Shown here: positions 1-64,000 of the stretch, one piece after another | Layout of the letters: each line of letters begins with the position of its first letter | How positions within the stretch are numbered: the stretch's first letter is position 1 | Origin: Atribacter laminatus | Lineage (GTDB): Bacteria; Atribacterota; Atribacteria; Atribacterales; Atribacteraceae | Direction: 5' to 3' | Assembly (NCBI RefSeq): GCF_015775515.1 | Contig: NZ_CP065383.1 | Span: 62,001-126,000, forward strand | DNA: 64,000 nucleotides | Notes under the pieces: generated by a model | The model's input: only the letters and a program-made list of their open reading frames with translations | Told to the model about the DNA's origin: nothing | The model's database searches: none | Made by a program: the position numbers and the translations under genes

Positions 1-445
1 CTAAACCACTCACAACTATCCAGCCCTCTTCAGCCAGAGAGCGAGCCAAGTACCTGGCAACTTTTTTCCCATAGGTAGTCGCTCGTCGGGTTCCAACCAT
101 AGCAATCCATTTTTTAGAGGAACGAAAATCAAAATCTCCTCGTTGATAAAGGAGATAGGGCGGATAGGTTATATCTCTCAATAAAGCCGGATATCGTTCA
201 TCGGAAATGGGGAGGATGTGGATTCCCCGCTTGAGGATTTTTTGGAAAACCTCTTCCGGCTGAAGTGACAGTTTAACCGGAAGAATTTCTTCAACGATTT
301 TTTCTCCGAGACAGTGGATGAGGTCTTTGGGGGATGCCTTCCAGGCGTCACTTGCTGATCCAAAAGTCTCGATTATTTTCTGAAAACGAACCGGACCGAT
401 ACCTGGTAAATGATTAAACGCCACCCAGAAAGGAAGGTCTTTCAT
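1..445 (-). CDS. dprA: DNA-processing protein DprA (Smf), N-terminal part, cut by window edge
   Basis: DprA binds incoming single-stranded DNA during natural transformation and loads RecA on it. The visible 148 residues start MKDLPFWVAFNHLPGIGPV, a helix-hairpin-helix-like N-terminus (GIGPVRFQKII), and run into the Rossmann-like DprA core with VGTRRATTYGKK and IVVSGL, the usual family signatures. The C-terminal part lies beyond position 1. The ATG at 445 follows the comM stop by two bases, and GGAG eight bases upstream lies inside the end of comM, so the two genes are translationally coupled. Pairing with comM supports a role in DNA uptake. The gene is too short for automatic ORF calling here only because the window cuts it. 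Confidence 0.93.
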   Translation of the reverse strand, partial: MKDLPFWVAFNHLPGIGPVRFQKIIETFGSASDAWKASPKDLIHCLGEKIVEEILPVKLSLQPEEVFQKILKRGIHILPISDERYPALLRDITYPPYLLYQRGDFDFRSSKKWIAMVGTRRATTYGKKVARYLARSLAEEGWIVVSGL

Positions 446-447
446 CT

Positions 448-1980
448 TTAAAACTCCAGATATTTTCGATCCAGGGTTCGATACTGAATGGCTTCGGCAA
501 CGTGCTCAATATCAATTTTTTCTGAGCGGTCAAGGTCGGCGATGGTCCGGGCAACTTTTAAAATCCGATGATAGGCTCGAGCACTCAAGGCCAAGCTTTC
601 AATGGACTTTTCAAGAAGATCGTGAGCTTCTCGGCTACAGACACAGAACTTTTTCATATGCCGGACTTTCATCTCTCCATTGAGATGAATTCCCTCTTTT
701 TGATACCTTTCTCTTTGGATAAGCCGAACTTGCTCAACTCTTTTTCTCACCACTTCTGAATTTTCACCAGTGGCATTCGAGGAAAGATCGGAAAAATCCA
801 ATCGGGGAATCTCGACTTGGAGGTCCATCCGGTCTAAAAAAGGACCGGATAACCGGCTCCGATAGCGGATGATTTGAGAGGTGGAACAAGTACAGGTTTT
901 CTTGGTATCACCTAGGAAGCCACAGGGACATGGATTACATGAGGCGACCAGAGTGAATTTAGCCGGATAGGTGGTGGTCATGCTAGCTCGGGAGATGGTT
1001 ATCTTCCCTTCCTCAAGGGGTTCCCGCAGTGCTTCCAATACATTTCTCTTAAACTCCAGAACTTCATCCAAAAAGAGTACTCCATGATGAGAAAGACTGA
1101 TTTCTCCAGGGCGCGGCCATTGACCGCCACCGATAAGAGCCACATCGGAAATGGTATGGTGGGGAGATCGAAAAGGTCGGCTAATAACCAAGGGTCGGTC
1201 ACCGGATATCAGACCGGCAACGCTATGAATCTTTGTTACTTCGATTGCTTCTTCTAAGGATAATAAGGGGAGTAATCCAGGTAACCTTCTGGATAACATG
1301 GTCTTCCCTGATCCTGGTGGACCGACAAAGAGAAGGTGATGGCCACCGGCAGCTGAAATTTCTAAGGCTCGCTTTCCGTGGCGCTGCCCTTTAACCTCTG
1401 ATAAATCATCATCACGGTTGGTATGGTGAAATAAACTTTGAGGATCGATAGTAACTGGATTTTTAGCTTGATTTCCATTAAGAAAATCCGCCAGTTGGTT
1501 GATGTCACGAAAACCATATACCTCAACTTTGCCAGCAATAGCCCCTTCGCGAGCATTGGCATTGGCAACAAATAAACGATAGGAACTGGCTTCTTTTGAA
1601 AGAGCATGAGCGATCGGTAGAATTCCGTGGACTGGTCGTATTTCACCGGAAAGAGATAACTCGCCAACTACTATGGTTCGATCGGAATTAAAACGTGTCT
1701 GATCGGTAGCGGTTAATATTCCCAAAGCAATAGCCAAATCAAAATCACTTCCGGTTTTTCGAAGCGATGCCGGTGCCAGGTTAACGGTTACCCGACGAGC
1801 TGGAAAAATAAAACCAGTATTTTTTAAAGCACTGCGAACTCTTTCTCGTGCCTCCTGAACTGCTGTGTCAGGTAGCCCAACAATGTTAAAGGAAGGCATA
1901 CCTGGACCAACATCAATTTCGGCTTCAACTATCGTCGCATCGATTCCAATGGCAGTCGCACTTAAGATTTTCGCTAACAA
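448..1980 (-). CDS. comM: ComM/YifB-type AAA+ ATPase (Mg-chelatase-like)
   Basis: A 510-residue protein of normal family length. ComM is a hexameric AAA+ helicase that helps branch migration during integration of transforming DNA. The order is as expected: N-terminal ChlI domain (FNIVGLPDTAVQEARERV), AAA+ core with Walker A GPPGSGKTML and Walker B VLFLDEVLEF, the inserted cysteine cluster CNPCPCGFLGD with CTCS, then the C-terminal Mg-chelatase domain. The TTG start is preceded by AGGGGGA five bases upstream. dprA follows immediately. The combination comM-dprA suggests that the organism is, or was, naturally transformable, although no com pilus or channel genes lie in the window. Confidence 0.96.
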   Translation of the reverse strand: MLAKILSATAIGIDATIVEAEIDVGPGMPSFNIVGLPDTAVQEARERVRSALKNTGFIFPARRVTVNLAPASLRKTGSDFDLAIALGILTATDQTRFNSDRTIVVGELSLSGEIRPVHGILPIAHALSKEASSYRLFVANANAREGAIAGKVEVYGFRDINQLADFLNGNQAKNPVTIDPQSLFHHTNRDDDLSEVKGQRHGKRALEISAAGGHHLLFVGPPGSGKTMLSRRLPGLLPLLSLEEAIEVTKIHSVAGLISGDRPLVISRPFRSPHHTISDVALIGGGQWPRPGEISLSHHGVLFLDEVLEFKRNVLEALREPLEEGKITISRASMTTTYPAKFTLVASCNPCPCGFLGDTKKTCTCSTSQIIRYRSRLSGPFLDRMDLQVEIPRLDFSDLSSNATGENSEVVRKRVEQVRLIQRERYQKEGIHLNGEMKVRHMKKFCVCSREAHDLLEKSIESLALSARAYHRILKVARTIADLDRSEKIDIEHVAEAIQYRTLDRKYLEF

Positions 1981-2429
1981 TTCGCATCCCCCTTCACTGG
2001 TTTAGACAGAACAACAACTTTATAATCATTATTCTTTTATTAATTAATGATTTTAATTACCTCATAATATTTATTATATAAAATATAATAAATAATGACT
2101 ATCCATTAAAAAACCATTTCTCGTGACTTTTTTTGTATAATCTCATTAATTTTTTTTCTTTCCTCGCCATAGTCTCATTATTAATTTTAGATGCTACCAA
2201 TCAATAAGGTTCTTTTATCTCTAAGAAAATTTCCTATAAGTTAAATGGCCTGAAATATTTATATATCAACCTGGACTATTAAAGGCAATCGATAGATTTG
2301 AGATTAAAGAAACCTCTGTTGACCAAATCTGAAGTGTAGAATTTTTTCTTTAAATGTGATATTAATTACCTATTAATTATTTTTTAAAGTTATTTAATAA
2401 CTTTAAAATTTTAGTAGGAGGGGAATTTC
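1981..2429. other. AT-rich divergent intergenic region
   Basis: About 450 bases between comM (minus) and a small membrane ORF (plus). It is very AT-rich. A TATAAT hexamer lies at 2136-2141 without a convincing -35 partner. The only structured element I see is the inverted repeat at 2386-2404, followed by a strong ribosome-binding sequence at 2416-2421. No RNA gene or further coding sequence was recognised. Confidence 0.5.
2386..2404. promoter_or_regulatory. Perfect 9-bp inverted repeat, operator-like
   Basis: AAAGTTATT and AATAACTTT face each other around a single T. The one-base centre argues against an RNA hairpin and for a dimeric protein-binding site. It lies 12 bases upstream of the AGGAGG that precedes the small membrane ORF, where a repressor could act. 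No regulator gene is adjacent. Confidence 0.35.
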
Positions 2430-2687
2430 ATTATCTTTTCAACTTCTTGGATTTTATCCTACACAAACAATTTGGCCTCAATTTCATTTACACCAGAAAA
2501 TCAAATAAACCTGTGTACCCTTTTCTTCTATATCTTGCTTATATCTCTTCCTTTATTATTCCTTATTCTCATCAACCACCGTATTCGCAAGATCAATAAA
2601 GAAATAAACCAGTTAAGCCAGGAAATAATCAAGGTTTCTTCAAAAAAGGTTGATAAGCCTGAGAAAGCTGGTAATAAAAAGCAGTAA
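2430..2687 (+). CDS. Small membrane protein of unknown function, possible ATT start
   Basis: I do not recognise this family. The protein has one hydrophobic segment (LCTLFFYILLISLPLLFLIL) followed by a basic, helix-forming tail rich in Lys, Glu and Gln (NHRIRKINKEINQLSQEI), so it looks like a single-pass membrane anchor with a cytoplasmic coiled tail. Conventional calling would start at TTG 2472 (71 aa), but no ribosome-binding site precedes that codon. A strong AGGAGGGG at 2416-2423 instead sits eight bases (from AGGAGG) before an in-frame ATT at 2430, giving 85 residues. ATT starts are rare (infC is the classic case). It stands alone between comM and the helicase. It may not be expressed at all. 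Confidence 0.4.
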   Translation: MIFSTSWILSYTNNLASISFTPENQINLCTLFFYILLISLPLLFLILINHRIRKINKEINQLSQEIIKVSSKKVDKPEKAGNKKQ

Positions 2688-3071
2688 AACCAATACAATT
2701 TCAATCACTTTCAACTTTCGCTATGTAACCAATATTTTCACCTTAATGGCCTTTCTTCACATCGAATTCTGACTTCAATTCCCCAGCAAGAAAAACAAGA
2801 TCAAATTTACAAGCCACCCAACACTCATGAAATTGGTTAAATGAAATTTTAGGGTTATGATCCATTACTACGGGCTTATGTTAGTGGATAAACAGTGGAT
2901 AATTAGTTAAAAACAAGCAGTAATTTAGGGAAAGGCTTCGTTTTTTCTTTTTGTGACGGCATTTCAAGGCACCGCTTATTTCAAGAATGAAAGGTACATC
3001 AGCGGTGTAAAACTTTTCAATTATTCATTCATTACAATATTTTCTCAACAAATTAGTCATATTATGAATTA
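2688..3071. other. Intergenic region between convergent genes
   Basis: About 380 bases between the 3' ends of the small membrane ORF and the Pif1-WYL helicase gene. I see no clear terminator or coding sequence. The only notable feature is the pair of DnaA-box-like 9-mers at 2883-2902. Confidence 0.4.
2883..2902 (-). other. Two DnaA-box-like 9-mers, direct repeat
   Basis: AGTGGATAA occurs at 2883-2891 and 2894-2902, that is TTATCCACT on the minus strand, one mismatch from the DnaA box TTATCCACA. The start-to-start distance of 11 bases puts them on the same helix face. No dnaA, dnaN or gyrase gene is nearby, so an origin is not indicated. Confidence 0.2.
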
Positions 3072-4685
3072 TTAGATTTCAACTTCTTTCATATCAAGAA
3101 TTCGGTCGACTCGAAAATGTCTCATCTCTTTTCTTTTAAAACAATAGGCTTCGAGTCCGAAAAAGTTTTTTCCTTGGTATTCGAGTTCACCTAAATAAAA
3201 TGGTTCGATTATCCGTTTTGATTTTTCATCGTTGGTTTTGAGATAGACAATTTCCAATTTTCTTTTGGCTTCAATAGCCTCTTGAAGAAAACGCAGCTTT
3301 TTCTCTAATGGCATCTTTTCATCGGATATCCGGTATTGATAGCGGGTGAGAAACTCCGATACTTTCCAGTCGGCAAAGATATGTTTTTTCTGGATAGGTT
3401 GTTTGAGTACAATACCTGTAAGTGAGGTACATCGACTCAAAGCCACATAGACCTGCCCGGGTGAAAAAGCCCCTCTCTCAAGATCAAGAACAATCCGATC
3501 AAAAGTCTTTCCCTGGCTTTTATGGATGGTGACCGCCCAAGCCAGCCGCAAGGGAAGCTGGGTGAAAGAACCCAGAGTTTGGGTTTTTATCAAAGAATCA
3601 CCTTCATCATACTGGTATTCGAAGATCTCCCAGGTGTATGGCTCCACTTTAACCAGATCTCCATCGGTTAATTCAACTATCACTGAAGATGACTCATTTT
3701 TTTTATCTTGATTACACAAAACAACTTTCCCGACACTTCCATTCACCCAGCGACCAGAGGGATCATTGTTTAATAGCATGACTTGAGCGCCCTCTTTTAA
3801 ACCGATAATCTCTTCGGTAGGAAAGTTCTGGGGTTCAAAATTCCCTTCGATTTGGGAATCAAAATAATAGAGCGTCCCGGAAATCTTTTCCAGTTGCTCC
3901 TGATTGATTTTATTTGCCGTACTGTTACGGGTGGTGAGGGATATGCAAAAGTCGTCCGGGTTTGGTTTATAATCCGGATTATATCTGGTATTAAGAGTAT
4001 TTAAATGTTCATCGGTAACCGTTCCATTCCGTATGGCATTGAGAATTTCAATGAATTTTTCATCTTTCTGACGGAAAATCTTATCCAGTTCAATTAATGT
4101 GAGAGGAAGGTCGTTAAAGGCTTGAGCTGAGAAAAAATATCCGGTCTTATATTTGTTTCTAAAAATATCCTTTTCCCCTCTTTTGATCACCGGAGGAAGC
4201 TGATAAAGGTCTCCAATGAAAACCATTTGCTTCCCACCGAAGGGTTTTTCCCTTTTCTTGCAATTAAGCCGTAAAAATCGGTCTATGCAGTCTAAAAGGT
4301 CGGCTCTCACCATTGAGATCTCATCAATAATGATTGTGCCAACCTGTTGGTAGATGTCAATTAAATCGCTGTGTAGCTTTTCGACTTTATCCAGAGTAAT
4401 ATCCGGTCTAAATCGAAAAAAAGAATGGATCGTTTGTCCTTTGACATTTAAAGCGGCAACTCCGGTTGGAGCCAAAACCACTACTTTTTTTGAAGTGTTA
4501 TTTCGAAAAATTTCAAGCAAGGTCGATTTTCCTGTACCAGCTTTTCCGGTGATAAACAGATGGGAGGAGGTTTTTTCTAAAAGATTTAACGCCGTATCAA
4601 ATTCTGCAGTTATTTCAATCAACCGACTGGAATGGTTCCGGTTATTTAGTTTTAAATGAGAATTCGGGGGATTCATTTTTACCAA
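3072..4685 (-). CDS. Pif1/RecD-like superfamily 1 helicase with C-terminal WYL domain
   Basis: A 537-residue protein. Residues 47-55 hold Walker A (GKAGTGKST), followed by LAPTGVAALN (motif Ia), DEISM at 121-125 (motif II), FIGDLYQLPPV (motif III) and, near 405-430, TIHKSQGKTFDRI and VYVALSRC (motifs V and VI), typical of Pif1-like 5'-3' helicases. The last 70 or so residues (EIVYLKTNDEKSKR, then EPFYLGELEYQGKNFFGLEA and FRVDRILDM) match a WYL domain, a ligand-sensing module best known from regulators of CRISPR and other defence systems. TTG 4685 is preferred as start because GGAG lies at good distance; ATG 4676 is the alternative. The gene is monocistronic and flanked by accessory DNA and a repeat island, so it may be a stress- or phage-related accessory helicase (inference). 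Confidence 0.88.
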   Translation of the reverse strand: MVKMNPPNSHLKLNNRNHSSRLIEITAEFDTALNLLEKTSSHLFITGKAGTGKSTLLEIFRNNTSKKVVVLAPTGVAALNVKGQTIHSFFRFRPDITLDKVEKLHSDLIDIYQQVGTIIIDEISMVRADLLDCIDRFLRLNCKKREKPFGGKQMVFIGDLYQLPPVIKRGEKDIFRNKYKTGYFFSAQAFNDLPLTLIELDKIFRQKDEKFIEILNAIRNGTVTDEHLNTLNTRYNPDYKPNPDDFCISLTTRNSTANKINQEQLEKISGTLYYFDSQIEGNFEPQNFPTEEIIGLKEGAQVMLLNNDPSGRWVNGSVGKVVLCNQDKKNESSSVIVELTDGDLVKVEPYTWEIFEYQYDEGDSLIKTQTLGSFTQLPLRLAWAVTIHKSQGKTFDRIVLDLERGAFSPGQVYVALSRCTSLTGIVLKQPIQKKHIFADWKVSEFLTRYQYRISDEKMPLEKKLRFLQEAIEAKRKLEIVYLKTNDEKSKRIIEPFYLGELEYQGKNFFGLEAYCFKRKEMRHFRVDRILDMKEVEI

Positions 4686-4891
4686 GTCAATAGCTTCTCC
4701 ATATTTTAAAAATTATCTTGATTGTATCACCAAGATAGCTTATTGAGTTCCAATTGGTCAAGCTTTAGGATACTATCCTGAAAATATCATCAAATGAATT
4801 CTTTAATCGGTCATTTTGAGCCCTCTTCCCTTCTCCTTTTTCTCCCTATCTCGCCCTCTCCTCTGTATCTAAGGACGTGAGAACCCAATCT

Positions 4892-4933
4892 GTCATTGCG
4901 AGACCTCGTTTTTTGAGGTCATGGCAATCTCAC
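4892..4933 (+). repeat. R1 hairpin repeat, outer stem ATTGC/GCAAT
   Basis: Begins GTCATTGCGAG and ends GGCAATCTCA. The inner stem GACCTC (4902-4907) pairs with GAGGTC (4915-4920) around a T-rich loop. First plus copy of island 1. Confidence 0.8.
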
Positions 4934-4944
4934 AAGCCTTTTCC

Positions 4945-4987
4945 GTCATCCTGAGCCCTCGCTTTTCGAGGGCGTGAGGATCTCATC
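4945..4987 (+). repeat. R1 hairpin repeat, outer stem ATCCT/AGGAT
   Basis: Begins GTCATCCTGAG and ends GTGAGGATCTCATC. The inner stem GCCCTCG (4955-4961) pairs perfectly with CGAGGGC (4967-4973) around CTTTT. It starts 11 bases after the preceding copy, in the same orientation. Confidence 0.8.
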
Positions 4988-5036
4988 CTTTAAATGCTGT
5001 GGAACTGGTGAATTGTGGAACTGTGAAATCGGAAAT

Positions 5037-5085
5037 GATGAGATTCTCACGTCGTCTGGCAAAAGACACCGGACTCCTTAGAATG
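5037..5085 (-). repeat. R1 hairpin repeat, outer stem ATTCT/AGAAT
   Basis: On the minus strand this copy begins TCATTCTAAGGAGTCC and ends GTGAGAATCTCATC. The inner arms GTCCGG and CCAGAC pair except at one position. The outer pair ATTCT/AGAAT is a compensated variant of ATCCT/AGGAT. Confidence 0.75.
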
Positions 5086-5098
5086 AAAAAATGGCTAA

Positions 5099-5302
5099 AT
5101 GAGATTGCCACGTCGCACAGGACGCTCCTCGCAATCAGACTGTGTCACAATTATTCTGTAAATTTTTTACCACCACTTAGGTTAATATTTTACAGTAATA
5201 TTGGGAATAGATAACCAAAAAAATGAAGATAAATGGAATATATCCTCCACTTTCAAGCTCTTCTTGGTGTATGAAAGGGATTGTGACACAGTCTGAATGA
5301 CG
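5099..5302 (-). repeat. R1 hairpin repeat, outer stem ATTGC/GCAAT, split by insertion
   Basis: Nearly identical to the intact copy at 21146-21187 up to CTCCTCGCAAT (ending 5135), and resumes with AATGACG at 5296. Everything from 5136 to 5295 is an inserted element with terminal inverted repeats, and AAT is present on both sides. Confidence 0.8.
5136..5295. mobile_element. 160-bp MITE-like element with 16-bp terminal inverted repeats
   Basis: The left end CAGACTGTGTCACAAT (5136-5151) is the exact reverse complement of the right end ATTGTGACACAGTCTG (5280-5295). The element is flanked by AAT on both sides (5133-5135 and 5296-5298), while the uninterrupted relative at 21146-21187 has a single AAT in CTCGCAATGACGG. 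This is the pattern left by transposition with a 3-bp target duplication. The interior is AT-rich and has no useful ORF, so it would depend on a transposase encoded elsewhere. The family is not identified. Confidence 0.78.
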
Positions 5303-5311
5303 AAAATTAGA

Positions 5312-5333
5312 GTGGTTTGATAAAACAAACCAC
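5312..5333. repeat. Perfect 8-bp hairpin
   Basis: GTGGTTTG (5312-5319) pairs with CAAACCAC (5326-5333) around ATAAAA. There is no T-run behind it, so a terminator is not indicated. It stands just after the inserted element. Confidence 0.4.
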
Positions 5334-5354
5334 ATTAAAATACTTTTTAAAAAC

Positions 5355-5379
5355 GTAAGGGCGAGAATTTATTGCGCCC
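5355..5379 (+). repeat. E repeat (GTAAGGGC ... GCCC)
   Basis: GTAAGGGC followed by an AT-rich centre and GCGCCC. Related copies stand at 37796, 63073 and 63493. Confidence 0.5.
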
Positions 5380-5390
5380 GATGATTAAAA

Positions 5391-5429
5391 GATGAGATTG
5401 CCACGTCGCTGCGCTTTTCGCAATGACGG
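5391..5429 (-). repeat. R1 hairpin repeat, short form, ATTGC/GCAAT
   Basis: GATGAGATTGCCACGTCGC on the plus strand, closing with GCAATGACGG after a shortened centre. It is followed by GAGCAGAAAAAATT and an R2 repeat, the same order as at 21146-21239. Confidence 0.72.
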
Positions 5430-5442
5430 AGCAGAAAAAATT

Positions 5443-5479
5443 CAAATCCCCCTTACCCCTTTTCTAAAGGGGGAAATTG
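5443..5479 (+). repeat. R2 repeat (CCCCCTTACCCC / GGGGG hairpin)
   Basis: CAAATCCCCCTTACCCC, then TTTTCTAAAGGGGG and AAATTG. The same unit follows an R1 copy at 21200 and, reversed, precedes one at 63168, so R1 and R2 travel together. Confidence 0.65.
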
Positions 5480-5693
5480 ATCAGCGAATACATATATTCA
5501 TCCTCATCTGCTGCCAAAACTTAGTACCAGGTTCCAACTAGCAATAAGAGGTACGAGTTCAGTATTTTTTCTTCTTACTCACTTCAACCTTCTCCTGCCT
5601 AAAAAAATATAATAAAATAAGCCAAAGCTTATCCCTGCTCTAATATAGAAGAGGTTTAATAAGAGGGAGCAGAAAAAATTTGGAGGATTACCT

Positions 5694-6131
5694 ATGAAAA
5701 ATTATCAAAACAGGATTTTTCTATTGGTTTTCATTGCTGTGCTTTGTTTTTTTACTGGCTGTACCTCGTCGGTTCCGCAAACTGAGGAAATAACCCTCAA
5801 GCTAAAAATTCAGGAATTTGTCGATTATTTAATTAAATTAGATTATTCCAATGCTCAAGCCTGTCTGATTGTCGATGGACCCACCTATTCCCAACTGGAT
5901 ACTCTGTATAATAAAGTGAGATTAATTACGGTGAGTGGAGGTTTTTCTAATTGTTTTGCCAAGGGGGAAATATACGTCAAAAATATTACCATTTCGGGAA
6001 ATGATGCACAATTTTCCCATCAACCAGCAAAAATTTATTTTAATTGTATTTCGAGTTCAAATCGAGTCACTTTTGAGGATTTAAATCTTACTGCAGCTCA
6101 AAAAATTGGGGATGATTGGTTTTTATGGTAG
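5694..6131 (+). CDS. Putative lipoprotein of unknown function
   Basis: A 145-residue protein with a clear lipoprotein signal: basic MKNYQNR, a hydrophobic stretch, and the lipobox FFTGC with the lipidated cysteine at position 23. The mature part opens with a helix (LKLKIQEFVDYLIKLDY), then a mixed strand region and ends with KIGDDWFLW. That order, helix first and a conserved Trp at the end of a final strand, resembles NTF2/SnoaL-like lipoproteins, but I do not recognise a named family. GGAGG at 5682-5686 precedes ATG 5694. The gene stands alone on the plus strand, convergent with yraN. LspA, which would process it, is encoded at 42422. Confidence 0.75.
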   Translation: MKNYQNRIFLLVFIAVLCFFTGCTSSVPQTEEITLKLKIQEFVDYLIKLDYSNAQACLIVDGPTYSQLDTLYNKVRLITVSGGFSNCFAKGEIYVKNITISGNDAQFSHQPAKIYFNCISSSNRVTFEDLNLTAAQKIGDDWFLW

Positions 6132-6221
6132 TGATCGATTTTGGTTGGGAGAAATGGATTGCCCTTCAATTAGTTCGCAAAATTCTGAAAAGGAGCTTGA
6201 CGTATCGAATCCGGTTAAAGA

Positions 6222-6596
6222 TTAGAAGGCGTTTTTATAATATTTAATACTCGGATGAGCAAAGTCATTGCCGGTGAAAGTAATAGAAACCACATCGAAT
6301 CGGAAAACAATGGAATTGGGATTATATCCATGACTCATGAGGTAATAAAGAGCAACTTTGCGAATTTTCTCTTGTTTATACTGAGTAACTGAATCCTCTG
6401 GAAAGCCAGCGTTTAAGACAGCTCGCGTTTTTACCTCTATAAAGACCAAGGTATTCCGGTCCCGAGCAATAATATCGATTTCTCCTATCCGAGATCGATA
6501 ATTTCTTTCAATAATTTTCATTTTGCCTCTCCGAGTAACAATTCGAGAGGCAATTTCCTCACCCATCTGACCGATTCTTTTAGAGGTACTTTCCAC
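6222..6596 (-). CDS. yraN: YraN family (UPF0102) nuclease-like protein
   Basis: YraN proteins have a restriction-endonuclease-like (Holliday junction resolvase type) fold and usually sit beside rnhB, as here. The 124-residue product shows GQMGEEIASRIVTRRG, ERNYRSRIGEIDIIARD and LVFIEVKTRA, with the putative active-site pattern E...D...EVK. A longer reading frame goes back to 6734, but AAGGAG five bases before GTG 6596 and the family's normal N-terminus (KRIGQMGEE) fix the start. The gene overlaps the end of rnhB by 17 bases. The role is uncertain in all bacteria; DNA repair or transformation is suspected. Confidence 0.92.
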   Translation of the reverse strand: MESTSKRIGQMGEEIASRIVTRRGKMKIIERNYRSRIGEIDIIARDRNTLVFIEVKTRAVLNAGFPEDSVTQYKQEKIRKVALYYLMSHGYNPNSIVFRFDVVSITFTGNDFAHPSIKYYKNAF

Positions 6597-7173
6597 AAAA
6601 GCTCCTTCTATGACAATTCGCAATGCCCAGCTGAGCGATTTTATCCCGATGCAGTTTAGTACCATATCCTTTGTGATGGATAAAGCCATACTCAGGATAA
6701 AGTTCTTGATATTGGTTTTCCATAAGGGAATCACGAACCACCTTGGCTACGATTGAAGCAGCCGCAACCGAATAGCTTTTTAATTCCGCATGGGGAGTTG
6801 AAATCGAGGGTATATCTAATCCAGGAATCTTTAACCAATCAAAAATTACAAAATCGGGAGCTCTTCTTACTGTAGCTCGCATTACGGCTTCTCGAAAGGA
6901 ATAAAGATTGGCGTTTTGTACTCCCAGACAATCAATCATTTTCTCCCCAACAATACTTACTCCGAGGCTAAAAGCAGTCTTACAGATAAGCTGATAATAA
7001 TGGTTTCTTCCCGAGGGTCTTAAAAGTTTGGAATCAGTTAAACCAGAAGGAATGCATCCGGGAGAAAAAATAACACAACACGATACGAGAGGACCAGCTA
7101 ATGGCCCTCTCCCTGCTTCATCTACTCCACCAACATATTGATAGCCTTTTAACCAAAGGTCTTTTTCCAGCAT
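6580..7173 (-). CDS. rnhB: Ribonuclease HII
   Basis: Removes ribonucleotides from DNA and RNA primers. The 197-residue protein has GVDEAGRGPLAGP with the first Asp-Glu pair, TDSKLL, and HAELKSYSVAAASIVAK carrying further active-site residues, so it looks complete and active. ATG 7173, two bases after the lepB stop, is chosen over an upstream in-frame TTG at 7209 because it gives the usual length and a coupled junction. It is followed by yraN, a very common pair in bacteria. Confidence 0.95.
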   Translation of the reverse strand: MLEKDLWLKGYQYVGGVDEAGRGPLAGPLVSCCVIFSPGCIPSGLTDSKLLRPSGRNHYYQLICKTAFSLGVSIVGEKMIDCLGVQNANLYSFREAVMRATVRRAPDFVIFDWLKIPGLDIPSISTPHAELKSYSVAAASIVAKVVRDSLMENQYQELYPEYGFIHHKGYGTKLHRDKIAQLGIANCHRRSFCGKYL

Positions 7174-7175
7174 TT

Positions 7176-7745
7176 TCAACGTAAAATTTGAATTGACCGG
7201 GGAGGCCAATAAATTAAAAAAGCACGTCCTAAAATGTTTTTAAACGGAACATAACCCCAAAATCGACTATCATCACTATTATGACTATTATCTCCTAAAA
7301 CAAAATAGGAGTTTTCCGGTATAATCTGCTCTCCTCTTCCGTAACTCCCAACGTTTACATACTCTCGATTAAATTGATCTCCTTGAATGGAAACCCCATT
7401 AATATATACCAAGCCGTTTTCTATTCGGACTGTTTCACCAGGAAGAGCAATTATTCTCTTTATTAAATTTTTCTTCTTATCAGAGGGATAACGGAAAACA
7501 ATTATATCACCACGATGAGGTTGATAAAGGCCATAGTAAAATTTTGCCACGAGAACCCTATTGCCTGGTACAAGAGTCGGTTTCATTGAACCGGAAGGAA
7601 TATAATATCCTTCTATTACAAAATACCGAACAACAAAAGCAATCAGGAGTGCCCAAATAACGGTTTCAACTATTTCTCTCAAGACACTGATCGAATTACC
7701 TTTCGCGTTTTTCCTCAATTCTTGATTCTTTGGTGCTTTTCCCAC
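7176..7745 (-). CDS. lepB: Signal peptidase I
   Basis: Cleaves signal peptides of exported proteins at the outer face of the membrane. The 189-residue product has a single N-terminal membrane segment ([15 protein letters not shown]), the catalytic serine in PSGSMKPTL, the catalytic lysine in [11 protein letters not shown], and box [15 protein letters not shown], all typical. The GTG 7745 start lies 50 bases inside rplS and has no obvious ribosome-binding site; no better in-frame codon exists except TTG 7682, which would leave almost no cytoplasmic tail. lepB next to rplS and rnhB fills the position where Bacillota often have rbgA. Confidence 0.93.
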
Positions 7746-8049
7746 GGAGATAATAAAGCTTTGCTCTCCGCACCTTACCCCGACGAATTATTTCAATGGT
7801 TTCGATACGGGGCGAATGGATTGGGAATACTCTTTCTATACCAATACCAAAGGACATTTTCCGCACCGTTATGGTTCGACTAATTCCAGAGCTTTTTAGT
7901 GCGATAACCAATCCTTCAAAAACCTGAATACGTTCTTTGTCGCCTTCGACGACTTTTAAATGAACTCTCACCGTTTGTCCTGGTTCAATATCAGGAACTT
8001 CTTTCATATAAGCTGATTCAACCGAACGTAACAACCTTGCTTTATCCAT
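7696..8049 (-). CDS. rplS: Ribosomal protein L19
   Basis: A component of the large ribosomal subunit at the 30S-50S interface. The 117-residue product shows [27 protein letters not shown] and [20 protein letters not shown], as in all L19 proteins. ATG 8049 follows the very strong AGGAGGAGG by six bases; the frame is open further up to 8073 but those codons lie upstream of the ribosome-binding site. It follows trmD after a 140-base gap that holds nothing recognisable, and its 3' end overlaps lepB. Confidence 0.96.
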
Positions 8050-8190
8050 TATGGACCTCCTCCTGAAAACCAACTGTTCATTCTATTGAAATGGTACAAT
8101 CAGTTTCTCAAACAAGTAATCGATCAATAAATAAATTATTCTCAAAAAGCCGAACAATACTATACCATTCTGATTAAAACTTGACAACAG

Positions 8191-8904
8191 TTACTGTTCC
8201 TGAACCACTTCATCGTTTGATCGCTCAAGTAAATCCGGACGAACCAACCGGGTTTTTCGGAGGGCTTCCTTTCGCCTCCACTCTTCAATCAAACTATGAT
8301 TCCCACTGGTTAAAACCTCCGGCACCTCTTTATCCTTAAAAATCCGAGGCCGGGTATATTGAGGTGGACCCAATATCAGATCGTAAAAGGAATCAAAATG
8401 AATCGATTCTTCGTCACCCAGAACCTCGGGAACTAAACGGGTTATCGCTTCGGTGATTATCATTGCCGGCAATTCGCCACCCGATAGGATATAATCGCCA
8501 ACCGATATTTCTTCTCCCTGGCAGAGTTCAACCACCCTTTGATCAATCCCCTGGTAGCGTCCGCAAATAAGAATAACATGAGAACACAGAGAAAGATTTT
8601 CTGCCAAGGACTGGTTAAAAACTCTTCCCTGGGGACTGGTAATCAAAACCCGAGGCTGAGAATCAGTGATCCCTTTGATAAATTCAACTGCTCGGTAGAT
8701 CGGTTCTGGTTTGAGTACCATTCCAGGCCCGCCACCATAGGGATAATCGTCAACAGTCCGATAACGGTCAGAAGAAAATGCTCTCAAATTATAGGCTTTG
8801 ATGAATACCAGGCCTCGGTCTTGTGCTCTTTTCACAATTGCTGTTTCGGCAAAACATCGAATCAGTTCCGGAAACAGGGTAATGATATCAATCCGTAATT
8901 TCAT
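8191..8904 (-). CDS. trmD: tRNA (guanine37-N1)-methyltransferase
   Basis: Methylates G37 next to the anticodon and prevents frameshifting. The 237-residue protein has the trefoil-knot SPOUT core: IDIITLFPEL, YPYGGGPGMVL, LICGRYQGIDQRV and VGDYILSGGELPA. ATG 8904 overlaps the rimM stop in ATGA, so the reading frame extending to 8925 is not the start. Order rpsP-khpA-rimM-trmD-rplS is the classical one. Confidence 0.96.
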   Translation of the reverse strand: MKLRIDIITLFPELIRCFAETAIVKRAQDRGLVFIKAYNLRAFSSDRYRTVDDYPYGGGPGMVLKPEPIYRAVEFIKGITDSQPRVLITSPQGRVFNQSLAENLSLCSHVILICGRYQGIDQRVVELCQGEEISVGDYILSGGELPAMIITEAITRLVPEVLGDEESIHFDSFYDLILGPPQYTRPRIFKDKEVPEVLTSGNHSLIEEWRRKEALRKTRLVRPDLLERSNDEVVQEQ

Positions 8905-9410
8905 TCCCAAAAACCCACCGGACACTCGACAGTTATGTATCCTCCCTGAAGGTCAATATGTTTAACATAAACCCGGATAAAAGGGATTAAAAACTCTCTA
9001 TTTTCTCTATTTACCTGCAGGTAGTCATAGGCTGACCCTTCAACGACATCGCTAACGATACCACAAAATTGGCCATTTTCCATGATTTTCAAATCTATTA
9101 GCTGGTAAACTAAATAGGTATCTGGATTATCAGGTCTAGTAACCTTGGTCTTTTCTCTCCAGATCAACTGACCAGATAACCATTCGACTTCTTCTTTGGT
9201 GCTCAAATCTATCAGCCACAAAAGAACAAACCGGCCCATGGGTTGAAAATTCTTGACAACCAGGGCACGGTATTGATCTTTGTCTTCAATAAATAAAGTC
9301 TTTCCAGGAGAAAAACTATCTAATGTTTCTCCAAATGGAAGGGCCTTTAACCCTCCTGCTAATCCATGAGGTTTAATAAATTTTCCGACAGCAATCTTAT
9401 TCTTTTCTAT
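8901..9410 (-). CDS. rimM: Ribosome maturation factor RimM, non-canonical start
   Basis: RimM assists 16S processing of the 30S head. An ATG at 9239 would give only the C-terminal PRC-type domain (112 aa). The same frame, however, runs upstream without a stop and encodes the missing N-terminal domain: [18 protein letters not shown], then [18 protein letters not shown]. No ATG, GTG or TTG lies between the in-frame TGA near 9422 and this domain. The best candidate is ATA 9410, which overlaps the khpA stop as ATAG in the manner of an ATGA junction and gives 169 residues, normal for RimM; ATT 9416 is the alternative. Product assignment is firm, start codon is not. Confidence 0.85.
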
Positions 9411-9637
9411 TCCAATATCTCAACAACCGCCTTCTTGCCGCTCTTAACGCATGCAGCTTTAACAATAGTCCGAATCGAGCGAGCGATTCTTCCTTGTTTC
9501 CCTATGACTTTTCCCATATCTTCGGGAGCAACTCGCACTTCATAAATCACCGATTGTTCGCCTTGGACCTCGGAAACCTTCACTTGTTCCGGATTGTCAA
9601 CTAAAGCCTTAACCATGTATTCTACGAGATCCTTCAC
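9407..9637 (-). CDS. khpA: KH-domain RNA-binding protein KhpA (YlqC)
   Basis: A 76-residue single KH domain with the GKQGR loop ([15 protein letters not shown]), which contacts RNA. KhpA works with KhpB/Jag in RNA binding and, in some Gram-positives, in cell elongation and division. It overlaps rpsP by four bases (ATGA) and lies directly before rimM, the usual place between rpsP and rimM. Confidence 0.95.
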
Positions 9638-9885
9638 TCTATACCCGGCCTTTCCGTCTGTTTTAACAAAGCCTTGACCTTGTCAGACATCGTTGCTCCA
9701 TTGCTAAGCCAATACTGAATTCGGTCGAAATTGACTGACCAAAGAGGTGGGTTGACTATCGGTGAATAGTTCCCCAATATTTCAACTGGTTTCCCATCTC
9801 GTGCTTTTTGTGAATCGATCGCAACTATCCGGTAATAGGGCGCATGCTTTCGCCCAATTTTAGTGAGCCTTAATTTCACTGCCAT
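9634..9885 (-). CDS. rpsP: Ribosomal protein S16
   Basis: Small-subunit protein needed for 30S assembly. The 83-residue product has the family start [19 protein letters not shown], the segment [17 protein letters not shown] and an end [15 protein letters not shown]. The ATG is preceded by AAAGGAGA. It opens the rpsP-khpA-rimM-trmD set, 70 bases after ffh. Confidence 0.96.
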
Positions 9886-9955
9886 CGTTATTCTCCTTTC
9901 TTTTTATATCAGATATATTCTGCTGGATGAAATCCAAATGAGATAATGAAGTTTT

Positions 9956-11293
9956 CTATGCGTTCCACCCAAACCATCCTTTTCGTTTAGAAAAGGGATT
10001 TTTTCCCGTACGGTTCATCTGCTTCCAAAGTTTCCGAAAATCTTCAAACTGTTTTAATAATCGGTTAACATCTTGAATGGTCGTTCCGCTTCCCTGAGCT
10101 ACTCTTCGCCGTCGGCTGGAGTTAATTAGGGATGGATTGGTTCTTTCAGCTGGCGTCATCGACTGAATAATTGCCTGAACCCGCTTAATATTTTTCTCTC
10201 CATCAATCTGAGAAATCCCGCCTCGCAGATTACCAGGTAACATTCCAACAATTTCGTCAAATGAGCCAATTTCTTTTACTCTTTTTAACTCCTCCATAAA
10301 ATCATTTAAATCCAGTTCTTTCTTCCCAAATTTTTTTCCAATTTTCTGCTTTTCTTCTTCGTCAATCGACCTTTCGATCTTTTCGATGAGGGTTAGAGTA
10401 TCACCCATCCCCATGATACGACTTGCCATTCTGTCGGGGTGAAAAACTTCCAGCTGATCAACTTTTTCACCCACTCCGGCAAATTTAACCGGCCATCCGG
10501 TTTGAGCAACGATAGACAATACGGCTCCACCTCGGGCATCGGTATCAACCTTTGATAAAATGAGCCCGGTAGGATTGACCCATTCTTTAAAAGATTGAGC
10601 AACCTTAACCGCTTCCTGACCGGTCGTCGCATCTAAAACCAGTAAAATTTCTTTCAATGGTATTGTATCAACTACCTCTTTGAGTTCAGCTAAAAGCTCT
10701 TCTTCAACATGAAGCCTCCCGGCAGTATCGATAAAGATGAGATCATAGCTTTTTTCCCGAGAATGAAGTATAGCACTTTGAATCATTTGTAATGGAGTCA
10801 AGGCTTTGGTATCGTCATAAAAATCAATCCCCGAATTGTGACACAGAATCGCTAACTGCTCTTTAGCAGCGGGACGGCGAGTATCAGTTGAAATCGCCAA
10901 AGGAAAAAGTCCTTGATTTTTTAAACGAACCGCCAATTTGCCAAGGGTGGTTGTTTTTCCCGATCCTTGGAGCCCAACCAACATAATCAGAACCGGCATC
11001 GCACCACCGGTTTCCAAGGAGCTGACATTACCGCCTAACACCTTACGAATTTCATCCCATAAAATCTTTATGACCATTTCCCCCGGTGTAACACTTTCTA
11101 ATACTTCTTTTCCCACGGCTCGTTCTTTCACTTGAGCGATGAGGTCTTTAACCACCCGGTAATGGACATCGGATTCCAAGAGAACCATCCGTAATTCTTT
11201 TAATATTGCATCGACATCTTGTTCGTTCAGCTTTCCTTTGCTTCTTAACTTTTTAAATATTCCGGAAAATTTATTAATTAATTGTTCAAACAT
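9956..11293 (-). CDS. ffh: Signal recognition particle GTPase Ffh (SRP54)
   Basis: Binds signal sequences of nascent membrane proteins together with 4.5S RNA. The 445 residues comprise the N domain, the G domain with VGLQGSGKTTTLGKLA, DTRRPAAKEQL, DTAGRLHVEEEL and SKVDTDARGG, and a methionine-containing M domain with the RNA-binding helix SSRRRRVAQGSGTTIQDVN. Length and motifs are normal. The partner receptor FtsY is encoded 77 bases upstream. The RNA gene itself was not seen in the window. Confidence 0.96.
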   Translation of the reverse strand: MFEQLINKFSGIFKKLRSKGKLNEQDVDAILKELRMVLLESDVHYRVVKDLIAQVKERAVGKEVLESVTPGEMVIKILWDEIRKVLGGNVSSLETGGAMPVLIMLVGLQGSGKTTTLGKLAVRLKNQGLFPLAISTDTRRPAAKEQLAILCHNSGIDFYDDTKALTPLQMIQSAILHSREKSYDLIFIDTAGRLHVEEELLAELKEVVDTIPLKEILLVLDATTGQEAVKVAQSFKEWVNPTGLILSKVDTDARGGAVLSIVAQTGWPVKFAGVGEKVDQLEVFHPDRMASRIMGMGDTLTLIEKIERSIDEEEKQKIGKKFGKKELDLNDFMEELKRVKEIGSFDEIVGMLPGNLRGGISQIDGEKNIKRVQAIIQSMTPAERTNPSLINSSRRRRVAQGSGTTIQDVNRLLKQFEDFRKLWKQMNRTGKNPFSKRKGWFGWNA

Positions 11294-11369
11294 GCATTGA
11301 CTCCATAACTGGATTTCTTTATTTAATTATGAAAGACAAATAAGATAATAATCGTCACTGCTTCGGCTG

Positions 11370-12305
11370 TCAAGGAACTTCTTCGTCATATACAATGGCT
11401 TTAACAAATTGATCGGGATCAAAAGGCTGAAGATCTTCGATTTTTTCACCAACTCCTAAATATTTAATCGACAACTCTAATTCTTTTTTTATACGGAAAA
11501 CGATTCCTCCCTTGGCCTGACTATCCCATTTCGAAAGAATGACACCATTCAAGGGAATAGCTTTACCAATCGATTCGGCTTGAAGGAAGGCATTTTGTCC
11601 GGCCATGGCATCAATTACCAGTAAATTTTCAATATTTTCCGGAGAGAAATTCTTTTGGACAATTCTTCCCATTTTTTCCAATTCCGCCAAAAGATTCTTG
11701 TTGACATGCGATCGACCAGCCGTATCGATTATCACAAAACCTCGGTTCTTTTTTCGTGCTGCTTCGATCCCATCAAATATAATTGACCCCGGGTCGGCAC
11801 CAGGAGAACCTTTAAAAAAGAAACATCCTGCTCTTTCGGCCCAGATCTCCAATTGATCGACTGCCGCAGCACGAAAAGTGTCAGCTGCGACCAAGGCAAC
11901 TTCTTCGCCCAGCAGTGAATAGTATCGTGCTAATTTGCCAGCCAAGGTGGTTTTCCCTACACCATTAATCCCGGCCAATAAAATCGCTTTCATTGCTCCA
12001 GCTTGAGCAGATGAAAATAGGCTTGAATCATTTCCATCTAAAATGCTCGCTAATTTCCCATACAGCCAATCCTGCCAATTTCCATTTTCTGTTTTTTGTT
12101 TTTTTAATTCCTGAAATTCTTCGACCAACTCCATAGCTAAAATTGGCCCCAAATCCGCTTGTACCAACATCTCCTCCAAGGCTTCCCAATCTTCTTCTTG
12201 GAGTGAATCAGCTGACCATAAACGGGTAAATTGCTGTTTTACTCCTTCTTTAATTTTTTCAACACCTTTGAACCACTTATGAAAAATACCTTTCTTTTCT
12301 TCCAT
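11370..12305 (-). CDS. ftsY: Signal recognition particle receptor FtsY
   Basis: Docks the SRP-ribosome complex at the membrane. The 311-residue protein has the NG domain with GINGVGKTTLAGKLA, DTFRAAAVDQL, DTAGRSHVNKNLLAEL and SKWDSQAKGG, and lacks a long acidic A domain, as is usual outside Proteobacteria; the N-terminal amphipathic helix (FHKWFKGVEKIKEGVKQ) probably attaches it to the membrane. One small departure is SKWDSQAKGG where most family members read SKLDGTAKGG. Lies between smc and ffh. Confidence 0.95.
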   Translation of the reverse strand: MEEKKGIFHKWFKGVEKIKEGVKQQFTRLWSADSLQEEDWEALEEMLVQADLGPILAMELVEEFQELKKQKTENGNWQDWLYGKLASILDGNDSSLFSSAQAGAMKAILLAGINGVGKTTLAGKLARYYSLLGEEVALVAADTFRAAAVDQLEIWAERAGCFFFKGSPGADPGSIIFDGIEAARKKNRGFVIIDTAGRSHVNKNLLAELEKMGRIVQKNFSPENIENLLVIDAMAGQNAFLQAESIGKAIPLNGVILSKWDSQAKGGIVFRIKKELELSIKYLGVGEKIEDLQPFDPDQFVKAIVYDEEVP

Positions 12306-12375
12306 GTAATACCTCTCAATATTGGATAGATGGTAATTATTCGTAATGAGTTTTAAAATTTTACATCATAGTCGG

Positions 12376-15300
12376 TTAATTTTGAGATGATAAAAGTGAT
12401 AAATTTTTGCCTGAAAGAGGAACAACTCGTGAGATACCCGGTTCATCCATAGTCACTCCTATGATCCGGTCAGATACTTCCATGATTTCTTCTTGATGGG
12501 TTACGATAATAATTTGGCACTCACGAGAAAATTCTTTCATAAGGTCCGCTAACCGGATACTGTTGAAATGATCCAGGGTCGCATCAACTTCATCAAAAAA
12601 ACAAAAACGATAACCGCCGGATTTAAATAGGGCGAAAAATAGACAGAGAGCGGTAAGAGCCTTTTCTCCGCTGGATAAAAGTGACAACCTTTGTTTCTTC
12701 TTTCCGGGTATTTGAATAACGATTTCCAAATTTTGTTCTTCAATTTCGATCTTCGCCCGACCTCCATTAAATACCCGTTGAAAATTTTTCTGAAAGTGGA
12801 AATTGACCTCTATCAAAAATTCGCTAAACAATTCTTGGCACAAGAGCTCACATTCAAACCGATTCTTTTCAAATTGAACCATAGCATCCTGGAAAAAAGT
12901 TAATTTTTCGTTTAGGTAACTTTGCCGTTCTTCCAAATCACAAAGCTGCGATATAGAACCTCTGCGGATATCCCAGGTTTTTAAATGGCTCTCTTTTTCG
13001 GTAATTATCTGTTCTAAGTGATGAAGATCAGCATAAGAGGGTAAAAGGATGTCGTCGGTCTTCCATTCCTGGTATTCATCAAGTCGAGCGGTATACTCTT
13101 GAATTTCAAAATCCCATTTTTCTTTCTGTAAATACAATTTTTCCCTTTTACGAGAAAGCGAATCTTGCTGATTTTTCCACTTTTCTCTATAGAGTTCAAT
13201 ATCGGTACACTTTTCTCTGATTTCATCAACTTCCACCAAAGACGCTTTTTTTCTATTCAGTTCAAACTGATATTCTTCATTTAATTTCTTTACTTTAAAA
13301 ATAATCTCCTTCCAGACATCCAGCGATTGCTTGCGGCTGGTTTCAATGTTTTGAAGAGAAGAAACCGATTTTTCAATGAGGGTTTCGATGGTAGCAAGCT
13401 CTCCCCGCAGTCTTTCTTCGGTTGATCGGAGCTTTTCTCTCTCAAATCGTTTGTTGTGTATTTCTCTTAGTTCATCTTCCAATTGGTTGACTTCGTTGTC
13501 TATATCCTCTTTTTCCCATCCTAACCGATCCAGTTGATCGCCAAGGACTTCTTTTTCGCTCAGAAAAGATTGCTTTTTCAGATTAATAAGTTCGATTTTT
13601 TCAATTTTCTTCTTTTTTTCCTGTTGCAAGTCATCATACCGAAGCCGCAAAATTTGCAATTCTCCTCTTATTTCGGTCAGCTCTTTTTCCAGTTGATTCT
13701 CTTTGGTAAGAAAAGCTGAAATATCTTTTTCTCCTTCTTGTATCCTCTTTTGAAGGGTAGATCCCTTTTTCTGCCAACTTCGATAAAATTGAACCCCACT
13801 CTGATTAGTAATGAGTTTTCGTGGAAATACCAACACTCCGTCTCTACGGTAAACAATATTTCCATCAGAGCTGATCATATTTACCTCTGGAACTTTCGTG
13901 TTTTCCAATGCAGCTATTATTTGCTTCTTGGTGAAAATATCCCAGCAATCCGATGGAGGCAAAACATCCAAATAGATAAAACCCTGCCCAGCCTTCGATG
14001 AAATGGCGTTCAAATTCAGATTCTCATCAGCTCTTAGAATAGCAGTATAATCCTTGAAAAGCCAATTGAATGCATAAACAACTTTCCCCGGCCAACCCTT
14101 TTGAATGAGACTTTTAGACCGGTCGGCTATATTCTGGTCGATTTTCCCCTCTGGCTCATATTCACGAAGACCATTTCGTATTTTACCCAACAAGGCTTTT
14201 TTTCTGTCTAACTTCTCTTTGAGCTGCTCTTTCTTTTTGAAAATTTTTCGGTTTTCTTCCTGAAGGGCTAACAGCTGTTTTTGTAAGCTCTCGATTTGTT
14301 GGAACAGCTTGGTTGATGACGAATCGAGAGAGCTCTTATCTCGATCGATCGATGCCAATTCTTCAGTAAGATATTCAATTGAGGTTACCAGCCGAGACCA
14401 TTCCTGTTTGAGTTGGTTGATTTGCTCATTATTGGAGTCCTTGCGAATTCTAAACTCTGAAATCTTTTTCTCTAATTCTTTTTCTTTTCCTTCTAACTCA
14501 TCCAAGGTCTCTAAATATAAGGGGTTATTTCGTAGATCTTCAACGTTCTTCCGAAGAAGAACTAATTTTGGCTGTAGTTCATTTAAGGCTTCTCGATTTA
14601 ACAACTTGTTTTTTTCCCTATGTCGTGCTTCAGTGAGATGAAAATAAATCTGTTGCTCAAGGGAGCGTTGTTCTTCTCTTAAGCTCTCTATTCGTTCAAG
14701 GATTTGTGATTTAAATTTTTCCTTTTCTTGAAGCAAATCTTTTTGTTTATTGAACAAAAGATCAAGGTTGGTTCCTTCTTCCTCCAACCGTTTTAACTCT
14801 TTTTCAACTTCTTCTTTTTCAGTCTCTAATCCTTTTAACTTTTTTAATCGCTGTTGAATAAGAAGATTAAAATATTCTTTACGCAGAGCAATAAATAATT
14901 TTTCCTCAGAAAGGTATTTTTCTTCCTGCCGTGCATGTTCAGCAACTTTTTCAATCTGTAGATTAAGCTCATTTTCCCTTTCTTTTAAACGAAATACTTT
15001 CTCACCAATTCGAATTAAAGAAGATTTCACCGATGAGAGTTTTTCTTTGACAGCATAAGTGCCGCTGGCCATTTCAAAGAGGGAAAATTTGTCACTGGGT
15101 CGAAATTCAAACAAAGTCTGGAGTTTGGTGTTATCAACTACTGCTACACCGATACTATCAACCAAAAAACCTATCTTCCGTAATTCTTCTTTTAAATCTT
15201 TTAAGCGAAGCCGATTTTGATTTAAAAAATACTCTGACTCTCCCGACGCAAAGATCCGCCTTCCAATAGAATAAGGAGAATTTTCGCTATCTGACCATTG

Positions 15301-15543
15301 GGTTTCAATAAAAGCCATTCCTAGCGGTTTTGCTCCGGCTGCTCCGTGAAAGATAACTTCTTTTCCCTGGGAAACTCTCATTTCCCGAAAATGATCTCCC
15401 AACACCCAGCGGAGAGCGTCAATGACATTACTTTTTCCTGAACCATTTGGACCAACAATAACATTTAAACCGGGGTGGAACTCAATGGTAATCGGATGGG
15501 CAAATGATTTAAAACCCTGAACATTTAAATGAGTTAAAAACAT
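12376..15543 (-). CDS. smc: Chromosome segregation protein SMC
   Basis: Condensin ATPase that organises the chromosome. Residues near the start show the family signature FLTHLNVQGFKSFAHP and Walker A VGPNGSGKSNVIDAL; the C-terminus has CFFDEVDATLDHFNSIR (Walker B) and IIIVTHQEE. Between lie two long coiled coils rich in Lys, Glu and Leu around a hinge near residues 470-570. At 1055 residues it is shorter than the usual 1150-1200. The ABC signature reads LSSGEKALTA instead of LSGGEKALTA, and the hinge lacks the glycine-rich dimer motif I would expect. Start overlaps rnc by 10 bases. ScpA and ScpB are not in the window. Confidence 0.93.
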   Translation of the reverse strand: MFLTHLNVQGFKSFAHPITIEFHPGLNVIVGPNGSGKSNVIDALRWVLGDHFREMRVSQGKEVIFHGAAGAKPLGMAFIETQWSDSENSPYSIGRRIFASGESEYFLNQNRLRLKDLKEELRKIGFLVDSIGVAVVDNTKLQTLFEFRPSDKFSLFEMASGTYAVKEKLSSVKSSLIRIGEKVFRLKERENELNLQIEKVAEHARQEEKYLSEEKLFIALRKEYFNLLIQQRLKKLKGLETEKEEVEKELKRLEEEGTNLDLLFNKQKDLLQEKEKFKSQILERIESLREEQRSLEQQIYFHLTEARHREKNKLLNREALNELQPKLVLLRKNVEDLRNNPLYLETLDELEGKEKELEKKISEFRIRKDSNNEQINQLKQEWSRLVTSIEYLTEELASIDRDKSSLDSSSTKLFQQIESLQKQLLALQEENRKIFKKKEQLKEKLDRKKALLGKIRNGLREYEPEGKIDQNIADRSKSLIQKGWPGKVVYAFNWLFKDYTAILRADENLNLNAISSKAGQGFIYLDVLPPSDCWDIFTKKQIIAALENTKVPEVNMISSDGNIVYRRDGVLVFPRKLITNQSGVQFYRSWQKKGSTLQKRIQEGEKDISAFLTKENQLEKELTEIRGELQILRLRYDDLQQEKKKKIEKIELINLKKQSFLSEKEVLGDQLDRLGWEKEDIDNEVNQLEDELREIHNKRFEREKLRSTEERLRGELATIETLIEKSVSSLQNIETSRKQSLDVWKEIIFKVKKLNEEYQFELNRKKASLVEVDEIREKCTDIELYREKWKNQQDSLSRKREKLYLQKEKWDFEIQEYTARLDEYQEWKTDDILLPSYADLHHLEQIITEKESHLKTWDIRRGSISQLCDLEERQSYLNEKLTFFQDAMVQFEKNRFECELLCQELFSEFLIEVNFHFQKNFQRVFNGGRAKIEIEEQNLEIVIQIPGKKKQRLSLLSSGEKALTALCLFFALFKSGGYRFCFFDEVDATLDHFNSIRLADLMKEFSRECQIIIVTHQEEIMEVSDRIIGVTMDEPGISRVVPLSGKNLSLLSSQN

Positions 15544-16250
15544 GGATTATCACGATGGTCATATTTTTCTTCAATGATTTTTTCCCACGCCTTACGCGCC
15601 GCTTCCTGCTCAGCCTTTTTTTTATTGGTGCCCTCACCAATGGCTAATTCCTTCTCATTAATCAAAACAGCGATACGATAATTCTTTCGATCCAAAGATT
15701 CTTCAATTACTTGATAAAATGGGAGAGTTTCGTGTTCCTTAAGTGACCAGGTTTGTAAGAGGCTTTTATAATTAACCGAAAGGAAAACCAATTCAAGGCC
15801 GCCTTCAGAAGAAAAAATGGTATCTAATACATTCTTTGTCATATCAAAAGATTTTGAATCCAAATATACTGCACCAACCAAGGCTTCCAGCGCGCTGGAA
15901 ATGATCGAACTTTTTTCCCGTCCTCGACCCTTTTCTTCTCCTTTCCCGAGAAGGATAAATCGTTCCAAGTGTATATTACGAGCTACCTGAGCCAAGCTTT
16001 CTTCGCTCGCCCATTTCGCTTTCATTGCAGAAAGCCAGCTTCGTGGTTTTTCGTACTGAGAAAAAAGGTAGTCGGCAATATATAAACCGACTACCGCATC
16101 ACCTAACCACTCAAGCTTATCATTGCAATGCCCTTCTTTCCCTTCTAACGCCGACTTGTGTAATAAGGCGGTTTTTAAAAGAGAACGATTTTCAAAATGA
16201 TATCCAATCCGACGTTCAAGTTCGATAAGTTCGGCTTCATTAAAAGGCAT
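15534..16250 (-). CDS. rnc: Ribonuclease III
   Basis: Processes rRNA precursors and structured RNA. The 238-residue protein has the nuclease domain with NDKLEWLGDAVVGLY (Glu47 and Asp51, two metal ligands) and a C-terminal double-stranded RNA-binding domain (AIGEGTNKKKAEQEAARKAW). The second active-site motif reads SIISSALEALVGAVYLD: Glu122 is present but the aspartate three residues before it is replaced by Ser119. ATG 16250 is used; an in-frame TTG at 16256 is also possible, neither with a strong ribosome-binding site. The order smc-rnc-acpP is classical. Confidence 0.93.
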   Translation of the reverse strand: MPFNEAELIELERRIGYHFENRSLLKTALLHKSALEGKEGHCNDKLEWLGDAVVGLYIADYLFSQYEKPRSWLSAMKAKWASEESLAQVARNIHLERFILLGKGEEKGRGREKSSIISSALEALVGAVYLDSKSFDMTKNVLDTIFSSEGGLELVFLSVNYKSLLQTWSLKEHETLPFYQVIEESLDRKNYRIAVLINEKELAIGEGTNKKKAEQEAARKAWEKIIEEKYDHRDNPCF

Positions 16251-16264
16251 TGTCAATTCTGTAA

Positions 16265-16498
16265 TTAGCTTAATTTTGATTCAATGTACTCAATTGCTTC
16301 TTGTACGGAAGTAATCTTTTCGGCATCTTCATCAGGAATTTCTATATCAAATTCTTCTTCAAATGCCATAATGAGCTCAACGATATCAAGAGAATCAGCA
16401 CCCAGATCATCAATAAAGGAAGCATCTGGTGCAACATCATCTTCTTCAATACCGAGCTGATCAACAATTATTTCTTTAACTTTGGAATAAACATCCAT
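16265..16498 (-). CDS. acpP: Acyl carrier protein
   Basis: Carries growing acyl chains on 4'-phosphopantetheine. The 77-residue acidic protein has the attachment serine in [26 protein letters not shown] stands 8 bases or so upstream of ATG 16498, which therefore is preferred to upstream in-frame codons. It sits between fabG and rnc; fabF, often found between acpP and rnc, is absent. Confidence 0.97.
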
Positions 16499-16527
16499 TT
16501 CCAGCACCTCCAACCATTCAATTAGTT

Positions 16528-17277
16528 TTAATACATCACCATACCACCGTTAATATGAAGCGTTTGACCGGTAATATAAGCGGCGGCTTGTGATGAAAGA
16601 AAGGCAACGGCCTCAGCTATTTCTTCTGGTTGTCCTAATCGCCCAACCGGTATTTGATTGATCCACCCTTCCTTAATTGCTTCAGGTAAATTCCGGGTCA
16701 TATCAGTATCAAAAAAACCAGGTGCAATTGCATTAACGGTGATTCCACGGGATGCAATTTCTCGGGCAAGTGATTTGGTAAAACCAATGATAGCTGCTTT
16801 GGCGGATGAGTAATTTACCTGTCCGGCATTTCCAATTACCCCCACCACTGAAGAAATATTAATGATCCGACCATACCTCCTTTTTACCATGGACTTCAAA
16901 ACACTTTTGGTGCATTGATATGTACCTTGAAGACAAACATTGAGCACCAGGTGCCAATCTTCATCTTTCATCCTTAATAGGGCCGCATCTCTGGTTAAAC
17001 CAGCATTATTCACCAAGATATCAATGTGACCCCATCTTTCTAAAACATCCTGTACCATTTTATCAATTTGTTCTTTGTTGGTTACATCAACCCGATAGGA
17101 AAAGGAATCAATACCATTTGATTGTAAATGATCTATCGTTTTTGAGAGTTCCGACTCCGGCAAAACATCACAGATTATGGGAGTTGCTCCATAACCACCT
17201 AATATTTTCGCCGTAGCAAAACCAATTCCTCTTCCAGCTCCGGTGATTATAGCAATTTGGTTTCTTAAGTCAACCAT
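16528..17277 (-). CDS. fabG: 3-oxoacyl-ACP reductase
   Basis: NADPH-dependent reduction of 3-oxoacyl-ACP in each elongation round. The 249-residue short-chain dehydrogenase shows the cofactor motif [16 protein letters not shown] (NAGLTRDA), the catalytic serine in INISSVVG and tyrosine/lysine in YSSAKAA, and the C-terminal [13 protein letters not shown]. Starts directly after the last base of the fabD stop codon. Confidence 0.96.
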
Positions 17278-18216
17278 TTATGACGCCTCTTTCATCCATT
17301 CATTTAAAACTGATGCTGATTGAATTGAACGAGTCTCAACCTGACCGTATTCCCGTTTGAACAACTTTGATAACACATTTCCCGGTCCAATTTCAACAAA
17401 TCTCCGATAACCATCTTGGTAAAGTCGATCCATTATATCTTTCCATTTTACTGGGGAAACCATTTGTTGGTTCAGTAATTCTCGTATTTTTTCTGGATCG
17501 TTTAAATAATCGGCAGTAACATTACTTAAAAACCTTACCTGAGGTTGAGCTATGGAAATTTGTGACAAAATAGTTTGAAATTCATGGGCGGCTTCCCTCA
17601 TAAAAGAAGAATGAAAGGGAGCACTAACTCGCAACTCAATAATTTTTTTTGCCCCTCGCGATTTGGCATTTTCCATTACCGAAGGAACCAGGGTTTTTTC
17701 CAAGGAAAAAACCACTTGCTCTGAAGAATTATAATTGGCTATTTCAATCTTTCCGTTGTGTGAGAGTTCCTCTATCAGTGGCTTTAACTGTTGGTCTGGA
17801 AGGCCTATAACCGCAACCATCGTTCCATTCCCTGCCGGAACCGCATTCTGCATAATCTCTCCTCTTTTTCTAACTAAAAAAACGGCATCAGAAAAGTTGA
17901 TCGAACCAGCGGCAACCAACGCCGAATACTCGCCCAAACTATGGCCTGCCACAGCAACCGGCGTAAATGAAATCTTTGAACTCATTATCTGATAAATGAG
18001 CGCGCTTAGAGTTAAAAGTGCTGGTTGAGTATTATAAGTCAGGTTCAATTCCTCCTCTGGACCTTCCTGAGAAAGTTTGAGGAGGTCAACACCAATTTTT
18101 TCCTGAGCAATATTAAAAAACTCTTGAGTTTGCTGAGGGTAGTGATTTAAAAAATCTTGTACCATACCCACTCGCTGCGATCCTTGTCCAGGAAAAAGAA
18201 ATACCCATTGGTCCAT
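17278..18216 (-). CDS. fabD: Malonyl-CoA:ACP transacylase
   Basis: Charges ACP with malonate. The 312-residue protein begins FLFPGQGSQRVGM and holds the catalytic GHSLGEYSALVAAG motif; the histidine motif VSAPFHSSFM is also present. ATG 18216 with AAGGAG ten bases upstream is preferred to the open frame reaching back to 18255, which would overlap fabK. Confidence 0.96.
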   Translation of the reverse strand: MDQWVFLFPGQGSQRVGMVQDFLNHYPQQTQEFFNIAQEKIGVDLLKLSQEGPEEELNLTYNTQPALLTLSALIYQIMSSKISFTPVAVAGHSLGEYSALVAAGSINFSDAVFLVRKRGEIMQNAVPAGNGTMVAVIGLPDQQLKPLIEELSHNGKIEIANYNSSEQVVFSLEKTLVPSVMENAKSRGAKKIIELRVSAPFHSSFMREAAHEFQTILSQISIAQPQVRFLSNVTADYLNDPEKIRELLNQQMVSPVKWKDIMDRLYQDGYRRFVEIGPGNVLSKLFKREYGQVETRSIQSASVLNEWMKEAS

Positions 18217-18223
18217 TAAACGC

Positions 18224-19168
18224 CTACTCCTTCCCCAAAAGGGTGAGTCGAGCAAGGGTATTTTGAAATTCTACCAGCATATCTTGGATAATTTCAGAAA
18301 CAGGCTTAATATCATGAATCAATCCAGAAATTTGACCGGCCATTACCGAACCCTCTTCAACATCGCCTTCACAGACGGCTCGCCGTAAACTCCCTGAACC
18401 TAAAGCTTCTATTTCTTCCCGGCTTGCTCGATGTGTTTCCAGTTCTTCAAACTTTCTGGTCAATCTATTTTTTAAACAACGAACTGGATGACCGGTACTC
18501 ATTCCGGTCATTATTGTCGATCGATCTTGGGAATTGACTATAGCTTCTTTATAAAAAGGATGGATACTACATTCATTCGAACAAACAAAACGGGTTCCAA
18601 CCTGTACTCCTTCTGCTCCCAAGGCAAATACTGCCGCCATCCCACGACCGTCACCAATGCCTCCAGCAGCAATCACCGGGATATCAAGAGCATCAACCAT
18701 TTGCGGCACCAGGCACATGGTAGTAATTTCTCCGATATGACCTCCCGATTCCATTCCTTCTGCAATAATGGCTCGAATGCCATGACGTACAAGTCTTTTT
18801 GCCAATTGAACGGAAGCAACAACTGGGATGGTTATTATCCCTCTTTCGGAAAAATCATCAATTAAGCGAGAAGGGTTCCCGGCGCCGGTGGTGACGATTG
18901 GGACTCGTTCTTCTTTAACAACTTCGATTTGCTCGTTGATATGGGGAGAAAGAAGCATGAGGTTCACTCCGTAAGGTTTCTCAGTTAGAGTTCGAACCTG
19001 GTGAATATTTTCCCGAAGCTCATTCGCATCCATTCCACCAGCTCCAATAATCCCCAACCCACCTGCATTGGAAACTGCTGCTACCAGGGGTGCTGTTGAA
19101 ACCCAAGCCATGCCTCCTTGCAGAATGGGATAATTTATTCCTAACACTTTGGTGACACGAGTCTCCAT
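18224..19168 (-). CDS. fabK: Enoyl-ACP reductase II, flavoprotein FabK type
   Basis: Reduces trans-2-enoyl-ACP at the end of each cycle using FMN. The 314 residues have the 2-nitropropane dioxygenase-like barrel: LGINYPILQGGMAWVST, AGGLGIIGAG, IIAEGMESGGHIGE, PVIAAGGIGDGRG and GAEGVQVGTRF. ATG 19168 lies seven bases after AAGGAG. It heads the surviving fab cluster; no fabH, fabF or regulator gene precedes it, and a repeat island separates it from plsX. Confidence 0.93.
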   Translation of the reverse strand: METRVTKVLGINYPILQGGMAWVSTAPLVAAVSNAGGLGIIGAGGMDANELRENIHQVRTLTEKPYGVNLMLLSPHINEQIEVVKEERVPIVTTGAGNPSRLIDDFSERGIITIPVVASVQLAKRLVRHGIRAIIAEGMESGGHIGEITTMCLVPQMVDALDIPVIAAGGIGDGRGMAAVFALGAEGVQVGTRFVCSNECSIHPFYKEAIVNSQDRSTIMTGMSTGHPVRCLKNRLTRKFEELETHRASREEIEALGSGSLRRAVCEGDVEEGSVMAGQISGLIHDIKPVSEIIQDMLVEFQNTLARLTLLGKE

Positions 19169-19362
19169 CCTATCTCTCCTTCGTTTCAGGTCAGCTATAA
19201 TAATCAATATCCCTTATCTTTACATATGTTAATAGGTTCTAATAGAATATTTTCCTTAAAACAAAACCTCCCACTACGAGGTCACGGTTTGCATATTTAA
19301 TAGTAAAGTCGTTTACCTGAACGGCGCTATTCCGAATTAAGATTTCATCTGACACAGCAGGT

Positions 19363-19404
19363 GTCATCCTGAACTCTCCTTATTGAGGACGCGAGGGCCT
19401 CACC
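19363..19404 (+). repeat. R1 hairpin repeat, degenerate copy
   Basis: Begins GTCATCCTGAA and ends GCGAGGGCCTCACC; the centre keeps TGAGGAC but the outer stem is damaged. Plus orientation, first of the island. Confidence 0.6.
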
Positions 19405-19440
19405 TTTTAATTCTTTACTCTTTATAAAAATATTTTAAAG

Positions 19441-19490
19441 GATGAGATTCTCACTCGTCCGGCAAAAACAACGGACTCCTCAGAATGAGG
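19441..19490 (-). repeat. R1 hairpin repeat, ATTCT/AGAAT
   Basis: On the minus strand begins TCATTCTGAGGAGTCCG and ends GTGAGAATCTCATC. GTCCG pairs with CGGAC around a T-rich loop. Confidence 0.75.
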
Positions 19491-19500
19491 AAATGGGCTT

Positions 19501-19554
19501 AAGAGATTGCCACATCGTCCAGCCAAAGAACGGTTGGACTCCTCGCAATGACGG
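19501..19554 (-). repeat. R1 hairpin repeat, ATTGC/GCAAT
   Basis: Starts 10 bases after the previous copy in the same orientation. The inner arms GTCCAACC and GGCTGGAC pair at seven of eight positions. Confidence 0.75.
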
Positions 19555-19725
19555 ATTTAGATAGGTATTTTTCATCCTCATTTGATACCATCAAGTGGGA
19601 TGAGACCCTGTTCTCAATATCATCCGTTGTCAATATGCGTTATAAATAACTTCTCTCTCTATATATCATTATCTATCTTTTTAAGCAATGTTTTCGCATG
19701 GGAAATAGCATCTCTTTTAATCCTT

Positions 19726-20712
19726 TTACTGAATACAGTTAAGATGTGATAACCCGTCACGAATTCTTTCTGCCATTTTTTGCTCGACTAAATCTTTCGC
19801 CCGGAAAATAGCACTGGTGAGGTCTCGAGCTCTTGATTTTCCGTGACAAACCATACAAATACCTTCAACACCTAGCAAAGGAGCACCACCAATTTCGCTT
19901 CGATCAAATCTTTTCCATACTTCTTTCAGTCTTTTTCTGAGCTCTTCATCGACTATGTGCAAAAACAACATATTATTAATAAATTCAAGAAGTCCTTCTC
20001 CAAATTTTAACAAGGCATTTCCGGTAAAACCATCACAGACAACGACATCAGCTTTCCCATCGATAATGTCATGGCCTTCTACATTTCCAATAAATTCAAA
20101 ATTGAGGAAATCGCAGCGGTTTTTAAAATATTGATAAGCACTTTTTACCAGCTCGTTCCCTTTTCCTTCTTCTTCTCCAATAGTTAAAAGCCCTACCCGA
20201 GGGCGTTCGATGTTTAAAGCCGCTTTGGCGTATTCGGCTCCCATAACACCGAAATGAAGGAGTTGCTTTGGTTTGCAATCAACATTGGCCCCAACGTCAA
20301 GCAAGACTGTGCTTGAATCGACATTCGGTATCAAAGTGGCAATCGCCGGACGCTCAATATCGGCTATCCGTTGCAGACCAAACCAAGCAGCGGCCATTAA
20401 AGCTCCACTATTCCCAGCTGATATAAAAGCATCGATTTTTTTCTGAGCTAAAAGTTGCACTCCCCGAACAATAGTTGATTGCGGTTTTTTTCGAATAGCT
20501 TCAGCTGGATGTTCTTTCATTTCAATGACTTGGGGTGTGTCTTCAATCGGGAAAAGGTCTTCGTTCATGTTTAATTCGCTATAGAGAGGAGATAATTTCT
20601 GTTTCGAGCCAATAACAATTAACTCCAAGTCATTGAAAACCGCATTTTTAATACCCTTCAATATTTCTACCGGGGCATAATCTCCTCCCCAGGCATCAAC
20701 AGCTATTTTCAT
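19726..20712 (-). CDS. plsX: Phosphate acyltransferase PlsX
   Basis: Makes acyl-phosphate from acyl-ACP for phospholipid synthesis with PlsY. The 328-residue protein shows IAVDAWGGDYAP (family MDAMGGD, here with Trp), AFISAGNSGALMAAAWF, LLDVGANVDCKP and VVCDGFTGNALLKFGEG. Follows rpmF by 12 bases. In many bacteria plsX is followed by fabH; here a repeat island comes instead. Confidence 0.95.
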   Translation of the reverse strand: MKIAVDAWGGDYAPVEILKGIKNAVFNDLELIVIGSKQKLSPLYSELNMNEDLFPIEDTPQVIEMKEHPAEAIRKKPQSTIVRGVQLLAQKKIDAFISAGNSGALMAAAWFGLQRIADIERPAIATLIPNVDSSTVLLDVGANVDCKPKQLLHFGVMGAEYAKAALNIERPRVGLLTIGEEEGKGNELVKSAYQYFKNRCDFLNFEFIGNVEGHDIIDGKADVVVCDGFTGNALLKFGEGLLEFINNMLFLHIVDEELRKRLKEVWKRFDRSEIGGAPLLGVEGICMVCHGKSRARDLTSAIFRAKDLVEQKMAERIRDGLSHLNCIQ

Positions 20713-20724
20713 ACTGGTCTCCGG

Positions 20725-20904
20725 TTACTCTTTAGATTTGATAACCTGCTTCCCCTTATAATAACCACAGGCTGGGCAAACCCGATGCGAAAGACGTAGA
20801 GCGTGACAGTGGGAACATTCAATCAGATTTGGAGCCTTTACCACCCAATGAGTTCTTCTTTTGTCACGATTTGATCGTGAAGTTTTATTAGTAAGATTTG
20901 CCAT
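20725..20904 (-). CDS. rpmF: Ribosomal protein L32
   Basis: A 59-residue large-subunit protein with the family's zinc ribbon: ECSHCHALRLSHRVCPACGYY (two CxxC pairs) after a basic N-terminus (TSRSNRDKRRTHW). GGGAGGA stands upstream of ATG 20904. The conserved order yceD-rpmF-plsX is kept, but 800 bases of repeats separate it from yceD. Confidence 0.95.
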   Translation of the reverse strand: MANLTNKTSRSNRDKRRTHWVVKAPNLIECSHCHALRLSHRVCPACGYYKGKQVIKSKE

Positions 20905-21024
20905 GTATATGTCCTCCCTTAAACGTATACCTTTTGAGTTCTGGTAATCGTTTTATTCTAAAATCATCCACATATTATAAGCAATCTATTCTATCCTGAA
21001 AATCCACTAATGCTTAAAAATGCC

Positions 21025-21063
21025 GTCATCCTGAGCGGTGCTTTTCCGCGTGAGGATCTCATC
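21025..21063 (+). repeat. R1 hairpin repeat, ATCCT/AGGAT
   Basis: Short inner stem GCGG/CCGC around TGCTTTT; ends with GTGAGGATCTCATC. Confidence 0.78.
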
Positions 21064-21076
21064 TGACACCTCGGGT

Positions 21077-21119
21077 GTCATCCTGAGCCCTCGCTTTTCA
21101 AGGACGTGAGGATCTCATC
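21077..21119 (+). repeat. R1 hairpin repeat, ATCCT/AGGAT
   Basis: Follows the previous copy by 13 bases in the same orientation. Outer arms intact; the inner arms are partly mismatched (GCCCTC against AAGGAC). Confidence 0.75.
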
Positions 21120-21145
21120 TTTTATTTATTTTAAAAAAATTCTAA

Positions 21146-21187
21146 ATGAGATTGCCACGTCGCACAGGACACTCCTCGCAATGACGG
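21146..21187 (-). repeat. R1 hairpin repeat, ATTGC/GCAAT, empty-site reference
   Basis: ATGAGATTGCCACGTCGC ... CTCCTCGCAATGACGG, almost identical to the split copy at 5099-5302 but without the insertion. It thus shows the sequence before transposition. Confidence 0.8.
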
Positions 21188-21199
21188 AGCGAAAAAAAT

Positions 21200-21239
21200 C
21201 AAATCCCCCCTTACCCCCTTTTCTAAAGGGGGAAATTGA
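21200..21239 (+). repeat. R2 repeat
   Basis: CAAATCCCCCCTTACCCCC followed by TTTTCTAAAGGGGG and AAATTGA. Follows an R1 copy after GAGCGAAAAAAAT, as at 5443. The downstream bases TCAGCG.ATACATAT are also shared with the copy at 5443. Confidence 0.65.
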
Positions 21240-21368
21240 TCAGCGTATACATATTTTCAATTTTCATCTGGTGCCACGAAAGTGGCATTAGGGTTTATCC
21301 TGAAAACACCGGAATGATTTTTTATTGGTAAACCATATTGAACAATTAACCAGGATCACATTCTGGGC

Positions 21369-21471
21369 TTTCACCCTCATCCTCACCTTCCCATCAAGGG
21401 AGAAGGAACTCTGAATTCTTTTGTTCTTTTTTCCCTCGCCCCTCCGTGGGAGAGGGTCAGGGTGAGGGGGG
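21369..21471. repeat. D-type repeat pair (ACCCTCATCC ... AAGGGAGAAGG)
   Basis: TTTCACCCTCATCC with CCCATCAAGGGAGAAGG, then, after 24 bases, CCCTCGCCCCTCCGTGGGAG with AGGGTCAGGGTGAGGG. The two halves are related and face each other. Related units stand at 34114, 37860 and 62982. Confidence 0.6.
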
Positions 21472-21700
21472 CAACTCATTTTCATCCTCATCTGGTGCGG
21501 ATAACGACACCAAGTTTACCCTTTTATATTAAAAATGAAAACTCATTATAATAGAATACCCTTCCAATAATCAAGAGTAACTAATTATGGGAAAATACAC
21601 ATCTCAAATTGGGGTCGGTTTTGATTGCCCCATAGTATAAAATACTTTATTCTATATTGCAAACTATGGTAAATAGTTATGATATCAGTTCATTTAAACT

Positions 21701-22240
21701 TTATTTTTCAAGTTTAATTTTTCTTAAAGCTGCCAGGCGCGGATCGATATTGGTTTTTTTGCAATCACAATGACTTTGATTGAGATTTATTCCACAGATT
21801 GGACACAATCCCTGACACTCTTCAGCACAAATCGGTTTCATTGGAAAATAAACCAACAAAGCATCGATAACTCCTCTTTCTATATCTATTTCCGCATCCT
21901 CTTCATGATAATAATACATATCATCAGCACTTTTGGCTTCTGCTTCGAAATCCGATTCTCGGGTAATCCGGTCAAGATTACGAAATTCAAGTTTTAGAGG
22001 AGCTTCCATTTTATGGATAAAAGGTTCGAGACATCGAGAACAAGGAAAAATCAAAGCAGTTTCAATTTTTCCTTCCAGCAACAGTCCCGGACCAAAATTG
22101 GTTACTGTCAAATCCACTCGAACTGGCTGAGCAAAGGGAATTTTTTCTTCACCAAAAGAAAGCGGCGGAAAGTTTTTACTGAGACTTTCTTTGCTTGTCC
22201 ATCCCACCTCTTTCTTTACATCACCGATATAAACCTTCAT
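21701..22240 (-). CDS. yceD: YceD/DUF177 family protein
   Basis: The DUF177 family is linked to 23S rRNA accumulation and almost always precedes rpmF. The 179-residue product has PCSRCLEP in the middle and a C-terminal cysteine cluster (CAEECQGLCPICG, then CDC), which could bind metal. ATG 22240 is preceded by GGAG inside the end of ackA, overlapping region two bases after the ackA stop. The exact biochemical role is unknown in the family. Confidence 0.9.
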   Translation of the reverse strand: MKVYIGDVKKEVGWTSKESLSKNFPPLSFGEEKIPFAQPVRVDLTVTNFGPGLLLEGKIETALIFPCSRCLEPFIHKMEAPLKLEFRNLDRITRESDFEAEAKSADDMYYYHEEDAEIDIERGVIDALLVYFPMKPICAEECQGLCPICGINLNQSHCDCKKTNIDPRLAALRKIKLEK

Positions 22241-22242
22241 AA

Positions 22243-23460
22243 TCATCTCTCCAAATCATGAACTAACTGGTAGGTATCCAAGGCAATCATGAACTCCTCA
22301 TTGGTTGGAATAACCATAAGTTTAACCTTCGATTGTTCAGAGTTTATGAAAGCCTCCCTCCTCCTTACGGTATTTTTATCTTTATCTATAGAAATTCCTA
22401 AAGGTTCAAGACCCTCACAAATGGTTTTTCTAATATAAGATGAATTTTCTCCTATGCCAGCTGTGAAAACAATTCCATCCAGATCTCCAAGAATAGCATA
22501 ATAAGCTCCAATATATTTTTTGGCTCGATAGGCTATGATATCGAGCGTTAGCTGGGCACGATGATTGGTTGGAGCTGCAGCTTCGATATCACGAGTATCG
22601 CTTGAAATTCCCGATATCCCAACTACACCACTTTTCTTATTTAAGATCTGATCCATTTCTTTCGTCGAAAGGTTCTCCTTCTCCATCAAATAGAGGAGAA
22701 TATAGGGGTCTAAATCTCCGGAACGAGTTCCCATAACTAAACCTTCCAAGGGAGTAAAACCCATTGATGTATCAATTGATTTCCCGTTTTTAATCGCGGT
22801 AAAACTAACTCCGCTACCCATATGACAGGTTATCAAACGCAGCTTGGAAGGGTCTTTATCCATCATCTTAGCTGCTCTTCCAGCCACATATCGATGCGAA
22901 GTACCGTGGAAACCATAACGACGGATACCAAATTTTTCATAATATTCATAGGGTATAGCATAGATATAGGCATACTCAGGAATAGTGCCATGAAAAGCAG
23001 TATCAAATACGGCTATCTGAGGGGCTTTTGGCATAAGAGCCTGACAGGCTTCAATTCCAGAAATATTTGGTGGGTTATGAAGGGGTGCTAACTCTGAACA
23101 GGCTCGAATGGTTTTCAAAACCTCATCATCAATAAGAATTGAAGCAGTAAACTTTTCTCCCCCATGGACAACCCGATGACCAACAGCATCAATTTCTGAT
23201 GGATCCTTAATAACCCCAATTTCAGGATCGGTCATCACTTCGATAATCCATTCCAATGCAATCCGGTGGTTCGGAACCTCCCTCTCTTTGGAATAGGATA
23301 CTTGATGGTTGGTTTTATATTCGAGACGAGAACCTGGAATGCCGATCCTCTCTACTAATCCTTTGGCAATAACTTGATTATCGGTATTATCATTCATGCT
23401 GAGCAACTCATATTTAACCGTTGAACTCCCGCAATTTACCACTAAAATATTCAATTTCAA
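22243..23460 (-). CDS. ackA: Acetate kinase
   Basis: Interconverts acetyl phosphate + ADP and acetate + ATP. The 405-residue protein starts with the phosphate-binding VVNCGSSTVKYEL and has HRVVHGGEKF, FDTAFHGTIP, RRYGFHGTSHRYV and FTAGIGENSSYIR. TTG is the apparent start, shortly after AAGGGATGA. Together with pta it forms the acetate-producing, ATP-yielding route of fermentative metabolism. Confidence 0.97.
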   Translation of the reverse strand: MKLNILVVNCGSSTVKYELLSMNDNTDNQVIAKGLVERIGIPGSRLEYKTNHQVSYSKEREVPNHRIALEWIIEVMTDPEIGVIKDPSEIDAVGHRVVHGGEKFTASILIDDEVLKTIRACSELAPLHNPPNISGIEACQALMPKAPQIAVFDTAFHGTIPEYAYIYAIPYEYYEKFGIRRYGFHGTSHRYVAGRAAKMMDKDPSKLRLITCHMGSGVSFTAIKNGKSIDTSMGFTPLEGLVMGTRSGDLDPYILLYLMEKENLSTKEMDQILNKKSGVVGISGISSDTRDIEAAAPTNHRAQLTLDIIAYRAKKYIGAYYAILGDLDGIVFTAGIGENSSYIRKTICEGLEPLGISIDKDKNTVRRREAFINSEQSKVKLMVIPTNEEFMIALDTYQLVHDLER

Positions 23461-23573
23461 TCATCCCTTTTCTTCGAATTATTTTCCTTCAAATTTATTC
23501 CAAAGATGAATTCTAATCAATAAATGTCCTTCCCCTCACAAAAATGAAATACCTTCTTTGAAAAAAAAATAAC

Positions 23574-24569
23574 CTAAAATTGCGTTTGCAAAACCGTCAC
23601 GGCAATTTGATCAACGATGTCTTGCGCTTTACATCCTCGCGACAAATCATTAACCGGTTTAGCCAACCCTTGCAATATTGGTCCTATGGCAGTTGCTCGA
23701 GCCAAGCGTTCGGTTAGTTTGTAACAAATATTTCCAGCATTGAGATCGGGGAAAATAAGAACATTCGCTTTCCCTGCTACCTTACTTCCAGGAGCTTTTT
23801 TGTCCCCGACTGAGGGAACCAAAGCAGCATCTCCTTGCAGCTCACCGTCGATAAGCAGTTCGGGTTTTAAAGAATGAGCAATTGCCGTCGCTTCGATAAC
23901 CTTATCAACCAACTCGTGTCGGGCGCTTCCTTTGGTAGAAAAAGAAAGCATGGCGACTATCGGCTCAACACCTAAGAGCTGAATTGCCGAACGAGCGGTC
24001 GTGAGGGCAATATGAGCAAGTTCTTCCGAGTTAGGGTTAGGATTGAATCCAGAATCAGCATAGAGAAATACTCCATTTGACCCATATGGACAATCAGGAA
24101 CAACCATCAGGAAGCAGCTTGAGGCCAATTTTACTCCAGGAGTAGTTTTAATGATCTGCAAAGCCGGACGGATAACATCGGGACTGGAAAGTGATGCTCC
24201 CGATACAATCCCATCTATGCGATCATGGTAAAGCATCATGCACGCATAATACATGCTGCTTTCTAGCCATTGCTCAGCCTGTTCTTGGGTAAGACCCTTT
24301 CCCTTACGCAACTCGTAAAGTGATTGAACGTATTCGGATCTTTGTTGGTCTTTTTTATGATCGATTATTTCAACTCCGGATAGAGAAATTCCTAAACTTT
24401 TTGATTTTTGTTCGATAATGGTTGGATCACCAACTAATTGAATAGCTGCGACTTGATCTCGGGTTGCGATTTCTGCCGCCTGAAGAACTCTTTCGTCGTC
24501 ATATTCGGGAAGCGCTATGGTTTTTTTAAGGCTTTTCGCACGGTTACGGATTTCTTCCAAAACATTCAT
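23574..24569 (-). CDS. pta: Phosphate acetyltransferase
   Basis: Converts acetyl-CoA to acetyl phosphate for AckA. The 331-residue protein is the short single-domain type, with ALPEYDDERVLQAA, IVSGASLSSPDVIRPALQII, ELLIDGELQGDAALVP and the C-terminal ANVLIFPDLNAGNICYKL and GPILQGLAKPVNDLSRGC, all typical of Pta rather than phosphate butyryltransferase. It lies 110 bases upstream of ackA on the same strand. Confidence 0.94.
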   Translation of the reverse strand: MNVLEEIRNRAKSLKKTIALPEYDDERVLQAAEIATRDQVAAIQLVGDPTIIEQKSKSLGISLSGVEIIDHKKDQQRSEYVQSLYELRKGKGLTQEQAEQWLESSMYYACMMLYHDRIDGIVSGASLSSPDVIRPALQIIKTTPGVKLASSCFLMVVPDCPYGSNGVFLYADSGFNPNPNSEELAHIALTTARSAIQLLGVEPIVAMLSFSTKGSARHELVDKVIEATAIAHSLKPELLIDGELQGDAALVPSVGDKKAPGSKVAGKANVLIFPDLNAGNICYKLTERLARATAIGPILQGLAKPVNDLSRGCKAQDIVDQIAVTVLQTQF

Positions 24570-24723
24570 TCCATCCTTGTCTCCCTTCTCAATCCCCTAT
24601 TGGGTTTTTATTAAATCTCTAACCTAAAAAAACCTTAATTTTCTAAAAAAGAATATGAAACAAGCTTTTTAGTTTACCATAAAAAGACTCATTTCTCTAA
24701 GAACTGTCATGCAACCACCTGCC

Positions 24724-25200
24724 CTAAACTCGGAATTTCTTCCTTAAATTTTTTTCCACGATCTCCGGGACCAACCCTCGAATACATCCCCCGAACTGGG
24801 CAATTTCTTTAACGACGGTTGAGTTCAAGTAGGAATATTCAGTACTGGTTGGGAGAAGAAATGTTTCTACCTCTGGGCATATTTTGCGATTAGTAATGGC
24901 AATTTGAGTTTCATATTCGTAATCAGATATTGCTCTCAAACCACGTAGAATAATACGGCAATTTTTTTGTCGCGCAAATTGCACCAAAAGACCCTGAAAT
25001 ATCTCAACCGTAACATTATTTAGGCCTTTGGTTGCTTCCAACATCATAGCTTCCCGTTCTTCCACGGTAAACAGAGGCTTTTTGTTAGGATTTTTTAAAA
25101 GACCCACAATCAAGCTATCAAATATTTTACTTCCACGAATGATAATATCAAGGTGTCCATTGGTCACCGGATCAAAACTACCAGGATAAATCGCTATCAA
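24724..25200 (-). CDS. coaD: Phosphopantetheine adenylyltransferase
   Basis: Penultimate step of coenzyme A synthesis. The 158-residue nucleotidyltransferase has AIYPGSFDPVTNGHLDII (with the HxGH-like TNGH), RGLRAISDYEYE and STEYSYLNSTVVKEIA. rsmD-coaD is a widespread gene pair, as here; coaBC of the same pathway lies at 36303. Confidence 0.96.
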   Translation of the reverse strand: MIAIYPGSFDPVTNGHLDIIIRGSKIFDSLIVGLLKNPNKKPLFTVEEREAMMLEATKGLNNVTVEIFQGLLVQFARQKNCRIILRGLRAISDYEYETQIAITNRKICPEVETFLLPTSTEYSYLNSTVVKEIAQFGGCIRGLVPEIVEKNLRKKFRV

Positions 25201-25263
25201 TATACCTCTTCCTTTCTATAAGTTTCCCAAGTTTCCTCAACCTGATGGCAGCCCTCCCATTTA

Positions 25264-25815
25264 TCAAAAACTACCAAACATTAAAACACTGTCGCCGTAG
25301 GTTCGGCGATTAGCCTGATAAAAAGAACATTCAAATAATGCGCTGGATTTTTTTGAAAAACGGATAACAATTAAACTGTTTTTTACCAACTCAAATAAAT
25401 TATACATTTTTTCCAATACTTCAACAGGATTAGTCGAAAAGGGAGGGTCAAGGAAGACGATATTTGGAGGATCAACTTTGGGAACCCAGCGTTTTAAGTT
25501 GAAAAAATCTGCATAGAGAACTTGGGTTTGGTCCCGAAAACCACACAGCTCAACATTTCTTCGAATCACGGTAGTCATTTTCAAATCCTTTTCAACAAAA
25601 AAAACCTTGCCAGCTCCTCGGCTTAAGGCTTCAAGGCCTATCACCCCTGATCCGGCGAATATATCCCATACAATAGAATTTTCTAACGATAAAGGAGGTA
25701 TTAAATCAAACAAGGTTTTTCGAAGAAATGACTGCATCGGACGAGTCTTTTGATTCCGAGGTCCGATAATTTTTCGATTTTTGATTAACCCTCCGGTTAT
25801 ATGCAGATACCCCAT
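25264..25815 (-). CDS. rsmD: 16S rRNA (guanine966-N2)-methyltransferase
   Basis: Methylates G966 in the small subunit. The 183-residue protein shows ITGGLIKNRKI, TRPMQSFLRKTLF, VWDIFAGSGVIGLEALSRGA (cofactor site) and the catalytic FLDPPFS (DPPF/Y). Precedes coaD. Confidence 0.94.
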   Translation of the reverse strand: MGYLHITGGLIKNRKIIGPRNQKTRPMQSFLRKTLFDLIPPLSLENSIVWDIFAGSGVIGLEALSRGAGKVFFVEKDLKMTTVIRRNVELCGFRDQTQVLYADFFNLKRWVPKVDPPNIVFLDPPFSTNPVEVLEKMYNLFELVKNSLIVIRFSKKSSALFECSFYQANRRTYGDSVLMFGSF

Positions 25816-25900
25816 GCTAAACCTACCCGTCTTTTTAGATTAACACGATGAGTGACGAATAAATACATACCCACTCCTTTCCTTAAAATATTGGTTTCGT

Positions 25901-28249
25901 TCAAGCTTCGATCAGTAATTCATCTGATGAAATCTGGAAAAACCGTCTTTCAATTTCTTTTTTGAGAATTTGATTTTCCGGTTTCTGTAGTCGGGGATCA
26001 TCTTGGAGAATAAAATTCGCTTCTTCATGAGCTTTTTCCAAAATTTTCCAATCCCGAAAAGGGTCGGCTAAATGAAATTCCAAAATTCCCGATTGCCTAA
26101 CCCCATAAAATTCTCCCGGTCCTCTCATTTTGAGGTCTTCCTCAGCAATTAGAAACCCATCATCGGTATTGACCATTATTTCCATTCGTTTTTGTATATC
26201 TTGACTCTTCCCCTGGTAGAGCAAAACACACAAACCAACTTGATCTCCTCGACCAATTCTCCCCCGCAGTTGATGAAGTTGCGCCAAACCAAAGCGTTCG
26301 GCGTTTTCAATGACCATTACATTGGCATTGGGCACATCAATTCCCACTTCAATCACCGATGTAGCAACCAAGATTTGAATTCCTCCCCGAGAAAATCGAA
26401 TCATGATATCATCCTTCTCTTTTGAAGGAAGTTTTCCATGTATCAACTCAACTCGGGAACGAGGAAACCATTTATTCTTAAGCTGTCCATAAACCTCATT
26501 CACATTGCTTAACTCGAGATCGCTTTCCTCAATTGCCGGACAAACCACGAAAGCTTGCTGTCCCTTCTCTAAAAAAGAGCCTACCTGTTGAAAGGCTTGA
26601 GCCTGTTCTTTCATAGAAAAAGCGACGGTTTCAACCGGTTTCCTCCCCACTGGTTTTTCATCAAGAACCGAAATATCCAGGTCTCCATAAAGAGTTAAGG
26701 CTAAAGTTCGGGGAATGGGCGTTGCCGACATCACCAAAAGATGAGGAACGACAGCTTTTTCTTTTAATCGGGAGCGTTGCTTTACACCAAAACGATGCTG
26801 CTCATCGACAATGACCAATCCCAATTGATTAAATTGAACATAATCCTCCAACAGAGCATGAGTCCCGATAACCAAATGTACCTTCCCCTCACTGATTTTC
26901 TCTATTATTTCATCTTTTTCTTTGCTTTGACCACCAGTTAATAAACCTACTTCGATCCCAAAATCCTTTAATACTTGGCTCCAACGCAGATAATGTTGAT
27001 CAGCGAGGATTTCGGTTGGTGCCATCATAGCAACCTGCTGTCCGGCTTTTACAATATACAAAGCCCCTATGATAGCGACCAAGGTTTTCCCAGAACCAAC
27101 ATCTCCCTGGAGCAACCGATTCATGAGGCTGCCACTGGTCAGATTATTTTCTATTTGTTTTATTACTTTTTTCTGAGCGAAAGTCAACTCGAAAGGAAGT
27201 TTTTGAACAAAATGATCAATGAATTTCCGATCGAGAACAATAGGTTGGACTCGACAAGCTTGAATTTGATGTCGTCGAACCTTAAGACTTAAAGCAAAAA
27301 GAAGAAATTCCTCAAAAATGAGGGCAATTTGTGATCGAGATCGATGCTTATTCAATTCAGAAAATGAAGATCGGCTCGGATGGTGAAGCTCTAAAATTGC
27401 TTCGGGTTTTCTTTGAAGATGATATTTTTCTCGAATAGGCTGAGGAATAGTATCTTGAAAAACGGACAATGTTGTCTTAAGCGCTGTATCGATTAAAGAA
27501 CGTAATTTTTTAGTAGTAAGCCCATCGGTTAAACCATAAACCGGTAGGATGGATTCAAATTGAATATCTTCAGAATCGATAATTTCATACTCAAAACGAC
27601 TGGTTTCTTTCTTTCCATAAGCCATTTGAAAAAAACCGGTGAGGAGGATTTTTTTCCCCGGTGTGAGAATTCGAGCCAAAAAATCTCGGTTAAAACAAAC
27701 CAAAGAGACTTGCCCAGTTTTGTCTTGAATCACTATTTTCAATAATCGCCCTCTCCGGGTCGCTATTCGTTCGTGTCGAACCACCATTCCCATTACTGTC
27801 TGTAAAACTGAGCTTCCTACCTTGGCAATAGGAATAATCTGTCCTCGGTCTTGGTAAAGACGAGGAAAATAAAAAATGAGGTCTTCTCGGGTATAAATAT
27901 TCAATCGATTGAGCTGTTTTTCAACAACTGGTCCAACTCCATTTATGGTTCGAACCGAAAGCTGAGAATCCACCGACTTGGTGGGTGGCGAAGGTTGGGG
28001 TGTAAAAGGTTGTGATTGATGACCATCTTTGAGGTAGGTTTCCAGATCTCTCAGAAAAATACTCTTGGCTGAGTTCGACATTTGGGGATACCTATCGACA
28101 TCGATTAATAGTTCTTCAGGAACTGAAATAGAGAGCTTTTGGATCATTTTTTTTAGGTATTGATCAAATCCACCAAATACAGTTTGATTATCCAGTCGTT
28201 GAGATTCTTGTTCGATGATTTTTTTTAGTCGTTCTCTATCCATCTCCAT
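25901..28249 (-). CDS. recG: ATP-dependent DNA helicase RecG
   Basis: Reverses stalled replication forks and branch-migrates Holliday junctions. The 782-residue protein has the wedge OB-fold domain (ISIGE region, YTREDLIFYFPRLYQDR and VMGMVVRHERI), Walker A GDVGSGKTLVA, DEQH in VIVDEQHRFGVKQR, MSATPIPRT and the C-terminal helicase motifs GRIGRGDQVG. An extra N-terminal extension of about 95 residues precedes the wedge, as in some thermophile RecG proteins. Monocistronic-looking; rpmB diverges upstream. Confidence 0.95.
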   Translation of the reverse strand: MEMDRERLKKIIEQESQRLDNQTVFGGFDQYLKKMIQKLSISVPEELLIDVDRYPQMSNSAKSIFLRDLETYLKDGHQSQPFTPQPSPPTKSVDSQLSVRTINGVGPVVEKQLNRLNIYTREDLIFYFPRLYQDRGQIIPIAKVGSSVLQTVMGMVVRHERIATRRGRLLKIVIQDKTGQVSLVCFNRDFLARILTPGKKILLTGFFQMAYGKKETSRFEYEIIDSEDIQFESILPVYGLTDGLTTKKLRSLIDTALKTTLSVFQDTIPQPIREKYHLQRKPEAILELHHPSRSSFSELNKHRSRSQIALIFEEFLLFALSLKVRRHQIQACRVQPIVLDRKFIDHFVQKLPFELTFAQKKVIKQIENNLTSGSLMNRLLQGDVGSGKTLVAIIGALYIVKAGQQVAMMAPTEILADQHYLRWSQVLKDFGIEVGLLTGGQSKEKDEIIEKISEGKVHLVIGTHALLEDYVQFNQLGLVIVDEQHRFGVKQRSRLKEKAVVPHLLVMSATPIPRTLALTLYGDLDISVLDEKPVGRKPVETVAFSMKEQAQAFQQVGSFLEKGQQAFVVCPAIEESDLELSNVNEVYGQLKNKWFPRSRVELIHGKLPSKEKDDIMIRFSRGGIQILVATSVIEVGIDVPNANVMVIENAERFGLAQLHQLRGRIGRGDQVGLCVLLYQGKSQDIQKRMEIMVNTDDGFLIAEEDLKMRGPGEFYGVRQSGILEFHLADPFRDWKILEKAHEEANFILQDDPRLQKPENQILKKEIERRFFQISSDELLIEA

Positions 28250-28329
28250 TTTGATTGCACCCGATGGTATTGTAACCTGATATGAGAGCTAAGACAACGG
28301 AAAGATTTTTATCACTTGGTAAGAATGAG

Positions 28330-28359
28330 TTGAATTTACCATTTCCTTTGTGCTATATT
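28330..28359 (+). promoter_or_regulatory. Likely sigma-A promoter of rpmB
   Basis: TTGAAT (28330-28335) and TATATT (28354-28359) are separated by 18 bases, close to the vegetative consensus. It lies about 40 bases before the rpmB start, in the gap diverging from recG. Confidence 0.55.
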
Positions 28360-28401
28360 ACTCGTCGAAACGTGAAAATGACGAGAAAGGGTGAATTCAA
28401 A

Positions 28402-28587
28402 ATGGCAACCTGCGAAGTTTGTGGGAAAAAACCGGTTTTTGGTAATAAGATCAGCCACTCCCACCGAGTTACAAGAAAAATGTGGAGACCAAATATTCAG
28501 AAAGTCCGAGTACGTTTGAATGGTCATTCGGTAAAAATGAACATCTGCACCTCTTGTTTAAAGGCTGGAAAAATAAAAAAAGCGTAA
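28402..28587 (+). CDS. rpmB: Ribosomal protein L28
   Basis: A 61-residue large-subunit protein starting MATCEVCGKKPVFGN with NKISHSHRVTRKMW and ending CTSCLKAGKIKKA; the two CxxC pairs make it the zinc-binding form. The reading frame is open to 28282, but ATG 28402 after AAAGGGTG is the family start. Single plus-strand gene between recG and rpe with its own promoter and terminator. Confidence 0.96.
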   Translation: MATCEVCGKKPVFGNKISHSHRVTRKMWRPNIQKVRVRLNGHSVKMNICTSCLKAGKIKKA

Positions 28588-28607
28588 GTTTGCTTACGCT
28601 TTTTTTA
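28577..28607. terminator. Rho-independent terminator, probably bidirectional
   Basis: AGCGTAAG (28581-28588) pairs with CTTACGCT (28593-28600) around TTTG, flanked by A-run and T-run, so it can act in both directions. It overlaps the rpmB stop codon and separates rpmB from the convergent rpe. Confidence 0.85.
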
Positions 28608-28640
28608 TTACAAAAAACTTTGCTTTCCTCTAAACCCATA

Positions 28641-29306
28641 TTAAAACCTCTTGATTTTATCCGATATTTCGCGTACTTTTTGGGTAATTTTGTCTTCTTG
28701 GGAAAATATCAATGAACCAGCAGCAATAATCGATGCACCGCAAGATGCTAAATACTCAATATTGTTTTCATGAATACCACCATCAATTTCAATTAAAGTA
28801 TTCAACCCTCGCAATTTAATTTTTTTCTTCAATTGAATAATTTTCTGGTCCATACCGGGGATGATTTTCTGTCCTCCAAATCCCGGATTAACGGTCATCA
28901 GCAACACCATATATAATTTCGGGAGAATCTGGTCGAGCATGTGTACTGGTGTTCCAGGAGCAACAGCCAATGAAGCTTTGGCACCAGCTTTTAGAATAAG
29001 ATTGATTAAAAAATCAAAATCGGGAACAACTTCCAAATGAAAACTAATATTGTCAGCACCAGCATGAATAAAATCAAGGTAACAATCCTGGGGGTTTTGG
29101 ATCATGAGATGGACATCCAGAAAAGCTTTCGGTAGTATTTTCCGAACTGCTTCGACAATTAAGGTCCCAAAGGTAATGTTGGGAACAAAATGCCCATCCA
29201 TAACATCAATATGAATCACCTCTACTCCGCCCTCTTGAGCCATGAGTAATTGTTCTTTAAGACGAGAAAAATCGCAAGACAAAATTGAAGGGGCTAATAG
29301 TGCCAT
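28641..29306 (-). CDS. rpe: Ribulose-phosphate 3-epimerase
   Basis: Interconverts ribulose 5-phosphate and xylulose 5-phosphate. The 221-residue barrel has LAPSILSCDFSRL, VIHIDVMDGHFVPNIT, LDVHLMI, LLMTVNPGFGGQKII and EIDGGI, with metal ligands His and Asp in these motifs. ATG 29306 follows AGGTGG by five bases. rpe next to a PASTA protein and rsmB recalls the Bacillota rsmB-rlmN-stp-prkC-rsgA-rpe locus. Confidence 0.96.
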   Translation of the reverse strand: MALLAPSILSCDFSRLKEQLLMAQEGGVEVIHIDVMDGHFVPNITFGTLIVEAVRKILPKAFLDVHLMIQNPQDCYLDFIHAGADNISFHLEVVPDFDFLINLILKAGAKASLAVAPGTPVHMLDQILPKLYMVLLMTVNPGFGGQKIIPGMDQKIIQLKKKIKLRGLNTLIEIDGGIHENNIEYLASCGASIIAAGSLIFSQEDKITQKVREISDKIKRF

Positions 29307-29328
29307 AAACACCACCTATTCAAGCATT

Positions 29329-30378
29329 TTATAATTCTTTTTCCCAATAATAATAACCGTTTAAATAAATCAGGACTTTCCCTTTCCCCTTCGTTCGTGA
29401 TAAAATTTCCACCGTTTCTCCACCCTGATGTTCTTCTTCGTAAACCACCCGTTCTCCCAATTCATCATTTACTACGATTCTCACTATAATTGGGACTCTG
29501 GCATCAGGTAAAGCGAATCGAAGGCTTAAATCTTGTAAGTCTTGAACTGCCTGCACAATTTGAAGATTTATAGTTTGTCCTGGAGAAGCTTCCTGGCCGG
29601 ATTCTGGAATCTGGCCGATGATAATGCCAGGATTTCTTTCCGGCATGACAACTTCTTCAATCTGACCAACCGATAAATCCATTTCAGCCAAAAGCCGCCT
29701 GGCTTCTTCAACTTTTAATCCAATTAAATCTGGAACCAGTATTTTTGCCGGTGGAGTTGCAACAATTGCCTCGGTACCACCTTTGCTAATCAAAAGACTG
29801 ACTTGATTTCCTAATGGAAGTGTGCTCTCGGCGGGCGGATCCTGAGATATAACCGTACCTTTTAATACATCTTCATGGGTCACTTCCACCACTCGACCCA
29901 GTCGATATCCATTGGTTTCTAAAAGGTTCTGGGCTTCGCTTAAGCTTAAATCCCGGACATCCGGTACTCTGCTCATCGTGACTTCTTGAGTTACCGCTGG
30001 AGTGACAGCCACTCCTCCAGTTTGTGCTTGTCCAATATAACCGTTTATTACAACCCTAACCTTTCTTCCTCTTTTGGCTTCAGCCCCCGGAAGCGGATCT
30101 TGTTCCAATACCTGGTTCGCAATCCGATCAGAGCGATTTTCTATTCGGGCTACTTCAACCTGTAAACCCATTTTTGATGCTAAATTCACCGCAGTCACCA
30201 AGTCTTGGTTGCGGAAATCCGGCACCGCTAGTGATGTCGCACTAACCGAATACTGCAAAAGCATTAACCCAAAAAAGCCGCTAAGAACCACTCCTAAACC
30301 GAAGGCAATTACTGTTAGCAGTATTCGTAAAAAAAGGTTTGGTGTTTTTCCCTTTTTCGCCGTCACAGTTTCCTCCAA
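29329..30378 (-). CDS. Membrane-anchored PASTA-domain protein without kinase domain
   Basis: A 349-residue protein: a short basic cytoplasmic end, one membrane segment (FLRILLTVIAFGLGVVLSG), then three PASTA repeats at about 48-113 (VPDFRNQDLVTAV), 135-199 (VPDVRDLSLSEAQNLL) and 211-275 (VPDLIGLKVEEARRLL), and a C-terminal beta-rich domain ending NGYYYWEKEL. PASTA domains bind peptidoglycan fragments and usually belong to Ser/Thr kinases such as PrkC or to PBP2x. No kinase domain is present. Its place between rsmB and rpe is exactly where prkC stands in Bacillota, so it may be a kinase that lost its catalytic part or an independent wall sensor (inference). Overlaps rsmB by 16 bases. Confidence 0.9.
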   Translation of the reverse strand: MEETVTAKKGKTPNLFLRILLTVIAFGLGVVLSGFFGLMLLQYSVSATSLAVPDFRNQDLVTAVNLASKMGLQVEVARIENRSDRIANQVLEQDPLPGAEAKRGRKVRVVINGYIGQAQTGGVAVTPAVTQEVTMSRVPDVRDLSLSEAQNLLETNGYRLGRVVEVTHEDVLKGTVISQDPPAESTLPLGNQVSLLISKGGTEAIVATPPAKILVPDLIGLKVEEARRLLAEMDLSVGQIEEVVMPERNPGIIIGQIPESGQEASPGQTINLQIVQAVQDLQDLSLRFALPDARVPIIVRIVVNDELGERVVYEEEHQGGETVEILSRTKGKGKVLIYLNGYYYWEKEL

Positions 30379-31706
30379 GCCCTCCCAAAAAAACCATCGG
30401 AATTAAAATAATGAGGCCATATTACATATGATTTATCATCGGATAAGATAGTTGGTTTCAATTCAGGTTGTAACAAACTATTTCCAGGTAAATTTACTTC
30501 CCATTCTCCAGGATTCAGTTTTTCAAAGGCTCCAACTACTCCCTCGGTTTCTTCCGGTGTCAAAGTACAAACACAATACAATATAATACCACTTTTTTTT
30601 ATTAATGCAGAGGCATGGCATAAAAGTTGAAACTGCTTTTCAGCAAAAGGTCGGTTATCAGATTTTTTTCTAATAATTCCAATTTCAGGATTTCTTCGTA
30701 GTGTTCCCCAGCCGGAACAGGGAGCGTCCACAAAAACCCGATTGGCATCAATTAGTTCTTGAGGAAGGGACTGGGTTGCATCAACTGCAATGGTTCGGAT
30801 AATATCAATTCCTTGGCGATGAGCCAAAGTTTCAAGAGTCTTTAATTTTTCCGGGTAAATGTCAACCGCATATATGCAACCCTTATTTTTCATCATCTGA
30901 GCCATCATTAAGGTTTTTCCTCCTGAGCCGCAACCAATATCAACAATCTTCTCACCTGGTTGAGGATCAAAAAGATGGACCATGACCTGAGAGCTTAAAT
31001 CGTGGATAGAAAAATATCCTTTTTGATATTCGTCAGTTTCAACTAATTGAGTGTAATCCAAACCAGTATTAAGAGCATTGGGCAGCAAGGGCAGTGAATT
31101 TGAGACGATAGAATACTTTTTTAATAAAATCGTAATGAGTTTTTGTGAATCCGTTTTTAAAGGATTCACTCGAAGATAAAGAACTGGAGGAAGAACCAGG
31201 GATTTTTTCAGTTGGTTCATTTCGCCCTCGGTCAAAAACCTTCTCCAATATCCTTCTAACCATTGAGGAAGAACCATGCCCCACTGTTCCGCTTGTTTGC
31301 ACCAACGGACTCTTTCCGATGCCGCCTTGCGTAAGACAGCGTTGACCAGTTTAATCCAAGGATGGGAATGAGTATGACGAGCTAATTCGACAGTCTCCGA
31401 CACCACCGCATAATCCGGAATGCGGGTATCCACCGCCAGTTGAAAAAGCCCCAAATACAATATGATTTGAACCTTTTTGGGAAGACCCTTGGGTTTTTGA
31501 AGATAGACTGAGGCAATTTCCTGAAGTTGGGGATAAAATTTCACGATTCCTCGAACCAAGTGAACTAAAAAGGAACGGTCGGGAATTGAAAGCTCACCAG
31601 TTTTTATTGATAATGAATAGTGTTTATCTAAAAAAATGGGTTCTCCTCGAAAAAGTCGGTTCAAGATAAGAAAAGCTTCTAAACGAACGTTCACAGTTAT
31701 GGGCAT
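30363..31706 (-). CDS. rsmB: 16S rRNA (cytosine967-C5)-methyltransferase
   Basis: Methylates C967 of 16S rRNA. The 447-residue protein has the N-terminal NusB-like RNA-binding domain (LVHLVRGIVKFYPQL, AVVSETVELARHTH, LVNAVLRKA) and the catalytic domain with DIGCGSGGKTLMMAQ, VDAPCSGWGTLRRNPE and YCVCTLTPEETEG, containing both catalytic cysteines. ATG 31706 lies behind GAAAGG; a GTG at 31721 is possible. Confidence 0.95.
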   Translation of the reverse strand: MPITVNVRLEAFLILNRLFRGEPIFLDKHYSLSIKTGELSIPDRSFLVHLVRGIVKFYPQLQEIASVYLQKPKGLPKKVQIILYLGLFQLAVDTRIPDYAVVSETVELARHTHSHPWIKLVNAVLRKAASERVRWCKQAEQWGMVLPQWLEGYWRRFLTEGEMNQLKKSLVLPPVLYLRVNPLKTDSQKLITILLKKYSIVSNSLPLLPNALNTGLDYTQLVETDEYQKGYFSIHDLSSQVMVHLFDPQPGEKIVDIGCGSGGKTLMMAQMMKNKGCIYAVDIYPEKLKTLETLAHRQGIDIIRTIAVDATQSLPQELIDANRVFVDAPCSGWGTLRRNPEIGIIRKKSDNRPFAEKQFQLLCHASALIKKSGIILYCVCTLTPEETEGVVGAFEKLNPGEWEVNLPGNSLLQPELKPTILSDDKSYVIWPHYFNSDGFFGRAWRKL

Positions 31707-31886
31707 AAATCCTTTCGGCACTTTTTAAAAACTATTTGGTTCAATTCTCCTATTCCTCTTTGCCGCTGGTGAAGATGAAAATACCGATCCCCTCGCCTTA
31801 GATAAAATGAAACCAGGAAGAAAAGAAAGCAAGGTGGAGTTCGTCTTTTGGCTTCCCTCACATAATATTTTCACCAGTCAATACTT

Positions 31887-32567
31887 TTAGTCTCGGCTTT
31901 GACGAAGAAGAATTAAACGTAATAATTGTAAAGCAGCCATGGCGGTTGCAGCTACATAGGTTAACGCTGCCGCATTTAGCATTTTTTTAATATCCGGCTG
32001 TTCGTCCCCGGCAACTATACCAGAATTGGTTAAGGCTGCATAGGCTCGACGGCTCGCATCGTATTCCACTGGGAGAGTAACCACCTGGAATAAAACTGCC
32101 GCGCTAAAGAAGATAATCCCAATATCCATGAGAAATCGAAAAGAAAAGATTAATCCTACAAAAAAGAGCGGAAAAGCGGCTCGTGAACCGATACTGGCCA
32201 CAGGAACCAAAATCGAACGCAAGGCAAAAGCCCCGTATTTCTCGCGCTTTTGCAATGCATGCCCAACTTCGTGCGCAGCAATACTATAATCAGCTATTGA
32301 ACCACCCCGAGCTACACCGGTAGAAAGTCTGAGTATTTCTCGAGATGGATCATAGTGATCGGTTAGCTGTCCTGGGGTCTCTTCAACCCGCAGGGAAAGA
32401 TTATTTTGTTGAATAAGCTGTTGGGCAACTTCTAATCCACTCAAACCTGCCCGAGAACGTTTCTGTGAAAGAGTTGCATAGGTGTTCTTTACTTTTGATT
32501 GGGCATAAAAAGCCAGGATGAGTGCCGGAATCAATAAAATAAACGTATAATCAAAAGGATAAAACAT
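31887..32567 (-). CDS. yugP: Membrane zinc metalloprotease, YugP family
   Basis: A 226-residue protein with an N-terminal membrane segment (FILLIPALILAFYAQ), the zinc-protease helix IAAHEVGHALQ (HExxH) and further C-terminal membrane segments (FFVGLIFSFRFLMDIG, IIFFSAAVLFQVVTLP). It also keeps the family segment PVEYDASRRA, which supplies the third zinc ligand. Substrate unknown. YugP-type genes are often found beside fmt and rsmB. Confidence 0.92.
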   Translation of the reverse strand: MFYPFDYTFILLIPALILAFYAQSKVKNTYATLSQKRSRAGLSGLEVAQQLIQQNNLSLRVEETPGQLTDHYDPSREILRLSTGVARGGSIADYSIAAHEVGHALQKREKYGAFALRSILVPVASIGSRAAFPLFFVGLIFSFRFLMDIGIIFFSAAVLFQVVTLPVEYDASRRAYAALTNSGIVAGDEQPDIKKMLNAAALTYVAATAMAALQLLRLILLRQSRD

Positions 32568-32581
32568 ATTCCGTGTACCTC

Positions 32582-33517
32582 CTAATAAAATTCATCTCCC
32601 GGTTGAATATGATATCCACAACAAAATTCTTGCCCGGATTGAAGTTTCCTATTTTCTGGATGCAACTCTTCTATCGCTAATATTCCCCTTCCGGTTCCCA
32701 CTAATAGCCCAACATCGGGTTCATACCGAATGATTTGACCAGCTTTTACTTTTTCCTCTGGTTTGTAAACGTGTGCTTTAATAATTTTCAGGCGTTTTTG
32801 ATGAAAATACCCAAAAGCACCTGGGCATGGAGCAAAAGCCCTAATTTGGCGAACGATTTCTTCAGCTGAACGATCCCAATTGATTTGATAAAGATCTTTC
32901 GGAATTTTTCCTGCATAACTCGCTCGATCATCCGATTGTGGAATCGGTTTGATCTTCCCGGCAATCCAGTCGGGAAGAATTTCCACTAACAATTCTCCAC
33001 CAATTTCCCCTAATTTTTTTTCCAAGGTATTGCTATCATCAGAACTTTCAATCTCTACTTCACGAACCGCCAAAACTGGACCAGTATCTATTCCTTCGTC
33101 CATCAACATGATGCTGACGCCAGTCTTTTTTTCGCCATTCAGAATCGCCCATCGAATTGGATCAGCACCACGATAACGAGGAAGGAGCGAGGCATGTACG
33201 TTTATGCATCCAAAGGGAGCAATCTCTAATAGCGATGAACGTAATATTTGTCCAAAGGCAGCTACTATCATAACATCTGGAGCAACATCATTCATTACTT
33301 CTAAAAATTCTTTCCGATTCACTTTATCCGGTTGTAAAACTGTGAGATCATGATCTTGGGACCAAACCTTGACCGGTGGAGGGGTTAATCTTCTGCCTCT
33401 TCCACATTCGCGGTCAGGTTGGGTAATAACTGCAGCAATATTATACTGGGCATCGAAAAGAGAGCGTAAAACTCCAATCGATAAGGGAGTTGTTCCTAAA
33501 AAAACGACTTTTGTCAT
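32582..33517 (-). CDS. fmt: Methionyl-tRNA formyltransferase
   Basis: Formylates initiator Met-tRNA. The 311-residue protein has VVFLGTTPLSIGVLR, the catalytic and folate motifs INVHASLLPRYRGADPI and MLMDEGIDTGPVL (with the active-site Asp) and a C-terminal OB-like domain. ATG overlaps the def stop (ATGA), pairing formylation with deformylation. Confidence 0.96.
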   Translation of the reverse strand: MTKVVFLGTTPLSIGVLRSLFDAQYNIAAVITQPDRECGRGRRLTPPPVKVWSQDHDLTVLQPDKVNRKEFLEVMNDVAPDVMIVAAFGQILRSSLLEIAPFGCINVHASLLPRYRGADPIRWAILNGEKKTGVSIMLMDEGIDTGPVLAVREVEIESSDDSNTLEKKLGEIGGELLVEILPDWIAGKIKPIPQSDDRASYAGKIPKDLYQINWDRSAEEIVRQIRAFAPCPGAFGYFHQKRLKIIKAHVYKPEEKVKAGQIIRYEPDVGLLVGTGRGILAIEELHPENRKLQSGQEFCCGYHIQPGDEFY

Positions 33518-34023
33518 CCATTATCACCATTCGAATTTATTCTTGATAATTTACTGGCTAAAACCAAACGACGAGTCGGACTCAATCGGTCAATAAAAAG
33601 AATTCCATTGAGATGATCGACTTCATGCTGAACGATCCGTGCCAATAAACCATCAGCTAAAAAATCCAGTTGCTTCCCTTGAACATCTTGAGCTGTAACC
33701 TGAATTTTCCGGAATCGGTTGACCTTTGAATATATTCCAGGAACACTTAAACACCCTTCTTCTCCCGTTTCTTTTTCGGTATCGACTTCTTTCCATTCGG
33801 GGTTAATTAAAGCCATATCTTCATTGATGTTTGGATTGTTTAAAACAACCAATCGTCGAAGAATCCCCACTTGATTGGCAGCTAATCCCAAACCAGACTT
33901 TTCATGAAGAGTGTCATACATATCCTGTATGATTTTTTTGACTTTAGCATCAATATTTTGAACAGGTTCGGCTTTTTGCCTCAAAACTTGGCTTCCATAT
34001 ATCTCAATATTTAAATCCGCCAT
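33514..34023 (-). CDS. def: Peptide deformylase
   Basis: Removes the N-formyl group from new proteins. The 169-residue metalloenzyme shows the three motifs GLGLAANQVGI, EEGCLSVPGIY and QHEVDHLNGILFIDR, with the Cys and two His metal ligands. Located between priA and fmt as in many bacteria; a 210-base gap upstream carries a D-type repeat. Confidence 0.97.
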   Translation of the reverse strand: MADLNIEIYGSQVLRQKAEPVQNIDAKVKKIIQDMYDTLHEKSGLGLAANQVGILRRLVVLNNPNINEDMALINPEWKEVDTEKETGEEGCLSVPGIYSKVNRFRKIQVTAQDVQGKQLDFLADGLLARIVQHEVDHLNGILFIDRLSPTRRLVLASKLSRINSNGDNG

Positions 34024-34113
34024 TTATACCACCTTTTTTCTAATATTTCTTATCAACAAGACCATAATTTATCAATCTTATTCTAAAAACATCAAACCTG
34101 TTTTTAATCAGAA

Positions 34114-34154
34114 CTTTCACCCTCATCCCACCCTTCCATCAAGGGAGAAGGAGC
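34114..34154 (+). repeat. D-type repeat
   Basis: CTTTCACCCTCATCC followed by CTTCCATCAAGGGAGAAGGAG, in the gap between priA and def. Related to 21369, 37860 and 62982. Confidence 0.55.
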
Positions 34155-34233
34155 AAACGAATCTACGAAGAAAGAAGTTAACCAAACTACTCAGTCTTTA
34201 CCATCGGTTGTCATAAATTGATACCAAGCCCTA

Positions 34234-36306
34234 TCAGAGGTCATCCGTTACCTTATGCGGCAGAGTATTATAAACTTTAAAATCAACCTCAACCCCAGTG
34301 CTTTTTCTGGCTTGAACTACAGCTGTAACTTTATCATAAAGAATGCTCAAAACCGCTGGTTCAAATTTTATCACCAGTTGGTCACTCCATCCTGCTTTCT
34401 TAAGATAGCTGTCTCCCGGAAAAGGACCATCTATTATAAACGACTTCTCATCCAATTCATTTTTTACCTTATTTAGAACCATCTCACGGTTTAACTTATT
34501 CCTTGAACGAGCTATCACCTGAAGAAGGCCCTGACTGGGAGGATATCTATATTTTTTCCTTTTTTCCAATTCTTGTTTATAAAATTCTGCAGGGGGATGG
34601 AAAAATGGATCAATATATTTTTGATACTGATTGGAGGTTTCGATAATAACTCTTGTCTTGGTTGGTTTTGATGCACCCAAAAAATAAAGTGCTCGCTGGA
34701 TGTTTTGGTAAAATTTTTCCCGTACTTGAAATTCCGGTAAAAATAACCAATCTTCAAAGGAATGGATGATAAAAAGAGTCGAGTGAGCTAAAAGTTCTTC
34801 ATGCAAAGCTGCTGAAGTTCCAACAATAATCATCGGCTCCTCTTCTTTCACATTTAGTTCACTTCTTTCTTGATCCGAAGCGATTTTTACAATGTGTACT
34901 CCGGAAAATATTCTTTTTAAAAATTGATACACTTTCTCAATACCATCACCCCAAGTTTTCATCCAAGGCCCGTGACATTCCGGGCAAAAGCTCTCCGGGA
35001 CAACCTTCTTCCCGCACCGAGGGCACCGAAGAATTCTCTCTTTCTGGTAAAATCTCAATGCCACATCGCAATCGGAACAGGAGTAATAAAAACCGCAATC
35101 GGAACAACCCAAAGCTACCGAATATCCGGTTTTTTGGACCCAGATAATGCTATTTTGCTGACTGGTGATATTTTGAGCAATGGCTTTTTGTATCAATTGC
35201 GGGAGAATCGTTTTTCTCTGTTCATAGGTTACTAACTCCAACTTGTGTTCTTTGGTAAATCGTTTTATTTGTCCCGTTTGGGATTCAAAATACCCCTCCT
35301 GCAATCCAAAATAAATGGTTAAATCGGGTATAGTTCCAATAATATGCAGGTCCCCACCGGTAATATTAACTTTCTCTATTAAAGAATGGAAAGAATGATA
35401 ATGCGGCTGCTGATCAGAATAATGGCCAAAGTCGTTGGGATCAAACAAGACTTGAACACCAATTTGGTGAATCGGTAAAAACTGAGCTAAACGAGTCCCC
35501 AGTAAAACGTCATAATATCCTTCTCTTATCATTTGATAGGCTAGCATCCTCTTCCGAGCTGTTAATCTTCCATCAAATGAAAGAAAACGAACCAAGGGAT
35601 ATAGAGTTTTTAAATTTTCCAAAAAATAATCTAAAACTTTCGGACCGGGAAGCAAAATGAAGACTTTCAAGCCCCGACTGAAGCTATCTTCAATCAGCTT
35701 TCCCAAAAGATTCAAGCTTTCGGTTATAGTTCCCCTTTGCCACCATTTTTTTGCCCATTTTTGAGGAGGCAAACGATATTGATTTTTCTGAAAGTCTTCA
35801 TCAACAATTGTGATCCGATTTTTTTTTATCAATTGGTCGATTTTTTTTGAAGTGATACCCAATAAATCTTTAAAAATAAATAAATTCATTCCTTGGGAAA
35901 AGTGATCGACACCATATTTTTTTAAATCAAGAAAATATTCGTCATCCTCATTTGCTAAAAATATTCGTCGACTGGTCCATTTTTCCCATGACCTATGATA
36001 CTTGGGAATAAATAGCTCCAGTGCCTCTCCCAAACTTGAAAAGGTTTGATTAGCAATTCTTTTGGCCCATTCCAACTGCCAGTCGGCTAAAGGTTCAAGC
36101 GGAAGACAAGATAGAATACTTTTTAATTCATATTCTTTATCCTTTTCAATCGAATTAACCGACCAAACACACCCAAAACGATGGGATCCGTGAAATTCAA
36201 CTTCAACCATTGTTCCTGGTTGAATTTTTTCGCTAATATTTTGTGGCACATCATAATCGAACACTTTGTAAATCGGAAGTGGGAGGGCAACTGACACAGA
36301 CTTCAT
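34234..36306 (-). CDS. priA: Primosomal protein N' (PriA), helicase motifs lost
   Basis: PriA recognises stalled forks and reloads the replisome. The 690-residue product keeps the N-terminal fork-binding domain (VALPLPIYKVFDYDVP, PGTMVEVEFHGS), the eight-cysteine zinc cluster (CSDCGFYYSCSDC, then CPRCGKKVVPESFCPEC) and the C-terminal domain (RKKYRYPPSQGLLQVIARS). The ATPase core is degenerate: the GSGKT loop is replaced by RGTITES (about 191-197), DEEH by FDPND (about 288-292), the GTQMI-KG motif by VGTSAALHE, and the AGRAGR motif is gone. It therefore probably binds forks without unwinding. ATG 36306 overlaps the coaBC stop (ATGA). Position between coaBC and def confirms orthology. Confidence 0.9.
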   Translation of the reverse strand: MKSVSVALPLPIYKVFDYDVPQNISEKIQPGTMVEVEFHGSHRFGCVWSVNSIEKDKEYELKSILSCLPLEPLADWQLEWAKRIANQTFSSLGEALELFIPKYHRSWEKWTSRRIFLANEDDEYFLDLKKYGVDHFSQGMNLFIFKDLLGITSKKIDQLIKKNRITIVDEDFQKNQYRLPPQKWAKKWWQRGTITESLNLLGKLIEDSFSRGLKVFILLPGPKVLDYFLENLKTLYPLVRFLSFDGRLTARKRMLAYQMIREGYYDVLLGTRLAQFLPIHQIGVQVLFDPNDFGHYSDQQPHYHSFHSLIEKVNITGGDLHIIGTIPDLTIYFGLQEGYFESQTGQIKRFTKEHKLELVTYEQRKTILPQLIQKAIAQNITSQQNSIIWVQKTGYSVALGCSDCGFYYSCSDCDVALRFYQKERILRCPRCGKKVVPESFCPECHGPWMKTWGDGIEKVYQFLKRIFSGVHIVKIASDQERSELNVKEEEPMIIVGTSAALHEELLAHSTLFIIHSFEDWLFLPEFQVREKFYQNIQRALYFLGASKPTKTRVIIETSNQYQKYIDPFFHPPAEFYKQELEKRKKYRYPPSQGLLQVIARSRNKLNREMVLNKVKNELDEKSFIIDGPFPGDSYLKKAGWSDQLVIKFEPAVLSILYDKVTAVVQARKSTGVEVDFKVYNTLPHKVTDDL

Positions 36307-37526
36307 TTTAAACAAGATAAAAGAACAACCAGATGATCGATGATCGTTTCAGCCAAATCCATTTTATCCATTAAAGGAAAATCAAGCGTTACACCATTCT
36401 TATCGAGAACCCAGGCTTTATTGTTATTTACTTCGAAACCACTTTCTCCTGGTAAAATATGATTGGCAACCATCACATCACAATCCTTTTGCCGCAATTT
36501 TCGACGAGCTTCTGAAACAATATCTCTATCTTCAGCACAAAACCCGACTAATAATTGAGAAACCTTTCTGCGTCCTAGTTCAGAAAGAATATCGGGATTT
36601 TGGGTTAAATTAAGAACCAGTTCATTTTTTCCTTGTTTTTTTATCTTTGCAGGAGAGGGAATTGACGGTCGATAATCAGCTACAGCGGCATTCATGATAC
36701 AGATATCTGCCTTATCAAATTGTTCAAGAGTTGCTTTTTCCAAATCCTGGGTTGAAATGATGGGAAGGTAATCTACGCCCGATGGAATTCTCACCGACAT
36801 TGGACCGCCAATCAACATCACAGAAGCTCCACGAGCCCGAGCAGCAGCCGCCAGCGAACATCCCATCAAACCGCTGGAAGAATTGGTTAGATAACGGATG
36901 GGGTCAAGGTATTCACGAGTTGGACCAGAAGTAATTAATACTCTTTTTCCTTCTAAAGATCGATTCGAACCAAGGAAATAGTAAAGAGCTTCTAAAAACT
37001 CCTCTTGTTCGGGAAGCCGGCCTGTTCCTCTTTCTCCACAAGCTAAATTTCCCGATGAAGGATCCATGACTCTGACCCCAATCGCAATAAGTTTTTTTAT
37101 GTTTTCTTGCACGATTGGATTATTCCACATATCAACGTTCATCGCCGGAACCAAAATGACCTTTTTCGGGTCAACCAAAAAACAGCTGCTTAATAGGTCA
37201 TCACCTATTCCCCCTGCCATTTTACCGATGATATTCGCTGTAGCTGGTGCTACCACCAGGTTGTCATATTCTCTCATCAAATGAATATGGAGAATTTTTT
37301 CGCCGTAATCAAATAGATTGGAATAAACCGGCTTACGGGTTAATGCGTTGATGGTAATTTCTCCAATAAATTTTTTTGCAGCTTCGGTCATAATGACTTG
37401 GATTTCCGCTCCTACCTGAACTAGGTGACTGATAAATCCAGCAACTTTATAAGCAGAAATCCCCCCGGTCATTCCAAAAAGTATTTTTTTATCTTTCCAG
37501 AACTGCGGAGGATAATAAATATTCAT
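36303..37526 (-). CDS. coaBC: Bifunctional phosphopantothenoylcysteine decarboxylase/synthetase
   Basis: Two steps of coenzyme A synthesis. The 407-residue protein has the flavoprotein CoaC half (LFGMTGGISAYKVAGF, VVAPATANIIGKMAGG, PAMNVDMWNNP) and the CoaB half (VLITSGPTREYLDPIRYLTN, NAAVADYRP, KIKKQGKNELVLNLTQNPDIL). ATG 37526 overlaps the rpoZ stop as ATGA. Confidence 0.96.
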   Translation of the reverse strand: MNIYYPPQFWKDKKILFGMTGGISAYKVAGFISHLVQVGAEIQVIMTEAAKKFIGEITINALTRKPVYSNLFDYGEKILHIHLMREYDNLVVAPATANIIGKMAGGIGDDLLSSCFLVDPKKVILVPAMNVDMWNNPIVQENIKKLIAIGVRVMDPSSGNLACGERGTGRLPEQEEFLEALYYFLGSNRSLEGKRVLITSGPTREYLDPIRYLTNSSSGLMGCSLAAAARARGASVMLIGGPMSVRIPSGVDYLPIISTQDLEKATLEQFDKADICIMNAAVADYRPSIPSPAKIKKQGKNELVLNLTQNPDILSELGRRKVSQLLVGFCAEDRDIVSEARRKLRQKDCDVMVANHILPGESGFEVNNNKAWVLDKNGVTLDFPLMDKMDLAETIIDHLVVLLSCLK

Positions 37527-37717
37527 GTCGTCTCCTTTGACCACTTAATTTTATCTTCAGCAACTTCATTTAAGGCAATAAAAAGCGGCTTGTCTGGTTC
37601 TTGAATTTCGATCAACGGTTTGGCGCCTTGATTAAGTTGTTTAGAGCGCTTCGCCACTATTGTAGTTAAATAATAACGGTTTTCAGTTTTCTTTATCAAT
37701 TCATCAATGGACAGCAT
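37523..37717 (-). CDS. rpoZ: RNA polymerase omega subunit
   Basis: Small subunit that helps fold beta'. The 64-residue product starts MLSIDELIKKTENRYYL and keeps VAKRSKQLNQGAKP, the family motif. ATG 37717 is chosen from the family N-terminus; upstream codons in frame lack support. Overlaps coaBC by four bases, with AAGGAG near its end serving coaBC. Confidence 0.92.
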   Translation of the reverse strand: MLSIDELIKKTENRYYLTTIVAKRSKQLNQGAKPLIEIQEPDKPLFIALNEVAEDKIKWSKETT

Positions 37718-38030
37718 AATCTCACTCCAATCTATCAATTTTATTCTGTAATAACAGGGGCTTGATCAATCAAGCTTCTACAAATAAGATAAAATGTAGG
37801 AGCGCAATTTATTATGCCCTATTAACAGTGCGACATACCATGGCATGTCAAATCCCGGGTTTTCATCCCCATCCTGGCTTTCTCCCATCAAGGGAGGAGG
37901 AGCGAAAAAACCAAAGGGAAAAGGTATTAAAATCATCATTACCAGGATCGAAGCGTTAAATTCAAAGGACCTCCAGACTTAGTCATTATTGGATACCACT
38001 CAATAACATCGAATTTATTGAAAGAAAAAA
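37718..38030. repeat. Intergenic repeats between gmk and rpoZ
   Basis: 313 bases holding an E repeat (37796-37819), a near-palindrome and a D repeat (37860-37905). No gene recognised. Confidence 0.6.
37796..37905 (+). repeat. Composite E - palindrome - D repeat
   Basis: GTAGGAGCGC...ATGCCC, then GACATACCATGGCATGTC (37832-37849, one mismatch from a perfect palindrome), AATCCCGGGTTTTCATCC and CCCATCAAGGGAGGAGG. The same three modules in the same order stand, inverted, at 62982-63096. Confidence 0.65.
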
Positions 38031-38633
38031 TCATTCCGATAAAAATTCCTGATTCTCATTATCTCCATAACGAATACGGCAGCGCTCGGCAATAATAACC
38101 GAATGGAATTTATGAACAGTTTCTTCAAGTATATTATTAATAATCAAATAATCATAATCCCGAATCGATTTCATCTCACCCAAAGCATTCATCATCCTAA
38201 GATAGATAACGTCTTCTCTGTCAGTTTTACGATTGCGAAGTCGTTCTCCAAGAGTTTCTAAGGATGGAGGAGCAATAAAAACAAATATACCCTGAGGATA
38301 ATTTCTTTTTACTTGGAAAGCTCCCTGTACGTCAATTTCTAATATGACATCAAATCCGCTTTGTAACCATTCTTCCATTTTCAAACGAGGAGTTCCATAA
38401 AAGTTACCATGAACCTTAGCCCACTCAATAAACATATGATTCTCTTTCATATGCTTAAAGGTATCATCATCAACAAAATAGTAATCGATGGCCTCTCTCT
38501 CTCCTTCTCGTCTTAACCGGGTCGTGTAAGATATAGAATATTTCAGCCCCTTGCATTGTTTCATTACCGCCTTTCTCACCGTACTTTTTCCAGCACCAGA
38601 GGGTCCAGAAAGAACAAAAAGGAGGCCGGACAT
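38031..38633 (-). CDS. gmk: Guanylate kinase
   Basis: Phosphorylates GMP to GDP. The 200-residue protein has the P-loop SGPSGAGKSTVRKAVM, the GMP-binding YTTRLRREGE and DYYFVDDDTF, FIEWAKVHGNFYGTP and LEIDVQGAFQVK. Lies 9 bases after yicC; the remA gene found between them in Bacillota is missing. Confidence 0.96.
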   Translation of the reverse strand: MSGLLFVLSGPSGAGKSTVRKAVMKQCKGLKYSISYTTRLRREGEREAIDYYFVDDDTFKHMKENHMFIEWAKVHGNFYGTPRLKMEEWLQSGFDVILEIDVQGAFQVKRNYPQGIFVFIAPPSLETLGERLRNRKTDREDVIYLRMMNALGEMKSIRDYDYLIINNILEETVHKFHSVIIAERCRIRYGDNENQEFLSE

Positions 38634-38642
38634 AACTATTTT

Positions 38643-39515
38643 TTACTCCACATTCTGAATTTGCTCTCTCATTTTTTCTAAAACCGTTTTTAAATCAATA
38701 ATGATTGAAGAGATTTCAACATCTGAAGTTTTTGAACCAATTGTATTCACTTCACGATTCATTTCCTGCAGTACAAACTCGAGTTCACGTCCTATCGAAC
38801 CTTGATGGGAAAGAATGTCATCAAAGCGACAAATATGTGCCTTCAGGCGGATAATTTCCTCATGGACATCACTTCGATCAACATAAAATACAATTTCTTG
38901 CGCTAATAGGTTTTCGTTAATGGGAACGGTTGGAATAACTTCTTTTAATCTCTGGTTAAGTTTTTCTCGATAATATTCCGGAATATTCTTTGATTTTTCC
39001 TCAACCAAAGCCACCAACTCTCGAAATATTTCCATCTGCTTTAAAAGATCGTGAAGTAATTTTTCTCCTTCGCGGAGTCGATACTGCAAAAAGGCTTCCA
39101 CGGCCTCTTGAAATACCGGAAAAAACCGTTGGTATTCATCAAGCCAGCGGTGATCGTCTTCTTTCAGTTTGATTATTTCCGGAACTTGCATTAAATCTCG
39201 CAGGTCAGCTTCATAGGGAATGTTCAAGTCACCACTCAATTTGTGAAGCGCTTTCAAATAGGCTTTGGCTAAAAGTGAATTGGCTTCGACCGAAAAAGCT
39301 TCTTCGCTCGGTTCAAAATTGAGTTTTAGCTCAACCTTTCCTCGAGACACTCGTTCTTTGAGATAGGATACTAAATTTTCTTCCCAAACACTTAATTCAC
39401 GGGGTAGCCGTAAATTAATATCTGAAAAGCGATGGTTAAAGCTTTTTATGGATATTCGATAAAATCCAATCGAACCCTCACCTTCAGCATGTCCAAATCC
39501 TGTCATACTTTTCAT
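38643..39515 (-). CDS. yicC: YicC family endoribonuclease
   Basis: The YicC family cuts RNA, reported for E. coli in connection with the small RNA RyhB. The 290-residue protein has the family start MKSMTGFGHAEGE, the central EVANSLLAKAYLKAL-like helical region and the C-terminal DUF1732 motif ELEFVLQEMNREVNTIGSK with SSIIIDLKTVLEKMREQIQN. ATG 39515 behind AAAGGTG is used instead of the longer open frame to 39572. Confidence 0.93.
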   Translation of the reverse strand: MKSMTGFGHAEGEGSIGFYRISIKSFNHRFSDINLRLPRELSVWEENLVSYLKERVSRGKVELKLNFEPSEEAFSVEANSLLAKAYLKALHKLSGDLNIPYEADLRDLMQVPEIIKLKEDDHRWLDEYQRFFPVFQEAVEAFLQYRLREGEKLLHDLLKQMEIFRELVALVEEKSKNIPEYYREKLNQRLKEVIPTVPINENLLAQEIVFYVDRSDVHEEIIRLKAHICRFDDILSHQGSIGRELEFVLQEMNREVNTIGSKTSDVEISSIIIDLKTVLEKMREQIQNVE

Positions 39516-39831
39516 TTTTTCACCTTTTCTTAACCTTTTTAAATATATCGTCATGTTTCTAAATATTATCATTATAAGGAAAGATAAAATGATTATTGGG
39601 GAAAATAATTTTTATCAGTACTCTCTCCAACGCAATGCGGCATTTCTCCAAAAGAACAACTATTCTGCCTGTAGCCACCTTCTTTGTTTTTATACTCATG
39701 ACTCAACTTGGTATTTCTACCTTTCACTTAAACCGCATTCGCTGGAAATTAAACAAAGCTTGCAATTGTGCAACTGGAATAATATTATTTAATATTATTG
39801 AACGTGTCAACAAAGTCAGGACTCTGAATCG
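39516..39831. other. Divergent intergenic region yicC/rqcH
   Basis: About 315 AT-rich bases between divergent genes, so promoters for both are expected here, but I cannot pick convincing hexamers. Short reading frames occur (one ends in the ATGA of rqcH) without credible protein features. Confidence 0.4.
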
Positions 39832-41550
39832 ATGAGAATATTGGAAGGAATTCCCTTACGCTACCAAATTGAGGCTGTTTCCCCTCTTGTGCAAGGAGCT
39901 CGGGTGCAAAAAATTATCCTTACAGAAAATCGAGAAACTTGTTTAGAGATACGCTCTCAAAACCAACCGGGCTTTTTAATCCTATCCACCCATCCGGAAA
40001 TTTGTTTTTTTTACTATTCGCAGAAAAAACCGATCATGAAAAAAATCAAAGAATCGGCCTGGGGGCAAATCCTCAATAAATACTTGTTAGGAGCTAAAAT
40101 TATCGGGTTCGAACAAATAGGATGGGACCGAGTAATCCGTTTAGCCGTCCAGAACCAAAAAATCTGGGAAGAAAAAAACTTCTTTTATCTTTATTGTGAG
40201 CTAACCGGAAGAAATGCCAATTGTATTTTAACGACTGCCGACCACCCTTCTTCTATACTCGGTTGTCAAAAGATAGTGAGTCCTCAGCAGAATCGTTTTC
40301 GCACTATTATGGTTGGAGAACCTTACCAACTTCCTCCTCTAAAAATGAATGCTGTTGACCCGCTCCTTTTCATTCAAGAAAAAGCCGAACTCCCAATCCC
40401 AAATCGGGATGATGATTTACCAAAATGGCTTTTAAAAAATATCGATGGTGTTGGGCCATTCCTAACCTCAGTCTTAGGAGAAAACTTAGCCAATCGAGAG
40501 ATGAATTGGGAGAATATGCAGTCGATAATCAGAACCCGCCTTCAAGATATTTTTCGACCACTGCAAAACCTCAATTCTTCTATTACCGTCTATATCTCCC
40601 CGAAGGACAATTTCCCTCTCGGATTATTTTGGTCGCCAACATCGCATTATGCTCAACTTCCACACCGTGATTTCCCCAACCTCAATGATGCAGTGAAATA
40701 TTTTGTTCAAACCCACTGGAATTTACAAACTTTTCTCAGTCTAAAAAATAAAAGGAAGAGCTATCTTGAAAAAGAACTCTCATTTATAGAAGAAGAATTA
40801 TTTAAAGTGGATCAATCTCTGGTCAGTGAGAATCAGCTGGCGGAGTTGTTGACTCGGGGGAATCTTTTGAAACTATACCCACAATTGAATATCATCGAAA
40901 AACAACCGCAAGGAATCTTGGTAACCAACCTTCTCAGCGGTAATTCAGAAGAAATTTTTATTGAGATTGACCCTCTCCTTTCTGTGAATCAAAACATGCA
41001 ACTCTTCTTTCGAAAATATCGTAAATCAAAAACCCGCAATCAAATACTTGAAAAGAAAAAAGAAAAATTGGAATTCCGCAAAAAAATCCTTAAAAGGGAA
41101 CTCTTGAGCCTTGATCAAGCTCAGCTCTGCCAAGAACAGGATGAGAGTAGTTCAACTCAATCAGGATTTTTTGAACCGGGTATAATAAAATTTCTCACTC
41201 CCTCGAAAAATATAATTTTGGTCGGGAAAAATGAAAAAGCCAATCATTTATTAGTTACCCGTTTTTCATCACGAGACGATTATTGGCTTCATGTAAGGGA
41301 TTTTCCTGGTTCGCATGTTTTACTGAGAATTTCCAACCAGCCCAATAATCTTGTTGGAGAGCTGTTTTTGGCAGCTCAAATTGCCGGTTATTATTCTTCT
41401 CTTCGGAATGAAAAATCGGTAATTGTTATGTATGCCCCCATTAAAAACGTAAAAACCCTTCCCCATGCCGGCTTAGGAAAAATGACCTTCCGCAACGAAA
41501 AAAATTTAACCGTGATACCCGCTATTCCCGATAATATTCGTCAAATTTGA
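39832..41550 (+). CDS. rqcH: RqcH/NFACT-family ribosome quality control protein
   Basis: RqcH binds stalled 50S-peptidyl-tRNA complexes and directs alanine tailing of the blocked chain. The 572-residue protein has the NFACT-N domain with the catalytic Asp-Arg pair in GWDRVIRLAV and CELTGRNANCIL, a helix-hairpin-helix (NIDGVGPFLTSVLGENLA), a coiled coil near 300-440, and the C-terminal NFACT-R domain (ILVGKNEKANHLLVTR, DDYWLHVRDFPGSHVLLR). A plus-strand gene, divergent from yicC; its 3' end overlaps rluD by 45 bases. Often called fibronectin-binding protein A in Bacillota. Confidence 0.94.
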   Translation: MRILEGIPLRYQIEAVSPLVQGARVQKIILTENRETCLEIRSQNQPGFLILSTHPEICFFYYSQKKPIMKKIKESAWGQILNKYLLGAKIIGFEQIGWDRVIRLAVQNQKIWEEKNFFYLYCELTGRNANCILTTADHPSSILGCQKIVSPQQNRFRTIMVGEPYQLPPLKMNAVDPLLFIQEKAELPIPNRDDDLPKWLLKNIDGVGPFLTSVLGENLANREMNWENMQSIIRTRLQDIFRPLQNLNSSITVYISPKDNFPLGLFWSPTSHYAQLPHRDFPNLNDAVKYFVQTHWNLQTFLSLKNKRKSYLEKELSFIEEELFKVDQSLVSENQLAELLTRGNLLKLYPQLNIIEKQPQGILVTNLLSGNSEEIFIEIDPLLSVNQNMQLFFRKYRKSKTRNQILEKKKEKLEFRKKILKRELLSLDQAQLCQEQDESSSTQSGFFEPGIIKFLTPSKNIILVGKNEKANHLLVTRFSSRDDYWLHVRDFPGSHVLLRISNQPNNLVGELFLAAQIAGYYSSLRNEKSVIVMYAPIKNVKTLPHAGLGKMTFRNEKNLTVIPAIPDNIRQI

Positions 41551-42450
41551 AATATGACTCAAGGCTTCTTGAAAATCACTGGGCAAAGCAGCGGCAAAAA
41601 ACATTTGTTTTCTGGTAACCGGATGCGAAAAAACAATAAGAAAAGCATGCAAAGCTTGCCGTTTCATGATTACTTCAGAGCGATTACTTCCATAAGATTT
41701 ATCTCCAACAATCGGGTACCCCTGAGAACTTAAATGGACTCGTATCTGGTGAGTTCGTCCGGTCCGCGGTTTGACTTGCAAAAGTGAATAGGAATCTCCG
41801 ATCCACAGAGGTTCTATTTCAGTCAATGCCGGCTTTCCCCCACTTGAAGAAATCTTCATAAGACAAGGCGTCCGTGGATTCCTCTGAATAGCCAAATCGA
41901 CTTGTCTTTTCCCCTTCCAGTGTCCTTCGACGAGAGCTAAGTAAAATTTCATAACTAATCTATTTTTAAACATGTGGATCAGTTCGAGATAGGCACGATC
42001 GGTTTTGGCAACCACCAGAACACCCGAGGTATCCCGGTCCAAGCGATGAACAATCCCAGGACGAAGCGGACTTCCATAACGAGGCAGTTGAATCCCATGA
42101 AAAAGCAAACTATTGATGAGAGTGTCTTTTTGGAAGGGACGAACCGGGTGAACGATCATACCGGCTCTTTTGTTTACTACCACAATGTGATCGTCTTGAT
42201 AAATGATATCCAAGGGGAGGTTTTGGGGTTCTAAGGTATGCGGGGTGTCAACTGGCCAAGTGATTTCAAGAATATCACCCGGGTGGATTTCGCTGCTGGG
42301 TTTATAAATAACTTCCTGGTTTTTTTGTACTAAACCTTGTTTTATAAGCCTTGAGAATGCCGATCGGGAAAAATCCGGAAAATTTCTGTGCAGCCAGACA
42401 TCAATCCGGCAAAACTCATTATCATATACCTTGATTTTTTGTTTCTTCAA
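41506..42450 (-). CDS. rluD: 23S rRNA pseudouridine synthase, RluD/RluA family
   Basis: Forms pseudouridines in 23S rRNA (helix 69 for RluD). The 314-residue protein has an N-terminal S4 domain (RIDVWLHRNFPDFSRSAFSRLI), the catalytic HRLDRDTSGVLVVAKT and the end GRTHQIRVHLSSQGYPIVGD. The start is a TTG inside the end of lspA. Together with lspA it forms the common lspA-rluD pair. Exact target sites cannot be derived from sequence. Confidence 0.93.
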   Translation of the reverse strand: MKKQKIKVYDNEFCRIDVWLHRNFPDFSRSAFSRLIKQGLVQKNQEVIYKPSSEIHPGDILEITWPVDTPHTLEPQNLPLDIIYQDDHIVVVNKRAGMIVHPVRPFQKDTLINSLLFHGIQLPRYGSPLRPGIVHRLDRDTSGVLVVAKTDRAYLELIHMFKNRLVMKFYLALVEGHWKGKRQVDLAIQRNPRTPCLMKISSSGGKPALTEIEPLWIGDSYSLLQVKPRTGRTHQIRVHLSSQGYPIVGDKSYGSNRSEVIMKRQALHAFLIVFSHPVTRKQMFFAAALPSDFQEALSHISNLTNIIGNSGYHG

Positions 42451-42925
42451 TTTCTGAACCCTGAATCCATATTTGAAAAAATACCAATACTAAACCAGCG
42501 ATGATTGCTACATCGGCAACATTAAAAGTCGCCCAGATTGATGGCTCAAAAAAATCGATTACAAATCCCCAACGTAAACGATCAATGAGATTTCCCCAAG
42601 CTCCGGACAAAAACAAGCCAGCTCCCAAAAAGAACCACCATTTCCAGTTGCCAAGAAATCGGAGCATAAAATAAAGAAAAGCGATGGTTATCGCCGAAGT
42701 AATGATTAAATGGGCGGGTGGATTTAAGAGACGAATTCCAAAAGCGCTTCCCACATTCCTTCGCAGAGTGAGATCAAAAAAACCAGGAATGATTTGGATG
42801 GTTCGATTGGATAAATTATTCAGAGCCCACCATTTGGTTATCCGATCTAATAATAAAAAACAAAAATAACTAATTAGAAAAATAATGAAACAATTCCCTG
42901 GACAACTTCTTCCTTTAAACTCCAT
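42422..42925 (-). CDS. lspA: Lipoprotein signal peptidase (signal peptidase II)
   Basis: Cuts lipoprotein signal peptides inside the membrane. The 167-residue protein has four membrane segments and both catalytic aspartates, in NLIDRLRWGFVIDFF and FNVADVAIIAG. An upstream motif NVGSAFGI is also normal. Starts in a TAATG junction with divIVA. Confidence 0.96.
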   Translation of the reverse strand: MEFKGRSCPGNCFIIFLISYFCFLLLDRITKWWALNNLSNRTIQIIPGFFDLTLRRNVGSAFGIRLLNPPAHLIITSAITIAFLYFMLRFLGNWKWWFFLGAGLFLSGAWGNLIDRLRWGFVIDFFEPSIWATFNVADVAIIAGLVLVFFQIWIQGSEIEETKNQGI

Positions 42926-43500
42926 TACTTTTGGTCTTCTTCCAAATCCCGAAAAGAAAATGAGGTTACATCTTCGGGAGAATGAATCGGATTTTGATCG
43001 ATTCCTTCCGGTTCAGGAGTGTCCATATCCATTGGTTGTTCTTTCCAGTCAATACTATCAATAAAAGTCTGAAGGAGAGATTTAAAGCGAATCTGAAACA
43101 ACCGATATTTTTCTTGGAGCTCAGAGTAACTAACTTCGATTTCTTTCTTTTTTTTCAAAGCTTCATCAACAATTCGATTTCCCCGAATCTGAGCTTCCTT
43201 TAAATGCATTTGTGATTCTCGACGAGTCAGTTCTTTCTCAATATCTAATTGTTTTTTCCATTCTTCTAAAGTTCCCTCTAAGCGTTTTGCATATTGGGAC
43301 AATTCGTTCACTTTCCGCTTGTATTCGTCATTTTCCTGTAGCAATCTTTCATTATCCTGCTGTAATTTTTCTCTTTCTTTTTGCACCACTTCAATTGCTT
43401 CGGCAATTTCCTCAATAAATTCGTTTACTTCGTCTTCATTATACCCGCGGAAAGAACGACTGAATTCAACCTCCAAAATATTTTCCGGTTTCAAATCCAT
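42925..43500 (-). CDS. divIVA: DivIVA-family cell division/polarity protein
   Basis: DivIVA binds curved membranes and recruits division and polar proteins. The 191-residue product starts MDLKPENILEVEFSRSFRGYNEDEVNEFI, the family's lipid-binding domain, followed by long coiled coil (about 40-140) and an acidic tail. ATG 43500 behind GAGGAG is chosen. It stands at the end of the dcw cluster, after proC, as in many Gram-positives. Confidence 0.93.
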   Translation of the reverse strand: MDLKPENILEVEFSRSFRGYNEDEVNEFIEEIAEAIEVVQKEREKLQQDNERLLQENDEYKRKVNELSQYAKRLEGTLEEWKKQLDIEKELTRRESQMHLKEAQIRGNRIVDEALKKKKEIEVSYSELQEKYRLFQIRFKSLLQTFIDSIDWKEQPMDMDTPEPEGIDQNPIHSPEDVTSFSFRDLEEDQK

Positions 43501-43505
43501 TCCCG

Positions 43506-44312
43506 TCACTCCTCGGCCATGTTATTTTTTGCTCGCCTATTGGCAGTTTCAATCCCGTCCATAACTATACCTCTAAAACCTGACAATTCCAGTCGTTTTA
43601 TTCCGGCAATGGTTGTTCCACCAGGAGAACAAACCATATTTTTTAATAATCCAGGGTGACAGTTTTTTTTCTTCAACCAGGTTGCCGTTCCTAGCATGGT
43701 CTGCACAACCATTTTTAAACTTTTTTCCCACGGCAAACCAATATTCACTCCAGCATCCATCATCGCTTCCAAAAAAACCGCCACTAATCCTGGACCACTC
43801 CCACTCAAGGCAGTAATCTGATCGAACTCCTTTTCTTCGGCTTCAAAAATCCACCCGAGAGAAGAAAATACAAACAGTAAGTCCTCGCGATTCTCTTCGT
43901 TCACCAGAGAGTTATAATGAAGAGCAACAACGCCCTCCCCAACTTCTACGCCCAAGTTCGGCATCATTCTGATAATAGGCCGGCCTTCTCCTAAATATTT
44001 CTGCAATTGTTCCTGATTAACTCCCGCTGCCAAAGAAACAAATATTGAGTTTCTAAATTGAGAAAGGCTTTGACAAGCTGATTCGATTTGATTGGGTTTT
44101 ACCGCTAAAAAAATGAGGTAGGGTTCCGACTTCACCTCATTTATATCAGCTACATAAGATAAATCGAGTTCATTGGCTATCTGTATCGCCTTGGGCAATA
44201 CTTTATCATAAAGGCAGAATTCATACTTGTTATGCCATTTGTCAAGACAAAGTCCTCGTGTCAGAGCACTCCCCATATTACCACAACCTACCACCAAAAT
44301 GGATTGTTTCAC
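43506..44312 (-). CDS. proC: Pyrroline-5-carboxylate reductase
   Basis: Last step of proline synthesis. The 268-residue protein has the dinucleotide fold VVGCGNMGSALTRGL, FLAVKPNQIE, the segment RMMPNLGVEVGEGVVAL and GSGPGLVAVFLEAM, CSPGGTTIAGI at the end, all typical. Its place between yggS and divIVA is where sepF and yggT stand in Bacillota. Confidence 0.94.
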   Translation of the reverse strand: MKQSILVVGCGNMGSALTRGLCLDKWHNKYEFCLYDKVLPKAIQIANELDLSYVADINEVKSEPYLIFLAVKPNQIESACQSLSQFRNSIFVSLAAGVNQEQLQKYLGEGRPIIRMMPNLGVEVGEGVVALHYNSLVNEENREDLLFVFSSLGWIFEAEEKEFDQITALSGSGPGLVAVFLEAMMDAGVNIGLPWEKSLKMVVQTMLGTATWLKKKNCHPGLLKNMVCSPGGTTIAGIKRLELSGFRGIVMDGIETANRRAKNNMAEE

Positions 44313-45017
44313 CTAATTGCTCCTTTCTCCAAATAGACAACGTCCTAACCGAAGATAGGTTGCACCCTCTTCTACCGCTATTGGATAATCATCACTCATT
44401 CCCATTGACAAAGCCAAAGTTGGTGTAATCCAACTATACTTTTTACTCTCAACTTCTTCCTTGATTTGATAAAGCTCACGAAAAACTCGTCGAATTTCAT
44501 CAAGACTTCCCTGAGGCCCAATGGTCATTAGCCCACTGACTCGAATACGTCGATAAAGGTGCAAAGATTCAAAAAAAGGGATGACATCTTGTTTCTCAAG
44601 CCCAGCTTGGGTTTCTTTGCCAGTCAAATTCACCTGTACCATAACCGGATAGCAATCCTCCTTTGACAGTTCCAAACGTTTTTCTAAGGCTTGAAATTGA
44701 TTTATCCGGTCTAAAGAATGAATATACTGAAAATATTCTACCACTTTTGGGATTTTGTTCCTTTGAAGCTGTCCAATAAAATGCCACTCAATTGGTTCTT
44801 CTTGAAAAGAAGTTCTTTTTTGCTCGGTTTCTTGAATCCGATTTTCGCCAAAGCGATTTAACCCGCAGGATAAAGCTTCCTGCATTTTTTCAACGTTGAT
44901 TCCTTTAGTCACGGCGATGATTTTAATCTCTTCGCTCTTTCTCCCCGATTTTTGGCAGGAACGTATAATATTTTCTTGAATCATTTCTAACCGTTTTTGA
45001 ATGTATTTATTCATCAT
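44313..45017 (-). CDS. yggS: PLP homeostasis protein YggS (PLPBP)
   Basis: Single-domain PLP-binding protein that balances vitamin B6 and amino acid metabolism. The 234-residue product has IIAVTKGINVEKMQEAL (PLP lysine), FGENRIQE, WHFIGQLQRNK, QVNLTGKETQAGL and LSMGMSDDYPIAVEEGATYLRLG. It ends one base before proC starts. Confidence 0.95.
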   Translation of the reverse strand: MMNKYIQKRLEMIQENIIRSCQKSGRKSEEIKIIAVTKGINVEKMQEALSCGLNRFGENRIQETEQKRTSFQEEPIEWHFIGQLQRNKIPKVVEYFQYIHSLDRINQFQALEKRLELSKEDCYPVMVQVNLTGKETQAGLEKQDVIPFFESLHLYRRIRVSGLMTIGPQGSLDEIRRVFRELYQIKEEVESKKYSWITPTLALSMGMSDDYPIAVEEGATYLRLGRCLFGERSN

Positions 45018-45044
45018 TTTCGATCCGGTTCTTCCTCACTTTCC

Positions 45045-46625
45045 TCACTGATTTCTCGCTTCATTGTCAATTATTGACCAGGGAAACAAACCATCTTCCC
45101 AGGGATGTCTTGGCCATTCATCAAAATCCCGTCCCATTTTTTCCATTACCGTTCTCCATTGATTAAATACCAAACCATTTTTTTGCCCCACCAGTTTTGG
45201 AATCTCCTGAGCCAAGAAACGATCAGCCCGAGCTAAAAGAAGCTCTATCCAAGCAACTCGAAGACTTTCACCGGAAAAACGAATTTTCATTTTTTTCAAT
45301 CCGGTCTCGAAAAGCTCTCTCTCTTTCCTCCAAGCGAGGAAAGAGAGAGTTTTCATGTTCTCCAAATTGGTATGAGGCTTCGGAACCAAAAAGCTGTAAG
45401 AAATAGATAATTGATGGTTAGAATTAATTTTACGACATAATTTATGAATAAAATCCAAATCTTTTTCGGCAGAATGAAAAGTCTTCCCTATCATAAAATA
45501 GAGTTTCACTTTCGGTATTCCCAACCGGATAATATTTTCGATGAGATCAGTCCACTCCTCGTCATCCAAACCCTTCCCAAAATACTGACGAGTCTTAACT
45601 TCTCCGCTTTCTGGTGCCAAGGTCAAAGTTTTTATTCCACATTTTACCAAATAGGGAAGATATTCCCTATGGCGAGAAAGAGTGATCGCGGAGAGAGATG
45701 AAAAATTAACGGTAAACTGGTTTTTTATTGCATATTTTATAATATCCTCCCATTGGGGATGAGAGAGCACATCCGACCCAATGATCCCCAAATGAGAAGT
45801 CCATTTTTTTAAATTATTGATCATCTTCAAAACCATTTCAATCGGTCGCTGGCGTAGGGGGCGGTAGATAGCTCCACCAGCACAAAAACGACAGCGATAA
45901 CTGCACCCCCGGTTGATTTCCATCAATCCCATATTTTTAAAATAGGATTGAGGAGTATAAATATGAGAAAAGACCTCAAAACGGCTAATATCAACTCTTT
46001 GTTGTTGGATCTGTTCTGGAACGGTGTCAATTTTTTTAAAACCTTTAAAAAATGTGCCCGAAACTTGAGGAAAATAAAACCGTGGAACATAGACGCCGGG
46101 GAAACGGCTTAAATAAAGCAGTGTTTCTTGGCGGTTTAAACCGAAGTCTTGTGCTTCTTCCCAAGCAGCTAATAAATCAGGAAGGCTTTCTTCGCTTTCA
46201 CCAACAAAAATGACATCGGCAAAAGGGGCAATAATTTCCGGGTTCAAGGAGGCCAGTGGACCTCCAACTAAAACTAAGGGTTGATTTTCTTCCCGTTCAT
46301 TGGCATAAACCTCAAATCCCGAAACCAAAAGCAACTGTACCAATGAGAAAATTTCAATTTCAAAACCAAGGGTCAATCCGACGATATCAGCTTCAGCTAC
46401 GGGGGTACTTTTCTCGAAAGTTCGAATCCCGGTGTCGGTAAATAATCTTTCGACCCTCCATTGAGGACAATCAAAGACGGTCTTTAAAACCGATTGATAC
46501 CCGAGATTCGCCATTCCCATTTCATAAGAGCCGGGAAAACACCCAACAAAAAGATACTTCCCCATCTTGTTGTTGAGGGATAAGCCCCGTTCAATGTTTT
46601 TCAAATGGGTGACATCCAAAATCAT
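45045..46625 (-). CDS. Radical SAM protein with B12-binding-like N-terminus
   Basis: The 526-residue protein has an N-terminal part resembling the cobalamin-binding fold ([53 protein letters not shown]) and a radical SAM core with the cluster motif in [15 protein letters not shown] (CxxxCxxC) and [13 protein letters not shown]. This matches the TIGR03960-like family, whose substrate is unknown to me. Its start overlaps the ftsZ stop by four bases, so it is part of the dcw operon, an unusual place between ftsZ and yggS. Confidence 0.88.
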
Positions 46626-47692
46626 TTCATTTTTTTTCTCATAAAAGCAGGCACGTCCAAGTCATCGAAGGTAAAAGAATCAGCGACCTCTCCTTGAAAT
46701 ATCTCCTGCGTCTCCTCACTATCCTTTTCTCCACCATGATCAAATCCAGTGGCAATCAGAGTAATTTTTAATTCGTCTTTGATGTTTTTATCTATAACAG
46801 CACCAAAAATTATATTGGTCTCTTCCGAGGCAGCACTACAAATAATCTCCGCTGCTTTATGTATTTCCAGGATTCCCAAATTCGGTCCTCCCGTTACATT
46901 AAAGAGTATGCCTTTGGCCCCCTTAAAAGATGTTTCCAAAAGCGGGCTGGATATTGCCACTTTTGCTGCTTCAGTCGCTTTATTTTCTCCGCTAGCTTTC
47001 CCGATACCCATTAAAGAAGTGCCAGCATTGGCCATTATCGTCCGGATATCAGCAAAATCTAAATTGATAATGCCCGGAACATTGATTAAATCAGAAATGC
47101 TCTGTACTCCCTGGAGAAGAATATCATCTACCATCTGAAAAGCTTCGACAATTGAGGTCGTTTTCTCGGTAACTTGAAGCAAGCGGTCATTGGGAATAAC
47201 AATCAGAGCATCCACTACTTTTCTGAGTTGCTCTATCCCCTCTTCAGCTTGACGGTTTCTTTTCCGTCCTTCAAAAGAAAAGGGTTTGGTAACAACTGCA
47301 ATCGTTAATATTCCTAACTCGCGAGCAATGTTCGCTACCACTGGAGCTCCACCGGTTCCGGTTCCACCGCCCATACCAGCCGTTACAAAAACCATATCGG
47401 TATTTTCCAACGCTTCGTAAATTTTATTTCTATCTTCTTCGGCAGCTCTTCGACCAATCTCCGGGTTAGCTCCAGCTCCAAGACCACGAGTCAATTTCGA
47501 GCCGATTTGGAGCTTAACGGCAGCCAGAGAACGTGATAACACCTGGGCATCGGTATTGAGTGCAACAAATGATACACCCATTAATCCTGACTTGACCATT
47601 CGGTTAACGGCATTCCCTCCACCGCCTCCAATACCGAAAACCTTGATCACAACGTTGTTATTTTCTCCGGCATTTCCTTTCACCTTAGACAT
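46622..47692 (-). CDS. ftsZ: Cell division GTPase FtsZ
   Basis: Tubulin homologue that forms the division ring. The 356-residue protein has [27 protein letters not shown] (tubulin signature), [16 protein letters not shown] with the catalytic loop, and ends with the short conserved tail [11 protein letters not shown], which binds FtsA. The linker is short. Follows ftsA by 18 bases. Confidence 0.97.
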
Positions 47693-47710
47693 CTCTGTAA
47701 CCCCCAGTAA

Positions 47711-48976
47711 TTATCCCATCATGAAGAAATCCTTTAATTTATTAACCATTCCATGAATTTTTCCAGAAGATCCCTCGTTAAAGCGATGATCTGATTTTCT
47801 TTCCTGGCCTTCAGTAAGTGCCATTTGTAATAGCCCACAAGAAGTTGAAAATATTGGGCTCGATATGACTTGCACTTGCCCTAAGTAATTTTTACTTTCT
47901 GGAAATCCAATCCGAACCGGCATATTTAAGAGCGTTGTAGCAAATTCATTGAGCCCTCCCAAAAGCGAAGACCCGCCAGTAATAACTATTCCTCCCCGTA
48001 ATACCGACGACATGCCTGAAGCTCGAATTTCCCTTCTAATCATTAGTATCATTTCCTTCACTCGCGCTTCAATTATCTCACAGGCAAACTTCCTCTTTAC
48101 CGACCGCAGAGACTTCATGCTAATATCCTTGACTTCAATCATTTCATCATCAGGAACATATTTACTATAAACACTTCCATATTGGAGTTTTATTCTTTCT
48201 GCCTCGTCGCGGGATGTCCGGAGACCAATTGCCAAATCAGAAGTAATCAGCTCTCCTCCAACCGGTAAAATATTAGAATAATAGATAGAATCATTATAGA
48301 ATACCGCAATATCCGTTGTCCCTCCGCCGATATCTATTAAAACCGTTCCCGCTTCCTGCTCACCAGTGGTCAATACTGCCAACGCCGAGGCATAGGGTTG
48401 AAATACTGTTCGGTAAACTTCATACCCTACGCTTTGAAAACATTCAACCAAATTGTGGAGATGGTTTTCTTCAGCGGTAACCACATGGGCATTCACCTTT
48501 AAACGAGTTCCCACCAGTTTGCGAGGTTGAGCAATTCCCCGTTGATCGTCCAACGAAAACTCCTGAGGGATAACATGAATGACCGCCTGACCGTCACTGG
48601 TTATCTGAGTTCGAGTTCCCTCTATGACTTTTTCAATATCTTTTTCATATACCTCCCGACTGACTTTTCCGAGAAGTATTTCATTTTCAGCATTCCTGGA
48701 AGTAACGTAATCACCTGCAATCCCAGTATATAAAAAATTCGGTTCTTCTTTGGCAACGCTCAAGGAATTGAGAACCGACTCTTTTATCGAATGGGAAGCT
48801 TTTTCAACATCAACAACTTTTCCTTTTTTTATCCCAGACGAAGCACTCAACCCAATACCTAATATTTCGATTCCATTGGATCGAATCTTCCCGATTAACG
48901 TACAAATTTTGCTGGTTCCTACATCAACCGCTGCAATAGTTGGGTTTGATGTCTCAATATATTTAAATAATTTCAA
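47711..48976 (-). CDS. ftsA: Cell division protein FtsA
   Basis: Actin-like membrane tether of the Z-ring. The 421-residue protein has AAVDVGTSKICTLIG, IDIGGGTTDIAVF (phosphate 2), GGIVITGGSSLLGGL (adenosine motif) and the C-terminal amphipathic membrane helix GMVNKLKDFFMMG. Start overlaps ftsQ by four bases (ATGA). Confidence 0.97.
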   Translation of the reverse strand: MKLFKYIETSNPTIAAVDVGTSKICTLIGKIRSNGIEILGIGLSASSGIKKGKVVDVEKASHSIKESVLNSLSVAKEEPNFLYTGIAGDYVTSRNAENEILLGKVSREVYEKDIEKVIEGTRTQITSDGQAVIHVIPQEFSLDDQRGIAQPRKLVGTRLKVNAHVVTAEENHLHNLVECFQSVGYEVYRTVFQPYASALAVLTTGEQEAGTVLIDIGGGTTDIAVFYNDSIYYSNILPVGGELITSDLAIGLRTSRDEAERIKLQYGSVYSKYVPDDEMIEVKDISMKSLRSVKRKFACEIIEARVKEMILMIRREIRASGMSSVLRGGIVITGGSSLLGGLNEFATTLLNMPVRIGFPESKNYLGQVQVISSPIFSTSCGLLQMALTEGQERKSDHRFNEGSSGKIHGMVNKLKDFFMMG

Positions 48977-49688
48977 AAAATTTCCTCCTCGTCCTGGATA
49001 AGAACAATGTCTTTTTTCATGCGTAGATCAAAACCAACAACCTTGAGAGCTTTTACCTGGACTTCTCTCAACAAGGGTTTCAAAACCGGGATTTTTTCTT
49101 TCAAGTTTTGAACACTCTCACACTTGATAAATATATCATTTTGAAGTTGTAAAATAAACAGATTGTTATGAACCATTTTCGTCATCTTCAAATGCGTATC
49201 AAAATCGCTCAGCCAAGCACGAATAACCTCTAAAGTCATTTTAATCGAATCATTTTCGAGGGATGGAACATAAAGAGAAATTAAAAGATCGGGGTTGTCA
49301 GATGGGGTATTTACTCTTACCCCTTGATCATCGACATAAAACCAGGTATCTCCAACCACAACTTTTGCCAAGGGAGCTCTTTCCACAATCTCGATTCGAA
49401 TTAAATGAGGAAAAACCTTTTGAACTCTTACGCTTTTTACGTCGTTAATTTTTTTGATCCGGTTTTCAATTTCCCAAGTTCTTAAACCAAAAATACTCTG
49501 TCCAATTTGAATACCCGAGGCGCTTTCGATATATTTTACCGATATGCTCCGATTACCGCTCACCTCAATTTGGTTTACTGCAAACAAATTCCCTCTCATG
49601 AAGAGGCTAAAAACCAACCAGGCGATAACTCCCAGAACTAGATAAAAAAAAAGAGTTTCAAAAAAAATTGTGACTTATAATATTTCAT
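48973..49688 (-). CDS. ftsQ: Cell division protein FtsQ/DivIB, frame change at poly-T tract
   Basis: FtsQ links the early and late divisome in the periplasm. The main frame (49617 downwards) has the POTRA domain (VNQIEVSGNRSISVKYIES) and the FtsQ domain (WFYVDDQGVRV), but no start codon with a signal upstream. ATG 49688, overlapping the murB stop as ATGA, encodes MKYYKSQFFLKLFFF and then hits TAG. Adding one T to the T9 tract (A9 at 49644-49652 on the plus strand) joins that start to YLVLGVIAWLVFSLFMRG, a perfect single membrane segment. So either slippage at the tract produces FtsQ, or the tract is miscounted in the assembly. An alternative is an ATT start in the main frame without ribosome-binding site. 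Confidence 0.8.
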
Positions 49689-50620
49689 TGCCATACCTCG
49701 ATTTCATTTTCCAGAAAAATATTTCTTTCTCGTTGTACTTCTTGGCGAATCCAATCTATCAGTACCATTACATCTCGAGCTTTCGCCGCTCCACGATTGA
49801 TTATAAAATTGGAATGTTTCTCAGAAATTTGGGCGAAACCGGTTCTTAACCCCTTGAATCCCATTTGATCGATGATTTTAGCCGCATAGTCACCAGGTGG
49901 ATTTTTAAATACACAACCGGCCGACGGCCAACCCACCGGCTGAAATTGCTTACGGAGGAGGCTATTTCGACGAATATTATTCTTAATATTTTCGGTTTTA
50001 TCGGGAAAAAGCTGAAAAATGACTTTCAAAATCGTCAACCTATCTTTCTTTAATGATGACCCTCGATAAAAAAAATCCACCTTATTCCTTTCCAACCACT
50101 CTATATTACCATTATTATCCATGACTAAGATTTCTTGGATTAAATTTTTGATTTCCTGTCCGAAACAACCGGCATTAATCCGCACCGCTCCTCCCACCGT
50201 TCCCGGAATACCAACGAGAAATTCAAATCCTCCCATACTGTGGCATAGAGCAAAACTCACTAAATGCGAAAGAGGAACTCCGGCTCCACTTTCAATACGA
50301 TGGTTTCCAATACATTTCATTTCAGCATATTCGCCAGCAAGACGAACCACCACTCCTGGAAAACCTTGATCATGAACCAGAATATTTGATCCTCGTCCCA
50401 GAATTTTCCAGGGACAGTTTAAATCCTGCATTTTTAAAATTAATTTCGGGAAAACCACACCTCTTAAAACATCAACTAAAGCGACTACCCGACCACCAAT
50501 TTTCCAGGTCGTATAAAGCTTCATTTCAGCCTGTGGTATTACAATCAAGTCCGAAGAACCGGCATACTCTTTCTCAACTGATTTCCATTTTTCCTGCACA
50601 TACTGTCGGCTACCTTCCAT
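49685..50620 (-). CDS. murB: UDP-N-acetylenolpyruvoylglucosamine reductase
   Basis: Makes UDP-N-acetylmuramate. The 311-residue flavoprotein has YTTWKIGGRVVALV, LGRGSNILV, GFEFLVGIPGTVGGAVRINAG (here shortened to the central FLVGIPGTVGGA), the catalytic serine in PSAGCVFKNP and the closing ENEIEVW with the active-site Glu. It is the type I family. The start is uncertain: ATG 50620 overlaps murC by 76 bases; ATG 50524, with CAGG upstream, gives a shorter, also plausible protein. Confidence 0.92.
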   Translation of the reverse strand: MEGSRQYVQEKWKSVEKEYAGSSDLIVIPQAEMKLYTTWKIGGRVVALVDVLRGVVFPKLILKMQDLNCPWKILGRGSNILVHDQGFPGVVVRLAGEYAEMKCIGNHRIESGAGVPLSHLVSFALCHSMGGFEFLVGIPGTVGGAVRINAGCFGQEIKNLIQEILVMDNNGNIEWLERNKVDFFYRGSSLKKDRLTILKVIFQLFPDKTENIKNNIRRNSLLRKQFQPVGWPSAGCVFKNPPGDYAAKIIDQMGFKGLRTGFAQISEKHSNFIINRGAAKARDVMVLIDWIRQEVQRERNIFLENEIEVWQ

Positions 50621-51966
50621 ACATCTCCGGCCCCCATGGTAATCAAAATATTTCCTGGACCTATCAGATTCTCGGTAATGTCAAGAGCTTCATCTATGGT
50701 TGAAACCATATGAACACCATCATAACCGGCTTTTTTTAACTCATCATAAATTAAACTTGAGGTAATGCCTTCAATCGGCTTTTCACCAGCCGAATAAATG
50801 GGAAAGAGGATAACTTGATGGGCTTTCTTTAGTATTTCAGCCATTTCTCTATAAAGACGCTTGGTTCTGGTATACCGATGAGGTTGAAAAACAACAATCA
50901 CCTTGCCTAATGTCCGGCTCAGCGCTGTTCTCAATACTACACTCATTTCAGTTGGATGGTGAGCATAATCGTCAACCACCAGGGTTCCATCAATATAACC
51001 AATTCGCTCATAACGTCTCTTCACTCCTTTAAACATCTCTAAAGCACTGGCAATTGATTTTTTATCAATTCCCAGCTTTACCCCAACCGCTACACAGGCT
51101 AAGGAATTAATAACGTTATGGAGCCCAGGAATATTCAAGATAAAAGAACCTAAGTTCTGGTTGAGATAGGTCACTCGAAACAAAGACCCTTCCGCCCTTT
51201 CTTCAACCATCGATCCGTGAACATCAACTCTATCATTGATCATTCCATAAGTCATTAAATTAGTCTGGGGGTGTTGGTTGAACATTGCCTGTACATTAGG
51301 GTGGTCTCCGCAGGCTACTATAAATCCCCCCTCTTTAACACCATTAGTAAAGGAAACAAAAGCATTCATTTCATTTTCTTGACTTCCGTAATATTCCAAA
51401 TGGTCATCTTCGATATTGGTTATCACCGCGCAGTAGGGGCTGAGCCTTAAAAAAGATCCGTCACTCTCGTCAGCTTCGGATACAAAATATTCTCCATCAC
51501 CAAAGCGAGCGTTCCCCCCGATATCTTCGACTTCTCCACCTACCAAGACCGTAGGATCCAGGCCGGCGACTTCCAACAAGAGTGAAATCATCGAGGTCGT
51601 AGTGGTTTTTCCGTGGGTTCCTGCAATTGCTATACCCTTTTTCTGATTGAGAAAAAAGGCCAACATCTCTCCCCGATGAATAATTGGTATGTTTCTTTGA
51701 ATGGCTTCTTGGAGTTCGACATTTTCTGGGGGGATAGCGGAAGAAATAACCACTGCAGAAATATTTTTAATTCTTTCTCTTGAGTGACCGATAAATACCT
51801 GAATGCCTTTTTCCTGAAGTCGACAAGTGTTTTCTCCACAAAAAATATCAGAGCCACTAACCTGATATCCCATTTCAAAAGCGATGGTTGCCAAGGCACT
51901 CATGCCAGTGCCGCCAATACCAATAAAATAGAGTTCGTTAGGTAATGAGACGAGATGAGCGTTCAA
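50545..51966 (-). CDS. murC: UDP-N-acetylmuramate-L-alanine ligase
   Basis: Adds L-Ala to the muramyl precursor. The 473-residue ligase has YFIGIGGTGMSALA, IAIAGTHGKTTTTSM (ATP site), EADESDGSFL and VDDYAHHPTEM, FQPHRYTRTK. The start is taken as TTG 51966: AGGAGG lies seven bases upstream, inside the end of murG, and the codon stands one base after the murG stop. The longer frame to 51996 would overlap murG. Confidence 0.95.
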   Translation of the reverse strand: MNAHLVSLPNELYFIGIGGTGMSALATIAFEMGYQVSGSDIFCGENTCRLQEKGIQVFIGHSRERIKNISAVVISSAIPPENVELQEAIQRNIPIIHRGEMLAFFLNQKKGIAIAGTHGKTTTTSMISLLLEVAGLDPTVLVGGEVEDIGGNARFGDGEYFVSEADESDGSFLRLSPYCAVITNIEDDHLEYYGSQENEMNAFVSFTNGVKEGGFIVACGDHPNVQAMFNQHPQTNLMTYGMINDRVDVHGSMVEERAEGSLFRVTYLNQNLGSFILNIPGLHNVINSLACVAVGVKLGIDKKSIASALEMFKGVKRRYERIGYIDGTLVVDDYAHHPTEMSVVLRTALSRTLGKVIVVFQPHRYTRTKRLYREMAEILKKAHQVILFPIYSAGEKPIEGITSSLIYDELKKAGYDGVHMVSTIDEALDITENLIGPGNILITMGAGDVWKVADSMCRKNGNQLRKSMPVLRT

Positions 51967-51967
51967 T

Positions 51968-53050
51968 TCAATTCCTCCTACGGATCTCATTGACAATCAT
52001 ACCAGCAATTCGTGTTGCTGAAAATCGAAAATCTTCAATTTTTTTATATTTTTTTTCTGACTGCTCAGATAGACCTCGAATTGCCTGAGCTAAGCCTTCT
52101 GAATGAAGACTTTTTTCGTCTATAATGATGACCGGTAACTTTTCACCCAGCCATTGGGCATTGTAAAACTGGTGTTCTTCAGTTGCCTCTCCATAAGGAA
52201 TCAAGACCGCCGGAAGACCAAAACAAAACAATTCATAAGTAACATTGGCACCAGATCGACTGATTACCAAATCGGCCGCCGCATAAAAAATACCTGGATT
52301 TGGGTAAAAATCATAAACCAAATAAGGAAATGGATAGCGCGCCGCCCTTTCCTTGGCTTCTTGATAAGATTCATCTCCAGTGATATGAATGACTTGTAAA
52401 TTCAATTTTTCTATAAAAGGCAATGCTTGCCAAAATACCTGGTTAATCAGCTGAGAACCTCTACTTCCTCCTATGATGAGCAAAGTTTTCTTATGAGAAT
52501 CGAGACCGAGTTTTCCCCTTGCTTCCTTATCTTTTCCCTGCCAATCAAGAACCTCTCCCCGCAAGGGATTACCGGTTACAACCACCCGACTTGTATCACG
52601 AAAACCTTCAACTGCTTCCGCAACCGGTACAAAGGTTTTTTTTGACCAACGGGAGATGATCCGGTTGGCAAAACCCGGATGGATATTCTGTTCCTGAACG
52701 AATATCGGAATCCGAAATATTTTTGCCCAAAAAGCGATCAGCAAAGATACATAGCTGCCAAAAACCAAGACCGCCCGAGGCCGAAATTTGATAAAAAGAT
52801 AACAGCTTTGAAACAATCCTACTATATTATCACCAAAGGCACGTAGAAAATCTACAGTTGATGTTCGATTCCATCCTCGCGCTCGAATAAAAGAAAGCGC
52901 AAAACCAGCTTCAGGAACTAATTTTTTTTCCATGCCTCTTTTGGTTCCAATAAAGCGAATCAAAAAGTCGTGAGAAAGATGTTGAGCAATGCTGAGCGCT
53001 GGAAAAATATGACCGCCGGTTCCACCAGCTGCAATAAATATTTCATTCAA
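51968..53050 (-). CDS. murG: Undecaprenyl-PP-MurNAc-pentapeptide GlcNAc transferase
   Basis: Makes lipid II at the inner membrane face. The 360-residue GT28 enzyme has AAGGTGGHIFPALSIA, GSYVSLLIAFWAKI, VQEQNIHPGFANRI, GGSRGSQLINQVF and VISRSGANVTYELFCFGLPAVLIP. Overlaps ftsW by eight bases. Confidence 0.96.
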   Translation of the reverse strand: MNEIFIAAGGTGGHIFPALSIAQHLSHDFLIRFIGTKRGMEKKLVPEAGFALSFIRARGWNRTSTVDFLRAFGDNIVGLFQSCYLFIKFRPRAVLVFGSYVSLLIAFWAKIFRIPIFVQEQNIHPGFANRIISRWSKKTFVPVAEAVEGFRDTSRVVVTGNPLRGEVLDWQGKDKEARGKLGLDSHKKTLLIIGGSRGSQLINQVFWQALPFIEKLNLQVIHITGDESYQEAKERAARYPFPYLVYDFYPNPGIFYAAADLVISRSGANVTYELFCFGLPAVLIPYGEATEEHQFYNAQWLGEKLPVIIIDEKSLHSEGLAQAIRGLSEQSEKKYKKIEDFRFSATRIAGMIVNEIRRRN

Positions 53051-54221
53051 AATGATTCACCTTTGACTGTCGTGCGATATTGAACAACAAACCGATTTCG
53101 ATCATGGTAATCAGTATTGATGAGTTTCCATAACTCACCAATGGTAATGGTACGCCTGATACTGGGAGGATTTTGAGAACTGCGCTCATGTTAACAATGA
53201 CCTGCATGAGGATACTCAGGATAATTCCCATTGCCAACAGAGCTTGAAAGTCATCACCAGAACGAATCGCTATTTGCCATCCCCGCCAAAAAAGAATACA
53301 AAATAAAACAACCACTCCCATTGTTCCTATAAAACCTAACTCTTCGCCAATAATGGCAAAAATAAAATCGGTATGCCGATCAGGAAGATAGAAAAATTTT
53401 TGTCGGCTTTCCCCCAATCCCCGACCAAATAAGCCTCCCGAACCAATGGCAATGAGAGATTGAATAATTTGAAAGCCCTTCCCCAAGGGTTCTTTCCAAG
53501 GGTCGATAAAAGCCTCAAGCCGTGCCTTCCAGTATTGATTCCCACTAGCAAAAATCAAGAAGAGCAGGATGGGAATTCCGGCAAAAATTGGATAGAGCAG
53601 GTGAATTATTTTTCGCCCTCCTAAAAAAAGCATGACAAAGGTGATACCAGCCAAAAATAGAGTGGTACCCAGATCTGGTTCCATAATGACCAATACTCCC
53701 ATAATTCCAACCACCAAGAGGAAAGGTACGACTCCATACCAAAAATCCTGTGCTCGATGACGGTGGGTTACCAAGGAATCAGCCATATAAATGATTAAAC
53801 TCAATTTTGCCAATTCCGAAGGCTGAAAACGCATCATGCCAAAATCTAACCACCGATAGGATCCGCCCACCATTCTACCAATATAGGGGAAGAAAACAAG
53901 GGTAAGCAAAAGAACCGAAAGAAGAAGTAATTTGGAGCTCATTTTCCGAACAAAATCCAGTCGGATAAAGGAGGCAATAATGAAAAAAAAGAAAGACAAA
54001 GCAACACCAACCACCTGCTTTTTAAAAAAATAATAAGGATCGCTATAGGACATGATCGAGGTGGTCATGCTGGCACTGAAAACCATTATCAAACCAATGC
54101 AAAGCAAGAGGATCGTCGCCCAAAATAGAAAAGGATCGATTTCCCACCACCAGCGTTTTAAATGATTTTCATTTGAATTGACTGATGACCATTGGTTTAA
54201 AAAATCTTCATTGGTTCCCAT
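53043..54221 (-). CDS. ftsW: Lipid II polymerase FtsW (SEDS family)
   Basis: Septal peptidoglycan glycosyltransferase. The 392-residue protein has about ten membrane segments, WLDFGMMRFQPSELAKL, IMEPDLGTTLFLAGI, HTDFIFAIIGEELGFIG and the end PLPLVSYGNSSILI (usual GGSS reads GNSS). The catalytic Asp lies in the extracellular loop in RHTDF-like region. Its partner PBP is encoded at 59413. Confidence 0.94.
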   Translation of the reverse strand: MGTNEDFLNQWSSVNSNENHLKRWWWEIDPFLFWATILLLCIGLIMVFSASMTTSIMSYSDPYYFFKKQVVGVALSFFFFIIASFIRLDFVRKMSSKLLLLSVLLLTLVFFPYIGRMVGGSYRWLDFGMMRFQPSELAKLSLIIYMADSLVTHRHRAQDFWYGVVPFLLVVGIMGVLVIMEPDLGTTLFLAGITFVMLFLGGRKIIHLLYPIFAGIPILLFLIFASGNQYWKARLEAFIDPWKEPLGKGFQIIQSLIAIGSGGLFGRGLGESRQKFFYLPDRHTDFIFAIIGEELGFIGTMGVVVLFCILFWRGWQIAIRSGDDFQALLAMGIILSILMQVIVNMSAVLKILPVSGVPLPLVSYGNSSILITMIEIGLLFNIARQSKVNHFE

Positions 54222-55548
54222 AGACTAAACGAAAAAAATGTTCACCTCTTTCCTGGTAGTTGGCATATTGGTCCCAGCTAGTGCAGGCTGGAGATAAAAG
54301 AACGCAATCACCGGACACAGTCAAAGAACGGATTTTTAAAAAAATTTCGTCTAAATCAGAGAATAAAAAGGTGGGTATGGATTCTGGTATAAATTTTTGA
54401 ATCAGCTCTCGGTCTTCCCCAAAGAGAAGAACCATTTTAATTTTATCCGGGGAAAAATACCGGGTGAATTCAGAAAAATCTTTTATTTTACTTCTCCCCC
54501 CTAAGAGCAAAATAATAGGTCCATTTAAGGAATTGATTGCTGCACAGGTGGATGCTGGTGTCGTCGATTTGGAATCATCATAAAATACAACACCGTTTAT
54601 TTCGGCAATCTTCTGAATTCGATGACTCAATCCTTGAAAGCTTGAAAGAGACTCTTCAATCTGATCAACCCTAACTCCCACAACTCGGCAAACTGCAGAA
54701 GCAAATAATAAGTTTTCCCGATTATGCCCCCCGGGGAGTTGCCAATTGCGACAATCAATATTTCTTTCCTTACCCTCGAATCGTTCAACAATTTTTTGTT
54801 TCTCCCAATAAAATCCCTCATGTAATTGCCCAAAACTTGTCACGGGAACGATAGAGCTGCGGACCATTTGACATAGTTGGGCATGCCAGTTGGGAATGGA
54901 AAAATTGATGATCGCCCGATCGTCTTTTTTCTGATTGATAAAAATATTCCGTTTTTGAAAAAAATAATCTCGAAAAGTATTATGCCGATCCAAATGGTTG
55001 GGTGACAGATTCAGGATACCAGCAATGTGAAACCTTGCATTTACAATCCTCTCCAATTGGAAGCTACTCAGTTCCACTACTCCCCAATGGTATGAAGCTG
55101 GAAAAGCAATTGAATCAATTAAAGGTGTCCCAAAATTCCCTCCCACAAAGGCCGAAAAACCCGCCCTATTTAGTATATGGCCGATCAGGGCCACGGTGGT
55201 ACTCTTCCCATTGGAACCAGTAATACCGATGAGAGGAAAATCCAGCATGCTGCAGGCTAATTCCACTTCGCTCAAAATCGGGATCTGCTCTTGGTCACAT
55301 TTGACCAAGACCGGATGATGGGAAGGAACCCCTGGACTTACTATGCATTCCTGGATATTTTTCCAATTCAGTTTAGGCAGATCAGCTGGCATAAGATGAG
55401 AATAAGTTGGGTGGTTGAGAATGTTCGGCAATAAATCACTTCTCTTTTTGTGATCGTCATACCCCAACACCTTCTCGCCATGATCAAGCAAAAAACCAGT
55501 GGTACTTTCTCCAGTTTTTCCCATTCCTACAACTAAGTAATTCCTCAT
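54208..55548 (-). CDS. murD: UDP-N-acetylmuramoylalanine-D-glutamate ligase
   Basis: Adds D-Glu. The 446-residue ligase has VGMGKTGESTTGFLLDHGEKV, IGITGSNGKSTTVALIGH, LNLSPNHLDRHNTFRDY and FYDDSKSTTPASTCAA, then LLLGGRSK and LLSPACTSWDQYANYQERG. Overlaps ftsW by 14 bases and lies 4 bases after mraY. Confidence 0.96.
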   Translation of the reverse strand: MRNYLVVGMGKTGESTTGFLLDHGEKVLGYDDHKKRSDLLPNILNHPTYSHLMPADLPKLNWKNIQECIVSPGVPSHHPVLVKCDQEQIPILSEVELACSMLDFPLIGITGSNGKSTTVALIGHILNRAGFSAFVGGNFGTPLIDSIAFPASYHWGVVELSSFQLERIVNARFHIAGILNLSPNHLDRHNTFRDYFFQKRNIFINQKKDDRAIINFSIPNWHAQLCQMVRSSIVPVTSFGQLHEGFYWEKQKIVERFEGKERNIDCRNWQLPGGHNRENLLFASAVCRVVGVRVDQIEESLSSFQGLSHRIQKIAEINGVVFYDDSKSTTPASTCAAINSLNGPIILLLGGRSKIKDFSEFTRYFSPDKIKMVLLFGEDRELIQKFIPESIPTFLFSDLDEIFLKIRSLTVSGDCVLLSPACTSWDQYANYQERGEHFFRLVYGNQ

Positions 55549-55552
55549 GACC

Positions 55553-56524
55553 CTATTGAACCCGTCCTAACCATGCTACTGTAATTCCAATGGCTTGAAT
55601 GATCCAGAAACGCACGGTAATTTGCGTTTCTTTTATTCCTTTTAATTCAAAATGATGATGAATTGGACTCATTAAAAAAAGTCTCCGACCTAAAATTTTA
55701 AAAGAAAAAACCTGCAATATCACTGAAAGAGTATCAACAAAAAAAACCAGCGCCGAAAAAATAATCAAAAGAGACTGCCCGGAAATAAGTGCCATAAAGC
55801 CGATAAGAGCTCCCAAGCCTAATGATCCGGAATCACCCATAAAAATACCCGCTGGCCAGATATTAAACCATAAAAAGGCGGTTAATCCTCCAATTACTCC
55901 AAAGGCTAACCAGGAAAGCTGAGTTTTCCCTAAGGTTAATAAAAGCAAACCCCAAAAAAGAAAGGTAAGAATACCCGAACCCCCCGCTAACCCATCCAAG
56001 CCATCGGCAATATTAAATGCATTTGATGTAGCAACGATAATAAATATCCCGTACCAAAAAAAAAGTGGACGAGAAACTGGAATCACATTATGGCTAAATG
56101 GGATGGTAATCTGAGTTGGGATCCAATCCATAGCCAGCCAAAGAATTATTCCGGCAAGGACAATCTGGAACAAAAACTTATAACGAGCTTTTATTCCCCA
56201 GGGTTTCTCCAAATAGCTCTTATACCAGTCATCAACCAACCCTAAAAGGGTATAGCCGGTAAGGAGTATTATTGGGAGTAGATTGTCTAACCAATACCGT
56301 TTTCCAACTCCAAATACCACCAAAAGGGCTGTAAAAATGACTACACCGCCCATGCTGGGAGTATTCTCTTTGTGAAGATGGAGATTAGGTCCTTCTTTCT
56401 TTATTTTTTGACCAAGATGGCGTTGCTGCTGCCATCGAATAAACAGCGGAAAAAAAACCATTCCAATTCCAAAAGCCAAAAGAAAAGCAAAGAATAGATT
56501 ATTGGGAATAATTCCAGGTTTCAT
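55553..56524 (-). CDS. mraY: Phospho-MurNAc-pentapeptide transferase
   Basis: Makes lipid I. The 323-residue membrane protein has HKENTPSMGGVVIFTAL, the aspartate pair in GLVDDWYKS, NIADGLDGLAGGSGIL, GDSGSLGLGALIG and MSPIHHHFELKG. About ten membrane segments. Overlaps murF by 26 bases. Confidence 0.97.
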   Translation of the reverse strand: MKPGIIPNNLFFAFLLAFGIGMVFFPLFIRWQQQRHLGQKIKKEGPNLHLHKENTPSMGGVVIFTALLVVFGVGKRYWLDNLLPIILLTGYTLLGLVDDWYKSYLEKPWGIKARYKFLFQIVLAGIILWLAMDWIPTQITIPFSHNVIPVSRPLFFWYGIFIIVATSNAFNIADGLDGLAGGSGILTFLFWGLLLLTLGKTQLSWLAFGVIGGLTAFLWFNIWPAGIFMGDSGSLGLGALIGFMALISGQSLLIIFSALVFFVDTLSVILQVFSFKILGRRLFLMSPIHHHFELKGIKETQITVRFWIIQAIGITVAWLGRVQ

Positions 56525-57914
56525 GCTCGATCCACTCCGTCGGTATGGCTTCTTCTAATTTCATTGCTCTTGACCCTTTAAATAAAACAATAAGTCGAGA
56601 AAAAGGGAAAGGAATTTGATCGAGAAGAATTTTTTTGATTTCTTCATGGGAAGAAGCCAAATAATATTCTCCGTCCACCGAGTTTTTCGATAACACCTTT
56701 TCAGCTGCCCCATGCATCAAGGAACCATAAAGAATGACATTCTTGATATTGTGTTCTTCCAAAGAACGGATACTTTCTTGATGAACTGCCTCGGAAAAAC
56801 TCCCCATCTCCAGCATATCTCCCAAAACCACCCAGGTTTGATACCCTTGATGGTTGAATCTTTTCAATAAATTGAGAGCTTTATGCAAAGAAATTGGATT
56901 GGCATTATAGCTGTCGTCGATCACGTACCCCTCTCCGACATGATAGATCTTTTCTCTTCCCTCAGGAAGGAGAATTTCATTCAGAACCATTTGGATTTCC
57001 TCCTCTTGGATGCCCAGTTGGAATGCTTGATGAAGGACTGGAAGGAGTAAGATGATCAGTTCCGGCGAAAAAATCGGAGCTTGGAACCGATAAACTTGAC
57101 CCTCACACTGGAAACGGAATCTGGTAATACCTTCGGTTGGATTCAATTGATAATCAAGAAGTGAGAGTTGTGAGGTGATATGATTTTGAAGGCCGAAAAG
57201 AATGACTTCCTTTCCCTGATGGGAAAAATCCTCTTTGAGTTTTAAGGCATAAATATTATCCCCGTTTAAATAAATCGTTTTGGCATTTTCAGCCAGTAAA
57301 ATTTTTTCTTGAATAATAGTCTCGATATTTCCAAAACCCTCTAAATGAGCTTTTCCGAAAGCAGTGAAAACAACTATTTCCGGATCAATGATTTCGGAAA
57401 GTTCATCCATCTCACCTTTCTTATTGATTCCGGCTTCAATGATAAAAAAGTCGTCTTGAGGAGAAAAATTGCAGAAAGAAGCTGATACCCCGATATTGGT
57501 ATTATAACTGAAAGGAGTCGCAGCCACTCGAAAGCGAAGGCCAAGTATTTTTTGGAAATAAAATTTTGTAGTCGTTTTCCCCACCGTTCCGGTTATGGCA
57601 ATTTTCTTCCCAGTGACACGTTTTGAGCAGAATATCCCGAGGTTTTTTAGTGCTTCAACGGTATCATCAACCAAGAAAAGGCCAAAATCTTGGGGAGATT
57701 TGACCTTTTGACTAATCAAAGCCCCTCGAGCGCCATGATCCCAAGCATCATTTAAATAAGAATGACCATCGGCATTTTTCCCTTTTATAGCTACAAATAA
57801 ACCGCATTCGGTATTTTGCCGGCTATCGATCATAATCTTATCAAATTTTTCTTGTTTTCCTGGAGCGACCAGCTTGGCTCCGGTTGCTTGAATAATATCC
57901 GGCCTTGTAATCAT
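56499..57914 (-). CDS. murF: UDP-MurNAc-tripeptide D-Ala-D-Ala ligase
   Basis: Adds D-Ala-D-Ala to finish the UDP-pentapeptide. The 471-residue ligase has DSRQNTECGLFVAIKG, IAITGTVGKTTTKFYF (ATP site), EAGINKKGEMDEL, VIDDSYNANPISLHKAL and VVLGDMLEMG. Its start overlaps murE by four bases (ATGA). ddl, which would supply D-Ala-D-Ala, is not in the window. Confidence 0.96.
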   Translation of the reverse strand: MITRPDIIQATGAKLVAPGKQEKFDKIMIDSRQNTECGLFVAIKGKNADGHSYLNDAWDHGARGALISQKVKSPQDFGLFLVDDTVEALKNLGIFCSKRVTGKKIAITGTVGKTTTKFYFQKILGLRFRVAATPFSYNTNIGVSASFCNFSPQDDFFIIEAGINKKGEMDELSEIIDPEIVVFTAFGKAHLEGFGNIETIIQEKILLAENAKTIYLNGDNIYALKLKEDFSHQGKEVILFGLQNHITSQLSLLDYQLNPTEGITRFRFQCEGQVYRFQAPIFSPELIILLLPVLHQAFQLGIQEEEIQMVLNEILLPEGREKIYHVGEGYVIDDSYNANPISLHKALNLLKRFNHQGYQTWVVLGDMLEMGSFSEAVHQESIRSLEEHNIKNVILYGSLMHGAAEKVLSKNSVDGEYYLASSHEEIKKILLDQIPFPFSRLIVLFKGSRAMKLEEAIPTEWIEHETWNYSQ

Positions 57915-59416
57915 GATGAATTTCTCTCTTTGAGGAGTTCTAATGCCACATCATAATCATTATGGCAAATGATTCTATCGTGATATACTTGATAACGTTC
58001 TGGTCCTTTTCCGGCTAAAAAAACCACATCACCAGCTTGAGCTAAAGAAAATGCCTGGCTTATTGCTTCTCGTCGGTCAAGAATAATACAAGATTCCACA
58101 GGAACTTCTTTTTTACATTTACTGACTCCCTGCATGGCGTCTTCAGCGGTTTGTCGAGGATCCTCATGGCGAGGATTATCGCTGGTAATTATACAAATAT
58201 CGCTCCAGCGAGCAACAGTTTCCCCCATCATCGGCCTCTTGTTCCGATCTCGCTCACCACCGCAACCAAATACTGTAATGACTTTTCCTCGAACCATTTT
58301 TTTAATGAAAGAAAGGGTGCTATCGAGTCCGTGCCAGTTATGAGCAAAATCAACGATAACCATAAAATCCTGACCGGCATTGACTACCTCCCACCTCCCA
58401 GGAACTCGGTGAGTGTGCTCCAGGCCTTGAGCAACTTTTTCACCCTCTATTCCAGAGAAAATAGCCATAGCCGTAGCCGCTAAAGCATTGTAAACCGCAT
58501 GCTGGCCGGGGAGGGAAAGCTGAACTGATTCATTTCCTTTTGGAGTTTTTATTTTCATTTCTGTCCGGTCAACGAAATATTCAATATCTTCAGCGAAAAC
58601 ATCGTTTTCTGGCCGTAATCCAAAAGTAAAAGTCGGAAGGTGGCTTTCAGTAATAATTTTTCGGCAGTTTTCATCATCGCCATTCACAATCACAAAACGA
58701 GGATAAGATTTTTTGGTATTTTGTTCCACCATTTCGATGAGTTTCTTTTTACTGGAAAAGTAATGTTCAAAACTTTTATGAAACTCCAAGTGTTCAGCTA
58801 CCAAGTTGGTGATCACTGCTGCATCGAAAAATAATCCATCGACTCGCCCTAAAGCCAGACCATGAGAAGAAACTTCTAAAACCGCCTGACGAATTCCTTT
58901 ATTTAGCATGCTTTTCAAGCAGGCTTGTATCTGCAGCGACTCTTCGGTGGTATTAATCGCTTCATAGACGTCTGGACCAATGATATTTTTTGGCGTCGTC
59001 ATCAAACCACAGGCATGGCCATCGTCTTCAAGAATGTTACGCAGAAAAAAACAGGTGCTGGTTTTTCCATTGGTGCCAGTAACACCAAACAACCTCATTT
59101 CTCGGGAAGGATGATCGTAAAATTGAGCAGAAATTTGAGCCATGGTCTTTCTCACGTCAACAACTCGAATCCAGGTTTGTTCCCGATGAGGAGGAAATGA
59201 AATTTCGGGATCAGAATAGACAATGACTGCCGCTCCCCTTTTAATGGCATCTTCAATATAGAGATGTCCATCGGTATTAATCCCAGGAATGGCAAAAAAC
59301 AAATAACCTGGACGAACCAATCGAGAATCAAAAGCTAACCCGCTGATTTTGAGTTGGTCATCAACAATATTTTTATAACCATATTCATTTAAATTGAATA
59401 ATTTTTTTAAGATCAA
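57911..59416 (-). CDS. murE: UDP-MurNAc-L-Ala-D-Glu ligase MurE, meso-DAP type
   Basis: Adds the third amino acid of the stem peptide. The 501-residue ligase has FDSRLVRPGYLFFAIPG, GVTGTNGKTSTCFFL, VLEVSSHGLALGRV, VDFAHNWHGLDSTL and the specificity motif TSDNPRHEDP, which in this family points to meso-diaminopimelate rather than lysine. The TTG start overlaps the ftsI stop as TTGA. Confidence 0.95.
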   Translation of the reverse strand: MILKKLFNLNEYGYKNIVDDQLKISGLAFDSRLVRPGYLFFAIPGINTDGHLYIEDAIKRGAAVIVYSDPEISFPPHREQTWIRVVDVRKTMAQISAQFYDHPSREMRLFGVTGTNGKTSTCFFLRNILEDDGHACGLMTTPKNIIGPDVYEAINTTEESLQIQACLKSMLNKGIRQAVLEVSSHGLALGRVDGLFFDAAVITNLVAEHLEFHKSFEHYFSSKKKLIEMVEQNTKKSYPRFVIVNGDDENCRKIITESHLPTFTFGLRPENDVFAEDIEYFVDRTEMKIKTPKGNESVQLSLPGQHAVYNALAATAMAIFSGIEGEKVAQGLEHTHRVPGRWEVVNAGQDFMVIVDFAHNWHGLDSTLSFIKKMVRGKVITVFGCGGERDRNKRPMMGETVARWSDICIITSDNPRHEDPRQTAEDAMQGVSKCKKEVPVESCIILDRREAISQAFSLAQAGDVVFLAGKGPERYQVYHDRIICHNDYDVALELLKERNSS

Positions 59417-61107
59417 TAGACCGTTACCTCGGCATTCTCGGACATAATACCAGCATAATGAATAATGTTTTGAACGATTTCTCGAAAAACCGGGGCTGCG
59501 ATATCGCCTCCATAGTATTCACCTTGGGCTTCATCTAAAACTACCAATATTCCGAAACAGGGCTCGGGAACCGGAAAGAATCCGATAAAAGAAGAATAAA
59601 ACCGATTGATAGTATAGCGGCCGTCCTCTCCAATTTTCTGTCCGGTTCCGGTTTTCCCCGCAATAGAATATCCTGGGATAGCGGCTTTTTTACCGGTTCC
59701 CTGGTCAACGACTTTCCTCATCATGTTTAAAACTATATCAGCGGTTTCTTCGTCAACGACCCTATGAATTGGTGAGGGAAGAACTTCCCGAACGACCTTT
59801 CCATTTTCATCGGTGACCTTTTTTACTAAACGGGCTTTCATAAGAATCCCGCGATTAGCTATGGATGAAACTGATCTTAAAAGCTGAATTGGGGTAACCA
59901 GCATCTCCTGACCAATGGGGATGGCACCGATAGATAGCGCCGACCAGTTTCGAGGCTTCCGCAATAAACCAATCTCCTCTCCATTCAAACCGGTCTCACA
60001 GGATTCTCCGATACCAAAATTTTTCAAGTAGCGATAGAGCGTTTCTTCTCCCAGTCGTTGGGCGATTTGTATTGTACCCACATTGCAGGAATTAATAAGA
60101 ATGTCTTCGAGTGTTTCTTGCCCATGACTTTTTATATCCCGCACCCGATGATTATACACCATTATGGAACCACCGCAATAGAAACTTTCTCCCAGATAAA
60201 CCTTATTTTCCTGGAGGGCTGTAGCCATAATCATTGGTTTCACGGTAGAGCCCGGTTCAAATAGCATAGATACTGCTAAGTTTCTCCAGGATTCTGGTGA
60301 ATAGTCATTAAAATGATTATTATCATAAAAAGGACGCGAAGCCATAGCTAAGATATCACCGGTTCTTGGATCGTTCACTATTACCACGCCACCTTTGGCT
60401 TTGGTTTTTTCGATGGCTTCATCGAGGGCTTTTTCAACATAAAACTGAATGGTTCGGTCGATAGTGAGGTTTATGTTGTAACCACGTTGAGGACTTAAGT
60501 ATACTAAGCTTCCCGGTATTTCTTTCCCGGTTCCATCCCTCTCAAAAGTCATATAACCCATCTTTCCAGTCAATTCCTCATTTAAAGTAAACTCGAGTCC
60601 TTCCAGCCCTTGATGATCAATACCGACAAACCCAAGGATGTGACTGAGGTGAGGAGCATGGGGATAATATCTTTTATATTCCTTATTCCATTCAATACCG
60701 ACTATTTTGTCTTTTTCTAAGTCTTCTTTGAGATGGAGGGGAACCTGACGTTTTAACCATACGAAAGATTTTCGGCTTTCAAATTTCTCTCGAGTTTCTC
60801 CCGTGTCAAGCCCCAATATAGGAGCAATTCTCTGAGCAGCTTTTTCGGGGTTTTCTATCATTCTGGGGACACAATATACTGATATGGCTTCAGTATCGCG
60901 AGCTAAGACTTCGCCATTTCGATCTAAAATTTGTCCACGAGCAGGAAGTAGATCCTCCATCCGAAAGCGAACCATGTTGGCTTTTTCCCGATATTCGTTC
61001 CCTTCAACAACTTGCAGGACGAACATTCGAAAAACGATGTATCCTAAAATCAAAAAAAATATCATCACCAGAAAATTTGCCCGATGGACAAATCTTCTGG
61101 AACTCAC
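59413..61107 (-). CDS. ftsI: Septal penicillin-binding protein FtsI/PBP2-type transpeptidase
   Basis: Cross-links septal peptidoglycan. The 564-residue class B PBP has one N-terminal membrane segment (FLVMIFFLILGYIVFRMFV), the dimerisation domain with PARGQILDRNGEVLARD, and the transpeptidase motifs FEPGSTVKP (SxxK), NSCNVGTIQ (SxN) and IAGKTGTGQK (KTG). It carries no PASTA domain. The GTG start overlaps ftsL as GTGA. Confidence 0.95.
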   Translation of the reverse strand: MSSRRFVHRANFLVMIFFLILGYIVFRMFVLQVVEGNEYREKANMVRFRMEDLLPARGQILDRNGEVLARDTEAISVYCVPRMIENPEKAAQRIAPILGLDTGETREKFESRKSFVWLKRQVPLHLKEDLEKDKIVGIEWNKEYKRYYPHAPHLSHILGFVGIDHQGLEGLEFTLNEELTGKMGYMTFERDGTGKEIPGSLVYLSPQRGYNINLTIDRTIQFYVEKALDEAIEKTKAKGGVVIVNDPRTGDILAMASRPFYDNNHFNDYSPESWRNLAVSMLFEPGSTVKPMIMATALQENKVYLGESFYCGGSIMVYNHRVRDIKSHGQETLEDILINSCNVGTIQIAQRLGEETLYRYLKNFGIGESCETGLNGEEIGLLRKPRNWSALSIGAIPIGQEMLVTPIQLLRSVSSIANRGILMKARLVKKVTDENGKVVREVLPSPIHRVVDEETADIVLNMMRKVVDQGTGKKAAIPGYSIAGKTGTGQKIGEDGRYTINRFYSSFIGFFPVPEPCFGILVVLDEAQGEYYGGDIAAPVFREIVQNIIHYAGIMSENAEVTVY

Positions 61108-61433
61108 CTTATCAACCCCGTTTCATTTCTATATTCTGCAACCGCTGCCTCACTCCCCATAAGTTGAACTTTTCGATCGGCAGCAGCGAGAAATATCGTC
61201 CTCTCGGGTAAAACCATTCCTAACTTATTAGTGGCGATTTCTTTAATTCGTTCCATTGATGATAGATGAGAAATTTCGATTTCAACGCGTTCTTTATTGG
61301 CAACCAGGCTTTCTATCCGTTCTTTCTTTAAACTTAAAACAAATCCTTTTTCGACAATTTCAGCTTGCAGCAATAAATACAAAAAAGACATGCTTACCAT
61401 GAATATTAAGAAAAATACGGCTATATTTTTCAA
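61104..61433 (-). CDS. ftsL: FtsL-like cell division protein
   Basis: A 109-residue bitopic protein: an N-terminal membrane segment (IAVFFLIFMVSMSFLYLLL) and a periplasmic coiled coil (about 35-65) ending in RIKEIATNKLGMVLPERT, the typical FtsL end motif (A..LGM..P). It scaffolds the FtsQLB complex. Assignment rests on size, topology, this motif and place between rsmH and ftsI. TTG start overlaps rsmH as TTGA. Confidence 0.85.
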   Translation of the reverse strand: MKNIAVFFLIFMVSMSFLYLLLQAEIVEKGFVLSLKKERIESLVANKERVEIEISHLSSMERIKEIATNKLGMVLPERTIFLAAADRKVQLMGSEAAVAEYRNETGLIR

Positions 61434-62329
61434 ATTAGAGTCCCCTCCTCTCTTATCATCTTCTGAGCGACTCTCATCCTGGCACTGCGAGCACGAGGAT
61501 TCACCTGAATTTCTTGTAGAGAAGGCGTCATGGGCTTGCGATTGATGACCGCAAGCTGATCATTATTTCGAAAGAAGTTTTTAACGATTCGGTCTTCAAG
61601 AGAATGATAACTAAGAACCACCAGTCGAGCCCCTTCTTTCATAAATTGGAGAACACTTTCTAAAGCTTTCGGTAATTCATCTAACTCATGATTAATATAA
61701 ATCCGTAAAGCCATAAAAACCCGAGTTGCTGGGTGAATGCCCCCTCTTCGTCCCGGATTACAATTCCAAATAATTTTTTCTAACTCTTTAGTGGTAGTAA
61801 TTGGTTTTCTCTGACGCGAATTTACAATCGAACGAGCAATTTTACGCGACTTTCGCTCTTCACCGTAATAAAAGAAAATATCCGCCAACTCTTTTTCAGA
61901 AAAGGTGTTAACAACCTGACAGGCATCCATTTTCTGGCTTTGATTCATTCTCATATCCAATGGTCCATCCTGACTAAAGCTAAAACCTCTTTCTGGAATA
62001 TCTAACTGTCGAGAAGAAACGCCAAGATCAAACAAAACTCCATGAATAGTTACAACTTCTTCTTGATGAAGAATTTCTGCTATCGCCGAAAAAGATCCGT
62101 GAACCAGTTTTACCCGGCTTCCAAAATCGGCCAATACTTGCCCTGCTGCATCAATAGCTTCTCGGTCACGATCGATTCCAATTAAAACTGCCTGCTGAGT
62201 AGTTTTTTCCAATATTGCTTTGGCGTGACCTCCACCACCAACCGTTGCATCGACATAAACACCCTTGGGGTCGGTAATCAAGTACTGAATAACTTCGGCA
62301 ACCATTACCGGTTGATGATAGTGAAACAC
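61430..62329 (-). CDS. rsmH: 16S rRNA (cytosine1402-N4)-methyltransferase
   Basis: Methylates C1402 in the P site. The 299-residue protein has YHQPVMVAEVIQYL, VDATVGGGGHAKAILE (cofactor site), FDLGVSSRQLDIPERGFSF, NPGRRGGIHPATRVFMALR and YHSLEDRIVKNFF. Lies between mraZ and ftsL as usual, starting one base after mraZ ends. Confidence 0.97.
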   Translation of the reverse strand: MFHYHQPVMVAEVIQYLITDPKGVYVDATVGGGGHAKAILEKTTQQAVLIGIDRDREAIDAAGQVLADFGSRVKLVHGSFSAIAEILHQEEVVTIHGVLFDLGVSSRQLDIPERGFSFSQDGPLDMRMNQSQKMDACQVVNTFSEKELADIFFYYGEERKSRKIARSIVNSRQRKPITTTKELEKIIWNCNPGRRGGIHPATRVFMALRIYINHELDELPKALESVLQFMKEGARLVVLSYHSLEDRIVKNFFRNNDQLAVINRKPMTPSLQEIQVNPRARSARMRVAQKMIREEGTLI

Positions 62330-62330
62330 C

Positions 62331-62762
62331 TCAGATCCCCGTATCCATAATTTCTTCAGTTATATCTTCATATTTTCCTTCGACTTCTGCGGCATGTTGA
62401 TCCCAAAGCGATTCCGACCAAATTTCCATTCTTTCTCCAATTCCAACCGTGACCACTTTTTTATCAATTTCTGCATATTCTCTTAAATGACGGGGAATAG
62501 TAATACGTCCTTGAGCGTCTATGGTTTCTTCACTGGCATTGGCTAAGAAAATCCGGGCAAACTCTCTTCCTGCCTTCTTTGCCATAGGAAGAGATGCAAT
62601 TTTCCCAGCTAAAACCTGCCAGGTTGTTTCTGAAAAAACAAATACACAATTTTCTATCCCTTTGGTAACATAGAGGGTATTGGATAAATCTTTTCTGAAT
62701 TCATTGGGAATGATGAGCCTTCCCTTATTGTCAACTGAATGTCGATATTGTCCTAAGAGCAA
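62331..62762 (-). CDS. mraZ: Transcriptional regulator MraZ
   Basis: First gene and repressor of the dcw cluster. The 143-residue protein has two AbrB-like repeats, HSVDNKGRLIIPNEFRKDL and TIDAQGRITIPRHLREYA, which form its DNA-binding ring. The TTG start follows AGGAGGGG by five bases. The array of GTGG boxes just upstream is its probable own target. Confidence 0.97.
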   Translation of the reverse strand: MLLGQYRHSVDNKGRLIIPNEFRKDLSNTLYVTKGIENCVFVFSETTWQVLAGKIASLPMAKKAGREFARIFLANASEETIDAQGRITIPRHLREYAEIDKKVVTVGIGERMEIWSESLWDQHAAEVEGKYEDITEEIMDTGI

Positions 62763-62780
62763 TCGGACCCCTCCTGACTA

Positions 62781-62825
62781 CCACTTTTCTCCACTTTCCC
62801 CCACAATTTACCACAAATATACCAC
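62781..62825 (-). promoter_or_regulatory. Five MraZ-type boxes at about 10-bp period
   Basis: CCAC on the plus strand (GTGG on the minus strand) begins at 62781, 62791, 62801, 62811 and 62822, that is four exact 10-base steps of which the last is 11. MraZ of other bacteria binds short G-rich direct repeats of the same period before its own gene. They cover the -10 to the ribosome-binding site, so binding should block transcription. Confidence 0.75.
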
Positions 62826-62844
62826 TCTTTTTCTTTTTTGTAAA
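62816..62844 (-). promoter_or_regulatory. Likely promoter of the dcw operon
   Basis: On the minus strand TTTACA (62844-62839) and TATATT (62821-62816) are 17 bases apart, close to the vegetative consensus. It drives mraZ and, as genes overlap throughout, probably all genes down to rluD. A MraZ-type box overlaps the -10. Confidence 0.65.
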
Positions 62845-62981
62845 TGCAATTCACTATTTTTTAAAAAAAATTTAAATTTTTTACAACTATTTGCTGGCTT
62901 CTGGTTTTTTTTGTGGGAGTTATTGCACAGGAAAAAGGCTGAGGGGGATTTTGGCGAAAAGCGCCGAGGGGGAGACTTTTT

Positions 62982-63096
62982 GGTTCCTTCTCCCTTGATG
63001 GGAGAAGGTCAGGATGAGGGTGAAACCCAAGATTCGACATGCCATGGCATGTCGCTACATTAAAATTCTTTAGTAAGGGCTGGATTTATCATGCCC
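62982..63096 (-). repeat. Composite D - palindrome - E repeat
   Basis: Inverted counterpart of 37796-37905: GGTTCCTTCTCCC with GATGGGAGAAGG, AGGATGAGGGTGAAACCC, the perfect 18-base palindrome GACATGCCATGGCATGTC (63036-63053), and GTAAGGGC...ATGCCC (63073-63096). Confidence 0.68.
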
Positions 63097-63167
63097 GTGG
63101 ATTTTTAGAATAGACCTTCATGATACTATGCAGCGCTAGATGTGGATGAAAATATATATTCAAGAAC

Positions 63168-63205
63168 CAATTTCCCCCTTTAGCAAAGGGGGTTAGGGGG
63201 ATTTG
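63168..63205 (-). repeat. R2 repeat
   Basis: CAATTTCCCCC, TTTAGCAAAGGGGG and TTAGGGGGATTTG, the inverted form of 5443 and 21200, again joined to an R1 copy through GAATTTTTTACTGCTCC. Confidence 0.65.
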
Positions 63206-63221
63206 AATTTTTTACTGCTCC

Positions 63222-63274
63222 GTCATTGCGAGGAATCCAACCGTTTTTTGGTTGGACGACGTGGCAATCTCATC
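63222..63274 (+). repeat. R1 hairpin repeat, ATTGC/GCAAT
   Basis: Inner stem TCCAACC (63236-63242) pairs perfectly with GGTTGGA (63250-63256) around GTTTTTT; outer arms GTCATTGCGAG and GTGGCAATCTCATC. Confidence 0.82.
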
Positions 63275-63284
63275 CGGTATCTCT

Positions 63285-63334
63285 GTCATTCTGAGGAGTC
63301 CGGTGTTTTTGCCGGACGACGTAAGAATCTCATC
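63285..63334 (+). repeat. R1 hairpin repeat, ATTCT/AGAAT
   Basis: Inner stem GTCCGG pairs perfectly with CCGGAC around TGTTTTTG; ends AAGAATCTCATC. Ten bases after the preceding copy. Confidence 0.8.
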
Positions 63335-63375
63335 ATTTTCAACACCACAATTCAACACATAATAAAAAATGAATC

Positions 63376-63417
63376 ATGAGATTGCCACGACCTCAAAAAA
63401 CCAGGTCTCGCAATGAC
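63376..63417 (-). repeat. R1 hairpin repeat, ATTGC/GCAAT
   Basis: On the minus strand GTCATTGCGAGACCT...AGGTCGTGGCAATCTCAT; inner stem GACCT/AGGTC around a T-rich loop. Inverted relative to the two copies before it. Confidence 0.78.
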
Positions 63418-63427
63418 AGATTGAGCT

Positions 63428-63470
63428 GATGAGATCCTCACGGCTTCAAAAAACGAAATTTCAGGATGGC
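63428..63470 (-). repeat. R1 hairpin repeat, ATCCT/AGGAT
   Basis: On the minus strand GCCATCCTGAAATTTCG, then GTGAGGATCTCATC; the inner stem is weak. Ten bases after the preceding copy, same orientation. Confidence 0.72.
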
Positions 63471-63492
63471 ACAACATTTTTTAAATTCTTTG

Positions 63493-63516
63493 GTAGGGGC
63501 TTAATTGAACGAGCCT
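63493..63516 (+). repeat. E repeat
   Basis: GTAGGGGC...GAGCC, preceded by TTAAATTCTTTG, which is nearly the same as the bases before the E unit at 63073. Confidence 0.45.
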
Positions 63517-63593
63517 GTAAACATTTTAAACAGACAATTAAAAAAGGGAAAATAAAGAGGGCTTGAAAACCTCAGGAGCAAAACATTCTCAAA

Positions 63594-64000
63594 TTACTCT
63601 TTAGGGAAAAAATCTCTCCCATCCATATGATAAATCGCTTTTTTAAACTCCGCCCAACAGGGACGGTTCATACGAAATTCGGTATACACCAAGCCGACTT
63701 GAGGTAAGACATGAGCATCCGAAAAGCGAACCAAGCGATAGTCATCTAACTTCAACTTCGAACGGGCATTGGAAGTTGATGTAGCCGATGAAATTTCCAA
63801 AACTGGAAAAGGGGGATAAGGCGGGAGAAAGCCCAGTACTCCAATAATGCTGTAAGCACTTCGATCGACATGGGATGGAATAATGACCCCATCCTGGATT
63901 ACCACCAACTGATATAGCTCTTCAACAGTCAGCGAAAGAGGAAAAGTTAAAAGTTCTTTTTTCTTTTCCACAATCTGCCCGGCAACGTTAATGACCCACT
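63594..64000 (-). CDS. PHP-domain protein, C-terminal part, cut by window edge
   Basis: The 135 visible residues read WVINVAGQIVEKKK, IIPSHVDRSAYSIIGVLGF and YRLVRFSDAHVLPQVG. His in PSHVDR and Asp-His in SDAH match the last metal-binding motifs of PHP-family phosphoesterases. The frame is open to the window edge; the GTG at 63971 is internal, not the start. PHP proteins of this form often accompany [FeFe]-hydrogenase or histidine-kinase clusters, which would lie beyond the window (inference). Confidence 0.75.
   Translation of the reverse strand, partial: WVINVAGQIVEKKKELLTFPLSLTVEELYQLVVIQDGVIIPSHVDRSAYSIIGVLGFLPPYPPFPVLEISSATSTSNARSKLKLDDYRLVRFSDAHVLPQVGLVYTEFRMNRPCWAEFKKAIYHMDGRDFFPKE

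Follow-up and report, generated by a model that had tools for sequence, protein, structure and literature searches.

The closest described parallels to the genes considered here are bacterial genes decoded through slippage. In Thermus thermophilus dnaX, slippage on an A9 run in a chromosomal housekeeping gene gives products of two frames (PMC1088944); there, however, the slip yields the shorter product and the full-length protein is made without it. In Shigella mxiE and spa13 and in Citrobacter tssM, an extended product is obtained only via slippage joining overlapping frames, at 15-55% (PMC4256274), although these are accessory secretion genes confined to a narrow set of strains. Transposases of IS elements likewise carry a conserved 9-base run (A9 or T9) at a frame junction (PMC1088944), but belong to mobile elements. 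Homopolymer slippage in ordinary genes is described from the endosymbionts Buchnera and Blochmannia (PMC5009743), whose genomes are reduced and AT-rich. A 9-base A/T run of conserved length in homologues was proposed as a criterion for purposeful slippage by Baranov et al. in 2005 (PMC1088944).

In the order of Atribacter and Caldatribacterium, ftsQ and tyrA (prephenate dehydrogenase) combine features of these systems in another setting. Unlike dnaX, both have a T run and are other genes, and it is the functional protein that would need the slip. In contrast to the secretion genes and transposases, they are single-copy chromosomal core genes of division and amino acid synthesis found order-wide, and unlike in the endosymbionts the tract is kept throughout an order with a GC content of 38-56%. 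From their sequences, both proteins are apparently made only via a one-base slip by RNA polymerase or the ribosome. To programmed transcriptional slippage (+1 U) in both genes, without which neither protein would be made, we give a probability of about 0.77.

The ftsQ locus of Atribacter laminatus

The window (the whole stretch of 64,000 nucleotides that was analysed, part of one 3.10 Mb contig) carries ftsQ on the minus strand, with murB on one side and ftsA on the other. Its relevant features are as follows.

49685..50620, minus strand: murB (UDP-N-acetylenolpyruvoylglucosamine reductase), an open reading frame with a Pfam match to MurB_C (E 2.9e-29)
49695..49699, minus strand: GAGGT, from its sequence the likely Shine-Dalgarno of the ftsQ ATG, at 6-nt spacing
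49638..49688, minus strand: ftsQ leader frame, read from the sequence, which opens with ATG, codes MKYYKSQFFLKLFFFI and then meets TAG (49640-49638)
49660..49667, minus strand: T8 tract, a second possible slip site of the genus only (sequence, genome comparison)
49644..49652, minus strand: T9 slippery tract within C-T9-A, T9 in 22/23 genomes of the order
48973..49674, minus strand: FtsQ main frame with membrane helix, POTRA and C-terminal domain (translation, Pfam)
49615..49617, minus strand: TTG, the earliest start codon of the FtsQ main frame by sequence, halfway through the membrane helix

The ATG of ftsQ (49688-49686) shares bases with the murB TGA (49687-49685) as ATGA, and the GAGGT ahead of it recurs in G001-G006, G008 and G009. 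The main frame begins past a TAA (49677-49675), reading VTIFFETLFFYLVLGVIAWLVFSLFMRGN..., and its product is recognisable as FtsQ/DivIB by a membrane helix, Pfam matches to POTRA_1 (E 1.2e-16) and FtsQ_DivIB_C, and its place between murB and ftsA. An additional T in either the T9 (49652-49644) or the T8 (49667-49660) fuses the leader frame with the FtsQ frame. The earlier note had described an ATG in the murB stop that runs via T9 into TAG and two tracts at either of which an extra T joins the frames, and the sequence confirms it on each count. A slip at its alternative site, the T8, would also join the frames in the window, but this tract is limited to the genus and so is not general. This T8 lies 7 bases ahead of the T9, and in G004 it is itself a T9.

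The main frame also lacks a usable start, as had been claimed: between 49674 and 49617 it holds no ATG, GTG or TTG before the TTG at 49617, and relatives have CTG, TTC or others at that place. A non-standard or internal start (ATT, CTT, GTG or TTG within the tract or beyond it) would require no frame change, and candidates can be pointed to in this TTG and in a GTG of Caldatribacterium. Such codons vary in position and kind, however, or are missing altogether (G001, G008, G012, G014), and a possible in-frame TTG in G013 is absent in its congener G020. Initiation there would truncate the membrane helix and leave it with neither a ribosome-binding site nor a positive N-terminus, while in Caldatribacterium a TGA closes the main frame 6 nt ahead of CTT, the first codon of the tract. 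It would, moreover, leave both the conservation of the T9 and the case of tyrA unexplained. An internal start, unconserved and cutting the helix, was thus discarded as a candidate, and the whole class of explanation is very improbable.

Conservation across the order and its sister families

All 25 genomes of the order were compared. FtsQ was detected in 24, 23 of them with the tract region; in 22 of the latter C-T9-A occurs at identical ftsQ codons, read in the main frame as CTT TTT TTT TAY, with G009 as the sole exception. The genomes with T9 span four families, FtsQ identities down to ~35% and GC contents of 38-56%. Outside the tract, Phe in ftsQ is mostly encoded by TTC in the GC-richer genomes of Caldatribacterium (G017, G018 and G023). 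Of the 22 genomes that include the 5' end, 20 have their murB-adjacent start out of frame, with exactly +1 base needed. The recurrence of both the T9 and the offset start across the order excludes a chance origin.

In the remaining two genomes, G006 and G009, the ftsQ ATG is in frame with FtsQ. In G009 (L009) the tract is gone and TTA CTT GTA TAT stands in its place, a loss that is expected because an in-frame ATG removes the need for the tract. T9 is retained in G006 (L012) despite its in-frame ATG, and T9 alone is therefore no proof of need. Both exceptions agree with the rule, the start having shifted into frame and one genome then being tract-free, and thus lend it support. They group with G007 in one clade of the tree, with modest support. 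From G006 to G009 one can follow what looks like a natural stepwise loss of the slip site, in which the start came into frame and the T9 was first kept and then lost.

In the sister families f5 and f7, FtsQ is a single open frame with no A/T run of 7 or more at the homologous position, and its cytoplasmic tail is continuous with the homologous segment xFYLxIGF (KILIFYLALGFLGW and similar). The residues preceding FY are I, L, V, T or Y in these families and always Phe (TTT) in the order, an invariance that, set against this variability, suggests that the DNA tract and not the protein is under selection. The requirement for a +1-base slip at the T9, the central proposal of the earlier note, is therefore strongly supported, by the conservation of tract length, position and offset start in four families as well as by sister families that have neither tract nor offset.

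Homopolymers are error-prone and hypermutable, and for this reason an assembly error, phase variation or a decayed gene has to be weighed. The T9 recurs, however, in independent assemblies, comprising a single-contig genome, metagenome-assembled genomes (MAGs) from many groups, the single-cell OP9-cSCG, and OP9-77CS. With records that include Candidatus Caldatribacterium saccharofermentans OP9-77CS, a single-cell C. californiense assembly and MAGs of many projects, a shared error is not credible. A T10 in sister genomes, which according to the earlier note would have meant an assembly error, was looked for at ftsQ and occurs in none of them. Phase variation should also have produced some T10, but the ftsQ tract is always T9 where present; without such variation in length between ON and OFF states, a phase-variable contingency locus was rejected. 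Against decay, ftsQ and tyrA are each single-copy in G000, the genome of the window, and their downstream frames are open and conserved. Taken together, these explanations have a negligible likelihood.

A second gene, tyrA, and homopolymer runs genome-wide

Inspection of every T9/A9 run in the Caldatribacterium genomes brought up tyrA, a case that the earlier note had missed along with the order-wide spread. The tyrA frame is split in all 22 genomes in which the gene was found (orthologues L202-L223), at a T9 in 21 of them. The tract is T8 in the single-cell genome G017 (L206), either through a sequencing error or as a lineage with a different slip requirement. The first frame codes the NAD-binding domain and then closes at G-GTT-TTT-TTT-TRA, and coding resumes with the dimerisation domain in the +1-T frame (GKVFF/LTPEEHDxICAxVSHLPH); in G006, G007 and G008, from the family of the window, the zero frame stops beyond the tract rather than at it. 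The copy in G000 lies outside the window.

C1:2929453-2929962, minus strand: tyrA of G000 (L222, L243), with PDH_N and PDH_C in consecutive frames

There the first frame matches PDH_N (E 1.3e-19) and the second matches PDH_C (E 7.9e-25). In the sister families tyrA is uninterrupted, at 293-308 aa. One sister-family genome, G032, holds an extra tyrA-like copy with two in-frame stops (L229, C13:528-1283) beside an intact one.

A change from T9 to T10, a common type of mutation, would restore the frame in either gene. It is seen in 0/22 ftsQ and 0/22 tyrA tracts, which argues either for selection that maintains the offset or for harm done by T10 itself in these genomes.

T/A runs in G000 number 956 of T8, 108 of T9 and 3 of T10 or more, and the ratio between successive run lengths, taken over 434 kb of this genome, is ~0.42 for lengths 5 to 7, 0.35 for eight and 0.11 for nine. 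The scarcity of runs of at least 10 suggests strong selection against long runs, and runs of nine or more are depleted in the genome. Further T9/A9 runs do occur in G000 within ORFs that look intact. In Caldatribacterium the ftsQ and tyrA tracts are almost the sole 9-base A/T runs of the genome: G017 has one in 2.1 Mb, at ftsQ; G010 and G023 have two each, at ftsQ and tyrA; and G016 has four, these two together with one ahead of a Shine-Dalgarno sequence and one on a short contig. The control was alr of G012, whose T9 is in frame: only the congener of G012 has this run too (2/23), the longest T run at this site in the other 21 genomes being 1 to 7. At ftsQ and tyrA, in contrast to alr, the T9 sits at a frame junction, and run length and overlapping frames are conserved in homologues.

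Among ~100 of the 108 T9 sites of G000 and the genome tail, an order-conserved frame transition was found only at ftsQ and tyrA; T8/A8 junctions were surveyed over 434 kb of the same genome. No related loci were found among viral contigs. At L112 (G000:C1:1992355-1995355), three T9/A9 runs lie within 2.4 kb, two of them in near-identical context (ttatgaagAAAAAAAAActaaaaag), which suggests a short repeated element.

Level and likely consequences of the proposed slip

Translation of FtsQ would begin at the leader ATG, coupled to the stop of murB. By slipping along the T9, RNA polymerase would generate a fraction of mRNAs with U10 (or U7/U13), which would be in frame via ...FFF-YLxxG... into the membrane helix and the FtsQ body, with a predicted junction peptide spanning ...LFFFYLVLGVIAW. 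The unslipped U9 mRNA would give a short peptide (16-18 aa here) that ends right past the tract. By the same device, full-length TyrA would be assembled from the N-domain and C-domain frames, with a predicted junction peptide spanning ...SQVFFLTAQEHDR.

The same proteins would result if the ribosome instead moved back one base on U_UUU_UUU of the unedited mRNA, since both genes offer the zero-frame heptamer T_TTT_TTT. In most tyrA a stop follows immediately after the tract, and in many, though not all, of L202-L223 the tract is preceded at 5-10 nt by a GGAGG-like motif, which could be either coding (LGG) or a stimulator of ribosomal shifting. Transcriptional slippage and ribosomal frameshifting are, according to the GeneTack authors, interchangeable at some A/T runs (PMC3711429). 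Such programmed -1 frameshifting is nonetheless unlikely. ftsQ has no Shine-Dalgarno-like motif upstream of its tract, and downstream structure is not conserved (mean folding z of -0.24 for tyrA, mixed values around zero for ftsQ). A downstream pseudoknot or stem was accordingly rejected as a -1 signal, the folding z-scores being near zero. Seven Ts would suffice for the ribosome, yet all nine are kept in both genes despite their different codon phase (TTT TTT TTT A in ftsQ versus GTT TTT TTT TRA in tyrA), and the sister families have Leu at the Phe codon that holds the surplus Ts of ftsQ. Slippage by RNA polymerase is favoured by this retention of nine Ts, by the absence of both a conserved downstream structure and the ftsQ motif, and by the thinning of runs genome-wide, which starts at nine; Baranov et al. 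find selection at this length in many genomes (PMC1088944). The earlier note had named this enzyme, and of the two possible levels it is indeed the better supported, on indirect grounds that leave ribosomal frameshifting a minor share of the probability.

Coming from a share of the transcripts only, FtsQ would probably be kept low relative to MurB, FtsA and FtsZ of the same cluster, and full-length TyrA would likewise be a fraction beside the N-domain product. FtsQ is scarce in well-studied bacteria. At an efficiency like the 15-55% measured at such sites in other bacteria (PMC4256274), slippage would supply enough of so scarce a protein while probably limiting its amount, as the earlier note had proposed. 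As a speculation that we consider improbable, slipping at two unlinked T9 sites, responsive to growth conditions or nucleotide supply, might be a regulatory device common to both genes and link division, by way of FtsQ dosage, to the synthesis of aromatic amino acids through TyrA, perhaps with a polymerase adapted to slipping at T9.

A literature search found nothing relevant linking ftsQ or prephenate dehydrogenase to transcriptional slippage, or Atribacter to slippage or ftsQ. No earlier case is known to us where a decoding slip is the only route to a core divisome protein and, along with it, to a central biosynthetic enzyme. In automatic annotation, ftsQ and tyrA of these genomes are likely to be labelled as truncated or as pseudogenes, or the FtsQ start to be placed inside the membrane helix. 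If the reading is true, dependence on a decoding slip became fixed early, at the root of the order, for a divisome protein and a biosynthetic enzyme. The order would then offer natural replicates for testing why a mutation repairable by a single inserted T has stayed unrepaired, and whether slippage serves to set protein ratios.
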